The notes: a model not told the origin generated them from the sequence alone. Numbered from the stretch's first letter, positions 1 to 60,059 are shown. The stretch is DNA of 60,059 nucleotides from Verrucomicrobiia bacterium Tous-C4TDCM (GCA_002304315.1 NEUO01000002.1:1-60059), one strand, 5' to 3'. Numbers and translations are program-made.

Positions 1-978
1 TGGGTCGGCGGCATCACCTCGCTCTGCGCCGCGCTGATGGCCACGCAGCAGAGCGACATCAAGAAGATCCTCGCCTACTCCACCCTGTCGCAACTCGGCT
101 ACATGGTCATGGCCGTCGGCCTGGTCGCGGGCGAGGCCGGCATGTTCCACCTCTTCACCCACGCCTGGTTCAAGGCCCTGCTCTTCCTCGGCTCCGGCGC
201 GATCATCTACGCCTGCCACCACGAGCAGGACATCTGGAAGATGGGCGGTCTGCTCAAGAAGATGCCGATCACCGGCTTCACCTTCCTCATCGGCACCGCC
301 GCCCTGATCGCCGTGCCCTACGTCACCGCCGGCTTTTGGTCGAAGGAGGAAATCCTCGCCGCTGCCTACAGCGGCAACAAGACCTTGTTCGGCATCGCCG
401 TCTTCGTCGCCTTCCTCACGACCTTCTACATGACCCGCGCCTTCGTCGTGACCTTCCTCGGCAAGACCCGCTCCGAGAATGCCGACCATGCCCACGAAGT
501 CGGACCGCTGATGTTCGTCCCGCTGCTGGTTCTCGCGGTGCTCGCCATCGTCGCCGGCTTCCCTGCCGTCTCGAACGCCCTCGGTGCCTTCCGCCCGATC
601 CACGAGGGTGGACATGCCGAAGGTCACTCGCTGATCCTCGGCGCTTCCATCGGTTCGCTCGTCCTCGGCCTGATCGCCGGCTTCGCCCTCTACAACGGCA
701 AGGACAAGGACCCCGTCTCCATCCCCTTCTTCCGCGACCGCTTCAAGATCGACGCCTTTTACGACAACGTCCTCGTGAAATACTTCCAGGACGCTTTCGC
801 GGCGATCGTCCACTTCTTCGACGAGTTCCTGATCAACGGCCTGATCGTCGGCGGCTCGACCCGCATCGCCGAAGGCTTCGGCGGCCTGTTCCGCCGCGTC
901 CAGGGCGGCAACCTCCAGGGCTACGCCTTCGCCTTCGGCCTCGGCGTCATCCTCGTCATCTACTTCACCGCGTTCTAA
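1..978 (+). CDS. nuoL: NADH-quinone oxidoreductase subunit L, C-terminal part (5' end outside window)
   Basis: Frame is open from base 1 (WVGGITSLCAALMATQQSDIKKILAYSTLSQLGYMVMAVG..., a NuoL core motif); followed directly by nuoM and nuoN. Confidence 0.93.
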   Translation, partial: WVGGITSLCAALMATQQSDIKKILAYSTLSQLGYMVMAVGLVAGEAGMFHLFTHAWFKALLFLGSGAIIYACHHEQDIWKMGGLLKKMPITGFTFLIGTAALIAVPYVTAGFWSKEEILAAAYSGNKTLFGIAVFVAFLTTFYMTRAFVVTFLGKTRSENADHAHEVGPLMFVPLLVLAVLAIVAGFPAVSNALGAFRPIHEGGHAEGHSLILGASIGSLVLGLIAGFALYNGKDKDPVSIPFFRDRFKIDAFYDNVLVKYFQDAFAAIVHFFDEFLINGLIVGGSTRIAEGFGGLFRRVQGGNLQGYAFAFGLGVILVIYFTAF

Positions 979-979
979 C

Positions 980-2440
980 ATGCTCGCCCTCCTCGTCCTC
1001 CTTCCACTCCTCGCCTTCGTCGCGATCCTCGCCGGCGCACCCGCCCGCAAGGCCGCTCTGGCTGCCGGCGTTGCCAACCTCGTGCTCGGCCTCTGGGCCG
1101 CGACCTGCTGGGAAAACGACCGGCTCTGGTCGATGTCGCTGCCAGTCCTCGAGAAGCCAGCGCTCCACCTCGCCTTCGCCTTCACCGACGGCATGAGCGT
1201 GATCATGGTCCTGCTCTCGGTCATCGTCACCCTCGCCGCCCTGCTCTCCGGCAAGGCCCCGGAAGGCCGCGAAACCCTCTACTACGGCTCCTCCCTGCTG
1301 ATCTCCGCCGGGGCCATCGGTGCCTTCGCCGCCACCGACCTGTTCTTCTTCTACGCCTTCCACGAACTCGCGCTGATCCCGACCTTCCTCATGATCGGCA
1401 TCCTCGGCCGCGGCGACCGCAAGGAGGCCGCTTGGAAGATCACCATCTACCTCGGCTTCGGCTCGATCATCCTGCTCGCCGGCCTCGTCTGGCTCGCCAA
1501 CCTCGCCGGGACCTTCGACATCCCGACCATGGTCCGCGCCGCGCAAGAAGGCTCGCTGGCCATCGATCCCGCCGCGCAGAAAGGCATCGCCGCCCTGCTG
1601 ATCGTCGGCTTCGGCGTGCTGGTCTCGCTCTTCCCCTTCCACTCCTGGGCCGCCCCCGCCTACGCCAGCGCCCCGGCCCCGACCGCCATGCTCCACGCCG
1701 GCGTGCTGAAGAAATTCGGCCTCTACGGTCTGCTCCGCATCGCCATCCCGCTCGTCCCCGAAGGCATGAACGCCTGGCTGGTTCCGCTGCTGGTCCTGCT
1801 CGTCGGCAACATCCTCTGGGTCGGCCTCGTCACCATCAACCAGAAGCGCCTCGACCTCATGCTCGGCAACTCGTCGGTCATGCACATGGGCTACATCTTC
1901 CTCGCCATCGCCGCGCTCGCCGCCGCCAAGGCCAACGGTCAGGTCAACGATCTCGCCCAGCCCGCCGCCGTGCTGCTGATGTTCGCCCACGGCATCTCGA
2001 TCGCGATGCTCTTCGGCCTCGCCGACCGCATCGAGCGCAACACCGGCACGCTCGAACTTTCCGACCTCGGCGGCCTCGCCAAGTCCGCTCCCGGCATGGC
2101 CTTCCTGTTCGGCATGGTCGGCATGGCTTCCATCGGCCTGCCCGGTCTCGCCAACTTCGCCGGCGAGGTGATGGTCTTCCTCTCCGCTTTCCGCAACTAC
2201 GATCCCGCCGCCGGCCTCGGCCCGGTCCAGATCGCCTGCATCCTCGCCATCTGGGGCGTGGTCATCAGCGCCGTCTACATGCTCCGCGCCTACCGCAAGA
2301 TCTTCCAAGGCCCGACCGTCCGCGCCACCGAAACCGCCGCCGACCTGACCTTCGCCGACCGGATCCCGGTGCTCCTGCTTGCCGTCGCCCTCCTAGCCGT
2401 CGGCCTCTATCCGAACCTGCTGCTCAGCCTCCTCAAGTGA
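980..2440 (+). CDS. nuoM: NADH-quinone oxidoreductase subunit M
   Basis: 486 aa, many TM segments, conserved FPFHSWAAPAYASAPAPTAMLHAGVLKKFGLYGLLR motif; between nuoL and nuoN. Confidence 0.95.
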   Translation: MLALLVLLPLLAFVAILAGAPARKAALAAGVANLVLGLWAATCWENDRLWSMSLPVLEKPALHLAFAFTDGMSVIMVLLSVIVTLAALLSGKAPEGRETLYYGSSLLISAGAIGAFAATDLFFFYAFHELALIPTFLMIGILGRGDRKEAAWKITIYLGFGSIILLAGLVWLANLAGTFDIPTMVRAAQEGSLAIDPAAQKGIAALLIVGFGVLVSLFPFHSWAAPAYASAPAPTAMLHAGVLKKFGLYGLLRIAIPLVPEGMNAWLVPLLVLLVGNILWVGLVTINQKRLDLMLGNSSVMHMGYIFLAIAALAAAKANGQVNDLAQPAAVLLMFAHGISIAMLFGLADRIERNTGTLELSDLGGLAKSAPGMAFLFGMVGMASIGLPGLANFAGEVMVFLSAFRNYDPAAGLGPVQIACILAIWGVVISAVYMLRAYRKIFQGPTVRATETAADLTFADRIPVLLLAVALLAVGLYPNLLLSLLK

Positions 2441-2466
2441 ACGCCGCCCTCAAAAGACCGGCTATG

Positions 2467-2543
2467 GGAGCGCTGACTTTAGTCGGCGTGTCTTTCATCC
2501 AGTGCCCAGCCAAGAAATCCACGCTGTCTAAAGTCAGCGCTCC
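2467..2543. repeat. Intergenic imperfect inverted repeat, family GGAGCGCTGACTTTAG
   Basis: GGAGCGCTGACTTTAGtcggCGTG ... CACGctgtCTAAAGTCAGCGCTCC; a half copy lies at 36013-36037. Confidence 0.85.
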
Positions 2544-2673
2544 GTCCTGCCCCACCTCCGCTTCCCCAAGTGACTTTCCACTGATCACTGATCACAACCG
2601 AGCGTAGCGAGATGGAGCCACACTTTACTCCGCACTCTTGGCTCAAATCACTCGGCACTTTCCCCATCTTCCC

Positions 2674-4236
2674 ATGCCCGCCTACTACCTCGAAGCCCTG
2701 ACCGTCTTCCTCGGCCTCGTCCTGCTGATGGTCGAAGCCTTCGGTCCCCGTGACTCGAAGAAACTCGTCGGCTTCACCGCCGCGGCCGGCCTCGCGTTCA
2801 TTTTCATCCTTTCCTTCTTCGCCTACGGACCCGAAGCCGCCGACCCCGGTGACAAATGGGACAGCTATGCGCTCTGGAACTTCTACGCCTTCGACTCCCT
2901 CGCCCGCTTCTACAAGGGCTTCGCTCTCGTCTGCACCATCCTCGTGGTGCTGATGTCGCTCGACTACCGCTCGATCCTTTCCCGCTTCACCGACGACCAG
3001 GAGTCCGAAAACGGCACCGGCGAGTATTTCGCCCTGCCCGTCTTCGCATGCGTCGGCATGATGTGGATGGCCTCCGCCAAGGACCTCGCCGGTGCTTTCG
3101 TCGCGCTCGAGTTGGTCACGATCACCTTCTACATCCTCGTCGCCTACCTCCGCCGCAACGTCGGCTCGCTCGAAGCCGGAGTGAAATATCTGATCCTCGG
3201 CGCGCTCAGCACCGGCTTCCTTGTCTACGGCATTGCCTGGATCTACGGCGCAACGGGCACGATGAATCTGGAGGAAATCGGCCGCTCACTCGCGTTGGTC
3301 ACTTTTGAAGGGCACATCGGAACCAACTTGGTCCTTCCCGCAACCGAGGGGCTCGCCGACAGCGTCGTGGTTTCCCTCAACACCGCCTCACCTACCCCGC
3401 TACTCTTTGGCATCGCCCTGGTCCTCATCGCCCTCGGCTTCAAAATCGGTGCCGTCCCGATGCAGGCCTGGATCCCCGATGTCTATCAAGGCGCTCCCAC
3501 CCCGACCACCGCCTTCCTCTCGGTCGGTTCGAAGGCCGCCGGCTTCATCCTGCTGATCCGCTTCCTCGATCCCCTCCTGCAACCCGGCTCGCCGGTCGCC
3601 GCGCAGGTCACCTTGATGCTCGCCATCATGGCCGGGGCCACCCTGCTCTTCGGCAACCTCGCCGCGATCGGCCAGAGCAACTTCAAGCGTCTGCTCGCCT
3701 ACTCGTCGATCGCCCACGCCGGCTTCCTGATCCTCGCCCTCGCCGCTTGGAAACCGGCCAGCGAAAGCGACCTCGGCTCCGCCCAGAGCGTCTCGTTCTA
3801 CCTCGCCACCTACCTGCTGATGACCCTCGCCAGCTTCTTCATCCTGGCCCAGGTCCGGATCCAGGACGGCTCGGAAGAGATCAACGCCTTCAACGGCCTC
3901 GGCAAGCGCAACCCCACCCTTGCCATCGGCATGACCCTGATCATGGCCGCCCTCGCCGGCGTGCCGCTGACCGCCGGCTTCGTCGGCAAGGCCTTCGTCT
4001 TCATGCTCGCCGTCGATGCCGGTCTCTGGTGGGGCGTTGCCCTCGCCGCCATCGGTGCCGCCGCCGGCTTCTACTACTACTTCAAGATCATCCGCGCCAT
4101 CTGGTGGGAAGCCCCCGCCGACGGCGCCAAGCCGCTGGTCCTGCCGCAGATCACCCGGACCTGTGTCGTCGCGATGACCGTCGCGACCCTCGTCCTCGGC
4201 GTCTGGCCGCAGCCGATCCTCTGGCTGCTCAATTAA
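2674..4236 (+). CDS. nuoN: NADH-quinone oxidoreductase subunit N
   Basis: MPAYYLEALTVFLGLVLLMVEAFG...; AGFILLIRFLDPLLQ, LLAYSSIAHAGF; in-frame ATG at 2674 chosen over the track start 2638. Confidence 0.94.
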   Translation: MPAYYLEALTVFLGLVLLMVEAFGPRDSKKLVGFTAAAGLAFIFILSFFAYGPEAADPGDKWDSYALWNFYAFDSLARFYKGFALVCTILVVLMSLDYRSILSRFTDDQESENGTGEYFALPVFACVGMMWMASAKDLAGAFVALELVTITFYILVAYLRRNVGSLEAGVKYLILGALSTGFLVYGIAWIYGATGTMNLEEIGRSLALVTFEGHIGTNLVLPATEGLADSVVVSLNTASPTPLLFGIALVLIALGFKIGAVPMQAWIPDVYQGAPTPTTAFLSVGSKAAGFILLIRFLDPLLQPGSPVAAQVTLMLAIMAGATLLFGNLAAIGQSNFKRLLAYSSIAHAGFLILALAAWKPASESDLGSAQSVSFYLATYLLMTLASFFILAQVRIQDGSEEINAFNGLGKRNPTLAIGMTLIMAALAGVPLTAGFVGKAFVFMLAVDAGLWWGVALAAIGAAAGFYYYFKIIRAIWWEAPADGAKPLVLPQITRTCVVAMTVATLVLGVWPQPILWLLN

Positions 4237-4259
4237 GGAGCAGGGACACTCCTGTCCCG
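4235..4259. repeat. Short hairpin element AAGGAGC-AGGGACA-CTCC-TGTCCC
   Basis: Overlaps the nuoN stop codon (aaTTAAGGAGCAGGGACACTCCTGTCCCG); same family at 32179-32244. Confidence 0.75.
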
Positions 4260-4284
4260 TCTCCCAACCGAACGACCTCCGGCG

Positions 4285-4776
4285 ATGCCCATCCCCCACG
4301 CCCGCCGGATGAACCTGATCGCGCTGGCGCTGTTCATTGCCGCGCTGGTAAGTTTGGTGGCTTTCCACCTCCTTCCCATCCACCCCTCCGACGCTACCAC
4401 GGAAAGAGAAGCCAGTCGCGGGTGGATCGTCTGGGCAATGATTTATTACCTCTATTCATCCGGGACGCTCTTTGATTTGTCGGTTCCCGAGATGATCGCA
4501 TACGGTGGACTTCCGGTGTCGATGCTACTGGTCGTAGCCGCACCGTTTTTGGTTCAATTGCTACGCGGATCCCGTCCCATTTGGTGGATTATGGTGATCA
4601 TGAGTTCGGCGTGCCTCGTACCCACATCCTTGCTGATCTGGCAGTATTCAGAGGATCCCGATAACCTTCTACCGCGGTTCGTCGGTCTATTGATGAGCTC
4701 CATGTATCTCAACTTCCTCGGCCTCCTCTTCATCCGCCGCGAAGTCCCCGCTGCGCCCGAAGTCGACCCGGCGTAA
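4285..4776 (+). CDS. Hypothetical membrane protein
   Basis: 163 aa with about four hydrophobic segments (MNLIALALFIAALVSLVAF..., WIMVIMSSACLVPTSLLIW). Confidence 0.7.
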   Translation: MPIPHARRMNLIALALFIAALVSLVAFHLLPIHPSDATTEREASRGWIVWAMIYYLYSSGTLFDLSVPEMIAYGGLPVSMLLVVAAPFLVQLLRGSRPIWWIMVIMSSACLVPTSLLIWQYSEDPDNLLPRFVGLLMSSMYLNFLGLLFIRREVPAAPEVDPA

Positions 4777-4788
4777 ACCCCGACTGGA

Positions 4789-4869
4789 CGTGTAATGGAC
4801 CGCGGATCTTTAGTCCGCTTGGACGGTTGGGGATTTCGAGCGGACTAAAGAGCCGCGGGCCAGTACACG
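4789..4869. repeat. Long palindromic element with GTGTA/TACAC ends
   Basis: cGTGTAaTGGaCCGCGGaTCTTTAGTCCGCT-19 nt-AGCGGACTAAAGAgCCGCGGgCCAgTACACg; partial relative at about 28629-28642. Confidence 0.9.
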
Positions 4870-4920
4870 CCACCCCCGTTCCACCATTGCACCCCGCCCC
4901 CGGCCTGCTAGAAATCCGCC

Positions 4921-6000
4921 GTGGCCGATCAAGGTGACGTCAGGGCGGTTCTCGAATACGTCCCGCGGTTCCGCGGGAAGATCTTCGTCGTGCTGATCGA
5001 AGCCGGCCTGCTTCCCGAACCCGCCATCGCGGAAAGCCTCCTGGATCTCGCCGCGATGGAAGACGTTGGCGTGAAGCTCATCCTCGGCGTACTCGGCGGC
5101 GACTTGAAGGACCTCTACGACTGGACCCTCGAGTGCGAGATCATGGCCGCCCGCCTGACCCGCCCGCTCGGCGAACCCGGCGCGATCGAGGAAGCCAAGG
5201 CCATCCTTGGCCGCGGCCAGACCGTCGTCGCCGACGCCTCGTCGAACGACCCGCTCGACCCCCAGGTCGTCGACTTCACCCTCGGCATCGGCGCGGTGAA
5301 ACTCATCGCGCTGTTAGAAGAGGCCATCCTCATCGACGGCGAGCCCGTCCCCGCCGTCCGCGCCGCCGATGCCGATGCGCTCGCCATTTCCGGCACCGTC
5401 ACCGGTGCCCACCTCCTGCAAGCCGCCGCCGAAGCCTGCCGCCGCGGCGTCCCCCGCGTCCACGTCCTCAACGGCCGCCGCCAGGGCGTGCTGGTCGACG
5501 AACTCTTCTCCAACGAAGGCGTCGGCACCATGATCCACGCCGACAGCTACCGGCAAATCCGCCCGCTGCGCGAGGAGGACATCCCCGAGCTGCTCGGCAT
5601 GATCGGCCGCTCGGTCCGCCGCACCAAGCTGGTCGCCCGCAACTACGAGGACATCGAGGCGAGGATCGGCGACTACCGTGTGATGACCATCGACGACAAC
5701 GTCGTCGGCTGCGTGGCGCTCCACGACTACCCCGGCGAGAACGTCGCCGAAGTCGCCTGCCTCTACGTGAAGCTCAACCACGAAGGCCGCGGCTACGGCG
5801 TCGACCTCGTCCACCACGCCGAAGCCCTGGCCCGCGAAAAGGGCATCCCCCGCGTCTTCGCCCTGACCACCCGCGCCGCCGACTTCTTCGAAAAGCGCGT
5901 CGGCTACTCCCCCTGCGATCCGGACGCTTTGCCGACGACCCGCCGCCAGCAGTTGGAAGAAAGCGGCCGCGATTCGAAGGTCTTCGAGAAGCGCCTTTGA
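4921..6000 (+). CDS. argA: N-acetylglutamate synthase (amino-acid kinase-like domain + C-terminal GNAT)
   Basis: GTG start; ArgA-type C-terminus IRPLREEDIPELLGMI...LVARNYEDIEARIGDYRVMTIDDNVVGCVALHDY...EVACLYVKLNHEGRGYG. Confidence 0.8.
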   Translation: MADQGDVRAVLEYVPRFRGKIFVVLIEAGLLPEPAIAESLLDLAAMEDVGVKLILGVLGGDLKDLYDWTLECEIMAARLTRPLGEPGAIEEAKAILGRGQTVVADASSNDPLDPQVVDFTLGIGAVKLIALLEEAILIDGEPVPAVRAADADALAISGTVTGAHLLQAAAEACRRGVPRVHVLNGRRQGVLVDELFSNEGVGTMIHADSYRQIRPLREEDIPELLGMIGRSVRRTKLVARNYEDIEARIGDYRVMTIDDNVVGCVALHDYPGENVAEVACLYVKLNHEGRGYGVDLVHHAEALAREKGIPRVFALTTRAADFFEKRVGYSPCDPDALPTTRRQQLEESGRDSKVFEKRL

Positions 6001-6004
6001 TTCC

Positions 6005-6230
6005 CACCGGGTGCGCAAGCCTCCGGCCCGCAGAATGGTCCCCAGAAACCCGCCGCCCATTCCAGCCCGAATCGCCCCATCGTGAACACCCCGGTGCTTC
6101 TGCGGGGCAGAGCCTCCGCGCACCCGGTGGCCTCCGGCCCGCAGAACGGCCCAACAAAGCCCCCCGCCCATTCCAGCCTGAAGCGCCCATCGTGAGCACC
6201 CCGTGCTTCTGCGGGGCAGAGCGTTGTCCG
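6005..6230. repeat. Two tandem ~110-bp intergenic repeat units
   Basis: Both units carry GCCTCCGGCCCGCAGAA, CGCCCATTCCAGCC and CTTCTGCGGGGCAGAGC; unit 1 is bounded by the 12-bp inverted repeat CACCGGGTGCGC (6005) / GCGCACCCGGTG (6118-6129). Confidence 0.85.
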
Positions 6231-6360
6231 AAGAAATAGAATGCAGCCAGTCGGACCATCTCGCGCTGCTCGGTTCGCGCACCCGGTCCGGCCCCCCCGC
6301 TGCCCCCTCCACTTTCCCGTTTCCCTCCCGCCCGATGCATGCCAGCTTCCTAACAAGCTC

Positions 6361-7767
6361 ATGAAATTGAAATTCTGCGGTGCTGCCGGCACCACCACCG
6401 GATCCCAGCACCTGCTCGAAGTCAACGGTACCCGCATCCTGCTCGATTGCGGGCTCTACCAAGGCCACCGATCGGAAAGCTACGAGGTGAACTGCTGCTT
6501 CCCTCATTTCGACCCGAGTGAAATCGACATCGTGGTCCTCTCCCACGCCCACATCGACCACAGCGGCAACCTCCCGAACCTCTGCAAGCAGGGCTTCTCC
6601 GGCAACATCTACGCCACCTTCGCCACCCGCGACCTGTGCCAGATCATGCTGGCCGACAGCGCCCACATCCAGGAGCAGGACACCGAATGGCTCAACAAGG
6701 ACCGCGCCAAGGACGGCCTGCCGCCGGTCCAGCCGCTCTATCTCGAGGAAGACGCCGAGCGCTGCCTGCGCCAGTTCATCAGCATCGGCTACGAGCGCCC
6801 GATCCCGCTCTGCGACGGCGTGACCCTGACCTTCTTCGACGCCGGTCACATTCTCGGCGCGGCCCAGGTGCTGCTCGAAATCATCGACAAGGAAGACGGC
6901 AACAAGAAGAAGCGCTTCCTCTTCTCCGGCGACGTCGGCCGCGGCGGCAACGAAATCCTGCGCGATCCCGTCGCGGTGCCGGACGTCGATTTCGTCCTGA
7001 TGGAAAGCACCTACGGCGGCCGCGAGCACGAGCTCCCGACCGGCGCCAACGATGCCTTCGGCGAAATCCTCACCGAGGCCCTCAAGCGCGGCGGCAAGGT
7101 GATGATCCCCGCCTTCGCCGTCGAGCGGACCCAGCAGCTCCTCTACGTCCTCAACCAGCTCTTCCACACCGGCAAGCTCCGCCGCGTGCCGGTCTACGTC
7201 GACAGCCCGCTCGCCGTCAACGCCACCGAGATCTTCCGCATCCACCCGGAATGCTTCAACGAAACCGTTTACCGCTTCCTCTTCGATGAGAACGATCCCT
7301 TCATCTTCGAAGGCCTCCACCTCGTCCGCGCCGTGACCGAATCGAAGCGACTGAACGACTCGACCCACGGCCCTTGCATCATCATCTCCGCCTCCGGCAT
7401 GTGCGAGGCCGGCCGCATCCGCCACCACCTCAAGAACGGCCTCGGCGATCCCAAGAACACCGTCCTCTTCGTCGGCTATTGCGCCGACAACACCCTCGGC
7501 CGCGCCATCCGCGACGGCCGCAAGACGGTCAACATCTTCGGCAAGCCGGTGCAGGTCCGGGCCAACATCGAGACCATCGACTCCTTCTCCGGCCACGCCG
7601 ACCACTCGGAACTGCTCGACTGGTTCCACCGCATGACCGGCCCGAAAAAGCGCGTCTGGCTGGTTCACGGCGAATCCGACCGATCGAATGCCCTGCGCGA
7701 CGCCCTGACCGACGAGTTCGGCGGCGCGGTGGATGTCGCGGTGCTCGGCGAGACGGTCGAGATCTAG
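6361..7767 (+). CDS. MBL-fold RNA-processing exonuclease (beta-CASP / RNA-specificity domain)
   Basis: MKLKFCGAAGTTTGSQHLLEVNG...LSHAHIDHSGNLP; FSGDVGRGG; ISASGMCEAGRIRHHL; SGHADHSELLDW. In-frame ATG 6361. Confidence 0.9.
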   Translation: MKLKFCGAAGTTTGSQHLLEVNGTRILLDCGLYQGHRSESYEVNCCFPHFDPSEIDIVVLSHAHIDHSGNLPNLCKQGFSGNIYATFATRDLCQIMLADSAHIQEQDTEWLNKDRAKDGLPPVQPLYLEEDAERCLRQFISIGYERPIPLCDGVTLTFFDAGHILGAAQVLLEIIDKEDGNKKKRFLFSGDVGRGGNEILRDPVAVPDVDFVLMESTYGGREHELPTGANDAFGEILTEALKRGGKVMIPAFAVERTQQLLYVLNQLFHTGKLRRVPVYVDSPLAVNATEIFRIHPECFNETVYRFLFDENDPFIFEGLHLVRAVTESKRLNDSTHGPCIIISASGMCEAGRIRHHLKNGLGDPKNTVLFVGYCADNTLGRAIRDGRKTVNIFGKPVQVRANIETIDSFSGHADHSELLDWFHRMTGPKKRVWLVHGESDRSNALRDALTDEFGGAVDVAVLGETVEI

Positions 7768-7800
7768 GTTCCGCCCGACCTGTCGCCCCATTCAAGTCCG

Positions 7801-8232
7801 ATGAAACGTCTCACGCTTCTACTCCATGGGGTTCTTGTTCTCGCCGCGTGCCGCGAGGAGCCGGTCCGGGTGGCTTCAAAACAGGTGGATCCACCCGCGC
7901 CAGCCGCGGAGGTTTCCAAGTCCCCGATCAAAGTCGTCGTCACAGGAAATGTCTCGAAGGGCGGTGCCCACCTGCTTCCAGCCGGAGCCTCCATTGAGGC
8001 GGCCTTCGTGGCTGCCGGCGGCTGGGCTGGTGAGGGCGGGCTGTCGCCCGACGACGGCCAACCGCCAAGTTACTGCAACCTTAAACCTGCCGGCGATCCG
8101 GCCTTAAAGCCGAGGAAGGTGCGGATCGGGGTCGACAAGGTGACGCGTAGGATTGCAGTGATGGATCCGGAGTGGAGTGGATACCAGCTCAGCGACGGAG
8201 ACATCCTGACAGTGCCCGTCGTGTTCTTCTGA
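7801..8232 (+). CDS. Small putative lipoprotein with SLBB-like segment
   Basis: MKRLTLLLHGVLVLAACREE lipobox; IKVVVTGNVSKGGAHLLPAGASIEAAFVAAGGW resembles SLBB domains. Confidence 0.65.
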   Translation: MKRLTLLLHGVLVLAACREEPVRVASKQVDPPAPAAEVSKSPIKVVVTGNVSKGGAHLLPAGASIEAAFVAAGGWAGEGGLSPDDGQPPSYCNLKPAGDPALKPRKVRIGVDKVTRRIAVMDPEWSGYQLSDGDILTVPVVFF

Positions 8233-8413
8233 CGAATACCCATCCCCGGGGTGCCACATCCCGGGAACCGCGGGATCCGACGAGGGCGAAAACCGCCGTG
8301 ACAGCCTGCATCAAAACGCTTCTCGTGACCGGGGAAGTAGCAGGCGAATCTTGCCCTCCAGGCTAAATCCCGCTGCCATCCCCTGTATTTCAAAACCGCC
8401 CGCGCCAATACCC

Positions 8414-9565
8414 ATGAAATCCCTGCTCCTGACCTTCGCCTTCGCCGCCACCGCCCTCGCCGCCGATCCGCCGACCCCGCCGGTCCTTCCCATTGGCTCA
8501 CCGGTCCCGGACTTCTCCCTGCCGGGCATCGACGGCAAGACCCACAAGCTTGCCGACTTCTCCACCGCCAAGGCGCTCTGCCTGATTTTCACCTGCAACC
8601 ACTGCCCGGATGCGATCGCCGCCGCCGGCCGGATGCAGGAAATCCACGAGGACTACCAGAAGAAGGGCGTCGCGGTCGTGGCGATCAACAGCAGCAACCC
8701 GGCCGGCCTTCGCCCCGATGAACTCGGCTACGGGGCCTTCGGCGATTCATTTGAAGAAATGACGCCCTTCGCCAAGGACTACGGCTGGACCTTGCCCTAC
8801 CTCTACGATGGTGAAACCCAGGCTCTGAGCATGGCCTGCGGCGCCCAGTCCACCCCGCACGTTTTCGTTTTCGGTGCCGACCGCAAGCTGGCTTACACCG
8901 GCCGCATGGACGATGCCGCCCGCAAGTCCGGCCCGGTTGAAAAGAGCTACCTCCGCGATGCGCTCGACGCCGTCCTCGCCGGCAAGCCGGTCGCCACCCC
9001 GACCACCCGCTCTTTCGGCTGCTCGACCAAGTGGGCATGGAAAAAGGACCAGGTGGCCGCTGACCAGAAAGCCTGGGAAGCCAAGCCGGTGACCGTCGGC
9101 AAGCTCGACGTCGAGACCGCCAAGAAGCTCCGCGCCAATGCTGCAGGCAACATCCGCCTCATCAACTTCTGGTCCACCACCTGCGGCCCCTGCGTCGCCG
9201 AGTTCCCGGAGCTGATCGACACCTACCGCCGCTTCCAGAACCGCTCCTTCGACATGGTCACCATCAGCCTCGACCCCGTCAGCGACGAGGCGAAGGTCCT
9301 CAAGTTCCTCGAAAAACAGCACGCCGCCCTGTCCAAGCGAACCGAGCCGGCCGTCGCAAAGGAAGGTCGCGCTGCCAACAATTATCTCTTCGCCGGCGAG
9401 AATCCCGACCTGCTCGCCGAGGCCATCGACGCCGAATGGACCGGCGCCCAGCCGCACACCGTGCTGCTTTCGCCGAAAGGGGAAATCCTCTGGCGTCACA
9501 ACGGCCAGATCGAGGTCGTCGAACTGCGGCGCCAAATCGTCAAGGCGCTCGAGGGGCTGCCGTGA
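8414..9565 (+). CDS. Two-domain thioredoxin-fold protein (AhpC/TSA-like + TlpA-like)
   Basis: Signal peptide; domain 1 CLIFTCNHCPDAIAAAGRMQEI; domain 2 INFWSTTCGPCVAEFPELIDTYRRF. Confidence 0.88.
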   Translation: MKSLLLTFAFAATALAADPPTPPVLPIGSPVPDFSLPGIDGKTHKLADFSTAKALCLIFTCNHCPDAIAAAGRMQEIHEDYQKKGVAVVAINSSNPAGLRPDELGYGAFGDSFEEMTPFAKDYGWTLPYLYDGETQALSMACGAQSTPHVFVFGADRKLAYTGRMDDAARKSGPVEKSYLRDALDAVLAGKPVATPTTRSFGCSTKWAWKKDQVAADQKAWEAKPVTVGKLDVETAKKLRANAAGNIRLINFWSTTCGPCVAEFPELIDTYRRFQNRSFDMVTISLDPVSDEAKVLKFLEKQHAALSKRTEPAVAKEGRAANNYLFAGENPDLLAEAIDAEWTGAQPHTVLLSPKGEILWRHNGQIEVVELRRQIVKALEGLP

Positions 9566-9576
9566 CCTCGAGCGCC

Positions 9577-9686
9577 TTGGACTGCGGCAGCCTGCTGCCG
9601 CTTTGTTGCCACAGCCTGCTGTGGAGCCAGGCTGATTCGTCAGCAGGCTGACGAGGGAGAGCGGCGGCGGGCTGCCGCAGTCCGAA
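9577..9686. repeat. Nested modular hairpin element (CCTG/CAGG tetraloop units)
   Basis: GCGGCAG-CCTG-CTGCCGC, CCACAG-CCTG-CTGTGG, CGTCAG-CAGG-CTGACG enclosed by outer arms TTGGACTGCGGCAGCC / GGCTGCCGCAGTCCGAA. Confidence 0.9.
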
Positions 9687-9690
9687 GCCC

Positions 9691-10701
9691 TCAGCAAGCG
9701 CCCCAGAAATCCCCGCCCTCGACATACCCGGCCTTCGCCGCCAACCCCGCAACCTCTTCTCTCCCCCCGGGCACGCCGACCGCCGAAAGCAGCACTGCCT
9801 CCCGCCAGCGGCGGCCGAACTGCTCCAACCCCGCCACCTCCGCGCCGTGGATCGTCTCCCCGATCCGCCGCGGATGGACATCGAAGAATCCGCACACCGC
9901 GATGTTCTTCGCCTGCAACTCCAGCGCCAGCGTCTTCCCGATCGGCCCCGCTCCGGCGATCACCACGCCGCGCTGCTTCACCGCCGGAATTCGCGACAGG
10001 AAATGGGCCCGCATCCGGTGACGACAGGCATCGCCATAACGCGGATCGCTCCGGGTCAGCCGCCCCGGCGAATCCCTCCACTTCAGCAGCGTCTCCGGCA
10101 CCTTCCCGAAGACCGCACCGCGCTCCAGCATCCGCAGATACAGGTCGTGGTCCTCCGCCCAAGCCACTTCCCGATAGCCGCCCGCCGCCTCGACCGCCGA
10201 CTTCCTCATCAGCGAGCTCGGATGGACCATCGGATTCTCGATGAAACGCGCGCTGGCGATCCGGACGGGCTCCATGAGCGTGTTCACCCAGTCCACGTGT
10301 CGGACCATCCCGTCGCCCAGCGGCGAAAAGATCTCCACCGCGCAGCCGATCACGTCCAATTCCGGCCTCTCGCAGGCCATCGCCCACTGCCGGCTCAGCC
10401 GCTGCGGATGACTCACGTCGTCGGCATCCATCCGCGCCAGCCACTCGCTCGTCGCAGCCCGCCCCGCCGTCGACGAAGCGCCCACCACCCCCGGCAGACC
10501 TTCGTTCGAAAGCAGCCGTATCCGAGAATCCCCGCCTGCCAGCTCCTGCACGACCTCGGCAGATCCATCGGTCGAATGATCATCCACCGCCAGCAGCTCC
10601 CAATCGCCGAAATCCTGCGCCAGCACGCTGGCCAACGCCTCGGGCAAGGTCGCCGCCGCGTTACGGAACGGCATCACGATGGAAATCCGCGGCCGCATCA
10701 T
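9691..10701 (-). CDS. Glycosyltransferase family 2
   Basis: RISIVMPFRNAAATLPEALASVLAQDFGDWELLAVDDHSTDGSAEV; LARMDADDVSHP. Confidence 0.92.
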   Translation of the reverse strand: MMRPRISIVMPFRNAAATLPEALASVLAQDFGDWELLAVDDHSTDGSAEVVQELAGGDSRIRLLSNEGLPGVVGASSTAGRAATSEWLARMDADDVSHPQRLSRQWAMACERPELDVIGCAVEIFSPLGDGMVRHVDWVNTLMEPVRIASARFIENPMVHPSSLMRKSAVEAAGGYREVAWAEDHDLYLRMLERGAVFGKVPETLLKWRDSPGRLTRSDPRYGDACRHRMRAHFLSRIPAVKQRGVVIAGAGPIGKTLALELQAKNIAVCGFFDVHPRRIGETIHGAEVAGLEQFGRRWREAVLLSAVGVPGGREEVAGLAAKAGYVEGGDFWGAC

Positions 10702-10868
10702 TCTCCCAGCCCGCGGGCGAAAGCTCCGGACTCGTCGAACACGATAAACATCGGACGACAGCAGATCTCGCAGTCATAATCATACTCCGCCGGCAACTCC
10801 TCCGGCGGCGGCATCACGACCTCGAAGGTCTCAAAACAGGTCGGGCACTGAACCGGCACGGTCTCCAT
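10698..10868 (-). CDS. CPXCG-type cysteine-rich small protein (56 aa)
   Basis: Manually translated, absent from ORF track: METVPVQCPTCFETFEVVMPPPEELPAEYDYDCEICCRPMFIVFDESGAFARGLGE*. Overlaps the downstream GT2 start (ATGA). Confidence 0.8.
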   Translation of the reverse strand: METVPVQCPTCFETFEVVMPPPEELPAEYDYDCEICCRPMFIVFDESGAFARGLGE

Positions 10869-10983
10869 GCACGGAGTTTAGTGGCAAATCGTGCAAATCG
10901 CCAGTTTGACGTCAGCGATTTTAGTGTTAGACCAGTCTGTCGGCGAAGTTCCGACAACCGCCACTAAACCAATTACAAACTCC

Positions 10984-11202
10984 ATGAAAATCCATCAGTT
11001 CCTGATCGCAGCCGCCCTTCCTTTCGTTTTCGCCTCTTGCGGTGAAAAGGTCGAAAAGAAGACCGAAGAAGTGAAGGCGTCTGCCGCCGAAGTCGTGGAC
11101 AAGGCCAAAGACGCCGCAGTCGCCGAAGTCGACAAGGCCAAGGACGCAGCCACCGCCGAGATCGACAAAGCAACGGACGCCGCTGCCGCCGAAGTCGACT
11201 AA
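10984..11202 (+). CDS. Small lipoprotein with KAKDAA heptad-like repeats, interrupted by in-frame TAA
   Basis: MKIHQFLIAAALPFVFASCGEKVEKKTEEVKASAAEVVDKAKDAAVAEVDKAKDAATAEIDKATDAAAAEVD*; same frame continues VKDAAAETLQDAADKLKTEE* to 11265. Confidence 0.75.
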   Translation: MKIHQFLIAAALPFVFASCGEKVEKKTEEVKASAAEVVDKAKDAAVAEVDKAKDAATAEIDKATDAAAAEVD

Positions 11203-11280
11203 GTGAAGGACGCCGCTGCCGAAACCCTCCAAGACGCTGCCGATAAGCTCAAGACCGAGGAGTAATCTGCCCCTCTCAAC

Positions 11281-11316
11281 GCCCCGTTGTGCCATCCCGG
11301 CGCGGCGGGGCTTTTT
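11281..11316 (+). terminator. Rho-independent terminator
   Basis: GCCCCG...CGGGGC stem followed by TTTTT, just after the small lipoprotein gene. Confidence 0.7.
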
Positions 11317-11415
11317 CGTTGCCACGACCCGCGTCTCCCTCTCCCGTTTCCCCGCTTGCAAAGCCCGCCCCGGCGCAAGACAGTCATTTCGTCCGAAACG
11401 ACAACCTTTTTGCCC

Positions 11416-12441
11416 ATGAAATCCAGCATCGCTTGGCTCGCCTTACTCGCGTCCACCGGCCTCGGCCAAGCTCAGGGTCCCGCAGGCCCAGCTCCCGTCG
11501 CTCCCTCGGGGGCCTTCGAGGTGAACGCCATCGCGGCCAAGGTCAACGGCCGGGTGATCACCAAGAGCAAGGTCGGCTTCATGCTCTCGCCGATTTTTGC
11601 CCAGCTCGCCGCCCAGTTCCCGCGCCGCGGTCCGGAGTTCGAACGCCAGGTGCTGGAAGCCCGCGAGAAGATCCTGCAGGAGTTGATCGACCGCGAGATC
11701 ATCATCTCCGAATTCAAAGAGATGGAAAAGAAAGGGGCCAATCTTCCCGATCACGTGGTCGACAAGGAAATCAAGCGGCAGATCCTCTCCAACTACGGCG
11801 GCGACGAAAAGCGCTTCCAAGAAGAACTGAAGCGCGCCCGGATGAGCACCGACGGCTACCGCAAGATGACCCGCGAGCAGTTGATCGTCCAAGCCATGCG
11901 CGCCGAGCACTTCGCCGACGCCCCGCCACCGCTCCCCGGGGAGGTCTCGAAAGAATACGCGGAGATGAAGGACAAGATCCGCGACACCACGAAGGACAAG
12001 ATCACCTTCTACAAAATCTTCCTGCCCCGCCAGGATGCCCAGAACCCGCTCGCGAACCCTGATAGCCAACTCGCGCTGGCCGAACAGCTCGCCGGCGAGA
12101 TCAAGGCCGGTGCCGACGTCGCCGAACTCGCGAAGAAGCACTCCCGGGACGCTTTCGCCGACAAGGGCGGCTTCCAGGAGAACCTCCCACGCACCGACCT
12201 CGCCACCGAGTTCGCCGCGATCATCTTCGCCGGCAAGGAGGGCGATGTCCTCGGGCCGCTCGAAGACCCAGCCGGCTTCACCGTGGTCAAGATCGTCGAT
12301 ATCATGCCCGGCCCGGCACCTGCCTTGGACGAGGTCCGCGAGATGGTCGAGGAACGTGTTCGCACCAAAAAGAACTCGGTCGCCTACGAAAACTGGATCG
12401 CCAAGAAGCGCAAGAGCGCGGCGATAGACCGGAAGCTCTGA
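11416..12441 (+). CDS. SurA/PpiC-type periplasmic peptidyl-prolyl isomerase
   Basis: Signal peptide; VNAIAAKVNGRVITKSKV; rotamase segment ADVAELAKKHSRDAFADKGGF...GPLEDPAGFTVVKIVDI. Confidence 0.85.
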   Translation: MKSSIAWLALLASTGLGQAQGPAGPAPVAPSGAFEVNAIAAKVNGRVITKSKVGFMLSPIFAQLAAQFPRRGPEFERQVLEAREKILQELIDREIIISEFKEMEKKGANLPDHVVDKEIKRQILSNYGGDEKRFQEELKRARMSTDGYRKMTREQLIVQAMRAEHFADAPPPLPGEVSKEYAEMKDKIRDTTKDKITFYKIFLPRQDAQNPLANPDSQLALAEQLAGEIKAGADVAELAKKHSRDAFADKGGFQENLPRTDLATEFAAIIFAGKEGDVLGPLEDPAGFTVVKIVDIMPGPAPALDEVREMVEERVRTKKNSVAYENWIAKKRKSAAIDRKL

Positions 12442-12460
12442 CACCCGCTGCAGCCACCCC

Positions 12461-13318
12461 ATGCCGCGCATCCTCATCACCCTGGGGGACCCCGCCGGCA
12501 TCGGTCCGGAAGTGGTCGCCAAGGCCCTCGCCTCCGGCAAGCTCCCGGCCGGTTTCGATTTTCAGGTCCTAGGCGACGCGGCCCACGGAAGCCCCGGCTC
12601 GCCCGATGCCCGTTCGGCGGTATCCGCACTTGAGGCGCTCGAAGCCTCTGTTCGAATTCTTAAGGCTGACCCCGACGCGGTCGCGGTCGTCACCGCTCCA
12701 GTCTCGAAAGCGAGCCTCCAAAACTCTGGGTTCCCTTTTCCGGGACAAACGGAATTTTTCGCAGAACGTTTTGGTGTTCATGATTTTGCAATGTGCCTAA
12801 GCGGTCAGAACTTGAGCGTCGGACTTGCCACGATTCACATCCCGCTAGCGAACGTTTCAAAGGAATTGACCCTAGAGCGAATCGTCGCTTCCGGCCGACT
12901 TCTAGCCGGTTTCGCCCGCCGCCGCTTCCGCCGAGACCCACGGATTGCGGTGGTTGGCTTGAATCCCCATGCCGGTGAAGGTGGCCGCTTCGGCGACGAG
13001 GAAGCCCGGGTCATCGCACCCGCCATCGCAACACTGAACCAAGAAATGCCGGGGGTCTTTTCCGGCCCCCACGTCCCCGACGCCATCTTCCGACAAGCCG
13101 CCGAGGGACAATTTGACGCGGTTCTGGCGATGTATCACGACCAAGGCCTGATCCCGTTCAAGCTTCTCGACTTCGACACCGGGGTCAATGTCACCCTCGG
13201 TCTCCCCAAGCCCCGGACCAGTCCCGACCACGGCACCGCCTTCGACATCGCGGGAAAGGATATCGCCCGGCCCGATTCGATGATCCACGCCATCCGCCTC
13301 GCCTGTGAACTCGCCTGA
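12461..13318 (+). CDS. pdxA: 4-hydroxythreonine-4-phosphate dehydrogenase
   Basis: ITLGDPAGIGPEV; TAPVSKASL; FPGQTEFFAE; GLNPHAGEGGRFGDEE; AMYHDQGLIPFKLL; RTSPDHGTAFDIAGK. Confidence 0.96.
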   Translation: MPRILITLGDPAGIGPEVVAKALASGKLPAGFDFQVLGDAAHGSPGSPDARSAVSALEALEASVRILKADPDAVAVVTAPVSKASLQNSGFPFPGQTEFFAERFGVHDFAMCLSGQNLSVGLATIHIPLANVSKELTLERIVASGRLLAGFARRRFRRDPRIAVVGLNPHAGEGGRFGDEEARVIAPAIATLNQEMPGVFSGPHVPDAIFRQAAEGQFDAVLAMYHDQGLIPFKLLDFDTGVNVTLGLPKPRTSPDHGTAFDIAGKDIARPDSMIHAIRLACELA

Positions 13319-13325
13319 CCCCGCC

Positions 13326-14129
13326 ATGCTCTACGACACCACCGCCGATGTGATCCGCAAGGCCCTCCGCGGACTGGACATGGCTCCCTCCCGAGCGGCC
13401 GCGCTTTGCGGCCTGCCGGAGCGCGAGGTCATCCTTGCCAGCCGGGAACCCGCGGACCTCGACATTTTGATCCGGCTGGCCCCCGCACTTGGACTCGCAC
13501 CTCCCGCATTGGCCGGACTTCCGGACTACCAACCACCGGCGTGCCCGCTGGAGGAGATCACCCGTCTGGAGTTGATCTTTGGGGATGAAACCGTCAACGC
13601 TTGGCTAATCGATGCCGGGCTCGGCGAACGGATTCTTTTCGACACCGGAGACGGCAGCATCGACGCCCGGGCGCGCCTCGACGACCTGCCGCGACCCGTG
13701 CTTGCCGATCCGGGGCTCGACGTCTTCATTACCCATAATCACGGCGATCACACCGGCGGATTGCCCGGCCTGAAAGATCTGATCCGCCATCTCCGCGGCC
13801 CGGGCCGAGCGGATCCCATCCAAGCGGGTGACCGAGTGGTCTGTTCCAAACTGACGATCCGCGCCATCGACCTCCCCGGGCATTGCGACCGGGCACTGGG
13901 ATATGTGATCGAGGGTCTTCCTGTCCCGGTCTGCGTCACCGGCGATGCCCTTTTTGCCGGCTCGATCGGCGGCTGTGCTCCCGGCGAACCCTACCGGCAG
14001 GCTTTGGAATCGCTTCGAAAGGAAGTGATGACGCTCCCCGACGAAACCATCCTGCTCCCAGGTCACGGCCCGGCGACCACGGTCGGCAGCGAACGGAAGG
14101 CGAACCCGTTCCTGGCACGGCCGGTGTAG
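13326..14129 (+). CDS. MBL-fold hydrolase
   Basis: DVFITHNHGDHTGGLPGLKDL; LPGHCDRALGYVI; LLPGHGPATTVGSERKANPFL. Confidence 0.85.
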   Translation: MLYDTTADVIRKALRGLDMAPSRAAALCGLPEREVILASREPADLDILIRLAPALGLAPPALAGLPDYQPPACPLEEITRLELIFGDETVNAWLIDAGLGERILFDTGDGSIDARARLDDLPRPVLADPGLDVFITHNHGDHTGGLPGLKDLIRHLRGPGRADPIQAGDRVVCSKLTIRAIDLPGHCDRALGYVIEGLPVPVCVTGDALFAGSIGGCAPGEPYRQALESLRKEVMTLPDETILLPGHGPATTVGSERKANPFLARPV

Positions 14130-14425
14130 CGGCCGTCTACCTGTCCTTCGTAGCCTTGGTTGGCGGAGAAGGATGACCGCCGCACTTTGTTAGCGAAGCC
14201 ACCCCTACCGCTCGCCTCACGCCCGGTATAGAACCCGCCAATCCGCCGCCTCACCACCACCGGCGGTCGCAGACCGCCGCTACACTACCGCTTGTAGCTG
14301 CCGTCTATGACCGCCGCACTTTGTACACGAAGCCACCCCAACCGCCCGCCTCACCCCCGGCGTAGAACCCGCCCACCCGTCGCCTCCCAGTCACCGGCGG
14401 TCGCAGACCGCCGCTACATTCCGTA
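14127..14425. repeat. Composite intergenic repeat: two diverged tandem copies, one carrying a further insertion
   Basis: GTAGC[G/T]GCCGTCTA...TGACCGCCGCACTTTGT...CGAAGCCACCCC...GGCGGTCGCAGACCGCCGCTACA occurs twice; copy 1 has an extra CTGTCCTTCGTAGCCTTGGTTGGCGGAGAAGGA segment. Confidence 0.85.
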
Positions 14426-14428
14426 TCA

Positions 14429-15226
14429 CTACCTCCGCGGCCGCGAACTCATCACCAGTCGCATGATGGCCAGCGGAACCAGCGAAATCCCCACCGCCGC
14501 GGCGGCAACCTTCCAGCCGGGATAAACGCGGGGCCGATCCGCCGAAAGTCCATCAAGCGCCTCTCGCACCACCTGCTCCTGGGTGACGTAAAACCACTCC
14601 CGTGCCCCAAAATCGGTCCCGGGCGCGCGCCCGGCAACCTCGCCGAACTCGGTGTGCACCGGACCGGGACAAAGCGCCGTCACCCGGATGCCGTGCTCGC
14701 GGACCTCGATCCGCAGGGCTTCGGAAAAACTGCTGACATAAGCCTTGGTCGCGGCATAGACCGCGAAGTCCGGGATCGGCAGCAAGCTGGCCAGCGAACT
14801 GACGTTGAGGATGGACCCGCTCCGCCGTTCGATCATCGTCGGCAGCAGCGCGTGGGTCAGGTGGGTGAGCGCCTCGACGTTCAGTCGCAGCATCGCCTCC
14901 ACCTTCATCCAGTCGGACGTCACGAACTCGCCATAATCACCCATGCCGGCATTGTTGACCAGCAGGTCGGGCACCAGGCCCTTGGAAAGCAAATGACCCA
15001 CGGCCTGAAGGCGGGCGGACGGATCGGTCAGATCCGCCTCCAGCGGCAGGACGCGCAGGCCTTCATGATCCCGCTCCAATTCGCCCGCCAGCTCCACCAG
15101 CCGCTCCGCCCGGCGGGCGATCAGCACCAGCGTCCCGCAGCGCGGGGCGAGCTGCCGGGCAAACTCGGCTCCGATGCCGGCGGAAGCACCGGTCACCAAA
15201 GCACAGGAGTAGCGGGTCGGCGGCAC
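14429..15226 (-). CDS. Short-chain dehydrogenase/reductase
   Basis: CALVTGASAGIGAEFARQLA; LLVNNAGMGDYGEF; VYAATKAYVSSFSEALR. GTG start assumed at 15226 (track start 15265). Confidence 0.9.
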   Translation of the reverse strand: MPPTRYSCALVTGASAGIGAEFARQLAPRCGTLVLIARRAERLVELAGELERDHEGLRVLPLEADLTDPSARLQAVGHLLSKGLVPDLLVNNAGMGDYGEFVTSDWMKVEAMLRLNVEALTHLTHALLPTMIERRSGSILNVSSLASLLPIPDFAVYAATKAYVSSFSEALRIEVREHGIRVTALCPGPVHTEFGEVAGRAPGTDFGAREWFYVTQEQVVREALDGLSADRPRVYPGWKVAAAAVGISLVPLAIMRLVMSSRPRR

Positions 15227-15230
15227 CAGC

Positions 15231-15656
15231 TTAGGAAGCGAGTTCGGCCTGTGGCTGCTGCACATGAACGATCCGCAGCGGCAGGCGCATCAGCAGCTCG
15301 CCGTCGCAGCCGAGGTCGACCGAGTAGATGCCGGCATTCGCGAAGCGGAGGCCCTGCAGGTTCAAGATCACGTTGCGGGTCAGGAACGGCGTATTAGGCG
15401 GAAGCTGCACTTCGAATTCCGGTTCGATCGGCATGTTCTGAGGATCGAGCGGCTCACCGTCTTCATTGATGATGTTGATCGACAGCTTGTGGCGGCCGGA
15501 ATCTTCCTGCGTGAAGCAGAAGCGCAGGGCCAAGCTGCAAGACGGGTGCACCACGGGCAGCGCCCGTGCGGCGAGGGTGTCGAAGGTGCCGGAGATCACC
15601 AGCTTGCCGTTGTAGTCGGCGGCGAAGTCACAAAGGGTGGCAATTTGAATGTCCAT
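15231..15656 (-). CDS. Conserved hypothetical (DUF6941-like, family recalled from memory)
   Basis: 141 aa MDIQIATLCDFAADYNGKLVISGTFDTL... Confidence 0.65.
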   Translation of the reverse strand: MDIQIATLCDFAADYNGKLVISGTFDTLAARALPVVHPSCSLALRFCFTQEDSGRHKLSINIINEDGEPLDPQNMPIEPEFEVQLPPNTPFLTRNVILNLQGLRFANAGIYSVDLGCDGELLMRLPLRIVHVQQPQAELAS

Positions 15657-15763
15657 GGTTGGATAGTGCTTGGGTCGTTGGGAGCTATCCTCCGGTTTCG
15701 GAGGCGGAGGGTATTTGGCGGCAAAGCGGTGCCGCGTCCAGCCCCGAAAGCGTGACGCTGCCG

Positions 15764-17788
15764 TTACTCCTCCGGAATCTCGTCTGGATCGACCGGCAAG
15801 GCCCGCGGGACCTCTTCCACAGCGGGCTCATCCGCCCCTTCATCGGTCTCCAGGATCTCGACCTCCTGCGCGCGCAGAACGCCCTCCTCCGGGGTTGCTT
15901 CACCCACTTCCACGGCGGCCGGAATTTCCTCCTCGTCGATAATCTCCAATGCCTTGGGTGCTGGCGCGAGGATCTCCTTGAACTCTTTCTTCAAGGGCTC
16001 GAAGAACGACTTCACGATCGGAGCCGCATTCTTGCCACCGCTCGGATTCTCACCCGGGCGGCCTTCATACACCGCGGCGAAGGCGAAGCGGGGCTCGTCG
16101 TAGGGAAGGAAACCGGCGAACCAGGCGAGGTTCGTCTTGCTCGATATCTTCCACTGGGCCGTGCCGGTCTTGCCGCAGAGCTCGGTGAAACTCAGATCCG
16201 CAGAGCCACCGGTGCCGCCCTCGACCACCCGCCTCATCCCTTCACGCACCACTTGGATGGCGTCCGCGTCGATCCCCAGCCAATTCCGACGTTCGGGGAC
16301 GGCCTGGCGGATCACCCGGCCGAAGGGGTCCTGCACCTGGTGGATCAAGTGCAGCTTCGGCAGCACGCCGCCGTTGGCGATCCCTGCCATGGCCTGCGCG
16401 ACCTGAAGCGGCGAGACTTCAAGGAAACCCTGTCCGATCGACAGATTGAAGGCATCCCCATCCATGAAGCGGCGCTTCTGAACAGACAACATCCACTCAT
16501 TGGTCGGCAGAAAGCCCGCGGTCTCGCCGATCAAATCGAGGCCCGTCTTCTCCCCGAATCCGAAGCGCCGCGCAGTGCCGAGGAACGCATTCGAACCGAG
16601 CCGCATGCCGACCTTGCCGAACCAGATGTTGTTCGACGAGGCGAGCGCCGACTTCACGTTGATCGCCCCCCCCGCCTTCTTGTTGTGGTTGTTGAAGGTA
16701 TGACCGCCCAAGGTGATGGAGGCCGGGCAATCGATGGTGGTGTTCTCCTCGATTTCCCCGTCGTTCAGCGCCGTCAAGGCGACGATCGGCTTGAAACAGG
16801 AGCCCGGTGGGTAGGCCGACTGGAAAGCACGGCCGTAGAGCGGCGTCGCGGGATCGTCCTTGAGCGCATCGTATTCCTTGGTGCCGATCCCCGGGATGAA
16901 CATGTTGAGGTCGAAGGACGGCCGGGAAGCCATGACCAGCACCTCGCCGGTGTTCACGTCGATCAGCACGAAGGCCCCGCGGCGGGCCTTGTCACGCAGC
17001 ACTTCCTCGGCGTGCCTCTGCCATTCCAGATTCAGCGTGGTCACCACCGCGCCGCCCGGGCGGGGGCGCCTGACCTGGTCTTTCAGCAGCTCGCGTCCCT
17101 GCTCGTCGTAGAGCAGCTTCTTCATCCCCGGTTGGCCGGTCAGCTCCTTGTTGAAAAGCGCCTCGAAGCCCGCCCGGCCCTCGGTTTCCTCCCACAACGG
17201 CTCGTTGAAATTGATCGGCCCGGTCGGCAGTTTCCCGACGCTGCCGGTGTAGCCGATGATATGGGCGGCCAGTTCTCCTTCCGGATAGTAGCGCTGATAA
17301 ACCGGATGAAGGATCAAGCCGCTGCTCAGACCTCCTTCGATCTTTTCTTTCTGCTCCTTGCCGATGTGAGTGGAGATCAACAACGGCAGCCAGCGACGGT
17401 CGTTGTAATGATTCCAAAGCTCGTCGTCGGTCGGCTCGCTGATCGTCGGATAGAGCAACTTGGCGGTCGCCAGATGCCCTCGCGCCCATTTGATCACAAA
17501 GTCCCGGTCGGCCTTTTCGAACTGCCGGAATTGCAAAGCGAGCTGCCAGGCGACGCGGCTCTGGGCGAGCGGGGCACCATTGCGGTCTAGGATCGGCCCA
17601 CGCGGCCCGGGGATCGCCAGCGTGATGGTCCGCGCATCCTTGCGGGTGAAGATCGAACCATCACCGGCAGTTCCACCGGCGGCCGGTGTGGTCGGCAGTG
17701 ACGCAAGGTCCTGCGCCGGGGCGACGGAAGCCGCGAGGATCCCGGATATGAGGGTGGTAATGAGCTTACTCACGGAACGTAGAAGCAA
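15764..17788 (-). CDS. mrdA: Class B penicillin-binding protein 2
   Basis: GPRGPILDRNGAPLAQSR; SxxK PGSCFKPI; SxN ASSNNIW; KTG LCGKTGTAQW. Confidence 0.85.
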   Translation of the reverse strand: MLLRSVSKLITTLISGILAASVAPAQDLASLPTTPAAGGTAGDGSIFTRKDARTITLAIPGPRGPILDRNGAPLAQSRVAWQLALQFRQFEKADRDFVIKWARGHLATAKLLYPTISEPTDDELWNHYNDRRWLPLLISTHIGKEQKEKIEGGLSSGLILHPVYQRYYPEGELAAHIIGYTGSVGKLPTGPINFNEPLWEETEGRAGFEALFNKELTGQPGMKKLLYDEQGRELLKDQVRRPRPGGAVVTTLNLEWQRHAEEVLRDKARRGAFVLIDVNTGEVLVMASRPSFDLNMFIPGIGTKEYDALKDDPATPLYGRAFQSAYPPGSCFKPIVALTALNDGEIEENTTIDCPASITLGGHTFNNHNKKAGGAINVKSALASSNNIWFGKVGMRLGSNAFLGTARRFGFGEKTGLDLIGETAGFLPTNEWMLSVQKRRFMDGDAFNLSIGQGFLEVSPLQVAQAMAGIANGGVLPKLHLIHQVQDPFGRVIRQAVPERRNWLGIDADAIQVVREGMRRVVEGGTGGSADLSFTELCGKTGTAQWKISSKTNLAWFAGFLPYDEPRFAFAAVYEGRPGENPSGGKNAAPIVKSFFEPLKKEFKEILAPAPKALEIIDEEEIPAAVEVGEATPEEGVLRAQEVEILETDEGADEPAVEEVPRALPVDPDEIPEE

Positions 17789-17820
17789 ACGCTAGGCCCG
17801 ATTTGAGATCAAGGCAACGC

Positions 17821-17964
17821 TCAATCCCATGCCGGGTCCTCCCAGTCCGCCGGGTCGTTTCCGATGCTCCGGACGATCTCCGCCGGCAGAAAAATGAACT
17901 CGTCCTGCCGCTTCTCCGCCGGATCCAGATGGAATTCACCGTCTTTCCAATATCCGCTATTCAC
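17821..17964 (-). CDS. Possible small protein (47 aa, GTG start)
   Basis: VNSGYWKDGEFHLDPAEKRQDEFIFLPAEIVRSIGNDPADWEDPAWD*: protein-like composition, in the gap upstream of the M48 gene. Confidence 0.35.
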   Translation of the reverse strand: MNSGYWKDGEFHLDPAEKRQDEFIFLPAEIVRSIGNDPADWEDPAWD

Positions 17965-17994
17965 CCCCGCCGCCCCGGTACAGACTTCACCGAC

Positions 17995-19257
17995 ATGGAA
18001 TGGAACACCGTCGCACTCCTGATCCTCCTGGCCCTGTTCGCCCTGTGGAAACTCGACTTCATCGCCACGATCCTCAATCTCAAGGCCCTCTCTCCGCAAC
18101 TTCCCCAGGAATTCGCCGATGTCTTCGACGCCGAGCGCTATTCCCAGTCTCAGGCCTACACCCGTGAGTCCGCCCGCTTTGAAATCATCCACTCGACGTT
18201 CTCTCTCACCACCCTGCTGATCTTCTGGACCCTCGGCGGCTTCGGCTGGCTCGACCAGATCGCCCGCGGCCTGATCTCCGGAGATATCCCTGCCGGACTG
18301 GCCTTCCTCGGGCTGCTGTTCGTCGGGCACACCTTGCTTCACCTGCCTTTCTCGATCTATGACACCTTCGTGATCGAGGAGAAGTTCGGCTTTAACAAAA
18401 CCACCCCGAAGACCTTCGTCATCGACCAATTGAAGGGCCTCCTGCTCGCCGCCGTGCTCGGACTACCGCTGCTCGCCGGGCTGCTCTGGATTTTCGGAAA
18501 AGTCCCCCACGCCTGGCTCTGGGCCTGGGGCTTCTTCGTAACGTTCCAACTCTTCCTTACCTGGCTGGCCCCCACTTTGATCCTTCCCCTGTTCAACAAG
18601 TTCACTCCCATGCCCGACAGCCCGCTGCGCCAAGCGATCCACGCCGTCGCCACGAAATGCGGCTTCCCTCTCGGCGAGATCTCGGTGATGGACGGATCCA
18701 AGCGCTCCACCAAGGCCAACGCCTTCTTCACCGGCTTCGGCAAGACCAAGAAAATCGCGCTCTACGACACGCTCGTCGAGGAACAGACCCAGGACGAACT
18801 GGTGGCCGTGCTGGCCCACGAGATCGGGCATTTCAAACTCCGCCACATCGTGCAACGCCTCGCCGTGTCGGTCGTCCAGGCCGGCGCGCTGTTCTTCCTG
18901 CTCGGTCTGGTGATCGACGGCGGTAAATTCTCCCGCGAGCTGTTCGACGCCTTTGGAGTGGAGAAGATTTCCCCGCACGTCGGCTTGGTGCTCTTCGGCC
19001 TCCTGTTCGCACCCGCCAGCCGGCTGTTAGGCATCGCCGCCGCCGCGTGGTCGCGGAAGCACGAGTTCGAGGCCGACGCCTTCGCCGCCCGAGCCACCGG
19101 CAAGCCCGAGTCCCTGGTCACCGCGCTGAAAAAGCTTTCCGCCAAGAACCTCTCCAACCTGACGCCCCATCCCTTCCGCGTCTTCCTCGACTATTCGCAC
19201 CCGCCGGTGCTGACCCGCATCGCCGCGCTGCGGCAGATGGCGGATGGCAGATTGTAG
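17995..19257 (+). CDS. M48 family metallopeptidase (Ste24/CAAX-prenyl-type)
   Basis: Multiple TM segments; HEIGHFKLRHI zinc motif; EFEADAFAA. Confidence 0.92.
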   Translation: MEWNTVALLILLALFALWKLDFIATILNLKALSPQLPQEFADVFDAERYSQSQAYTRESARFEIIHSTFSLTTLLIFWTLGGFGWLDQIARGLISGDIPAGLAFLGLLFVGHTLLHLPFSIYDTFVIEEKFGFNKTTPKTFVIDQLKGLLLAAVLGLPLLAGLLWIFGKVPHAWLWAWGFFVTFQLFLTWLAPTLILPLFNKFTPMPDSPLRQAIHAVATKCGFPLGEISVMDGSKRSTKANAFFTGFGKTKKIALYDTLVEEQTQDELVAVLAHEIGHFKLRHIVQRLAVSVVQAGALFFLLGLVIDGGKFSRELFDAFGVEKISPHVGLVLFGLLFAPASRLLGIAAAAWSRKHEFEADAFAARATGKPESLVTALKKLSAKNLSNLTPHPFRVFLDYSHPPVLTRIAALRQMADGRL

Positions 19258-19414
19258 ATGGGAGATTGTAGATGGGAGATTTCCCGTTGCCGTTCTGCCT
19301 TTCATCTACCATCCACCATCTTCCATCTTCCATCCACCATCTTCCATCCACCATCTTCCATCTTCCATCTTCCATCTTCCATCTTCCATCTACCACCCAC
19401 CATCTACCATCCGC
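19234..19414. repeat. Inverted heptanucleotide arrays: 7 units (19234-19282), 20-nt spacer, 16 units (19303-19414)
   Basis: Left: CAGATGG CGGATGG CAGATTG TAGATGG GAGATTG TAGATGG GAGATTT. Right: CATCTAC CATCCAC CATCTTC x2 CATCCAC CATCTTC CATCCAC CATCTTC x5 CATCTAC CACCCAC CATCTAC CATCCGC. Confidence 0.97.
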
Positions 19415-19419
19415 CTTTC

Positions 19420-20436
19420 ATGTACTCCGCCGACCCCACCCGCTACGACGCCCGCATGCCCTACCGCCGCTGCGGCGATTCCGGCCTGCTTCTTCCTGAA
19501 ATCTCCCTCGGCTGCTGGCATAACTTCGGCCACGTCGACGACCAGCACGAGGCGCGTGCGATCCTCCGCCGTGCCTTCGACCGCGGGATCACCCATTTCG
19601 ATCTCGCCAACAACTACGGCCCGCCGGCCGGCAGTGCTGAGGTCAACGTCGGCCGCTTCCTCGCGGAAGACTTCGCCGCCCACCGTGACGAGTTGATCAT
19701 TTCCTCCAAAGCCGGCCACGACATGTGGGCGGGACCCTATGGCGAATGGGGCTCGCGCAAGCATGTCCTCGCCTCGCTCGACCAATCACTCAAGCGCCTG
19801 CGCCTCGACTACGTGGACATCTTCTACTCCCACCGGCCCGACCAGGACACGAGGCTGGAGGAAACCATGTCCGCCCTCGCCACCGCGGTGAACTCCGGCC
19901 GTGCGCTCTACGTCGGCCTCTCGAAATACCCGCCGAAGATGCTCAAGCAAGCCGTGAAGATCCTCAAGGACATGGGGATCCGCTGCCTGATCTATCAGCC
20001 TCCTTACTCCATCCTCAACCGCTGGCCGGAAGCTGAAGGCATCCACGACTGGCTTGAGGAAAAGGGCATCGGCTCCATCGTCTTCAGCCCGCTCGCCCAG
20101 GGCATGCTCACCGGCAAATACGTCGATGGCATCCCCGACGGCTCCCGCGCCGCCCGCAGCGAGGGCTTCCTTCAAGCCTCGCAAGTCGAAGCCCACCTCG
20201 AGAAAATCCGCGCCCTCCACCAGCTCGCCGGCGAGCGAGGTCTCAGCCTCCAACACCTCGCGCTCCGCTGGGTGCTCGACCAGCGTGCCGTGACCTCCGC
20301 CATCGTCGGCGCCCGCACCGTGGCCCAGCTCGACGACTCGCTCGCCGCCCTTCAAGCCCCGTCGCTCGACGAGGAGTTGCTGGATATCATCGATGCAATT
20401 TCACCCGCGGTGAAAAGCGACGATGCGGAGGCTTGA
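19420..20436 (+). CDS. Aldo/keto reductase (YghZ / L-glyceraldehyde-3-phosphate reductase-like)
   Basis: MYSADPTRYDARMPYRRCGDSGLLLPEISLGCWHNFG; FDLANNYGPPAGSAE; ATG directly after the heptamer array. Confidence 0.92.
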   Translation: MYSADPTRYDARMPYRRCGDSGLLLPEISLGCWHNFGHVDDQHEARAILRRAFDRGITHFDLANNYGPPAGSAEVNVGRFLAEDFAAHRDELIISSKAGHDMWAGPYGEWGSRKHVLASLDQSLKRLRLDYVDIFYSHRPDQDTRLEETMSALATAVNSGRALYVGLSKYPPKMLKQAVKILKDMGIRCLIYQPPYSILNRWPEAEGIHDWLEEKGIGSIVFSPLAQGMLTGKYVDGIPDGSRAARSEGFLQASQVEAHLEKIRALHQLAGERGLSLQHLALRWVLDQRAVTSAIVGARTVAQLDDSLAALQAPSLDEELLDIIDAISPAVKSDDAEA

Positions 20437-20439
20437 ACC

Positions 20440-20811
20440 ATGGAATCGCCCTACCTTCCCCCAGCCTCCCCCGAAACCCCGGATCCGGACCGGGCGAGGA
20501 AACGGCGTTTTTGGAAGAGGATGATCTGGGCCGCGGCGATCGGCCTGTTGCTCCCCCCGGTAATTGGAGTCGCAGGAACCGTCATCGGCATGCTACGTGC
20601 ATTCTCCGAATTGGCGGCGACCGGCGGCGCCGATCCCGAGCAACTCGCCAAGCCGATTGCCACCTCGCTCATCGCCACCCTTTTCGGCCTGCTGTTTTGC
20701 GTCCCCAGCGGGATCGTCCTGATCCTCTCGATCATTCGCTTCCGCGCCTGCGCCCCATTAGCCGCAAAGGAACGACCCACGGATTCCAAGCCACCGATCA
20801 CTTCCCCGTGA
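20440..20811 (+). CDS. Minimal MotA/TolQ/ExbB-like membrane protein (123 aa)
   Basis: GVAGTVIGMLRAFSELAATGGADPEQLAKPIATSLIATLFGLLFCVPSGIVL matches the conserved core of the proton-channel family. Confidence 0.6.
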   Translation: MESPYLPPASPETPDPDRARKRRFWKRMIWAAAIGLLLPPVIGVAGTVIGMLRAFSELAATGGADPEQLAKPIATSLIATLFGLLFCVPSGIVLILSIIRFRACAPLAAKERPTDSKPPITSP

Positions 20812-21397
20812 ACCAGTATCCGCGGAGGTAAAAGACCTCCCGCGCCAGGAAGCTCACCTTCGCCCCCAAGGAACGATAGCGCGAAGTCGGCGTCGGCGAG
20901 GTCACCGCTTCAATCCCGAGGCCCGCCGCCATCGATGCGGCGCGCTTGAGGTGCAAGGGATCGCTCACGATCACCGCCGTCCGCAAGCCCTTCGCCCCCA
21001 TCACCCGCTTCGCCTCCTGTAGATTCTGCCCGGTTGTCCGGGAAACGTCTTCCGTCAGGATCGCGGCCGCCGGCACCCCGGCCGCCAGCGCATAAGTCCG
21101 CGCCACCGCACTCTCGGATTTGTCCGCCGCAGTGACCCGCCCGCCGGTGAAGAGAAGATACTCCACCGTGCCGGAGCGATGCAGGCCGATTGCATGATTG
21201 ATCCGCTCCGCGAAGACCGGCGACGGCTTGTTTCCGTAAGCCGCCGCGCCTAACACGATCGCGCAGTCCGACGGCTTCGCGCGGTCTTGCCCGCCAAACA
21301 CCGAGATCCAGACCGCCACCGCGGCAAGCCAGATTCCCACCGCGAGGAGCGCAATCCCGACCCTCTTCCGCCAGCGGCGGATCCATCGCTGTTTCAC
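20798..21397 (-). CDS. YdcF/SanA-like DUF218 membrane protein
   Basis: SDCAIVLGAAAYGNKPSPVFAERINHAI...LFTGG...SRTTGQNLQEAKRVM...VSDPLHLKRA; GTG start at 21397 overlaps the upstream stop (GTGA). Confidence 0.85.
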   Translation of the reverse strand: MKQRWIRRWRKRVGIALLAVGIWLAAVAVWISVFGGQDRAKPSDCAIVLGAAAYGNKPSPVFAERINHAIGLHRSGTVEYLLFTGGRVTAADKSESAVARTYALAAGVPAAAILTEDVSRTTGQNLQEAKRVMGAKGLRTAVIVSDPLHLKRAASMAAGLGIEAVTSPTPTSRYRSLGAKVSFLAREVFYLRGYWFTGK

Positions 21398-22050
21398 TCC
21401 TTCAGCCACAACTTCTTCGCGGAGTAATCCAGCACCGCCGCGTGGTCCACGAAAAATTGTCCGCCGACCACGCCATCGATCTGCTCCAGCACGTTCTTCG
21501 GGAAATGCTCGAGGGTGAGCACATAGCACTCCGGCGGCGCGAAGCTCTTGCTCTCGTTGCCGAATGTCTTCGGCTGCACCGTCCCGATCACCGCGTTCCC
21601 GCCCGCCGGGCCTTGCGCCGGGACCGCCTTCATCGTGAGTTCGAATTTCTCCAGCGACGCCTGCTTGATCAGCGGAATGGATGCCCCGTTATCCACCAGG
21701 AACTTCCCCTGCTTGCCGTTGATGGAAGCCACCACGAACATCTCGTTGGTCCCGGATTCGATGGTCAGCGCGAAATAGCCCTTGGCCGCCAGCACATCGC
21801 CCAGATCCACTCCCTTCAGCCGTTCCGCCTTCGCCGCCGGATCCTCCCAGGTCTTGACGAAAAGCTGGTCGCCGCTCGACAGCGAGTTGATCGCCACCTT
21901 CACGGTCTTGCCGTCCTTCAGCTTCAACTCCACTAGGGTATCGGTCCGGGACACGATCTCGGCATCGATCTTCTTGCCGTTCTTGCCGGTGAACTCGCGT
22001 GCCGGGAGCAAGCCGGTCAGCAATACCATCAGGAGCAGGACACTCTTCAT
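21394..22050 (-). CDS. Retropepsin-like aspartic protease with N-terminal SHD1/SLA1-like segment
   Basis: Signal peptide; REFTGKNGKKIDAEIVSRTDTLVELKLKDGKTVKVAINSLSSGDQ; INGKQGKFLVDNGASIPLI. Confidence 0.7.
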   Translation of the reverse strand: MKSVLLLMVLLTGLLPAREFTGKNGKKIDAEIVSRTDTLVELKLKDGKTVKVAINSLSSGDQLFVKTWEDPAAKAERLKGVDLGDVLAAKGYFALTIESGTNEMFVVASINGKQGKFLVDNGASIPLIKQASLEKFELTMKAVPAQGPAGGNAVIGTVQPKTFGNESKSFAPPECYVLTLEHFPKNVLEQIDGVVGGQFFVDHAAVLDYSAKKLWLKE

Positions 22051-22161
22051 GGATCGGAATAGCGACAGGGAAGACCCGGCTTGTCAACGCCCCGAGCCCC
22101 ATCCTCTCGGAGAATCCACAACTTCCGCGTTGCGGATCCGGGCACCGGGCCTAGCATCTTC

Positions 22162-24858
22162 ATGATGTGCCGGATCCCCCTCCCGTCGCTGCCACTGCTC
22201 TTCCTCGCCGCAAGTGCCTTGGCCGCGCCCCTTCGCCAGCCGAATCCCGCGCTGAATGTCCCCCCGTCGCCGCCGCCGACGAACTACTCTTTGGTGGACG
22301 CCTTTCCGGGCCTGAACTTCGACGCGCCAACTTGCCTCGCCTCGCCACCCGCGCCGAGCACTCAGCTCTTCGTTTGCGAGAAGGGCGGAAAGATCTGGGT
22401 CGTTCCCGATGTCACGGCGGCAACACCCACCAAGCTGCTCTTTATGGATGTCGCCGAATTGGTGAACGCGCGCAGCGGAGTCGAGCGCTTCCGCACTGTC
22501 GGCGAAGCCGGCCTGCTCGGGCTGGCGTTCCATCCCGACTACGCGAGCAACCGGCGCTTCTTCGTCTTCTACACACCGGGCCTCGGCACCGGCTCCACCC
22601 CGCCGCTGCACCAGCGGCTCTCGCGTTTCATCCGGCATCCTTCGAATCCAAACGCCGCGGACACCACCAGCGAGACCGTCTTCCTGGAGATGCGCGACCA
22701 GCAGGACAACCATCAAGGTGGCGATATCCACTTCGGCCCCGACGGCTATCTCTACGTCAGCTTTGGCGATGAAGGCGGCCAGAACGACGCGCGGTTCAAT
22801 GCCCAGCGCATTGATAAGGATTTCTACTCGGGCATCCTCCGCATCGACGTGGACAAGAAGCCTGGCAACCTCGAACCGAGCGCCCATCCGAACCCCGCGG
22901 AAGACCCGGTCAGTTCTCCCGTGGACGCCGTGAAGCGCGATGCCGGTATCGCCCGTTATTCCATCCCCTCGGACAATCCTTTCGTCGGCGCCACCACCTT
23001 CAACGGCCAGCCGGTAAGCGTGAACCACGTCCGGACGGAGTTCTGGGCCGTCGGCATGAGGAACCCGTGGCGGATGTCCTTCGACGGGCCGGACCTTTGG
23101 GTTGGCGACGTGGGCGGCTCCAAGCGGGAGGAAATCAACAAGGTCACCGCAAGCGGAAACTACGGCTGGATTTATCGGGAGGGAGCTAGCGAAGGTCCGT
23201 GGGATTCCAGCAGCCCGTCGCACGATCCTCAGCCTCCGGGCTTCACCTCCATCGCGCCGGTCTACCACTACGCTCGCGGCAGCGGCACGCTTCAAGGCGA
23301 CTCCGTGACCGGCGGCGTGGTCTATCGTGGCACGGCCATAAGCGCGCTGGTGGGAAGGTATCTCTTCGCCGACTACGTTTCGGGGAACGTCTGGTCGATG
23401 AATACCGACGGCACGAATGTCGCCCGCATCACCGGCCAAGGCGGGATCTCGGCATTCGGCAAGAACCCCGCGAATCAGGACGTGCTCCTCGCCGACTACA
23501 ATGATGACAAGATCCTCCGCCTGACCTCGAGCGAGCCCGCGGGCTCGTTCCCCGACGCCCTGTCTGAAACCGGGCTCTTCTCGGATCTCGCCGCGCTCAC
23601 CCCAGCTCCCGGCCTCGTCCCTTACTCGGTGAACCTGCCCTTTTGGAGCGACCACGCAATCAAACGCCGCTGGTTCACGTTGCCGGATCCACTCGCCACC
23701 TTCACGTGGTCGAAAGATGATCCTTGGACCCTGCCGGCCGGCACCGTCTGGGTGAAGCATTTCGACATGGAGATGCAGCGCGGAGTCGCGGCCAGCAAAA
23801 AGCGGATCGAGACCCGTCTGCTGGTCAAGAACGCCAGCGGAGCTTACGGCGTCAGCTACCGATGGAACGCGGCGGGAACCGAGGCCACTCTAGTCGCCGA
23901 CGAAGGCGTGGATCTCTCTTTGGCGATCACGGAAAACGGAACTCCCGTGCCGCAGACATGGCGCATCCCAAGTCGCGCCGAGTGCATGATCTGTCACACC
24001 CCGCAAGCCGGCCACGCGCTGTCATTCAACACCCGCCAGCTCAATCTCTCCGGCGGAATCCCCGGCCACACCGGCAACCAATTGACGACGCTCTTCAACG
24101 AGGGCTACTTCTCGACCAACCCCGGCTCGCCCCATTTTCTCCCGCGGCATCTCAAGCCGGGCGAGAGCGACTACTCGACGGAAGCGCGTGTCCGCTCCTA
24201 TCTCGCGGTGAACTGCGCCTATTGCCATCAAGCGGGCGGCACCGCACTCGGCCAATGGGACGGAAGTTCCCATCTCGCCCTTGAGCAAACCGGCCTTGTA
24301 AACGGCACTGCCACCCAGAACGGCGGCAACCCCGGCAATAAGCTCATTGTCCCCGGGGTCACGATGCAGTCCATCGTCCTCCACCGGGTCGCCGCGACCG
24401 CCGGCTTCACCCGCATGCCGCCGCTCGGCAGCAACGTCATCGACAACGCCAACGTCGCCCTCCTCACCCAATGGATCAACGGCGAACTCGCCACCCGCCA
24501 GACCTACGACGCGTGGCGGACAGAGAACTTCGAGCCCGACCTCGACCCCGCCGGCGCACCGGAAGCCGATGCCGACGGTGATGGGGTGACGAACCGCAAC
24601 GAGTTCCTCGCCGGCACCGGTCCCCGCGACGGTTCCAGCGCTTTCAGGCCGACGCTCTCCTCCACCGCTCCTTCGCTCCGCTTCAGCCTCCCCGCGAACC
24701 GCTCTTTCCGCATCGAAGTGTCCAGCAACCTCGATACTTGGGCCCCTTGGGACATCCCCCAAAATCAAGGTCTCCCGGTCGCCGGGGGGCTGGTCGAAAT
24801 CACCTTCCCCCTCACCGATCCACAGCGCTTCTTCCGCGTGGAACTGAGCGAGAATTAA
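22162..24858 (+). CDS. PQQ-type sugar dehydrogenase fused to diheme c-type cytochrome domain
   Basis: Beta-propeller motifs (GLLGLAFHPDYASNRRFFVFYT; GGDIHFGPDGYLYVSFGDEG; MRNPWRMSFD); CXXCH at CMICH and CAYCH. Confidence 0.88.
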   Translation: MMCRIPLPSLPLLFLAASALAAPLRQPNPALNVPPSPPPTNYSLVDAFPGLNFDAPTCLASPPAPSTQLFVCEKGGKIWVVPDVTAATPTKLLFMDVAELVNARSGVERFRTVGEAGLLGLAFHPDYASNRRFFVFYTPGLGTGSTPPLHQRLSRFIRHPSNPNAADTTSETVFLEMRDQQDNHQGGDIHFGPDGYLYVSFGDEGGQNDARFNAQRIDKDFYSGILRIDVDKKPGNLEPSAHPNPAEDPVSSPVDAVKRDAGIARYSIPSDNPFVGATTFNGQPVSVNHVRTEFWAVGMRNPWRMSFDGPDLWVGDVGGSKREEINKVTASGNYGWIYREGASEGPWDSSSPSHDPQPPGFTSIAPVYHYARGSGTLQGDSVTGGVVYRGTAISALVGRYLFADYVSGNVWSMNTDGTNVARITGQGGISAFGKNPANQDVLLADYNDDKILRLTSSEPAGSFPDALSETGLFSDLAALTPAPGLVPYSVNLPFWSDHAIKRRWFTLPDPLATFTWSKDDPWTLPAGTVWVKHFDMEMQRGVAASKKRIETRLLVKNASGAYGVSYRWNAAGTEATLVADEGVDLSLAITENGTPVPQTWRIPSRAECMICHTPQAGHALSFNTRQLNLSGGIPGHTGNQLTTLFNEGYFSTNPGSPHFLPRHLKPGESDYSTEARVRSYLAVNCAYCHQAGGTALGQWDGSSHLALEQTGLVNGTATQNGGNPGNKLIVPGVTMQSIVLHRVAATAGFTRMPPLGSNVIDNANVALLTQWINGELATRQTYDAWRTENFEPDLDPAGAPEADADGDGVTNRNEFLAGTGPRDGSSAFRPTLSSTAPSLRFSLPANRSFRIEVSSNLDTWAPWDIPQNQGLPVAGGLVEITFPLTDPQRFFRVELSEN

Positions 24859-24955
24859 TGATTTCGCGTCGGCTGCGGTTTTGCGCGGCGTCGGCGAGCA
24901 AGATGTAACCCCAATCATTTTGCCTTTCCGTAGATTCGGCCTAGCGTCCCCGCCG

Positions 24956-27900
24956 ATGTTCCGTCCGCTGGTGATTTCCGTTGCCCTGTTCGCCGCCGCC
25001 GAGGCGCAGACGTTGACGCATCGCTGGAACTTCAATTCCACCGGTTCGACACCCAACGGCACCATCCTCGCCGACACCATCGCCGCCGCCCCTTGCACCG
25101 TCGTCGGGGTCGGAGCCACCCGCAATGGAAGCGCGCTGACCCTTCCCGGGACAACCAATGGCAACTTCGCCGCCACGGCCATCTCGGCCTACCTCGATCT
25201 CCCGAATGGCATCGTTTCCTCCAAGACCGACCTCACCGTCGAGATCTGGGCCACCGTGGTCTCGTCCAGAAACTGGCAACGGCTTTTCGACTTCGGCCGC
25301 ATGGGCACCGCCGGCACCGGCGAGATCCTGAACAATGCCGCCGCCCCCGGAGCCGGCACGGCCTCGAGCGACGACCTGATGCTCTGCGTTTCCCGCGACA
25401 ACAACCTCGCCACCCAACGCCTCGCCGCCCGACTCAATGGTGCCGGAGAGATTCAGAACGACAGTAGCCTCACCATCATCTCAGGCACCCGTTACCATTT
25501 CGTTGCCACCTTCCGCGCCGGCATCGGTGCCAACCCGGCCACCGGCGGGCGCTTCACCTGGTATCGCGATGGCGTCGAGGTCGGCTTCCTCGACACCAAC
25601 TTCCGCCTCAATCAGATCGAAGACGTTAACAACTGGCTCGGCCGCTCGCAGTTCAGCAACGACACCAACGCCAACATCGCCTACGATGAAGTCCGCGTCT
25701 ATTCGGGTGCCCTGTCCCCCGCTGACATCGCAGCCAGTGGCATCGCCGGCCCGAACGCCGTACTGATTCCGGTTACCGCCGCCGACAGAATCACCCTCGG
25801 CACCGGCACCAAGGCCGGCATCCCCGTGCTCGCCAACGACTCCGGCCAAGCTCTGCCATCCACCATGGAAATCACCACACCTCCCGCCAACGGAACGGCC
25901 AGCGTGACGCCCGACGGCCGCATCCTCTACACCCACACCCTTCTCACGACGAGTTTCGACTCCCTCTCCTACCGCGTCCGCGGCGGCAGCGGGCTCTCGA
26001 ACATTTCCACCGTCGCCATCACCGTCCTCAACTCACTTAAAGTCCCCAGCCCCCTTCTCAACGTCCCCGCCGCCCCACCTCCGACCGCCTACTCGCTGGT
26101 CAACGCCCTCGGCACCCTCACCTTCAACGAACCGATCTGCCTGGCCACCCCGCCCGGCGAGACCCAACGGCTCTTCGTCTGCGGAAAGTCCGGTGTCATC
26201 CATGTCGTGCCCGATGTCACCGCCGCGACGCCGACCTCCAGCGTCTTCTTCGACCCCGCCGCCACGGTCAATGCGCGGTCCGCCGAGGACTTCGTGCCCG
26301 ACCCCTTCGGCGAGTCCGGCCTGCTGAGCCTTGCCTTCCACCCGGCCTACGCCACCAACCGGCAGTTCTACGTTTTCTACACCGTCAGCAAGACCAGCGG
26401 CGGGAACTTCCAGCGCGTCAGCCGCTTCACCGCACAAGCCGGCAACCCGAACGTCGCGGACCCCGCTTCCGAACAAATCCTCATCGACCAACGCGACGAT
26501 GCCTCCAACCACAACGGCGGCGACCTGCACTTCGGGCCCGATGGCTATCTCTACATCTCCGTCGGCGACGAGGGGAATGCCGACGACGCCCTCAACAACA
26601 GCCAGACCATCAACAAGGACCTCTTTTCCGGCATCCTCCGCATTGATGTCGACAAGAAGCCAGGGAACATCGAGCCGACCAACCACGCCGCGGTCCCCAA
26701 GATCTCGGGCAGCGCCCGGTTCTCGATCCCGCTCGACAATCCCTTCGTCCACACCTCCCTCGGCGGCACCTGGAACGGCACCTACAATGGGTCCAATGCC
26801 AACCAGACCACCGTCCGCCGCGAGTTCTGGGCGACCGGCCTGCGGAACCCGTGGCGCATGAGCTTCGACCCCGCCACCGGCGCGCTTTGGTGCGCCGATG
26901 TCGGCCAGAACGCCTACGAGGAAGTCGACATTATCACCCGCGGCGGGAACTACGGCTGGGCCTTCCGCGAAGCCGCTCACAACGGCGCGAAAAGCGCTTC
27001 CGCCCCGGCCATGTTCGACACGCTCTACCACGTCCCCCCCGTCCACGAGTATCCGCGCGGCGACGGCTATTCCATCACCGGCGGCCAGGTTTACCGCGGC
27101 ACCCGCATCGGCGCGCTGGCCGGAAAGTATGTCTTCGGCGACTACGGCACCGGTAATATCTGGTCGATCAATCTCGACGGCAGCAGCCGCCAGCGCCTCC
27201 TCGGCGAAGCCGGCATCGCGGCATTCGGCATCGATCCCTCGAACCAGGACCTGCTGCTCGCGGATATCAGCGACGGCATTGTCCGCCGCCTCGTGTCCAC
27301 CACCAATCCCGGCACCTTCCCGACCACCCTCTCCGCGACCGGACTCTTCGCCGACCTGAGCGATCTTTCGCCCTCACCCGGCCTCGTCCCCTATCAAGTG
27401 AACCTGGCCTTCTGGAGCGACCACGCCATCAAGTCCCGCTGGTTCGTCGTTCCGAACGGCACCTCGCAATTCACCTGGTCTAAGGAAAACCCCTGGACAC
27501 TCCCCACCGGCACCATCTGGGTGAAGCACTTCGACATGGAGCTGCAGCGCGGCGTCCCGGGCAGCAAAAAGCGCATCGAGACCCGCCTGCTGGTCAAAAA
27601 TGCCGGCGGAGCCTACGGGGTCAGCTACCGATGGAACGACGCCGGCACCGAGGCCACGCTGGTCGAAGACGGCGGCGTGAATTTCCCCCTCGCCATCACC
27701 GAAGGCGGCACCCCCGTCCCGCAAACCTGGCGCATCCCCAGCCGCGCCGAGTGCATGGTCTGCCACACCCCGCAGGCCGGCCACGCGCTGTCCTTCAACA
27801 CCCGCCAGCTCAACCTCGCCGGCAGCATGAACGGCTTCGGCGGCAACCAGCTCTCCACCCTCTTCAGCCAGGGCTTCTTCTCGAACAATCCCGGCTCGCC

Positions 27901-28627
27901 GAATCTCCTGCCCCGCCATGTCGGCCCCGCCGAAAGCGCCTATTCCATCGAAGCCCGCGTCCGCTCCTACCTCGCCGTCAATTGCGCCTATTGCCACAAG
28001 TCCGGCGGCACCGCCCCCGCCTCCTGGGACGGTCGCGCCGAGCTCACCCTGACCCAGACCACCCTCGTCAACGGCAGCGCCACCAACATCGGTAGTCTCC
28101 CGCTCGGAAAGCTCGTCGTGCCCAACTCCACCGCGAATTCCATCCTGCTCCATCGCGCCGCCGCCACCGCCGGCTTCACCCGCATGCCGCCCCTCGGCAG
28201 CAATGTCATCGACACCGCCAATGTCACCCTGCTCACCAATTGGATCAACGGCGAGCTTGCCACCCGCCAGACCTACGATGCCTGGCGGATCGCGAACTTC
28301 GAACCCGACGCCGATCCCTCCGGCGCACCCGGCCAGGATCCCGATGCCGACGGCATCACCAACCAGGACGAATTCCTCGCCACCACCCATCCCCGCAACG
28401 GTGCCAGCGCCCTCCGCCCGCAAATCTCCGGCGAACCGCTCAAACTCCGCTTCCCCGTCCCCGCGAACCGCTCGTTCCGCATCGACACCTCCACCACCCT
28501 CGGTCAGTGGACCCCCTGGGACATCCCCGGCAACCAAGGTCTCCCCGTCGCTGGCGGCACGATCGAGTTCGCCCTCCCCCCCGCCGATCCCGCCCGCTTC
28601 TTCCGGGTCGAGCTGCTGGAAAACTAA
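24956..28627 (+). CDS. LamG-like domain + PQQ-type dehydrogenase + diheme c-type cytochrome
   Basis: N-terminal LamG/concanavalin-like segment, then near-parallel sequence to the preceding gene, with CMVCH and CAYCH. Confidence 0.88.
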   Translation: MFRPLVISVALFAAAEAQTLTHRWNFNSTGSTPNGTILADTIAAAPCTVVGVGATRNGSALTLPGTTNGNFAATAISAYLDLPNGIVSSKTDLTVEIWATVVSSRNWQRLFDFGRMGTAGTGEILNNAAAPGAGTASSDDLMLCVSRDNNLATQRLAARLNGAGEIQNDSSLTIISGTRYHFVATFRAGIGANPATGGRFTWYRDGVEVGFLDTNFRLNQIEDVNNWLGRSQFSNDTNANIAYDEVRVYSGALSPADIAASGIAGPNAVLIPVTAADRITLGTGTKAGIPVLANDSGQALPSTMEITTPPANGTASVTPDGRILYTHTLLTTSFDSLSYRVRGGSGLSNISTVAITVLNSLKVPSPLLNVPAAPPPTAYSLVNALGTLTFNEPICLATPPGETQRLFVCGKSGVIHVVPDVTAATPTSSVFFDPAATVNARSAEDFVPDPFGESGLLSLAFHPAYATNRQFYVFYTVSKTSGGNFQRVSRFTAQAGNPNVADPASEQILIDQRDDASNHNGGDLHFGPDGYLYISVGDEGNADDALNNSQTINKDLFSGILRIDVDKKPGNIEPTNHAAVPKISGSARFSIPLDNPFVHTSLGGTWNGTYNGSNANQTTVRREFWATGLRNPWRMSFDPATGALWCADVGQNAYEEVDIITRGGNYGWAFREAAHNGAKSASAPAMFDTLYHVPPVHEYPRGDGYSITGGQVYRGTRIGALAGKYVFGDYGTGNIWSINLDGSSRQRLLGEAGIAAFGIDPSNQDLLLADISDGIVRRLVSTTNPGTFPTTLSATGLFADLSDLSPSPGLVPYQVNLAFWSDHAIKSRWFVVPNGTSQFTWSKENPWTLPTGTIWVKHFDMELQRGVPGSKKRIETRLLVKNAGGAYGVSYRWNDAGTEATLVEDGGVNFPLAITEGGTPVPQTWRIPSRAECMVCHTPQAGHALSFNTRQLNLAGSMNGFGGNQLSTLFSQGFFSNNPGSPNLLPRHVGPAESAYSIEARVRSYLAVNCAYCHKSGGTAPASWDGRAELTLTQTTLVNGSATNIGSLPLGKLVVPNSTANSILLHRAAATAGFTRMPPLGSNVIDTANVTLLTNWINGELATRQTYDAWRIANFEPDADPSGAPGQDPDADGITNQDEFLATTHPRNGASALRPQISGEPLKLRFPVPANRSFRIDTSTTLGQWTPWDIPGNQGLPVAGGTIEFALPPADPARFFRVELLEN

Positions 28628-28836
28628 TCGTGTACTGGACCGCAGCCGGAGCGAAGCGGAGACAGACTGCCAGAATTCAACGACCCAAACCGCAGTCAAA
28701 CTTCAGTCCGCTCGAAATGCCTTTCTCCGCGCAGACCAAGTAGACGAGGTCCGGTCGTGAGCGCACCAAAAGACGCGACTCTCGGCCCCCCCATCCCAAT
28801 CCTTGCCCTCATCCACACCGTGTGTATCATGCCGCG

Positions 28837-29028
28837 GTGACGAGTCGCGAGATCATCTCCCGATTGAAATCCGACGGCTGGATTCTGGGAAACATCCGGG
28901 GCTCCCACTATCAATACAAACACCCGGACCGAAGCGGCCGCGTGACCGTTCCTCACCCGAAGAAGGATTTCCCCAAAGGCACGCTCCGAAGCATTTTCCA
29001 ACAGGCCGGGTGGCCCTGCCCCCCTTGA
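28837..29028 (+). CDS. hicA: HicA-type toxin
   Basis: TSREIISRLKSDGWILGNIRGSHYQYKHPDRSGRVTVPHPKKDFPKGTLRSIFQQAG; GTG start assumed. Confidence 0.88.
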   Translation: MTSREIISRLKSDGWILGNIRGSHYQYKHPDRSGRVTVPHPKKDFPKGTLRSIFQQAGWPCPP

Positions 29029-29032
29029 AACC

Positions 29033-29440
29033 ATGAGATTCCCCATCATCATCCATAAGGACCCCGACTCCGACTACGGCGTGACGGTCCCCGATCTCCC
29101 CGGGTGCTTCTCCGCGGGGACCACGACCGATGAAGCCTTGACCAACTCCGTCGAGGCCATCGAATGCCATCTCGAAGGCCTGCTGCTCGACGGAGAGAAG
29201 CTTCCGGCCCCTCGAAGCGTCGAACACCATCAGGCTGACAAGCGCTTCGCCGGCGGAGTCTGGGCTTTGGTGGAGGTCGATGTGTCAAAGCTCTCAGGCA
29301 AGGCGAAGCGGGTGAACATCACCTTGCCGGAGCGGGTTCTCGTTCAGATCGATGCCTTCGCCGCCAAACGCGGGGACACCCGCTCGGGCCTTTTGGCGCA
29401 CGCGGCGTTGGAATACGTGGCGGCGCATGATGACCGCTAG
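29033..29440 (+). CDS. hicB: HicB-type antitoxin
   Basis: MRFPIIIHKDPDSDYGVTVPDLPGCFSAGTTTDEAL...; C-terminal RHH-like VNITLPERVLVQIDAFAAKRGDTRSGLLAHAAL. Confidence 0.9.
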   Translation: MRFPIIIHKDPDSDYGVTVPDLPGCFSAGTTTDEALTNSVEAIECHLEGLLLDGEKLPAPRSVEHHQADKRFAGGVWALVEVDVSKLSGKAKRVNITLPERVLVQIDAFAAKRGDTRSGLLAHAALEYVAAHDDR

Positions 29441-29496
29441 ATTCTGCGCCCAGAGTTGGCTCCCGTTGCTCTTTCCAGCCGAAATTACACGCAGTT

Positions 29497-30357
29497 TCAT
29501 TCCATCCACGGATAATACTTTGTCAGGAAACGGCGGCAAGAATCCCGGTTTCCTTCGCAAGGATGTTGCCCTAGTTCCCTGACCTTCGCGCTGAATTCCT
29601 CCGGCGGCACGCCAACCTGGATCAGATGCTCGATGCACGTGGTGGCATCGTATGCCGTCCAGTTGAGAAAGTCGTCGTCGTCCCAAAGCCCTGGACTTCC
29701 CCAGAGCTTCTCCAGCAGGCTCCGCAAGACCGCGGGTGCTTCGACATGCTCTGTGCTCGCGATGGCCTGCCCCAGATTGGAAACCGGCCGATCTTTCGCG
29801 AGTTCGAGCGCACGGACCAGGAGGTCGAACGCCTCGGACTGGGGAAGGTCCCTCGCCACAGAGCCAGCGATGCCTGACCAGTCGTCCTCCCCTCCGTTCA
29901 TCATCACAAAGCGGAGCATCACTGGAAAATCCGCCTGTCCTGCAAGCCATGAGCACGATCGGCAAAAATCCAGCTGGTCCTCATACGCCCATCCTCCCCA
30001 CTCGCGCTCCAGTTCATCCGCAGAGATTCGTGCCGAGCCGTCCATGAAACGGGAAACATCGAAGCTCATCTTTGAATCTTCCGAATGGTAGTGGCGGGTA
30101 TAGCGACCCTCCGCCTTCGAAGGCATGCGGACCGCGCCCATCGTAACCGCGGCAGGATAATCATCACCGAACCGCTTTTTGAGATCTTCAGGAGTCATCG
30201 GACCGGAGAATACAAGCTTTGGCGCTTCATTTTTGCGAGTCGTGATCGCCCAGCCCTCTGCGAACCCCACCGGGAAAAGAATCGCGGGGTCTGACAGCCG
30301 TTCTCCCGCCTTGCCCCCCACCCCGGCTCTGCCCACACTCCGGCCGCGCCGCACCAT
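29497..30357 (-). CDS. Hypothetical protein (start uncertain; ATG at 30198 possible)
   Basis: Protein-like composition throughout MTPEDLKKRFGDDYPAAVTMGAVRMP...; not an antisense artefact of the plus-strand genes. Confidence 0.65.
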   Translation of the reverse strand: MVRRGRSVGRAGVGGKAGERLSDPAILFPVGFAEGWAITTRKNEAPKLVFSGPMTPEDLKKRFGDDYPAAVTMGAVRMPSKAEGRYTRHYHSEDSKMSFDVSRFMDGSARISADELEREWGGWAYEDQLDFCRSCSWLAGQADFPVMLRFVMMNGGEDDWSGIAGSVARDLPQSEAFDLLVRALELAKDRPVSNLGQAIASTEHVEAPAVLRSLLEKLWGSPGLWDDDDFLNWTAYDATTCIEHLIQVGVPPEEFSAKVRELGQHPCEGNRDSCRRFLTKYYPWME

Positions 30358-31297
30358 GAATGTCAGCCCTTACAAGCGTTTCGAGAAAGCTTTCAAACGC
30401 GCCTACCTCAAGCCGCTCATCTTGATCCGCTACGGCACCCTCCGCCCGGAGCGCGCCAAGCTCCATGGCAGCGAGCACTGGATCTACATCGACGCCGCCG
30501 ACCCTTGCGCCCGCAAGAAGGTCATCGAGGAGCCCCTCCGCGGCAAGGTCTCCGACAACCTGATCTTCTGGCGCGACTTCAACCGCCACCTCAATCCCGA
30601 CCTGATCGTCGACGTCGGCCTGAACTACGGCGAATGCCTGTTCGGTACCGACTACGAGTCCAATGTCACGCTCTTCGGCTTCGAGGCCAACCCGCGCCTG
30701 ATCCCGCACCTCGAAAAGAGCAAGGCCGACCACCCCGCCGGCCCGCGGATGACGATCACCAACTGCCTGGTCTCCGACGCCCCGGCCGACGACATTCCGT
30801 TCTTCGTCAATCCCGACTGGAGCGGCAGCTCGTCCGCCGTCCGTGAAATGAACACCCGCCCGCAGACCCTCGAGTTCAAGCTGCCCGCCCGCCCGATCGA
30901 TTCGGTCGTCCCGCTCGATGCCGCCCGCGGTAAGACCCTGCTCTTCAAAATGGACATCGAGGGCTACGAAAGCAAAGCCCTTCGCGGGTTCGTCGAGACC
31001 CTTGCCTCGGTCGCCCGCTCGGTCGGCTTCATCGAGTTCGACGCCCAGTATATCACCTGGGCCGGCCAGTCGCCGCCGGAATACCTCGGCTGGCTCCAGC
31101 AGCGCTTTCACACCTACCGCGTGGCCAGCATCAAAGCCAAGACGCTCAAGAAAGTGCAAGGCTTCGCCGACCTGCCAAAACTCCACGGCGACCCGAATCG
31201 CGTCCACACCGACCTCGTCCTCGTCGGTAAGCAGTCGCCCGACAACTGGCTCGCCCCGGAGTGGTCGATCATCGAATCCAAAGCAGGCGTCGCGTGA
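30356..31297 (+). CDS. FkbM-family methyltransferase
   Basis: DLIVDVGLNYGECLFG...LFGFEANPRLIPHL...LLFKMDIEGYESKALRGF. Confidence 0.85.
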   Translation: MNVSPYKRFEKAFKRAYLKPLILIRYGTLRPERAKLHGSEHWIYIDAADPCARKKVIEEPLRGKVSDNLIFWRDFNRHLNPDLIVDVGLNYGECLFGTDYESNVTLFGFEANPRLIPHLEKSKADHPAGPRMTITNCLVSDAPADDIPFFVNPDWSGSSSAVREMNTRPQTLEFKLPARPIDSVVPLDAARGKTLLFKMDIEGYESKALRGFVETLASVARSVGFIEFDAQYITWAGQSPPEYLGWLQQRFHTYRVASIKAKTLKKVQGFADLPKLHGDPNRVHTDLVLVGKQSPDNWLAPEWSIIESKAGVA

Positions 31298-32181
31298 TCC
31301 CCGAGCTCCCCGCTGACACCCTGGCCGAAGTCCTTTCGCTGGCCGACGACCTCGACGCGCTGCTGACCCGCAAGCCGCGGACCAAGACCACCCCTTTCGA
31401 CGAGCGCCGCCAAGCCCTGTTAGAGCGGCACCTCCCGGGACTGCCGGTCCTCAGACCGGCCGGTTCGTTCGAGCCCCTCACCTGCATCGGCGACAGCAAC
31501 ACGATGTTCTTCGCCGGGGCCGAGCGCCTGCGCTTCGTCCGCTACCGCCGCAGCGCCTTCTGGAAGCCGCACTGGATCAACCGCGGCCTCGACCTCCTGC
31601 CCTGCTTCCGCGTCTTCCACGTCGGCCCCGCCACCGCTTGGAAAGCCGGCGACCCCGGTTCGTCGACCCGTTCCCGCGAGAAGATCGAAATCCTGCTCAA
31701 GAAGGACGTGAAGCCCGGCAGCCGCGTGCTGCTTTCGTTCGGCGAGATCGACTGCCGCATCCACATGGCCAAGGCCGTCATCGCCGGCGGCCGGATCGAT
31801 GACGTGGTCGAAAAGACCGCCGCGAAGTTCATCCAGCTCCCGCAAGCGATCGCCGCCCGCGGCTTCCGGCCGGTCGTCTGGGCTCCGCCGCAGATCATCC
31901 CGAAGGACGAAAGCCTCACCAGCCCGACCTTCCCCTTCATCGGCTCCTGGGAACTCCGCCGCGACATCACCTACGCCTACACCGCGAGGCTCTGGGAGCA
32001 CTGCGGGAAATCCGGCATCCCGATGGTCGCCCTCGCCGGCCTCTATCATCCCCCCGCGGAAAAGGCCGACATCAAGCTCTTCCACGACAGCACCCACCTC
32101 TCCCAACGCCTGATGCCACTGGCTCTAACAGAACTGCAGAAGGCCGGAGTGCTCTTCCAGCCATGTAGCGATCTACCTTAA
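31294..32181 (+). CDS. SGNH/GDSL-like hydrolase-type protein
   Basis: TCIGDSNTMFF; LLSFGEIDCRIH; KLFHDSTHLSQ; GTG start overlaps the FkbM stop (GTGA). Confidence 0.7.
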   Translation: MIPELPADTLAEVLSLADDLDALLTRKPRTKTTPFDERRQALLERHLPGLPVLRPAGSFEPLTCIGDSNTMFFAGAERLRFVRYRRSAFWKPHWINRGLDLLPCFRVFHVGPATAWKAGDPGSSTRSREKIEILLKKDVKPGSRVLLSFGEIDCRIHMAKAVIAGGRIDDVVEKTAAKFIQLPQAIAARGFRPVVWAPPQIIPKDESLTSPTFPFIGSWELRRDITYAYTARLWEHCGKSGIPMVALAGLYHPPAEKADIKLFHDSTHLSQRLMPLALTELQKAGVLFQPCSDLP

Positions 32182-32244
32182 GGAGCGGGGACACTCCTGT
32201 CCCCAGCTGACCCAGGCGCTGACGACAAGAGTGTCGTCGCTCCT
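32179..32244. repeat. Two oppositely oriented hairpin units of the AAGGAGC-GACA-CTC-TGTC family
   Basis: AAGGAGCGGGGACACTCCTGTCCCC and the complement of AGGAGCGACGACACTCTTGTCGTC. Confidence 0.85.
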
Positions 32245-32261
32245 CAACCCATCCGCCCGTC

Positions 32262-33938
32262 TTGCTCTTCAACTCCTACACCTTCCTGCTGGTCTTCCTG
32301 CCGATCGCGCTGCTCGGCTGGAACGCCCTGCGCCGCGCGCCGTTCCGCGTGGTCCTCGGCTGGCTGGTGATGGTGTCCTTTGTCTTCTACGGCGTCTGGA
32401 ATCCCGACCCGAACGGGCCGTGGAGCCCGAAGTATCTGCTGCTCATCCTCGGTTCCTGCACCGCGAACTACTACCTCGGCCGTAGCTTGTCGGCGCTGAA
32501 GCATTCGCGCCCCGGCAAACTCCTCCTCACCGCCGCCGTCACCGCCAACCTCGCGCTCCTCGGCTACTTCAAATACGCCGGCTTCCTCGCCGGCATCACC
32601 AAGTCACTCACCGGCTGGCCGACGACCGTGCCCGAGATCGTCCTCCCCCTCGCGATCTCCTTCTTCACCTTCCTCCAGATCGCCTACCTCGTCGATGCCT
32701 ACCGCGGCGAGACCGAGGAGTATCACTTCACCGACTACCTGCTCTTCGTCACCTTCTTCCCCCACCTCATCGCCGGGCCGCTGATCCATCACCGCGAGAT
32801 GATGCCGCAGTTCCGCAAGCGCCATCACGGCTGGCACCGCGACTTCCCGGTCGCGCTCGGGATCTTCCTCTGCGGCCTGTTCAAGAAGGTGGTGATCGCC
32901 GACAACCTCGCCCGCATCGCCACCCCGGTCTTCGGCCTCGCCGCCGCCGACGGGCGCGACCCGACGATGGCCGAAGCCTGGGTCGGCGCGGTCGCCTATG
33001 CGCTCCAGCTCTACTTCGATTTCTCCGGCTACTCCGACATGGCCCTCGGTGCCGCCCGCCTGTTCGGCATCCGCTTCCCGCTCAACTTCCACTCGCCCTA
33101 CAAGGCGGACTCCATCGTCGAGTTCTGGCGCCGCTGGCACATGACGCTGTCCCGCTTCCTCCGCGACTACCTCTACATCCCGCTCGGCGGCAACCGCAAG
33201 GGACCGTCGCGACGTTACGTAAATCTCTTCCTCACGATGCTGTTTGGCGGCATCTGGCACGGCGCGGGCTGGACCTTTGTGATGTGGGGCGCGCTCCACG
33301 GGACCTATCTCTGCGCCAACCACGCCTGGCTCGGCCTGCGGAAAAAACTCGCCTGGCCCGCCTTGCCGAAGCCGCTGGCGATCGCCGTGACCTTCCTTGC
33401 CGTCCTCGTCGGCTGGGTCTATTTCCGCGCCCACGACTTCGCCAGCGCCAACCGCATGCTGGCCTCGATGGCCGGGCTGAACGGCTTCGACGGCTGGCCC
33501 GACAAGGCCGCCCGGGTCGTCGCCAGTGCCGAGCCGCTCAAGCTGCTGCCCGCCCTGATCGGCGTCTGGCTGTTCCCGAACACCCAGGAAATCTTCGCCC
33601 GCTACCGCCCCGCCCTCCGCGTCAAAGGCGCGCCCTTCCCCGCTGCTGGCCCCCGCCATCGATTCCGTAGGCCGACCTTTCGCCAGATTTTGCGAATCGC
33701 TGCTCTCTTCGTCCTGCTCATACTTACTCTGATACTCGCATCATTGTTTCCCGAGCCCCTGAACCATCTATTTCGCGGTTCAATTCTTTTCTCCGCTATC
33801 TGCACCGGCATTTATTACTCGTTTCGCCGCCTGCAATGGCGGCCAACCTGGCCCTTCGCGCTAGCCACCTTATTAGTGCTGGTGGTGATCGGCCTGCAAT
33901 TCGACAAGATCAGCGAGTTCATCTACTTTCAGTTCTGA
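32262..33938 (+). CDS. MBOAT-family O-acyltransferase (AlgI-like)
   Basis: TTG start; YFKYAGFL; LPLAISFFTFLQIAYLVDAYRGE; FWRRWHMTLSRFLRDYLYIPLGGNRKG; GGIWHGAGWTFVMWGALHG. Confidence 0.94.
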   Translation: MLFNSYTFLLVFLPIALLGWNALRRAPFRVVLGWLVMVSFVFYGVWNPDPNGPWSPKYLLLILGSCTANYYLGRSLSALKHSRPGKLLLTAAVTANLALLGYFKYAGFLAGITKSLTGWPTTVPEIVLPLAISFFTFLQIAYLVDAYRGETEEYHFTDYLLFVTFFPHLIAGPLIHHREMMPQFRKRHHGWHRDFPVALGIFLCGLFKKVVIADNLARIATPVFGLAAADGRDPTMAEAWVGAVAYALQLYFDFSGYSDMALGAARLFGIRFPLNFHSPYKADSIVEFWRRWHMTLSRFLRDYLYIPLGGNRKGPSRRYVNLFLTMLFGGIWHGAGWTFVMWGALHGTYLCANHAWLGLRKKLAWPALPKPLAIAVTFLAVLVGWVYFRAHDFASANRMLASMAGLNGFDGWPDKAARVVASAEPLKLLPALIGVWLFPNTQEIFARYRPALRVKGAPFPAAGPRHRFRRPTFRQILRIAALFVLLILTLILASLFPEPLNHLFRGSILFSAICTGIYYSFRRLQWRPTWPFALATLLVLVVIGLQFDKISEFIYFQF

Positions 33939-33941
33939 CCC

Positions 33942-35138
33942 GTGCGCGCCCTCAAACGCTACCAGACCTTTTTCCTCCTGCTGATCCTCGGCATGGCGGT
34001 CGGCGGCTTCGCGCTCAACACGACGGTTAATCCGTGGCGCGTCACGCCGACCCCGTGGACCTCTGAAAAGCTCGAGCCCTACCGCGCGATCGAGATCAGC
34101 TGGAACCGCACTTCGAAGGCCGGCCTGGTCCGCTCCGGCACCTGGGACGCCGCGATGTTCGGCTCGTCGCGCGTCGACATCGGTCTCGATCCGCAACACC
34201 CCGCCTTCGACGGTATGCGCTGCGCCAACCTCGGCCTCAACGCCGGGCTGCTGGTGGAGAACCACGCGATGTTCCGCTATTTCATCGAGCGCCAAACCCC
34301 GCGCCTGGTGATCCTCGCGATCGACGCCGGCGACCTCAGCACCCCGCCGCCCAGGGTCAACAACACCGACTTCCCGCTCTCGCCGCTCGATCCCGCCGGT
34401 AACCCGCTCGAACGCGAGCTCCGCTACCACGTGGGCATTTCCACCATGGCCGCGTCCCTCGCCACCGTCGGCCGCTCGCTCAAGGACCAGCCCGCCGAGC
34501 ACTCGCCGCAGGGCTTCCGGCTCGATGCCTCCTTCCCGCCGAACCAGCGCCTGCTGATTTCCTCGCTCTACCTCTCGACCACTTACCGCATGGCGATGGC
34601 CCACACCGCGCACGGCGGCCTTTCGAAAGAGAAGATCGCCCTCGTCGAGGACATCATCGCCGCCTGCCGCGAAAAGAACACGCGGCTCGTGATCTTCTTC
34701 ACCCCCAACCACGCCCTGTTCCAGCTCGCCTACCGCGAACTCGGCGATCCCGATCCCTACTTTGCCAAGGACCGCCGCGCCCTCGCCGAGCTTGCCGCCA
34801 CGGCCAATGCCGCCGCTCCCGACGCCCCTCCGGTCGAGATCTGGGACTTCCTCGACGGCCATCCGCTCAACGCCCCACCCCTTCCGCCGGCCGATGATCC
34901 CGGATCGCACCTTGACGGATGGATCGATCTCTTCCATGCCACCCCCGACATCGGCCGCCGGATGCTCGACCGCCTGCACGGCCCGGGCTCCTACGGCGAA
35001 CGGCTTACCCCGGAAACCATCGACGCCCGCGTGGAGCAAGTCCGCACGCAACTCGAAGCCTACGCCAACCGCCACCCGGACGACCTCACCTTCTTGAAGA
35101 AGTCCCTCGCCAAATTCCAATCCGCCCCGCTGAAGTGA
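33942..35138 (+). CDS. AlgJ/AlgX- or DltD-like cell-surface protein linked to the MBOAT gene
   Basis: N-terminal TM; DAAMFGSSRVDIGLDPQHPAF; LVILAIDAGDLS; position directly after MBOAT. Confidence 0.65.
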   Translation: MRALKRYQTFFLLLILGMAVGGFALNTTVNPWRVTPTPWTSEKLEPYRAIEISWNRTSKAGLVRSGTWDAAMFGSSRVDIGLDPQHPAFDGMRCANLGLNAGLLVENHAMFRYFIERQTPRLVILAIDAGDLSTPPPRVNNTDFPLSPLDPAGNPLERELRYHVGISTMAASLATVGRSLKDQPAEHSPQGFRLDASFPPNQRLLISSLYLSTTYRMAMAHTAHGGLSKEKIALVEDIIAACREKNTRLVIFFTPNHALFQLAYRELGDPDPYFAKDRRALAELAATANAAAPDAPPVEIWDFLDGHPLNAPPLPPADDPGSHLDGWIDLFHATPDIGRRMLDRLHGPGSYGERLTPETIDARVEQVRTQLEAYANRHPDDLTFLKKSLAKFQSAPLK

Positions 35139-36001
35139 CCCGCGTCGTCGTCGCCATGATCAAAGGAGGTCTGGGCAACCAGCTCTTCGCCTATGCGGCC
35201 GCCCGCGCCTACGCCATCCGCACCCGCCGCGAGCTGTGGCTCGATGACGTGTCCGGCTTCACCCGCGACGGCTACGGCCGCGCCTTTAAATTGGGCCAGT
35301 TTCCCGTCGCCGCTCAACTCGCCCCGCCCCGCTGGCGCCTCGGCAACCCGAAGTGCCTCAAGCACAAGGCGATCCGCTCCGTCAACAAGCTGCTGCCGAA
35401 CCCGCTCCGCTCCTATCTCGCCGAGGAAAGCGACAAGCCGGAAGACCAGCTCACCGGCTTCATCAGCAATCGCCAGATCGTCCGGCTGAACGGCTACTGG
35501 CAGAGCGAAAAGTACTTCGCCGAACGCGCCGCGACCATCCGCACCGAGCTCCAGCCGCCGCCCTTCGCCGAAGGCAGTGCCGACGCCGATCTCGAGGCCG
35601 AGCTGTCCTCCACGCCTTCCGTTTTCATCCACATCCGCCGCGACCGCTACTCGCCGCGCCTCGGATCCGGCTACTACGATTCCAGTATCACCTCCGCGCT
35701 CTCGATGCTCGGCGGCTGCCAATTCTTCGTCTTCGGCGACGACCTCGAATGGGCGCAGCAGTACCTCGACTTCCACGGCGCGCCGGTCCGCTACATTTCC
35801 GACGGTAGCAGCGACGAACTCCGCGACTTCCGCCTGATGGCCGCCTGCCGTCACGCCATCGTCGCCAACAGCTCCTTCAGCTGGTGGGCCGCCTGGCTCC
35901 GCCGCAACGCCGACAAGCGCGTCTGGACCCCCAACAACCCCGGCTGGCCCCTCAAGCCCGCCTCGGAGTGGACCAAGGTCCCCAACCGCCTTGAGCATTA
36001 G
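35135..36001 (+). CDS. Alpha-1,2-fucosyltransferase-like glycosyltransferase (GT11)
   Basis: MIKGGLGNQLFAYAAARAYA; VFIHIRRDRYS; IVANSSFSWWAAWL. Confidence 0.92.
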   Translation: MTRVVVAMIKGGLGNQLFAYAAARAYAIRTRRELWLDDVSGFTRDGYGRAFKLGQFPVAAQLAPPRWRLGNPKCLKHKAIRSVNKLLPNPLRSYLAEESDKPEDQLTGFISNRQIVRLNGYWQSEKYFAERAATIRTELQPPPFAEGSADADLEAELSSTPSVFIHIRRDRYSPRLGSGYYDSSITSALSMLGGCQFFVFGDDLEWAQQYLDFHGAPVRYISDGSSDELRDFRLMAACRHAIVANSSFSWWAAWLRRNADKRVWTPNNPGWPLKPASEWTKVPNRLEH

Positions 36002-36012
36002 GGGCCGCAGGG

Positions 36013-36037
36013 GGAGCGCTGACTTCAGTCGGCGAGA
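36013..36037. repeat. Half copy of the GGAGCGCTGACTTTAG intergenic repeat
   Basis: GGGAGCGCTGACTTCAGTCGGCGAG, about 10 nt after the GT11 stop codon. Confidence 0.7.
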
Positions 36038-36043
36038 GCATCC

Positions 36044-36778
36044 TCACCCCCGCCCCGCCAGTGCCTCCACCAGGTGCCGCATCTCGTCATCGAGATCCGC
36101 GGGATCATACAAGGTTCCCGCCACTTCCGACCGGACCAGTTCTCGAAAGCGCCGGCGCAATCGGTGAATCGCCACTTTCAAGGCCCCGCTGCTCATCCCG
36201 AGCCGCGCCGCCGTGACTTCCTGCGACTCCCCGATCTCGCCCGACGCCAGCCAGGGCTTGAGGGCGGCGAACTGTTCCGCCCGATGGCTCTCGTCGCGCT
36301 CCAAAGTCGCCAGCGCCCGCTCGACGATCAACAGCGCCCAGCCACGGTCAAAGTCGCCATCGGGCATTGAAACGAGGTGATCCGGCTGCAGTACAACCTG
36401 CTCCAACCCGCCGCCGCGCTTCTCGCGTCCCTCATCCCGCCTCTGGTTGAGCAGATGATGCTTCAACGCCCCTAACAGGTAACTGCGGAACCGGCCCCGC
36501 CCCTGCTCCGACTCGCCGAGGAAATCCCCCGCCAGCACCTTCGCGAAAAACCCGTGAGCGACTTCGCGGGCAGCATCGCGGTCCCGGCCATCGCGAACGA
36601 GGAATGAAACCACCGGCTCGTAGTAGAGTTCGCACAAATCGCCCAAAGCGGCCCGCGCTTCGACGGAGTCACCCTGCGCATTCCGGACCAGAGTCCAGCG
36701 GGTGGTGTGGAACGAACGGGTCACGGCCGATGTGCTTGAGGAGGTTTCAGAAGAGACCCTTGAAGAAGTCGATCTCAT
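36044..36778 (-). CDS. ECF-type RNA polymerase sigma factor
   Basis: FHTTRWTLVRNAQ...LCELYYEPVVSFLVRDGRDRDAAREVAHGFFAKVL; TAARLGMSSGALKVAIHRLRRRFRELV. GTG at 36724 is an alternative start. Confidence 0.88.
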   Translation of the reverse strand: MRSTSSRVSSETSSSTSAVTRSFHTTRWTLVRNAQGDSVEARAALGDLCELYYEPVVSFLVRDGRDRDAAREVAHGFFAKVLAGDFLGESEQGRGRFRSYLLGALKHHLLNQRRDEGREKRGGGLEQVVLQPDHLVSMPDGDFDRGWALLIVERALATLERDESHRAEQFAALKPWLASGEIGESQEVTAARLGMSSGALKVAIHRLRRRFRELVRSEVAGTLYDPADLDDEMRHLVEALAGRG

Positions 36779-38465
36779 CCTTGAAGAAGCCGGTCTTGAC
36801 TGCGAAGGCGATGAGAATGATCACGCACAGCGTTCCCACCAGACGGAAGGGCAACGGGCCGGGTGCCGGAAGCACTTTGTCCGGCTTGCTCCAACGGCGT
36901 CGGGCTGCGCAGGCCGACGACCATAAGGCAGCGGATAACCAGGCCAACGTGTAGAGCTGAGCGAGTGATACCGGAAGAATCGACGCTGTGCTGCCCTGCG
37001 GAGCCGCAAAGGCCATCGTCAGCCCGACCAGTGAGAAGACCAGCCACAGGCAGAAGGGTGCTGCGCCCAGCCCGAGCCGTGCAGCGTCGATCACTGTGCC
37101 CACTATTGCGAAGCCAGCAATGAGCGGATCAACCGGACTCCTCCAACGCCCAAACCGCATGCGAATGCTCCCGTCCAGCGTGCTGTCCCAACGCTCTCCT
37201 GCCAGAAATTTCAGACCAAACCAGGATGCCCAGCAAATCGCAGCGAGGACCATCGCCACTTCCGACAGCAACCACAGGTCGGGCGACATGCTGATCCCAC
37301 CCACCTCTCCCAAGGCCCGCCCCGGCTCCGCCGACATCCACCGGTGCTCCGCCAGCCAGGGCTCGCCGAGCCCGATGCCCGTTACATTGACCGGCACCGC
37401 GGCCTCACTCGCAGGCGGAACCATTCCCCTGCTTTCCCAAGTTCCGGCGACGCTGAACACGATGGCCGCGCGCAAAAAAATATCCCTCGCCACCTGCCTG
37501 CCACCCCGTTCCTCAGGCGTCGGCCCGCTTGCCGCTTCAACCTGCGTCTTCATCTGCCCGGCACTGCGCTGGCGCCATCTCGGATCCTGCTTCAAGGCCT
37601 GCTTGACGATCTCATCAACGCGGGAATCCGCCGCTGACTTCGAAGACGGAGAGACAAAGTCAGGCCCGGGCAACTCGCCCGTCAGCATTTCGTAAAAGAC
37701 CACGCCGAGCGAATAGATGTCCGCCCGGTGATCGACCTCGGACGAGCTCTCCCGCTGTTCCGGTGCCATGTAACTTGGCGTGCCGAGCGAGGTGCCGGAC
37801 TGGGTGAACAAGGGATCTTGCGACCCCTCCCCCAAGCCCGCGAGATCTGCCTCCGCCGCCAGTTTCGCGATGCCGAAATCCGCGAGCTTCACCCTTCCCC
37901 GCGAATCTAACAAAATGTTCTCGGGCTTGATGTCGCGGTGCAGCACACCCTCGTCATGGGCGAACTGCAGCGCCTCGCAGATCCTCGGCACGATGCCCAG
38001 CGCCTGCTCCGGCGTGAAGCGGGCCGCCCGCATCGCCTGGCGGAGGTTCACGCCGTCGACGAACTCCATCAGCAGGTAAAAGAAGCCGTCCGCCTGCCCA
38101 TAGTCGTAAACCGCGACGATGTTCGGATGGCTGAGGCGGGCAAGGACCTGCGCCTCCCGTTCAAATCGTCCCGCGAAGGCGGGATCGGCGGCCAGCGAGA
38201 GCGGGAGCAGCTTGAGCGCGGCGGAACGGTTCAGCTTCGGCTGGCGGACCTTGAACACGGAGCCCATGCCGCCGCGGCCGATGAGTTCGAGGACTTCCAA
38301 GTTCTGAAAGGCCGCTGCGACCTGCTCAAGATCCGGGCCGGAGTTCTTCGCCGAGGGCTCGGTCGCTTCCGCCGCCCCTGCCATCAGGCAGCGGGCACAG
38401 AGACCGGAGGATTCCAGGGGTGACCCGCAATCGGGACAGGCGAACGATGGCGTGGAGGATTCCAT
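36747..38465 (-). CDS. Ser/Thr protein kinase with zinc-ribbon N-terminus and C-terminal TM region
   Basis: CPDCGSPLESSGLCARC; IGRGGMGSVFKVRQPKLNRSAALKLLP; LHRDIKPENILLDSRGRVKLADFGIAKL; SYMAPEQ. Confidence 0.92.
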   Translation of the reverse strand: MESSTPSFACPDCGSPLESSGLCARCLMAGAAEATEPSAKNSGPDLEQVAAAFQNLEVLELIGRGGMGSVFKVRQPKLNRSAALKLLPLSLAADPAFAGRFEREAQVLARLSHPNIVAVYDYGQADGFFYLLMEFVDGVNLRQAMRAARFTPEQALGIVPRICEALQFAHDEGVLHRDIKPENILLDSRGRVKLADFGIAKLAAEADLAGLGEGSQDPLFTQSGTSLGTPSYMAPEQRESSSEVDHRADIYSLGVVFYEMLTGELPGPDFVSPSSKSAADSRVDEIVKQALKQDPRWRQRSAGQMKTQVEAASGPTPEERGGRQVARDIFLRAAIVFSVAGTWESRGMVPPASEAAVPVNVTGIGLGEPWLAEHRWMSAEPGRALGEVGGISMSPDLWLLSEVAMVLAAICWASWFGLKFLAGERWDSTLDGSIRMRFGRWRSPVDPLIAGFAIVGTVIDAARLGLGAAPFCLWLVFSLVGLTMAFAAPQGSTASILPVSLAQLYTLAWLSAALWSSACAARRRWSKPDKVLPAPGPLPFRLVGTLCVIILIAFAVKTGFFKDEIDFFKGLF

Positions 38466-38525
38466 ATCATCCTTTCCTGAACCGTGGCGCGCCCCGGGTT
38501 ACCGGAATCCGGTGGGCCAGCGGAA

Positions 38526-39125
38526 TTACTTCGGCGCGATCCGGATGCAGTCCATCGCGACCTCGATCCCGAGGTCCGGGCGGCGCTCGGCGACCCACTT
38601 TTCGATATCCGACACCGCAGGGTAGTCGACCGCGCCGACATGGCGGAAGCAGCGGGCGTCGTCGATCAGCACCACGAAAGGCTGCTTCATCTCCGGCGAA
38701 AAGATCGCCTCCAGCTCGCCCCACACCGGGCAATTCAGGTCGCCCTGCGCGGTGTCGCCGCCGGAGTAATGGCCGTCGAGCCAGAACAAGGTCGGCGCGT
38801 CCAGCTTGGCCACGATCTGCGGCATCACCTTGCCGCTGTCGCCCTGGTGCAGCTCGACATTCGCCACCCCGGCAAAGCGCTGCTTGGCCTCGCCGTAGAA
38901 TTTTTCCGCCAGCTCGATCGAGTACACGTTGCGGAACTCGCCGCGCATCGCCTCGACCGTGTCGCCCTTGAAGGTCCCGGTCTCGACCAGCACCTGCAGG
39001 CCTTGACGCTGCTTGTAATCGAGCAGCATCTCGCGCTTGGCCAGCGGCGGCGGCGGGTCGGGACGACCGTCCTCGATCCACTTGCTGTACTTCCGCTTCT
39101 CTTTGAGATTCTTGAACCAAGACAT
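38526..39125 (-). CDS. Class I SAM-dependent methyltransferase-like protein
   Basis: MSWFKNLKEKRKYSKW...LQVLVETGTFKGDTVEAMRGEFRNVYSIELAEKFYGEAKQRF...TLFWLDGHYSGGDT. Confidence 0.75.
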   Translation of the reverse strand: MSWFKNLKEKRKYSKWIEDGRPDPPPPLAKREMLLDYKQRQGLQVLVETGTFKGDTVEAMRGEFRNVYSIELAEKFYGEAKQRFAGVANVELHQGDSGKVMPQIVAKLDAPTLFWLDGHYSGGDTAQGDLNCPVWGELEAIFSPEMKQPFVVLIDDARCFRHVGAVDYPAVSDIEKWVAERRPDLGIEVAMDCIRIAPK

Positions 39126-39178
39126 GGGCTGGCCGAGGCTAGGACGGCAGCCCGCGGGGTCCAAGCCGTTTTTCGTGG

Positions 39179-40096
39179 TTGCCGGTGATGGCCGGTCCCG
39201 GTGCATCCTCCGCCGTGCCCTTTCCCTTCTTCCGCCCGAAGGACAGCTTCATTACCTGCCGCGACCGCAACGATGGCGGCGGCGCGCAAATTTCCGCGCG
39301 GATCTCGACGATGATCTGCGCCAAGCTGAAGGGCCTGACCTACGCCCACAGCCCGTTGGCGGACGTCGCCCACGTGCCGGCCGGGACGCACTCGGAAGAT
39401 TGGTCGAGCCGATGGGAACAATTCTTCAACCTCGGTGCCGGCGAAATCAACGCCGCGGAAATCGAAGCCCGCGGCTATCTCGTGAAGCACGTAGTGAAGC
39501 CGCATCGCTTTCTCCCCTGTTCGCGCCGTCTCCACGTCGTCGCGCACTGCCACAAGGTCACCGACCATCACCCGGCAGCCTGGGCCGCCATCGCGCCGGA
39601 GCTGCGGGAGAAATACCGGCTTTCCGCGAAGCCCGCACTTCCCGGCTACGACGATGGCCACGTGCAGATCGCCGTTCACCTGCGGCGCGGCGATGTCGGG
39701 TCCAGCGGGCAGTTTTCGGAACGATTCACTGCTGACGACATCGTGCTGTCGCGCGTCCGCCGCGTCTTGCAAGCGGTTGGCCCGGAACTCGCCACGGTGC
39801 GCCTGTTTTCCCAAGGCACCCCTCAAGACTTCCGTGCCTTCTCCGAGCTCGGGGTCCATCTCCACCTCGACGACGATGTCTTTGCGACCTTCCAGCACTT
39901 CGTCCAAAGCGACCTCCTCTTCGTCGCCAAGAGCACCTTCAGCTACCTCGGCGGTGTGATCGGCGGGAACGTCTGCATCGGCGAACCCTTCTGGCACCCC
40001 TCGCTGCCCGGATGGATCCGGCCCGAGGAACTCGACCGGCCCGACCTCGCGATGCTGCTCAAAGAAAGGGCGCGCAGCGGGCCTCTAACAGCCTGA
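39179..40096 (+). CDS. Putative fucosyltransferase-like glycosyltransferase
   Basis: FITCRDRNDGGGAQISARISTMICAKLKGLTYAH; VQIAVHLRRGDV; LLFVAKSTFSYLGGVI. Confidence 0.65.
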   Translation: MPVMAGPGASSAVPFPFFRPKDSFITCRDRNDGGGAQISARISTMICAKLKGLTYAHSPLADVAHVPAGTHSEDWSSRWEQFFNLGAGEINAAEIEARGYLVKHVVKPHRFLPCSRRLHVVAHCHKVTDHHPAAWAAIAPELREKYRLSAKPALPGYDDGHVQIAVHLRRGDVGSSGQFSERFTADDIVLSRVRRVLQAVGPELATVRLFSQGTPQDFRAFSELGVHLHLDDDVFATFQHFVQSDLLFVAKSTFSYLGGVIGGNVCIGEPFWHPSLPGWIRPEELDRPDLAMLLKERARSGPLTA

Positions 40097-40382
40097 CCAG
40101 CTCCGGGTCCATGAACGGGTAGTCGTCCGGGACATCGAGGACCACCACCCGCTTGCCCGCCAGGTGCTTGCCAAACTTCCGGTTGAGCCGGACCCGGTGG
40201 ACCTTTTCCATCACGAGGATCAGGTCCGCCCATTCGATCTGCTCTGGCGAAAGCATGACCTCGGTATCGGGGCTCAGCCCGGCGGAATCCGTTTCGATTC
40301 CGGGCCGGCCGCGGAAGAGGGCCTCGGCGGTCGGGCTCCGCAGCTTGTTGCGGGAGCAGAGGAAGAGGAGATTCCGATCCAT
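40059..40382 (-). CDS. Low-molecular-weight protein tyrosine phosphatase-like
   Basis: LLFLCSRNKLRSPTAEALFR (CX5R); VLDVPDDYPFMDPELVRLL. Tail-to-tail overlap with the preceding gene. Confidence 0.8.
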   Translation of the reverse strand: MDRNLLFLCSRNKLRSPTAEALFRGRPGIETDSAGLSPDTEVMLSPEQIEWADLILVMEKVHRVRLNRKFGKHLAGKRVVVLDVPDDYPFMDPELVRLLEARCAPFL

Positions 40383-40385
40383 CCC

Positions 40386-41159
40386 TCACTTCACCGGCGA
40401 GAAATCCACCGGCTTGAGAAAGAGCGACTTCACGCCATCGGGCACCGTCAGCGATCCACCCGCGGTCTCCTCGGAAGCCTTCTTCGCCGCCACCCAGACC
40501 GGATCGGCGCGGAAAGCCGCCCAAGATTTCTCCGCCGCGACGGCATCCTTGTGGGCGAGGAAATAGAGCAGCGTGTCCTCCGCGCCCTTCTGCCCGGCGG
40601 TCATCTGGAAATACCCGCCGTTTGTCATGCCGTGCTTTTCGAACAAGCCGGTCGTGTGCTCACGGAATCGCTTGTGCAGATCCGGAAGTTTGCCCGGGGT
40701 CGTGGTATAAGTCCGCATTTCGAACAGGCGGTCCGCGCCACCGGCGGACGGCGTGAAAGCGGATGAGAAATCGGTGGCCGTCAGGTAGATTTCCTCGATC
40801 TTGCCGACCAGCTTGCCGCTCACCTCCGAAGCGGCGGCGGCTTTTTTCCAATCCTCATCGGCCAGGAAACCCTTCCACGCGGCATCGCGGGCGGCCCGGT
40901 CGGGATAGGCCAGCAGGTAAACGAGCAGGCGGTCGGGATTCTCCACCGGCACCCAGTAGCCGACGTTGGTCATGCCGTGCTTCTCGAAAAGCTTGCAGGT
41001 GTGATCCCGGAATCGGGTCAGCAGGGCGTCGAGCTTGCCCGGTTCCGCGTGGTAGGTCCGCAGTTCAAAGAGCCGCGCATCCTTGGGCTTCTCTTCCGAG
41101 GGGGCGGGCATCACGCTCAATCCGGCAGCAATAACTCCAATCGCGAGGGCTTTCAGCAT
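40386..41159 (-). CDS. NIPSNAP-family protein with two NIPSNAP-like repeats
   Basis: ARLFELRTYHAEPGKLDALLTRFRDHTCKLFEKHGMTNVGYW and RLFEMRTYTTTPGKLPDLHKRFREHTTGLFEKHGMTNGGYF. Confidence 0.9.
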   Translation of the reverse strand: MLKALAIGVIAAGLSVMPAPSEEKPKDARLFELRTYHAEPGKLDALLTRFRDHTCKLFEKHGMTNVGYWVPVENPDRLLVYLLAYPDRAARDAAWKGFLADEDWKKAAAASEVSGKLVGKIEEIYLTATDFSSAFTPSAGGADRLFEMRTYTTTPGKLPDLHKRFREHTTGLFEKHGMTNGGYFQMTAGQKGAEDTLLYFLAHKDAVAAEKSWAAFRADPVWVAAKKASEETAGGSLTVPDGVKSLFLKPVDFSPVK

Positions 41160-41229
41160 GGAAGCAATACTCCTCGGTCCGGGCCGCCCTTGGCAACCGG
41201 AACTTTCGGACGAATTCACGCCGTGCCAA

Positions 41230-41454
41230 TCAGGCGGCGATCTCGTAATGCTCCGCGATTTGCCGGAAGATCCGGTCGCGACGCTCGCGGGCTTGGTCGA
41301 CATCGCGCGTTTTCAGCGAGAAGCGAAGCCGCTCTGCGGTCGCGTCCGGCTTGTGAACGGTCAGGTGGCACCACCAGACACCGCGGTTGTTCCAAAGGTG
41401 GTGGTTGGGGTTGTCCTGATTGACTCGCAGCGCCAGCTTGGGTTTCCGTTTCAT
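41230..41454 (-). CDS. Small protein resembling the N-terminal region of a tyrosine recombinase
   Basis: MKRKPKLALRVNQDNPNHHLWNNRGVWWCHLTVHKPDATAERLRFSLKTRDVDQARERRDRIFRQIAEHYEIAA*. Confidence 0.6.
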   Translation of the reverse strand: MKRKPKLALRVNQDNPNHHLWNNRGVWWCHLTVHKPDATAERLRFSLKTRDVDQARERRDRIFRQIAEHYEIAA

Positions 41455-41739
41455 GCGTTTGAGTGACTCGTGACCGGATGGACGAAGCACTACCTTGGAG
41501 AGGATAGTGCTTTTTAGGACACGGACTGGGAGGAGTGAACCGGGTTATCTATGCCATGCAAGGACATTTGCTAAGGTATCACCAATCCTCACTTTATGGA
41601 GACCTTTCTGCCTTCAACACCTTAAGTTGTCCGATGTAATCCAACGGTTCGTCCTGGCAAGCCTGTGCATCGCCCCCATGAAATTCCTGCGGTTTTCGTA
41701 GGCAGGTCGCCTTCGGGGGGGGCGAACTCGTAACGAGGA

Positions 41740-43209
41740 TCAAGCCTGCTCCAGAGCCTTGGTAAAAAGCGACAGCAAACCCTCAGTGTCCTCCACGCCG
41801 CAAGAAACACGGATCAGGTGCGCCGGAACGCAGCAGGCTTCCGCCCACTCCAGTTCGGTGTAGTGGGCAAGCAAGGTGTACGGGCAAGCCAAAGTGAACG
41901 GCGTCCCGAAGCTCGGTCCCTTGCTGACCTTCAGGGCATCAAACACCTTCGGCGCCTTCCTCGCATTCCTCAGCACGAAGGACAAAAGCGGCCCATAGCC
42001 ACCTTGGGGCGCTTTGATCTTGTCGAAGTTCTCGCGGGTCATCAGCGACGGATGCCAAACCTGCGCGACCGCGGGATGCGTGGAGAGGAAGCTCGCGAGC
42101 GCAAGGCCGTTGGCATTGTGAACCGCCATCCGGCCCGGATAACCTTTGAGATTGGACAGCAGCACTTCGGCGTCCCCCACATAAAGGGGTGAATTGTTGG
42201 CACTTTCGTCCGCCAGTCCGCCGAGCAACTGCCCGGCAAACGGCGAGTCCGGCCGAACGATCGCCATCCCGGCCATCACGTCGCCGGTCCCCGACGGCCA
42301 CTTGGTCAAGCTGGTCGTGACCACGTCGGCCCAGCGGAGCACGTTGACATTCGACGGCCCGACGGACGAGTCGTCGACCACCAGCGGCACCCCGCCCTCG
42401 GCGCAGGCGGCGGCCACCCGGGGAAGATCGATCGTCCGCAGCAGCGGATTGCTCGGTGCCTCGGTAAAGACCGCCGCGAACTCGCCCTGCCGGATCCGGC
42501 GCAGGGCCTCGTCGAAGGACTCGCCCTCGGCTTGGTTGAGGAACACGACTCCGTTGCCGAAGAGTTCCTGCACCTTCAAGGCATCGACGTATGGAAACTC
42601 GATCTGCAGCGTCTTGCGGCCTTCCTTCAAGCCGGGCAGTGAACGGAGCACCGCGGTGATGGCCGCCATCCCGCTGTTGAACACCGTGACCTGCTTCGGA
42701 TCCACGCCGACGATTTTTCCGAGCCGCCGCTGGAGCAGATGGTTCTTGTTCGCACTGCGATGCTTTCCGTTGATGAAGTCATCGGCCTGGCGGCTGCTGA
42801 CCAGTTCACCGGTAAAGCGCTGGTAATCGATGGCGACCTGCCGTGCCTTGACTGGAACCGCAAGCACCTGCATCCCGTGGAATCCCGCGGATCGCACCGC
42901 GACTTCGCCGCGGCGTTCGATCCAGCGCTGGGCGCGTTGGGCGGAGAGCTTGTTTGGGAAGACCATGACTTCCTCGCCATCCCGGGCGATCTCCTCGGTC
43001 GCCATGGCGGTCAACCGTTTCACCAAAGGGTGCCTGAAGAAGCGAGGGTAGCCCATCCGCATGCGCCGGACCACCTTGTCACGGCCTTCCTCATAGCCCA
43101 GAACCGCCTTCCAAGTGGGCAAGCACACGGAACAGGCGTGAGGAGAATCCGGAAGCGGAATTCCCAAATCTTCGTCCTGCCAGGCAGGATTAGCCGTCAA
43201 ATCACGCAT
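41740..43209 (-). CDS. PLP-dependent cystathionine gamma-synthase-type enzyme with fungal-like N-terminal domain
   Basis: VCLPTWKAVLGYEEGRDKVVRRMRMGYPRFFRHPLV; PLP lysine region VVTTSLTKWPSGTGDVMAG; LLSNLKGYPGRMAVHNANGLALA. Confidence 0.85.
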   Translation of the reverse strand: MRDLTANPAWQDEDLGIPLPDSPHACSVCLPTWKAVLGYEEGRDKVVRRMRMGYPRFFRHPLVKRLTAMATEEIARDGEEVMVFPNKLSAQRAQRWIERRGEVAVRSAGFHGMQVLAVPVKARQVAIDYQRFTGELVSSRQADDFINGKHRSANKNHLLQRRLGKIVGVDPKQVTVFNSGMAAITAVLRSLPGLKEGRKTLQIEFPYVDALKVQELFGNGVVFLNQAEGESFDEALRRIRQGEFAAVFTEAPSNPLLRTIDLPRVAAACAEGGVPLVVDDSSVGPSNVNVLRWADVVTTSLTKWPSGTGDVMAGMAIVRPDSPFAGQLLGGLADESANNSPLYVGDAEVLLSNLKGYPGRMAVHNANGLALASFLSTHPAVAQVWHPSLMTRENFDKIKAPQGGYGPLLSFVLRNARKAPKVFDALKVSKGPSFGTPFTLACPYTLLAHYTELEWAEACCVPAHLIRVSCGVEDTEGLLSLFTKALEQA

Positions 43210-43506
43210 GCGCACCCCTTGCTTGCAGGGAGCGGGGGCGGTTGGGCAAGCCGGATTGCGGGAATTCTCGCAATGACTTCGCACGACCACATCTGAGCTG
43301 GCGATTGCCAGCTCCAAAAGACGACGCGGACGCCCCCAACCGAAATCCCCGCGAGTTGAGGTTTTCACCCTACCTCGGGGTAGCATCCAAACCTACCCGC
43401 GAAGGGGGAGATTTGACGGCCACCGTGCAGGGATCACCTTTCAGAACGTTAGGGTTTTTGTATTTACGTTTTACATATTCTGCAGTGTCGACGCCTTTTC
43501 CACGCC

Positions 43507-45337
43507 ATGAACGTCATTTCCAAAGCCAGAAAGCGGCATTTGAATCAAAGCGCTCCAAGTGCTGGTCAACACGGCTTTGCATTGGTGATCTCTCTCACTT
43601 TGATGGTGTTACTGACCGTCCTTGCAATCGGGTTGCTGACCCTGTCGACAATCTCTTTGCGAGCCTCCTCACAAGGGGAGGCGATGGCGATTGCTCGCCG
43701 CAACGCCCGTTTGGGGCTGATCTTGGCAATTGGCCAATTGCAGAAATCGGCCGGCCCCGATCAACGGATCACCGCTCCGGCCCGGATCGCCGAGGATTCC
43801 GCCCCGGCCTGGCTCGGCGGTGTCTGGTCGGGCAAACTTGCCACGGCGTCGGAACCATCCGCAGACAAAGACGCGGACTTCCGCGGATACCTGGTCTCGG
43901 GTGGCGAGAACCGCCCATCACCCCAGCCCTCCGATCTCCCCGATTTGAGCTCCGGCACCCTTTTGGTAGGCGAGGGATCCCTCGGCGAAGGAGCCAAACC
44001 CGATGGCTTCGTCCGTGCTCCCAAAGTCAACTTGTCCGCGTCCGCCAAGGGTGTCGACGGTCGCTTTGGCTGGGGGGTTTTGGATGAAGGAACGAAAGCC
44101 AAGGTGGACCTCGTCAGAAAACCCGGAAATTTTGGCGCGGCTACCCGCCAGGCGGCCATGGGATCTCCCGCACGCTTCGGGCTTGAAAGCATCGATGGCC
44201 TGGCTGCTTACGATTGGTTCGAAGGCTCCGACCAAGCTCGCCTGATCACCCTACCCACCTCCCGCCTGATGGCGGGCATGCCATCTTTGCCCCCTCTCCA
44301 GCAGGATATCACGACAGTTCATCGCGGTTTGATCACTGATTCCGCCCGCGGCGGTCTCCGTGAGGACCTGAGCCTGCTTTTCGCGGGGACGGCATTGCCC
44401 TCAGCGTATTCTTCCAAAAGGCTGTACGACGACCCCACCGTCTTGACCGAGGCCTCGAATCCCTAGTGGTCGCAGCTTTTTGATTACGCGTCCCTCTATC
44501 GCAAGACCACCAGCATCAATGGCACCCAGGGAATCCTTGCCACCGTCCCGGCGAACTACAATCCGGTCAAATACGACGCCAGATCTCAGACCAACAAGGT
44601 GAGTCCCCAGGCCCCCCGCGGCATGCTGCTCATGCCGGTCGTAGCGAAGGTTCAAATGCAGTTCTCCTTGGTGGCCAAGGATGCCCACGGGAACTGGGGC
44701 GGAGGCACTGACCGGGACTTTTCGACCCCAGACGACAACTACATGGTCTACATGATCTACTCGCCGATCGTCACGCTCTACAATCCTTACAACACACCGA
44801 TTTCCTTCGACGAACTTCGCATCGATTTCAAAGACCTGCCGATCGGTTTCAGGTTCTACCGGAACGGCCAGCCCCAGACCACCCAACTCGCCCATTTCAA
44901 CCAACTCTATGCCTATCACGACACCAACACCAAGGTCGCGAAGACATTCGGGATCAACTTGCGGAGCGCCATCACCACCAGTCCGGCGGCCCCGGTCGTG
45001 ATGGAACCCGGCGAGAATCTCGTTTTTGGTGAATCCGTCAGCGGCGACTCCACCTGGAATACGGGCGGAATGTTCGACTGGCAGGACAACCTGACCTCCA
45101 ACATCCCCCTTGCCCCCGGATACCTTCCGCATCCGCAGTTACGGGGAGTCGGTGGACCCTTCCAACAAGGTGACGGCCCGTGCCTGGTGCGAAGCCGTCG
45201 TCCAGCGCGTTCCGGACTTTGTCGATCCCGCGGACTCGCCGCAATCTGCCATCGTAATCCTCACCAAGCCCAACGCGCGCTTCGGCCGTCGCTTTGAAGT
45301 GACAGGTTTCCGCTGGATCTCCCCCGAAGAAGTCTGA
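43507..45337 (+). pseudogene. Degenerate prepilin-like giant surface protein (Verru_Chthon cassette A-like), copy A1
   Basis: GFALVISLTLMVLLTVLAIGLLTLSTISLRASS; in-frame TAG at 44464-44466 with homologous sequence continuing in the same frame; then frame shift and inferred deletion near 45105-45120; C-terminus WCEAVVQRVPDFVDPADSP...RRFEVTGFRWISPEEV resumes in another frame. Confidence 0.88.
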
Positions 45338-45391
45338 ACAGGGGTCTCCACCGCCACTTGCCACGATCGCTCAATTCGCCATTGTCCCAAG

Positions 45392-46111
45392 ATGCTCCGC
45401 ACCCCGCTTGCCCTGCTCCTCGGTCTCACCTTCGCGATTTCGGCTCAGGAAACCCGGAAGATATCGCTCAGGACCCTATGCTTTGCCCACACCGACGGGG
45501 TCGTGAAAGTCTTCGTGGCAGGCAGCGAACCGGGCACCAGCACCGAGGTTCCGCTCTTTACCGAGACGTTTTCCCGGCCCGTGGAGGTCGTCGCCATCGA
45601 CGGGAAATTGACCTTCGCCATCTCGGCGCCAACCGCCGGACAAGCCAAGGAACCCACCCCCGCCCTGCCTGCGGTAAAGCTTCCCTATGGGTCCAAGATA
45701 CTCTGTCTCTTTCTGCCGAATGCGGGAAAAAAGGGTCAGCCCTATCAAGTGGTCGCCGTGGCGGACGATCTCGCTTCCTTTCCCTTGGGTAGCGTCAAAC
45801 TGATGAATCTCACTCCCGCGGTCCTTCGCTTCGATCTCGGGGAACATGCCGGACCGAAAGGGGTAACCGTCGAGCCGGGGAAAACCGGCATGCTCGCATC
45901 TATCCGCAAGGTGAATCATCTGAATCAGTACGATGCCAAAGGCCTCTATCAGATGAAGCCTGGCGAATTCGTCCAGTTTTACAACTCCCGTTGGCGCTCC
46001 GTGGCTGCCAAGCGGGATATCGCCATCGCCTACCTGGATCCGCAATCGAAGCAACCGATGGCGAATCTCTACGAAGACGCTCCCGCGTTCGAGATCCCCA
46101 AGCAGCCCTGA
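45392..46111 (+). CDS. Secreted protein of unknown family, copy B1
   Basis: Signal peptide; ISLRTLCFAHTDGVVKVFVAGSEPG...; paralog of 49862-50572. Confidence 0.8.
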   Translation: MLRTPLALLLGLTFAISAQETRKISLRTLCFAHTDGVVKVFVAGSEPGTSTEVPLFTETFSRPVEVVAIDGKLTFAISAPTAGQAKEPTPALPAVKLPYGSKILCLFLPNAGKKGQPYQVVAVADDLASFPLGSVKLMNLTPAVLRFDLGEHAGPKGVTVEPGKTGMLASIRKVNHLNQYDAKGLYQMKPGEFVQFYNSRWRSVAAKRDIAIAYLDPQSKQPMANLYEDAPAFEIPKQP

Positions 46112-46345
46112 GGCTGGCGCGGTTTCGGCGAGCCTCTCCAATCTCCTCCGGGGGCTTGTCCGGCATTTTCGGTGCCCATCGGGGGTGACGGCTACCACCG
46201 TGGGTGCTTGACACCGAACACGGCAAGAGTCATCACCGCCCTTCAAATATATTTGGATATTCCGAAAGCCCCCGAGTCGACGCCAGATTCAATGTATTTA
46301 CAATTGAGTTTAGAACGGTAGATTTTCCCAATCCAAGCACGCTCG

Positions 46346-49300
46346 ATGAACCCAATCCGTCCCAAGAACGCCCGGCGAACTTCTTCCTTCCGAATCCACT
46401 CCAGCTCCCGCGGGTTCGCCCTGGTCATCTCCCTCACGCTGATGGTTCTGCTGACCGTGGTCGCCGTCGGACTGCTCACTCTTTCTTCGATTTCCCTCCG
46501 CTCGTCGAGTCAGGGCGAAGCGATGCAGATGGCCCGCAGCAATGCCCGGATGGCTCTCAGCCTCGCGATCGGCCAGCTCCAGAAATCAGTCGGCCCCGAC
46601 CAGCGGATCACCGCTCCGGCCAATCTCCTCAGCCCTCAAGCTCATCCCGGGCTGACCGGCGCTTGGGAATCAGCCAAGCTGTCGCCCGATGGAGACCCCG
46701 GTTTGCAAGCAGCCAAAAAGGGCAGCCGACAAAACGACGCAGCCAACGGGGAGTTCATCGGTTGGTTGGCCTCGCAGTCATGGGGTGCATCGACGCAGGC
46801 ACCTGCCACACCTCCCACCCCGGCGGCCGGGGGGCGGACCGCCACGCTTCTTAATCCGCTTTCCGCAGCCAGCAGTGGCACGCCGCTGGAGATGGACATT
46901 CTCCCGGTGAGCGACACCGGCGGCATCGCTTGGACCAGCATCGATGAGAGCGTGAAGGCGCGCTTCGACCTTCCTGTCGATAACTCCGGTTTGACCGCAG
47001 AGGCTCGCAAGGCCCGTCTCCGTGCCCCGGCCCGCAGCGCACCCGAAGTCATCGAAGGGCTGGGTGATTTCGAACTGGACCAGGAAACAGCCGCCAAAAT
47101 GGCAAGCTACCGCCAAGGCGAGTTCGTTGGTGGCGACAAGCAGGCTTTTCTTGCCCAGCACGATGCCCTCACGCCGTGGTCGCTCAGCCTGCCGGTCAAC
47201 GTCGCCGACGGGGGACTGAAAGCCGACCTGACTCGCGCTTTCGAGTCCGCCGCCCTCCCACCGGAACTCGCGGGCCGGTATCTCTACTCGGGATTGAAAA
47301 CCCCGCTAACCCCCGCCGATCCGCTCTTTTCCAACCTCGGGGCTTACTACCAGCTCTACGCATCCAGCGCTGGGGGGACCCGCCCGCTGACCTCCGCAGT
47401 GCCGAAGAACTATCGTCCGACCGTCTATGACGCCCGGACCAGCGCCAGCGTGCCGAGCCTGGCCTCGCTGGACGGAAACGTCGTCGCACCGGTCGTCACC
47501 AAGGTTCAGGTGGCATTCTCCCTCGTCTCGCGGGAAGCGCACGGCCAATGGCGGCAGACGATCCCCGACAGGACCAGCGATCCCCTCCGGACCTTCATGG
47601 TCTACCTGATCTACACCCCGGTGGTCACCCTCTACAATCCCTACAACGCGCCCATCAATGTCAACGCCCTCAAGGTGACATTCAAGCACCTCCCGCTCGC
47701 CTTCCAATTCTTCCGCAACGGCGTCGCTCAAAACACGTCGCCCGCGCTGCTCAGCCAGTTTCACATTTCCTCGGAGAACCGGACCGATTGGGAAGACCAG
47801 TTCACCTCCACCCTTAGCAATACCGCCGGCTCGTCTTCGGCCAACCTGCTGCTGCAACCCGGCGAAGCCAAAGTCTTCGGGGTCAATCATCCCAGGGGAA
47901 CCACTTGGAGCGGCATGACCAACTACCTTTGGCAAAACGACCTCGCTAGCAGCAAGACCCTCAATCTCTTCGCCGGTCCCGGCTGGAACTTCCGCAGCGG
48001 ATTCATCGTCGACTGGCTCCGCCCCGCCGGCTCCGGCCGCACCTCGGACAACGGCACCCTCGGCGTCTTCGGAGCCAGGGGTGACGACCGCATCAACGTC
48101 GCCTGCTCGCCCAAGATGCCCGGCGGTTCCAATGGCCAGTTCTCGGTCGACATCTCGGCGAGTATCGGCAACCGCGACACCCCGCTCGGGAGCTACCTTT
48201 ACCGCTACGGCGACGAGAAGCGCCTGGTCGAAGCGATGCAAAGCGGCACCAGCCCGTCCTACGGCAAGATTACATTCCCGTTCCGGCGGGAGAAGGACTG
48301 GAATCTCAACGAAATTTACCAGCCGAACTCCGACAGCACCCCGATCGAGAACTGGACCGGTCCGAAGCAGTTCGCCATTTTCACCCTCGCCGACCGCACC
48401 GCCCAGGACTCGCTTTACCCAAGCAAGCCGGTCGCCCATTCCTCCTTCGCCCACCAGGTCCTGAAAATGGACATCTCCAGCATCCACCCCGCCCAGATGC
48501 CGATGGAAATGTCCTTCCTGCCGATCCGCACTGAAGGCGCCAACACCGTCGGTTCGATCGAGGCGGACCCGCTCGACCGGGTTTACCATTTCTCCGGCAG
48601 CCGCCTCGCGACCGGCCTGCTGAACTACCCCAGCATCCAGGTCCCCGCAGCGCCGCTGGTGAATATCGGGAGCTTCCGCCACGCGAATCTTGCCAGCAGT
48701 GGCCACTTCCCGCTGAATACCCACTCGGTCGGCGAATCCCGGGCCAATCCGCTCCTGCCCGCTGAAAAGGCCCGCCTCGCGACCAGCGCCCACGGCTACG
48801 CTCTGAGCGACCACTCCTGGCTCGCCAACAACAGCCTTTGGGACGGCTACTACTTTTCCTCGCTGCGCACCGCCGATGAGGCAAAAGTCTTTTACACCAG
48901 CGGCAGCACTCCCCTCAATCCGCGCCTCACCCCACGCTCGCCGGGAGGGACAGCACCCGAAAAAGCGGCCACTCTCGCGGTTTCGGAAAGCGCCTGGACT
49001 TCCAATGCCGCCTCCCAGTGGATCAAGGGCAGCTTCAACGTGAACTCCACCTCGGTCGCCGCATGGAAAGCCATGCTCGCCTCGCTGGGCGACGCATCGA
49101 TCCCGGTGCTCGACCCCACCAGCTCGAAGGAAAGCGAAGTCGATCCGACCGGCTACCCCATGCCGCGCAACCTCCGCGGCCTCGCAGGCCGGGTCTCCGG
49201 TGGCGACACCAATCAAAATCGCTGGGCCGGATTTCGCGACATCGAGGAAAAGCAGCTCCAAACCCTCGCCGAGGAAATCGTCGAGCAGGTCCGACTGCGC

Positions 49301-49828
49301 GGACCCTTCGGTTCCATGTCGGAATTCGTCAACCGTCGCCTGACCTCTGAGAGCGACAAGGCTTCCGGTGCCGGCACCCTCGAGATGGCCATCCGCGAGA
49401 CCGACATCAACTCAAACTCCCGGAGCGCGAATCCCCGCATGGTGACCGCCGCCGATACCGCCAACTTCGGATATGCCAACGTCACCGCGGCGCTCGGCGA
49501 CACCGAAGAAGGTGCGAATTCCTTCCTCAGCCAAGGCGACCTGCTGGAGGCCTTGGGCGCTTCCCTGACCGTGCGCTCCGACACTTTCGTCGTCCGTGCC
49601 TATGGCGACACCAAGGATGGCAAGGGAAACATCATCGCCAAGGCTGTGTGCGAAGCAGTTGTCCAGCGCGTGCCCCCCTTCGTCGATTCCACCGACGCGC
49701 CGGAAAAGGTCCAAGCGGCTCTCGGCGACGACGCCCGCACGATCGGCTCGCTGACCGAACTGAACCGCCGCTTCGGTCGCCGCTTCGAGGTCGTCAGCAT
49801 GCGCTGGCTCTCCCCGGAAGAGATTTGA
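46346..49828 (+). CDS. Prepilin-like giant surface protein (Verru_Chthon cassette A-like), intact copy A2, 1160 aa
   Basis: SRGFALVISLTLMVLLTVVAVGLLTLSSISLRSSSQGEAMQMARSNARMALSLAIGQLQK (PilX/GspK-like N-terminus); C-terminus RRFGRRFEVVSMRWLSPEEI. Confidence 0.88.
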   Translation: MNPIRPKNARRTSSFRIHSSSRGFALVISLTLMVLLTVVAVGLLTLSSISLRSSSQGEAMQMARSNARMALSLAIGQLQKSVGPDQRITAPANLLSPQAHPGLTGAWESAKLSPDGDPGLQAAKKGSRQNDAANGEFIGWLASQSWGASTQAPATPPTPAAGGRTATLLNPLSAASSGTPLEMDILPVSDTGGIAWTSIDESVKARFDLPVDNSGLTAEARKARLRAPARSAPEVIEGLGDFELDQETAAKMASYRQGEFVGGDKQAFLAQHDALTPWSLSLPVNVADGGLKADLTRAFESAALPPELAGRYLYSGLKTPLTPADPLFSNLGAYYQLYASSAGGTRPLTSAVPKNYRPTVYDARTSASVPSLASLDGNVVAPVVTKVQVAFSLVSREAHGQWRQTIPDRTSDPLRTFMVYLIYTPVVTLYNPYNAPINVNALKVTFKHLPLAFQFFRNGVAQNTSPALLSQFHISSENRTDWEDQFTSTLSNTAGSSSANLLLQPGEAKVFGVNHPRGTTWSGMTNYLWQNDLASSKTLNLFAGPGWNFRSGFIVDWLRPAGSGRTSDNGTLGVFGARGDDRINVACSPKMPGGSNGQFSVDISASIGNRDTPLGSYLYRYGDEKRLVEAMQSGTSPSYGKITFPFRREKDWNLNEIYQPNSDSTPIENWTGPKQFAIFTLADRTAQDSLYPSKPVAHSSFAHQVLKMDISSIHPAQMPMEMSFLPIRTEGANTVGSIEADPLDRVYHFSGSRLATGLLNYPSIQVPAAPLVNIGSFRHANLASSGHFPLNTHSVGESRANPLLPAEKARLATSAHGYALSDHSWLANNSLWDGYYFSSLRTADEAKVFYTSGSTPLNPRLTPRSPGGTAPEKAATLAVSESAWTSNAASQWIKGSFNVNSTSVAAWKAMLASLGDASIPVLDPTSSKESEVDPTGYPMPRNLRGLAGRVSGGDTNQNRWAGFRDIEEKQLQTLAEEIVEQVRLRGPFGSMSEFVNRRLTSESDKASGAGTLEMAIRETDINSNSRSANPRMVTAADTANFGYANVTAALGDTEEGANSFLSQGDLLEALGASLTVRSDTFVVRAYGDTKDGKGNIIAKAVCEAVVQRVPPFVDSTDAPEKVQAALGDDARTIGSLTELNRRFGRRFEVVSMRWLSPEEI

Positions 49829-49861
49829 CAAGCGCCGCCCGCCCGAAACTTTCTTCTGCCG

Positions 49862-50572
49862 ATGAAGTGCTTCCGATTCCTCGCCGTGGCCTGCGCCGCA
49901 CTCGCCACGCTTGTACCATCCCTCAGCGCTCAGGACGCCCGCAAGGTCAAGCTGCGGACACTCTGCTTCGAACACGTCGGCGAGATCCGGAAGGTCCTGC
50001 TCGTCGGGTCGGATGACAAGACCGTCGAAGTCGACCTCTTCACCAGCGGCTTTTCCGACGAGATCGAGGCCACTGTCAGCGGACCCGATCTTCGCTTCGC
50101 CGTCGCCACCACCGACGCGTCCGGTAAAGTCACCCTCAAGACCGTGGCAAGCGGCAAGGCGGCTGCCGGCACCCGCCAGCTCGCGGTCTTTCTCCCCGGC
50201 ACGAAAGAGGGCACGCCCTACCGACTGATAGTCATCGATGACTCCGAAGAAAAGTTCCCCCTCGGCACCACCCTCGCCTTCAACTTCGCGTCCGTGCCGG
50301 TCCGCTTCGCAATCGGGGAATACTCCAGCGACCTCAAGCCCGGCGGTCAGGCGCTCATCCCCCAGGCCAGGAAAGTCAACGAGATGAACCAGTGCAACGT
50401 GGTCATTTCCTTCGCCGACAAGACCGACAAATGGGTCCCGGTCAACAATACCCGGTGGCTCTCCCTGCCCCAGGAGCGCGCGCTTGCAATCGCTTTTATC
50501 CACCCCGTCACCAAGCAACCGACCGTCAACAGCTACCGGGAAACCCCGCCGTGGAAGCTCCCCAAGCTCTGA
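49862..50572 (+). CDS. Secreted protein of unknown family, copy B2
   Basis: Signal peptide ending LSAQDA; VKLRTLCFEHVGEIRKVLLVGSDD...; paralog of B1. Confidence 0.82.
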   Translation: MKCFRFLAVACAALATLVPSLSAQDARKVKLRTLCFEHVGEIRKVLLVGSDDKTVEVDLFTSGFSDEIEATVSGPDLRFAVATTDASGKVTLKTVASGKAAAGTRQLAVFLPGTKEGTPYRLIVIDDSEEKFPLGTTLAFNFASVPVRFAIGEYSSDLKPGGQALIPQARKVNEMNQCNVVISFADKTDKWVPVNNTRWLSLPQERALAIAFIHPVTKQPTVNSYRETPPWKLPKL

Positions 50573-50635
50573 ATCCCGGCACAAATCCGGAAATTTAATG
50601 CTACCGGATCTGGCCGGCCGGGTTTAGTTGACCAT

Positions 50636-52201
50636 ATGAAACCACGCGGATCATCCGTCATCCTTCTTCTCGCCGTGCTCGGCGGTGGAATCGCCGGGTG
50701 GCTTTTGACTCGCACGACGATCCCGGAGGAGGCCCCGCCCGTGGCGGTGAAAACACCGGAAGCACCGCGCCTCTCCGATCCCGCCCCGAAAACCAGCAAG
50801 CTCGGCAAACGGGAGCGCAGCATGGTCCGCGACGGCGAAGCGGCCGAAGCCGGGGCCCTGCAGAACCAGCGCTCGCTGAGGTTCTCCGATCGCGATGCCT
50901 ACGACCGGTTTCTCGCCGCCGCCAAGGGCAAGGGCATCGCCATCCTCGGATCCATCGACCGCCTCAACGCCCTTCACGTCGGCTTCCTATCGCTCGATGA
51001 ATTGAACGCCCTGCTCGATGGCAGCGAAGAGGCCGGCTTCATCTTCCCCGTCTCCCTCCCGACCCCGAAGACCGAAGGCGTCCAGGAAGGTGCCGTCGGC
51101 TTTGGCGAAAGCCTGCTCTCCTGGCTCGGCATCACCAGCGACAATTCGAGCTACGGCAAGGGCTTCAAAATCGCCATCCTCGACACCGGCTCGACCCTCG
51201 ACGGTGCCCGCAACCAGTTCCTGGTCGCTGCTCCCGCTGACCCTGCCAATTGGAACGGGCACGGCACCGCGGTGGCGGATCTCATCCTCCAGATAGCCCC
51301 CTCCGCCGACCTCTACTCCTGGCGGGTCGCGAACGACGAAGGCCAGTCGAACAGCTTCCTCCTCGCCCAGGGCATCCTCGCCGCGGTCGATGCCGGCGTC
51401 GATGTGATCAACATCTCGATGGGCTCCTACGGCAATTCGCCGATTCTCCGAGACGCCGTGGAAACCGCCCTCGCAGCCAAGGTCATGATCTATGCATCCG
51501 GCGGTAACGAAGGCTACGAGCAACTCGCCTACCCCGCGGCTTATGAAGGCGTTGTCGGTGTCGGGGCGGTGGATGCCAATGGAAGCTATCTCAATTTCTC
51601 CAATACGGGCAACGTCACCATGACCGCGCCCGGTCTCGACCTCGTCACCGCTTGGACCGGTGGCGAAAGCGTCTATTTTACCGGCACCTCGGCCAGCTCC
51701 CCGATCGGCGTCGGCGTGCTGGCGGCCGCGGCGTCCCAAGGCGGCAACCGTATCAGCACCCGGCAGGCCTACGATCTGGTCACCGGAAACCTCAACGAGG
51801 CCGGCGCGCCGGGTCTCGACAGCTACTACGGCATCGGCATGGTCGACCTGGGCAGGGTCCTGCAATCCGGCCAATCCGGCATCACCGACGCGGCCATCGC
51901 CTCGAACTTTGTCAGCACCGGCAATGGCGGAAATCCCCAGCTACAGGTGACCGTCCAGAACCGGGGCACCACCACCCTGGTCAATACCCCGGTGGAAGTC
52001 ACCACCCCGGCGGGAACCACTTCCCTCAACATCACCACGCTCCAGGCCGGCGATATCGCGACTTTCAACCTGCCCTTGTCCTACACTGGCGGAAGCGCCG
52101 TCATCCAGTCAAAGGTGCAGGTTTCGGGTGGCATCAATGACCTGAAGCCTTCCAATAACCGGCGGACCGATGTTTATACCCCGCCCGCGACCACTGATTG
52201 A
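50636..52201 (+). CDS. S8 family (subtilisin-like) serine protease with CARDB-like C-terminus
   Basis: Catalytic motifs IAILDTGST, WNGHGTAVADL, GTSASSPIGVGVLAAA; C-terminal VQNRGTTTLVNTPVEVTTPAGTTS. Confidence 0.92.
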   Translation: MKPRGSSVILLLAVLGGGIAGWLLTRTTIPEEAPPVAVKTPEAPRLSDPAPKTSKLGKRERSMVRDGEAAEAGALQNQRSLRFSDRDAYDRFLAAAKGKGIAILGSIDRLNALHVGFLSLDELNALLDGSEEAGFIFPVSLPTPKTEGVQEGAVGFGESLLSWLGITSDNSSYGKGFKIAILDTGSTLDGARNQFLVAAPADPANWNGHGTAVADLILQIAPSADLYSWRVANDEGQSNSFLLAQGILAAVDAGVDVINISMGSYGNSPILRDAVETALAAKVMIYASGGNEGYEQLAYPAAYEGVVGVGAVDANGSYLNFSNTGNVTMTAPGLDLVTAWTGGESVYFTGTSASSPIGVGVLAAAASQGGNRISTRQAYDLVTGNLNEAGAPGLDSYYGIGMVDLGRVLQSGQSGITDAAIASNFVSTGNGGNPQLQVTVQNRGTTTLVNTPVEVTTPAGTTSLNITTLQAGDIATFNLPLSYTGGSAVIQSKVQVSGGINDLKPSNNRRTDVYTPPATTD

Positions 52202-52967
52202 AGCGCTGCTGATCGCCGCGATGCTGGGCACTTCCCAGGCGGCGGACATGCGGGTCGCCCCGAATGCCGGCGCGCTACCGGTCAACCAGTTGAGCATTTC
52301 CGGGAACGCCTGCGGTCCCGCTGCCCTGCTCGCCTCGTTCCGTTGCGGCAACGAAGCCTGGCAACGGGCAAGCACCGCGCTGGCCGGCACGACCGATCGC
52401 GAGCAACTCCGCCACTGGATCCGCCACCACGGCGCACGTCCCTCCACCACCTTGAAAGGACGACTCCGCTGGTCCGCCAATGGCATCAACGTCGAAGATC
52501 TGGTTGCGGCGGCCAATGAGATGAACCGGCCGCTGTTTCTCCCGCCGCTCCTCCACGACGATCTGTTCCTCCGCTCCGGGGAGAAGCCCGAGGCTCTGCT
52601 CCGCCGGACCCGCGAGCGCTTCGACCGATCTCTCGACAAGGGCATCCCGCCGATCCTCAGTCTCCGCCGCTTCGTCCTCCGCAAAGGCGTTTGGACCGCG
52701 GTCCAAGGCCACTTCGTCACCGTCACCGCGGCACCTCGCAAGCTGGCTCGCGGCGAGTCCGCGTTCACGTTCCATTATCTTGATCCCTGGGGCGGAAAGC
52801 GCTGCGAAGGAACCCTAGGCCTGCCCCGGCAAGCGATCCTCGCCCCAGCCGGGCAGACTCCTCCCTGCCTCGAAGCCATCGTCCCCGCCGCGCTCATCGG
52901 TAGCAACACGGTCCGCCGCGGCGAGATCACCGCCGTGGTGCCAGCCGACGTGATCGGCCGCTGGTGA
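52170..52967 (+). CDS. C39-like cysteine peptidase-fold secreted protein
   Basis: Signal peptide; SGNACGPAALLASFRCG (Cys); VQGHFVTVTAA (His); FHYLDPWGGKR (Asp). Overlaps the S8 gene 3' end. Confidence 0.65.
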   Translation: MFIPRPRPLIEALLIAAMLGTSQAADMRVAPNAGALPVNQLSISGNACGPAALLASFRCGNEAWQRASTALAGTTDREQLRHWIRHHGARPSTTLKGRLRWSANGINVEDLVAAANEMNRPLFLPPLLHDDLFLRSGEKPEALLRRTRERFDRSLDKGIPPILSLRRFVLRKGVWTAVQGHFVTVTAAPRKLARGESAFTFHYLDPWGGKRCEGTLGLPRQAILAPAGQTPPCLEAIVPAALIGSNTVRRGEITAVVPADVIGRW

Positions 52968-52982
52968 TCGGCGGCGCGTTTC

Positions 52983-53915
52983 TCAATAGTTCTTGAAGCG
53001 ACCTTTCGGCCACCACCAGGCCTGCCACATCGCACGTCGCACCGCGGACCGTGAGACCTTGACCTTCGGTCCCATCGCCATGTCCAGCTTCAGCAAGTCG
53101 ATCGTGTCCTTTCCGATCAAGGCGGGCAGCACCGATGCGGCCCGCAGCCGGCGCATCTTCAGCCGTGAGGAATAGCGGAGTCCCGATTCCAACCAAACAC
53201 CGGCATGCTTCAGCCAGACCGCGCGAGACTCCAATAGCGCCGCCGGATCGAGCGGATCCGCCACCGGCAGATAGCAACGGCCCTGTTCCAGGTCCTCCGG
53301 CATGTCCCGCAGGATGTTCAGCAATTGCAGCCCCATCCCGTAGCGCACCCCGAGCGCGTCGAGGTCGTCCGGAGCGGAATCCGAAAAGCGTTCCCCCAGC
53401 GTCAGCAGCCCGATCCGCGTCCAAAAACCGCCCACGCAGCCTGCCACCCTGTAGCAGTAGTCTTCCAGCTCCTCCTCGTTCTTCAAAGCCCGAGGCTTCG
53501 CCTTTCCCGCTTCGTCGAAGCGGACCAGGTCCAGACGCTGGCCGCTGATGATGGTCTCGACGGTCCTGCGCACCGCGTCCGACTGCATCTCCTCCAGCAA
53601 AGCCAGTTCCGCGAAACAATCGTCCAGCCGTTCTAACAGCACCCTCTCGCCCTCGTGGCTCTGGCACCGGATAAAGGACTGCAACCCGTTGCGCCGCCAT
53701 CCCGACCCCTTGCCCTTGAGCTCGTCCGCAAAGCCGTCAAGCAGCTCCAGCCGGTCATCCACCGGCACCCCCGCGGTATCCGCCAGCGTGTCGCTGGCCC
53801 GGGCCAAAAGGTATCCCGTCCCGGTCGCGGGCCGCATCGGCTTGGGCAGCATCCTCAAGCTCACGTAAAACGAGCGGGAGACGCTGCGGAGCACTTGCCG
53901 GTCGATTCTTTCCAC
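52983..53915 (-). CDS. Squalene/phytoene synthase family protein
   Basis: SRSFYVSLRMLPKPMRPATGTGYLLARASDTLADT; LLNILRDMPEDLEQGRCYLP. Confidence 0.93.
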   Translation of the reverse strand: MERIDRQVLRSVSRSFYVSLRMLPKPMRPATGTGYLLARASDTLADTAGVPVDDRLELLDGFADELKGKGSGWRRNGLQSFIRCQSHEGERVLLERLDDCFAELALLEEMQSDAVRRTVETIISGQRLDLVRFDEAGKAKPRALKNEEELEDYCYRVAGCVGGFWTRIGLLTLGERFSDSAPDDLDALGVRYGMGLQLLNILRDMPEDLEQGRCYLPVADPLDPAALLESRAVWLKHAGVWLESGLRYSSRLKMRRLRAASVLPALIGKDTIDLLKLDMAMGPKVKVSRSAVRRAMWQAWWWPKGRFKNY

Positions 53916-53959
53916 CCGAGGGAGAGAGCCTCAGCCGACGCGCCCCATCAAGCTTCAAG

Positions 53960-56506
53960 TCACAACTCGTTGAGGCGTTGCTGACTCCACTCCATCCCTT
54001 CCTTGTACTCCTCGTTCTGTGGCCGCTCGCGGTTGAGCTGGGCCCACACCGCCACCGCTTCCCGGTAAATTGACTCCGCCATCTCTTTTTTCTCTGCCCG
54101 CTGCGCCGCATGGCCCAGGTCGCCCAGCAGATATCCAAGGGAACGACGAACTTGCTCGGCCCGGACGAAGTCGTCATCGCTGGACGCCAGCTTTCGCATC
54201 AAATCGGCACCGCGGGTCTGCAACTCGATCTCGTCCTCCCGCTTGCCATCCGCCCCGCTCATCCGGCCTTTCTGCCACAGCAACATCGCCAAACGATACT
54301 TCGCCGTCGGATCCGCCGATTCGCCGACCGCAATCCGCTCCACCAGCAGGATCCCTTCTTCGATCAGCTTGAGCGCCTGCTCAGGCTCCCCGCGGTCCCG
54401 CAAAATACCCGCCATCAACCAGCGCTGCGCCGCCAGTCGCGATCGCACCTCGGCTCGGTCCGGCCACTGTCGCATCAGCTCTTCTAACAGCTTCACCGCC
54501 GACTTCGAGGTCGCTTCGGCAGAGGCCACATCACCGGAAAGCAGCGCCGCCTCCGCCATCGCGCCATAGCACCCGGCCAGGTCCAGCCGCAGCTCGAGAT
54601 TACCCGGATCCTGCTTCAAGAGCCGCAACAGTTCCTCGGAAGCCAGCGTCCGGACTTCCCTCGCATCACCCATCTGGCCGATCCCGTCGAGGATTGTGGC
54701 CGAGGAAAAGTAGCACGCAGCCAGTTCCGACCGCAGCACCGCCACATCCGGCCGCCGGTCGGCCAGCCGGTTGAGCGACCGGGTCGCCCCGAGCAAGCGC
54801 TCCAGCGCCAGCGCGTCGTTGCCCGCCGCCGCCAGCAACCGCGATGCATGGAAATCCAGCACCGCCAGCAATTGCTGGACGCGGTCGCCATCGACATCGA
54901 CCTGCGGCAACGCCTGCAGTGCCTTCCGCGCCGACTCGAATGCATCCAGGGCCGAAGGATCGTTCCGCTCCTGGAACGAGAGTGCCAGCAACAGGCGGTC
55001 GGTGGCCAGACGCAGGTCGAGGTCAGGGCCGGCGGGCAGTTCGCCGGCGGATTCCAGTGCCTCCTTCAGCCGCTGCGCAGCGGTCGCCGGATCGCCCTTG
55101 GCCAACGAAATTTCAGCCAGTTGCAGCCGTGCCCGCGCCCGCTCTTCCTTCAATGCCCCGACCTCCGCGGTCCGCGTGATGAAATCCTGGAAGTAGAGTT
55201 CGAGCCGCTTGAGGCGTTGCTCCCGCCCGTCGAGAGGCGGCAATTTCCGATGACCCTTTTCCATCGCCCAGGCAAACAAGCGGTCGCCGGTCGCTCTCGA
55301 TTCCTCAAGCCGCGCCAGCCACAGATCCTTCTCGTATTGGAGCACCTTCCGCTCCTTTTCGAGCGTCTCCTCAGCCTGAGTCTTCCCGTCTTCCGCGATT
55401 TCCTCGGCCGACTTCAACCGTGCCACATCCTCCCGCCGCCCGGCTTCCTCGGACTCCAAACCGGACTTCGAGACCCGCCACAGCCCGGACAACACGATCA
55501 CCGCCCCGGCCAGCAGCCCCGCCGCCACGTTGGCCCGCCAAGCATTCCGCCGCGCCGCCCGATACTGGTCGAGCACCGCGTCGCGCTGTTTCTCCGCCAC
55601 CGCCGCCTGCTCCGCCGCTTCAAAGCCGCGCAACACCTCGCCCGCATTCGCCGGCCGCACGGCGGCATCCAGCGACAAGCAGCGGTCGAGGATTTCCCGA
55701 TAGGCCAGCTCCAGGGGGTTGGCCGCGGCATCCGGCCACTCGAAATGCGGCTGGCCTTCGAGCGCCTTCGCCACCTGTTTCAAATTCGCGGCGATCCCGT
55801 CCTTACGGGTCCTCCCCGGCTCCGGCGCGACTTGGTCGAAGGTCGCCGTGCACCGCGGGAAGGCACCGGTCAGCACCCGGAAAGAAATTACCGCGAACGA
55901 AAAAACATCCCTCCGGTATCCCTTCTCCCGCAGGTATCCGTCGGGGTCCCTGAGCTGGTCCGGCGGCTGGTAGAGTACCGCGTCGGTGTATTGCAAATGG
56001 GTCACCCCCGGCATGTTCCCCAGCGCCCAGTCGGTCAGCACCGCCCGGCCGGAATCATCAAAAAACACGTTCCCCGGCTTCAAGTTCCCGTGGGCCACCT
56101 GCCGGTCGTGCAGCCCGGCCAAAGCACGTAAAATTTCCATCACCACCGGCCACGAATCCTCTCCGGGAAACCGCGCCAGCCGATGCTGCAACGAACGCGG
56201 CACCAGCACCCCATCCTGCTCATCTTCGAAAAGCCGCGTCACCCGCAGGATCTGCTTGCCCCGGTAGTCCTCGCTCAACTCCTCCACCACCCCCACCGGC
56301 CAGCCGCCCTCCTCAAGCCTCAGCGTCGCTTCCTCCAGCAGCAGCCGATTCACCGCAGTCTCAACGTGAATCTTCAGCGCCACCAGCTCGCCCGCCGCAT
56401 TCCGGGCCCGGTAAACCCGCCCGCAGGCTCCGGCCCCTACCAGTCCAAGCACCTCAAGTTCACGCACATCCGGCAACCGCATGGGCTCACCATGGCGATT
56501 CCGCAT
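53960..56506 (-). CDS. Kinase-fold protein, probable pseudokinase, with C-terminal TPR-like region
   Basis: GLVGAGACGRVYRARNAAGELVALKIH; HRD-equivalent is HGNLKPGNVFF; DFG-equivalent is LTDWALG; about 500 aa of helical repeats follow. Confidence 0.87.
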   Translation of the reverse strand: MRNRHGEPMRLPDVRELEVLGLVGAGACGRVYRARNAAGELVALKIHVETAVNRLLLEEATLRLEEGGWPVGVVEELSEDYRGKQILRVTRLFEDEQDGVLVPRSLQHRLARFPGEDSWPVVMEILRALAGLHDRQVAHGNLKPGNVFFDDSGRAVLTDWALGNMPGVTHLQYTDAVLYQPPDQLRDPDGYLREKGYRRDVFSFAVISFRVLTGAFPRCTATFDQVAPEPGRTRKDGIAANLKQVAKALEGQPHFEWPDAAANPLELAYREILDRCLSLDAAVRPANAGEVLRGFEAAEQAAVAEKQRDAVLDQYRAARRNAWRANVAAGLLAGAVIVLSGLWRVSKSGLESEEAGRREDVARLKSAEEIAEDGKTQAEETLEKERKVLQYEKDLWLARLEESRATGDRLFAWAMEKGHRKLPPLDGREQRLKRLELYFQDFITRTAEVGALKEERARARLQLAEISLAKGDPATAAQRLKEALESAGELPAGPDLDLRLATDRLLLALSFQERNDPSALDAFESARKALQALPQVDVDGDRVQQLLAVLDFHASRLLAAAGNDALALERLLGATRSLNRLADRRPDVAVLRSELAACYFSSATILDGIGQMGDAREVRTLASEELLRLLKQDPGNLELRLDLAGCYGAMAEAALLSGDVASAEATSKSAVKLLEELMRQWPDRAEVRSRLAAQRWLMAGILRDRGEPEQALKLIEEGILLVERIAVGESADPTAKYRLAMLLWQKGRMSGADGKREDEIELQTRGADLMRKLASSDDDFVRAEQVRRSLGYLLGDLGHAAQRAEKKEMAESIYREAVAVWAQLNRERPQNEEYKEGMEWSQQRLNEL

Positions 56507-56607
56507 GATTCCGCCAATCCCTCAGTTTCCGGCTGATTTCATTTCGTCCGTGTGAAATAGTTTCCGCCTCTCACCGCGTATTCGCTGGTTGCCAACCTTT
56601 CCCACCC

Positions 56608-57939
56608 ATGAAACCCACCTGCCCCGGCAATCCGCTCGACCGCTATGCGTCCCGCCGCGAGTTCCTCCAAGTCGGCCTGCTCGGCGGGCTGGGATTGACC
56701 CTGCCGCAGTTCTTCCGCCAGCAGGCGCTGGGGGCCCAGAAGTTCTACGAAACCCGCGAAGGGGTCGCCAAGGGCATCATCCACATCTTCCTCCCGGGCG
56801 GCATGGCCCACCAGGAATCCTTCGACCCCAAGCCCTTCGCCCCGGCCGAATACCGCGGCCCTTTCGGTGCCATCGACACCAAGATCCCCGGTATCCACTT
56901 CGGCGAAAAGATGAAGAACCTCGCGGCGATCGCCGACAAGCTGACGGTCATCCGCTCGATGTCCCACGGCGAGGCCGCCCACGAGCGGGGCACCCACAAC
57001 ATGTTCACCGGCTACCGGCCCTCCCCGGCACTGGAATATCCGTCCTACGGGTCGGTCATCTCCCATGAACTCGGCTCGCAGAACAATCTCCCCCCTTACG
57101 TCTGCGTGCCGAATGTCCCGAACGAGTTCGCCGGCTCCGGCTACCTCTCCTCCGCCTACGGGCCCTTCGCCCTCGGCTCGGATCCCGCCCGGGCGGACTT
57201 CAAGGTGCGCGACCTCAACCTGCCCGTCGGCTGCGACGAATTCCGCTTCTCGCGCCGCCGCTCGCTGCTCGAAACGGTCGACGCCCATTTCCGGTCGCTG
57301 GAAAAATCCGACGCCATCGACTCGATGGACGCCTTCTATCAGCACGCCTACAAGCTGATCTCCTCCGAGAAAGCCCGCGAGGCCTTCAACCTCAAGGCCG
57401 AGCCCGACGCCATCAAGGACGAATACGGCCGCACCGAAGCCGGCCAGCGGATGCTCCTCGCCCGCCGCCTGATCGAAGCCGGCACCCGCTTCGTCTCGCT
57501 GACCGTCGGCGGCTGGGACCACCACGACAACCTCAAGGGCGGCATCGAGAAGCAGCTCCCGCCGGTCGACAAGGCCATCGCCAGCCTGATCCGCGACCTC
57601 GAACGCCGCGGCATGCTCGAGTCCACCCTCGTCATGGTCACCTCCGAATTCGGCCGCACGCCGAAGATCAACCCGACCGGCGGCCGCGACCACTGGCCGA
57701 ACGTCTTCTCCGTGATGATGGCCGGCGGCGGCTTCAAGCAAGGCTATGTCCACGGTTCATCGGACGCCCTCGGCGGCGGGGTCGATACCGACGGCATCAC
57801 CGTCACCGACCTCTCGACCACGATCTACAACCAGATTGGAATCACCGGTGACAAGGAGCTGATGGCCCCCGGAGGACGACCCATCGAGATCGTCGACGGT
57901 GGCCAGGTGCTCGACGCCCTCCTCGCGAAAAAGGCATGA
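56608..57939 (+). CDS. DUF1501 domain protein
   Basis: SRREFLQVGLLGGLGLTLPQFFR; IHIFLPGGMAHQESFDPKP; VMVTSEFGRTPKINPTGGRDHWPNVF. Confidence 0.93.
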   Translation: MKPTCPGNPLDRYASRREFLQVGLLGGLGLTLPQFFRQQALGAQKFYETREGVAKGIIHIFLPGGMAHQESFDPKPFAPAEYRGPFGAIDTKIPGIHFGEKMKNLAAIADKLTVIRSMSHGEAAHERGTHNMFTGYRPSPALEYPSYGSVISHELGSQNNLPPYVCVPNVPNEFAGSGYLSSAYGPFALGSDPARADFKVRDLNLPVGCDEFRFSRRRSLLETVDAHFRSLEKSDAIDSMDAFYQHAYKLISSEKAREAFNLKAEPDAIKDEYGRTEAGQRMLLARRLIEAGTRFVSLTVGGWDHHDNLKGGIEKQLPPVDKAIASLIRDLERRGMLESTLVMVTSEFGRTPKINPTGGRDHWPNVFSVMMAGGGFKQGYVHGSSDALGGGVDTDGITVTDLSTTIYNQIGITGDKELMAPGGRPIEIVDGGQVLDALLAKKA

Positions 57940-60059
57940 ACCTTCTTCAAAATCGTGGCTGGCGCGTCTCGCGCCAGTCCCTTCAGGGAGCGTCTCGCTC
58001 CCTGTCTCCAGTTCGATTCGCCGAGCGAATTGCCCACCTCACTCTGGTCTCTTGTCTCTGGTCTCTTGCCTCTCCATCCGCCCACGCCGGCTTCACCCCG
58101 GAGCTCAATCTCATCGAGCCCCGCGGCGGCCAGCGCGGGACCGAGCTGGAGATGCACTTCCACGGTGAACGACTCGACGGCTTGCAGGAGTTGCTTGCCT
58201 ACCAGCCCGGCATCGAGGTCCGCGGTATCACGGTCGAGAATGGCAAACACGCCTCCGCGAAGATCTTCATCAAGCCCGACGCCCCGCTCGGCGAACACCA
58301 GCTCCGGGTCCGCACGGGTGGCGGAGTCAGCTACCTCCGCTCGTTCTTCGTCGGCCAGTTTCCGACCGTGAACGAGGTGGACCCCAACGACACCCCGGAA
58401 CAGGCGCAACGGATCGAACTCAACACCACCGTCCAGGGCGTCGCCAAGGCCGAGGACCCCGACTACTACGTTTGTAGTTTGAAAAAGGGCCAGCGTTTCA
58501 GCGCCGAGGTCGAAGGCATGCGGCTCGGCCGCACCATGTTCGACACCTACGTCGCCATCGTCGATCCCAAGGGCTTCGAGATCGCCTCCTGCGACGATGC
58601 CGCCCTGCTCCGCACCGACTCCTTCGTCTCGGTCGTCATCCCGGAGGATGGCGACTACCGCGTGCTGGTCCGGGAGGCCGCCTACGAAGGCTCCGATGTC
58701 TGCCAATACCGCGTCAGCATCGGCACCTTCCCCCGCCCCACCGCGGTTTTTCCGAACGGCGCCAAGCCCGGCGAGACGGTCGAATTCAAGTTCATCGGCG
58801 ACCCTGCCGGCGATTTCACCGAGTCAGTCGCGATTCCCGCCGACGCCGGTGGCCGCTTCCTCCTGTTCCCGGCGCGCGAAGGCATCCACGCCCCGTCCCC
58901 GCTGTGGATCAAGGTTTCCCCTCTCGCGGCGGCTGCCGAAGTCGAGCCGAATGCCAGCGCCAAGCAAGCCAGTAAGGCACCCGACCTTCCCTGTGCCGTC
59001 CACGGCATCATCGGCGCGGAACTCGACAACGACTTCATTTCCTTCAAGGCGGCCAAGGGCGAAAACCTCACCTTGAAAGTGCTCGCCCGCGGCCTCCGCT
59101 CGCCGCTCGATGCCTTGCTGGCGGTGCGCGATGCCAAGGGCAAGAACCTCGCCAGCAACGACGACCTGGGCGGACCCGATCCGGTCCTGCAATGGACCGC
59201 TCCCGAAGCCGGCGAGTATTTCGCGGTAATCCGCGACCAGCTCCAGCGTGGCGGCCCGGACTTCACTTACCGCCTTGAGATCACCCGCCGCGAGCCTGCG
59301 ATCGCCGCTTCGCTGCCGGTCGTGGAGCGTAACAATTCCCAGAAGTGGAAAGTCATCAACGTGCCGCGCGGCAATCGCTACGCTGCGGTGGTGAATTTCA
59401 CCCGCGAGAACATCGGCTGCGATCTCAATTTTGAACCCGAGTCGCTGCCCGCCGGGGTCGCGATGAAAGCCCCGCTGATCCACAAGTCGGTAAGCGCCGG
59501 ACCGGTGGTCTTCGAAGCCGCCGCCGATGCCGCGGTGGCCGGCACCCTTCACCGTTTCAAGGTGAAGTCAGCCGGTGGCGCCGCGCCCTTGGAAGGCGTG
59601 CTGCGCGATGTCGTCAATCACGTCGAGGTCAACAACCAGGGCGCCTACCATTCCGCCGAAAGCGACCGCATCGTGGTCGCGGTGGTCGACGAGGCCCCCT
59701 TCCAGCTCGAGCTCGAAACCCCTCTCGTGCCGATCGTGAAGAACGGCACCCTCCAGCTCAAGGTCAAGGCCCTGCGCAAGGAAGGCTACAAGGAGGCCAT
59801 CACCTTGCGCTTCCTGTGGAATCCGCCCGGCATCGGCACCCCGGTCACGGTCGCCCTGGCAGCCGACCAGAACGAGGCGCTTTATGAGGTGAATGCCAGC
59901 GCCGACGCCGCTCCCGGCGAGTGGCAGGTCTGCATCCTGGGCGAGGCGAACACGCCGCAAGGTCCCGTGCAAGTTTCCACCTCGCTGGTCCCGCTGCGGA
60001 TCTCCGAGCCTTATCTCGGCATGACCCTCGACATGGCCGCCACCGAACAAGGCAAGCCG
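57936..60059 (+). CDS. PPC-domain (pre-peptidase C-terminal-type) secreted protein, truncated by window end
   Basis: Not in ORF track because no stop occurs in the window; manually translated MNLLQNRGWRVSRQSLQGASRSLSPVRFAERIAHLTLVSCLWSLASPSAHAGFTPELNLIEPRGGQRG...; 708 open codons; ATGA overlap with the DUF1501 gene. Confidence 0.87.
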   Translation, partial: MNLLQNRGWRVSRQSLQGASRSLSPVRFAERIAHLTLVSCLWSLASPSAHAGFTPELNLIEPRGGQRGTELEMHFHGERLDGLQELLAYQPGIEVRGITVENGKHASAKIFIKPDAPLGEHQLRVRTGGGVSYLRSFFVGQFPTVNEVDPNDTPEQAQRIELNTTVQGVAKAEDPDYYVCSLKKGQRFSAEVEGMRLGRTMFDTYVAIVDPKGFEIASCDDAALLRTDSFVSVVIPEDGDYRVLVREAAYEGSDVCQYRVSIGTFPRPTAVFPNGAKPGETVEFKFIGDPAGDFTESVAIPADAGGRFLLFPAREGIHAPSPLWIKVSPLAAAAEVEPNASAKQASKAPDLPCAVHGIIGAELDNDFISFKAAKGENLTLKVLARGLRSPLDALLAVRDAKGKNLASNDDLGGPDPVLQWTAPEAGEYFAVIRDQLQRGGPDFTYRLEITRREPAIAASLPVVERNNSQKWKVINVPRGNRYAAVVNFTRENIGCDLNFEPESLPAGVAMKAPLIHKSVSAGPVVFEAAADAAVAGTLHRFKVKSAGGAAPLEGVLRDVVNHVEVNNQGAYHSAESDRIVVAVVDEAPFQLELETPLVPIVKNGTLQLKVKALRKEGYKEAITLRFLWNPPGIGTPVTVALAADQNEALYEVNASADAAPGEWQVCILGEANTPQGPVQVSTSLVPLRISEPYLGMTLDMAATEQGKP
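57959..58030. repeat. Three consecutive short hairpins inside the 5' coding region
   Basis: CTGGCGCG-TCT-CGCGCCAG (57959-57977), AGGGAGCG-TCT-CGCTCCCT (57985-58003), ATTCG-CCGAG-CGAAT (58016-58030). Confidence 0.9.

What the first reader, a model, noticed from the sequence alone, without database searches (positions are those of the whole stretch)
43507..52967. Duplicated cassette: giant prepilin-like protein A + secreted partner B, followed by S8 and C39-like proteases
Seen: order A1 (decayed)-B1-A2 (1160 aa)-B2-S8 subtilase-C39-like peptidase, all on + strand. A1/A2 share a PilX/GspK-like N-terminus (GFALVISLTLMVLLT, no Glu at +5) and a distinctive C-terminus (RRFGRRFEV...RW.SPEE). B1/B2 share (K)LRTLCFxH...KVxVxG and a signal peptide. 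Knowledge: the A protein resembles the Verru_Chthon cassette A type (recalled from memory). The B family is not one I recognise. Inference: A and B are obligate partners in a surface or secretion apparatus, and the two exported peptidases may process it.
Basis: partly seen in the sequence, partly recalled or inferred. Interest (0 to 1): 0.72.

Follow-up and report, generated by a model that had tools for sequence, protein, structure and literature searches.

The report
Paired giant pilin-like and Ig proteins
In this bacterium and many of its relatives, a very large pilus-tip-like protein is encoded, in many diverging copies, directly ahead of its own small secreted partner protein, an unnamed pair that probably forms interchangeable tips of a surface filament; the two proteases next door belong to a separate, older gene pair.

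Summary
A and B are a real unit. In this genome 13 of 14 A genes have a B directly downstream. In 77 named loci, 67 of 73 testable A genes do, and about 72 of 73 B genes sit beside an A. In 30 loci from a phylum-wide search, 28 have A just upstream of B and two have it just downstream. A and B diverge together, copy by copy. A has a prepilin/GspK-like N-terminus (invariant Gly-Phe, no Glu at +5) but fails the Verru_Chthon_A and GspK cut-offs. Relatives with true Verru_Chthon A carry three prepilins next door; here the neighbour is B, a secreted protein that AlphaFold models as two Ig-like domains (pLDDT 93). B matches no Pfam or NCBIfam family. S8 and C39-like form a separate, single-copy, overlapping pair, found without A-B neighbours in seven genomes, so they are not part of the unit. 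Best guess: A is a giant tip (pseudo)pilin and B its dedicated partner. Neither physical contact nor function is shown, and neighbouring genes give no hint of a substrate.

The parts
43459..43468 (+). Promoter-like element TGTATTTACG upstream of A1
   Evidence: TGTATTTAC occurs only twice in the 60,059-base window, once ahead of each A. It is enriched about 48 bases upstream of A starts: 14 of 25 against 0.1 expected
43507..45337 (+). A1, broken giant prepilin-like gene (pseudogene)
   Evidence: TAG at 44464-44466, about 535 codons deleted with frame change at 45123/45125; C-terminal remnant to TGA at 45335-45337
45392..46111 (+). B1, secreted partner of A1 (239 aa), intact
   Evidence: B family; orthologues 41-80% identical sit between A and S8 in relatives
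46293..46302 (+). Promoter-like element TGTATTTACA upstream of A2
46346..49828 (+). A2, giant prepilin/GspK-like protein (1160 aa)
   Evidence: N-terminal matches to TIGR02600 and NF037980 below cut-off; AlphaFold pLDDT 86.7, pTM 0.86, long N-terminal helix 24-82
49862..50572 (+). B2, secreted two-Ig-domain partner of A2 (236 aa)
   Evidence: 33 bases after the A2 stop; AlphaFold pLDDT 93.4; no Pfam/NCBIfam match
50636..52201 (+). S8 subtilase; neighbour, not part of the A-B unit
   Evidence: PF00082 5.6e-24; triad D183/H209/S352 in 21/21; occurs without A-B
52170..52967 (+). C39-like cysteine peptidase, overlaps S8; not part of the A-B unit
   Evidence: Q40/C48/H181/D205 conserved at the 95% level in 21 aligned proteins; one copy per genome

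Best explanation
A and B form a two-protein module. A is made as a prepilin-like precursor: a short basic leader ending in Gly, a hydrophobic helix without Glu at +5, then a head of about 1,080 residues. After leader cleavage it would sit at the tip of a type IV pilus or type II-like pseudopilus, as GspK does, because a large head and the lack of Glu5 make it a poor fit inside the filament. B is exported by its signal peptide, folds into two Ig-like domains and binds the A protein made from the same operon, as a structural partner of the tip. Each genome carries many diverged A-B pairs, giving alternative tips. Shown: gene pairing, close spacing, co-divergence, N-terminal type, predicted folds, presence of secretin and ATPase genes. 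Inferred: processing, tip position, A-B binding, surface role. The substrate or surface bound is unknown.
For: Pairing: 13 of 14 own-genome A genes have a B just downstream; 67 of 73 A genes and about 72 of 73 B genes in named loci; 30 of 30 fetched loci of a phylum-wide B search lie beside an A. A-stop to B-start is mostly 0-50 bases, with ATGA-type overlaps. Co-divergence: Mantel r 0.67 over 66 pairs; shuffling partners within genomes gives mean 0.19, maximum 0.52, 0 of 1000 reaching the observed value. A N-terminus: invariant Gly-Phe and no Glu5 in 40/40; NF037980 GspK matches 25/40 and TIGR02600 35/40 members. The A model has the long N-terminal helix; GspK of the GspIJK tip (3ci0_K) ranks second in the fold search, weakly (E 0.055). 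B: two Ig-like sandwiches. Secretin and T2SS/T4P-type ATPase genes are present. Pseudopilus tip complexes and PilY1/minor-pilin tip complexes are described in PMC6211770 and PMC7541494 (abstracts seen).
Against: A falls below every family cut-off, and the fold match to GspK is not significant. Small-genome relatives (probably Akkermansia) have A genes whose downstream protein is only doubtfully a B. B1 stays intact though A1 is broken. No neighbouring pilus, secretion or glycan genes point to a function. No interaction was tested.
Confidence: 0.5

Rival explanations
1. B is a dedicated periplasmic chaperone or assembly factor for A. It holds the giant head until A is placed in the filament and is not part of the finished structure.
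For: B is a two-Ig-domain secreted protein with no lipobox or further membrane anchor visible, encoded right after its client, and it co-diverges with it.
Against: Chaperone-usher (PapD-type) chaperones are not among the listed fold hits; B is not shared between clients although there are more than ten of them per genome.
Confidence: 0.25
2. A is a substrate receptor of a type II-like secretion system and B is its private cargo, secreted by recognition of the cognate A head.
For: GspK-like N-terminus; B is exported and paired one to one; the pseudopilus acts as a piston that extrudes exoproteins (PMC6211770).
Against: B has no catalytic signature, matches no family, and is a plain two-Ig fold.
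Confidence: 0.12
3. One reading: A, B, S8 and C39-like form one surface apparatus with the proteases processing A or B.
For: In about ten genomes of the genus the S8-C39 pair lies between or beside A-B pairs; both enzymes keep their catalytic residues.
Against: S8-C39 is single-copy against roughly 10-20 A-B pairs, occurs without A-B neighbours in G001, G004, G011, G017, G018, G022 and G023, and is absent from nearly all other A-B loci.
Confidence: 0.04
4. On origin, compatible with the best explanation: A is a very divergent Verru_Chthon cassette protein A whose three prepilin partners were replaced by B.
For: Shared N-terminus (profile-profile E 1.5e-6), similar length, weak colinear motifs such as the DE-K-N block and the TxRSDTF block; genomes with one lack the other in the sample searched for both.
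Against: No detectable homology above noise over the remaining ~1,050 residues.
Confidence: 0.3

Closest known systems
Verru_Chthon cassette protein A (TIGR02600) with cassette proteins B, C, D (TIGR02598, TIGR02599, TIGR02596)
   Same: Giant protein with a GspK/PilX-like N-terminus, first gene of a small cassette, several copies per genome, in Verrucomicrobiota
   Different: A2 scores 24 bits against a cut-off of 332 and aligns only over the first 68 columns. Its partner is one secreted two-Ig protein, not three prepilins.
Type II secretion minor pseudopilin GspK (NF037980; 3ci0 chain K)
   Same: N-terminal helix type without Glu5; weak fold-search match, rank 2
   Different: A2 is about four times longer than the 307-position GspK model, scores 21.6 bits against a cut-off of 130, and is not in a gsp operon
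PilY1 with minor pilins (type IV pilus tip complex)
   Same: Large tip proteins with dedicated small partners (PMC7541494, PMC13190605)
   Different: No PilY1 family match; here the large protein itself carries the prepilin-like N-terminus and the partner is a small Ig protein
PepT1/PepT2 extracellular domain (5a9i) as fold neighbour of B
   Same: Two tandem Ig-like sandwiches (TM 0.49/0.57)
   Different: 12% identity, part of a mammalian membrane transporter; a fold likeness only
SusC/SusD pairs of Bacteroidota (from general knowledge)
   Same: Adjacent, highly multicopy gene pairs at the cell surface
   Different: Unrelated proteins; no glycan-enzyme neighbours were enriched around A-B

Membership tests
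Verru_Chthon cassette protein A (TIGR02600) | Whole-protein score above the curated cut-off (332.3 bits) | tested here: not met
   24.1 bits, residues 23-81 only; no own-genome match over cut-off
Verru_Chthon cassette protein A (TIGR02600) | Homology along the length | tested here: not met
   hhalign of 40 A against 8 TIGR02600 members: N-terminal 68 columns only; rest not above noise
Verru_Chthon cassette protein A (TIGR02600) | Followed by cassette prepilins B, C, D | tested here: not met
   Downstream gene is the B family; TIGR02598 has no match in the own genome and none over cut-off in four genus members; true cassettes do show B, C and D
Type II minor pseudopilin GspK (NF037980) | Score above cut-off (130 bits) | tested here: not met
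   21.6 bits, residues 22-87
Type II minor pseudopilin GspK (NF037980) | Prepilin-type Gly/Phe site with no Glu at +5 | tested here: met
   Gly-Phe in 40/40; no Glu at +5
Type II minor pseudopilin GspK (NF037980) | GspK fold | tested here: inconclusive
   Rank 2 in PDB fold search but E 0.055, probability 0.11
Type IV pilus PilX N-terminal domain (PF14341) | Score above gathering cut-off | tested here: not met
   12.3 against 25.5 bits
Any named family (for B) | Significant match in Pfam or NCBIfam (B1, B2), or in Pfam for 51 B relatives | tested here: not met
   PADLOC also none
Subtilase S8 (PF00082) | Domain score and Asp/His/Ser triad | tested here: met
   85.4 bits; triad in 21/21
Peptidase C39-like | Gln/Cys/His/Asp catalytic set | tested here: met
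   Q40, C48, H181, D205 conserved at 95% or more in 21 proteins
Peptidase C39-like | Pfam C39 family match | tested here: not met
   No Pfam match at E 1
Type IV pilus / type II tip component | Cleavage by prepilin peptidase and assembly in a filament | not testable with these tools
   needs experiment

The most novel reading that the evidence does not exclude
A-B is an undescribed two-component system spread across Verrucomicrobiota: a large paralogous set of interchangeable filament tips, behaving genomically like SusC/SusD pairs, in which each giant tip pilin carries its own Ig-fold partner that helps set what the tip binds.
Probability: 0.3. Interest if true: 0.78.

Novelty: new variant of a known kind. 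Interest (0 to 1): 0.6.

Why it matters
Some of these bacteria devote on the order of 1% of the genome to A-B pairs (roughly 10-20 pairs of about 4.2 kb), yet B matches no family in Pfam or NCBIfam and A is recognised only by its first 60 residues. A dedicated-pair rule with strong co-divergence makes a clear test of partner specificity possible. Akkermansiaceae have been reported to use a type IV-like pilus to attach to glycans (PMC13174399); a repertoire of alternative tips would be a plausible specificity layer for it, but that link is untested.

Tried and rejected
The full B alignment had no stretch conserved enough for a collection scan, so the A alignment was used. A glycan-utilisation link was tested through neighbouring genes within 2 kb against genes over 5 kb away: no CAZyme, sulfatase or secretion family was enriched, so no substrate is claimed. 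Anti-phage defence: no PADLOC match. Papers naming Verru_Chthon: none in the held library. PDB sequence searches with A and B profiles gave nothing. Recent tandem duplication of A1-B1 into A2-B2 was rejected on the B tree.

Full report
What is there. The window is contig C112 of a 4.28-Mb, 72%-complete draft genome. Named members of its genus-level group include Haloferula rosea, Haloferula luteola and Luteolibacter marinus; this naming is inferred from matching contig lengths and positions. The gene order is A1, B1, A2, B2, S8, C39-like, all on the + strand. A1 is a pseudogene: an in-frame TAG at 44464-44466 and a deletion of about 535 codons with a frame change, judged against an intact relative that is 73% and 76% identical on the two sides. 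A2, B1 and B2 are intact.

A and B belong together. In the own genome 14 A genes were recognised by their N-terminus, and 13 have a B match at the expected distance downstream. Of the B loci first fetched from this genome and 38 relatives, nearly every one has the A C-terminus directly upstream. In 77 named loci, 67 of 73 A genes with room downstream have a B, and 71 of 73 B genes are next to an A on the same strand. One of the two exceptions is only an over-long ORF, so the figure is about 72 of 73. A phylum-wide draw of 146 genomes searched with the B profile found B in 16, mostly from other families of the class, with three from outside the class. Of the 30 loci fetched by that search, five from the window's own genome, 28 have A just upstream and two have A starting just after B. 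Spacing from A stop to B ORF start is mostly 0 to 50 bases, with several 4-base overlaps, as in a co-translated operon.

They also diverge together. For 66 pairs the A and B distance matrices correlate at r 0.67. Swapping partners among paralogues inside the same genome drops this to 0.19 on average and 0.52 at most, with none of 1000 reaching the observed value; distances between paralogues within a genome correlate at 0.69. So B follows its own A, not only the species tree.

What A is. Its first 60 residues match TIGR02600 (Verru_Chthon cassette A) and NF037980 (GspK) below their cut-offs; 35 and 25 of 40 relatives do the same. Gly-Phe at the presumed cleavage site is invariant, and Glu at +5 is absent, as is known for GspK-type minor pseudopilins (general knowledge). 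A profile-profile comparison with eight true Verru_Chthon A proteins aligns only the first 68 columns (E 1.5e-6). The rest shows only weak, colinear hints. True cassettes carry A plus three prepilins, B, C and D; in the genus of the window TIGR02598 is absent or below cut-off. Among genomes searched for both, those with full TIGR02600 proteins lack the A of this window and the reverse, apart from one marginal hit. AlphaFold gives A2 a confident model with a 59-residue N-terminal helix. The PDB comparison has no significant match; GspK from the GspK-I-J tip complex is second, at E 0.055.

What B is. AlphaFold models B2 with mean pLDDT 93.4, as a signal-peptide helix and two beta-sandwich domains. 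The best solved likeness is the two-Ig extracellular domain of PepT1/PepT2, with TM about 0.5 and 10-14% identity, a fold likeness only. No Pfam or NCBIfam family matches. A may therefore exist without a standard B, whereas B was almost never seen without A.

The proteases. S8 has a conserved triad, and the C39-like protein a conserved Gln/Cys/His/Asp set. The C39-like gene is single-copy in every genus member where it was found, 18 of 19 including the own genome counted among those listed (absent only from the 61%-complete G005), and it lies beside S8 throughout the group. The usual surroundings are a PLP enzyme, S8-C39, a squalene/phytoene-synthase-like gene and a kinase. A-B pairs lie before and/or after S8-C39 in many relatives, but in G001, G004, G011, G017, G018, G022 and G023 the S8-C39 pair stands without them, in six of these beside the PLP enzyme. 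Other A-B loci lack S8-C39, with the exception of L169. The simplest reading is that the proteases are an older resident of a place where A-B pairs have come and gone.

Age of the duplication. B1 groups with B genes found between A and S8 in relatives (support 100/99), whereas B2 groups with genes from MiE-16apr19-166, Roseibacillus and others (98/97). The two pairs are old paralogues set side by side, not a fresh duplication.

A shared upstream element. TGTATTTAC occurs twice in the whole window, once ahead of each A, and in 14 of 25 upstream regions tested against 0.1 expected, mostly about 48 bases before the start. A broader set of 64 upstream regions gives 19 with TATTTAC, so the element is common at this locus and not general to the family. 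TTTACA followed 17-18 bases later by TATTTT-like sequence looks like a sigma-70-type promoter (own reading of the sequences).

Mechanism. The best reading is a tip module: A as a giant minor (pseudo)pilin, B as its private Ig-fold partner, many pairs giving alternative tips. Secretin and pilus/type II-type ATPases are encoded. A known parallel is the tip complex of minor pilins with PilY1 (PMC7541494). A type IV-like pilus for glycan attachment has been proposed in this bacterial family (PMC13174399), but neighbouring genes give no support for a glycan role of A-B. Processing, filament position, binding and function remain inference.

Noticed in passing
window 43459-43468 and 46293-46302: A TGTATTTAC element occurs exactly twice in the window, ahead of A1 and A2, and recurs about 48 bases before A genes in relatives; promoter-like.
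   Followed up: partly
window 50636-52967: S8 and C39-like overlap by 32 bases and form a conserved single-copy pair, usually beside a PLP enzyme, in nearly all genus members; its function is unknown.
   Followed up: partly
L052 (G003) 8281-9234 and 15758-16537: The two B genes flanking S8-C39 are almost identical here, suggesting recent duplication or gene conversion at the locus.
   Followed up: no
L225 (G040) 5432-10089: A genes are broken into several frames in this small-genome relative, so A decay is not unique to the window.
   Followed up: no
L169 1571-3950 and 6436-11005: A more distant relative has S8-C39 on the opposite strand near an A-B pair; no PLP enzyme on the short contig.
   Followed up: no
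L222 3379-4308, L224 12273-13184: Secreted ~300-aa proteins downstream of A genes in small-genome relatives may be very divergent B proteins (weak colinear profile match).
   Followed up: partly
window 19258-19400: An open frame begins with a repetitive stretch (FHLPSTIFHLPS...), a short tandem repeat read as protein.
   Followed up: no
L094, L122, L123, L148, L153: Contigs labelled Akkermansia muciniphila (isolate MiE-16apr19-166) appear to belong to the window's own genus-level group (G006); the label is probably wrong.
   Followed up: no
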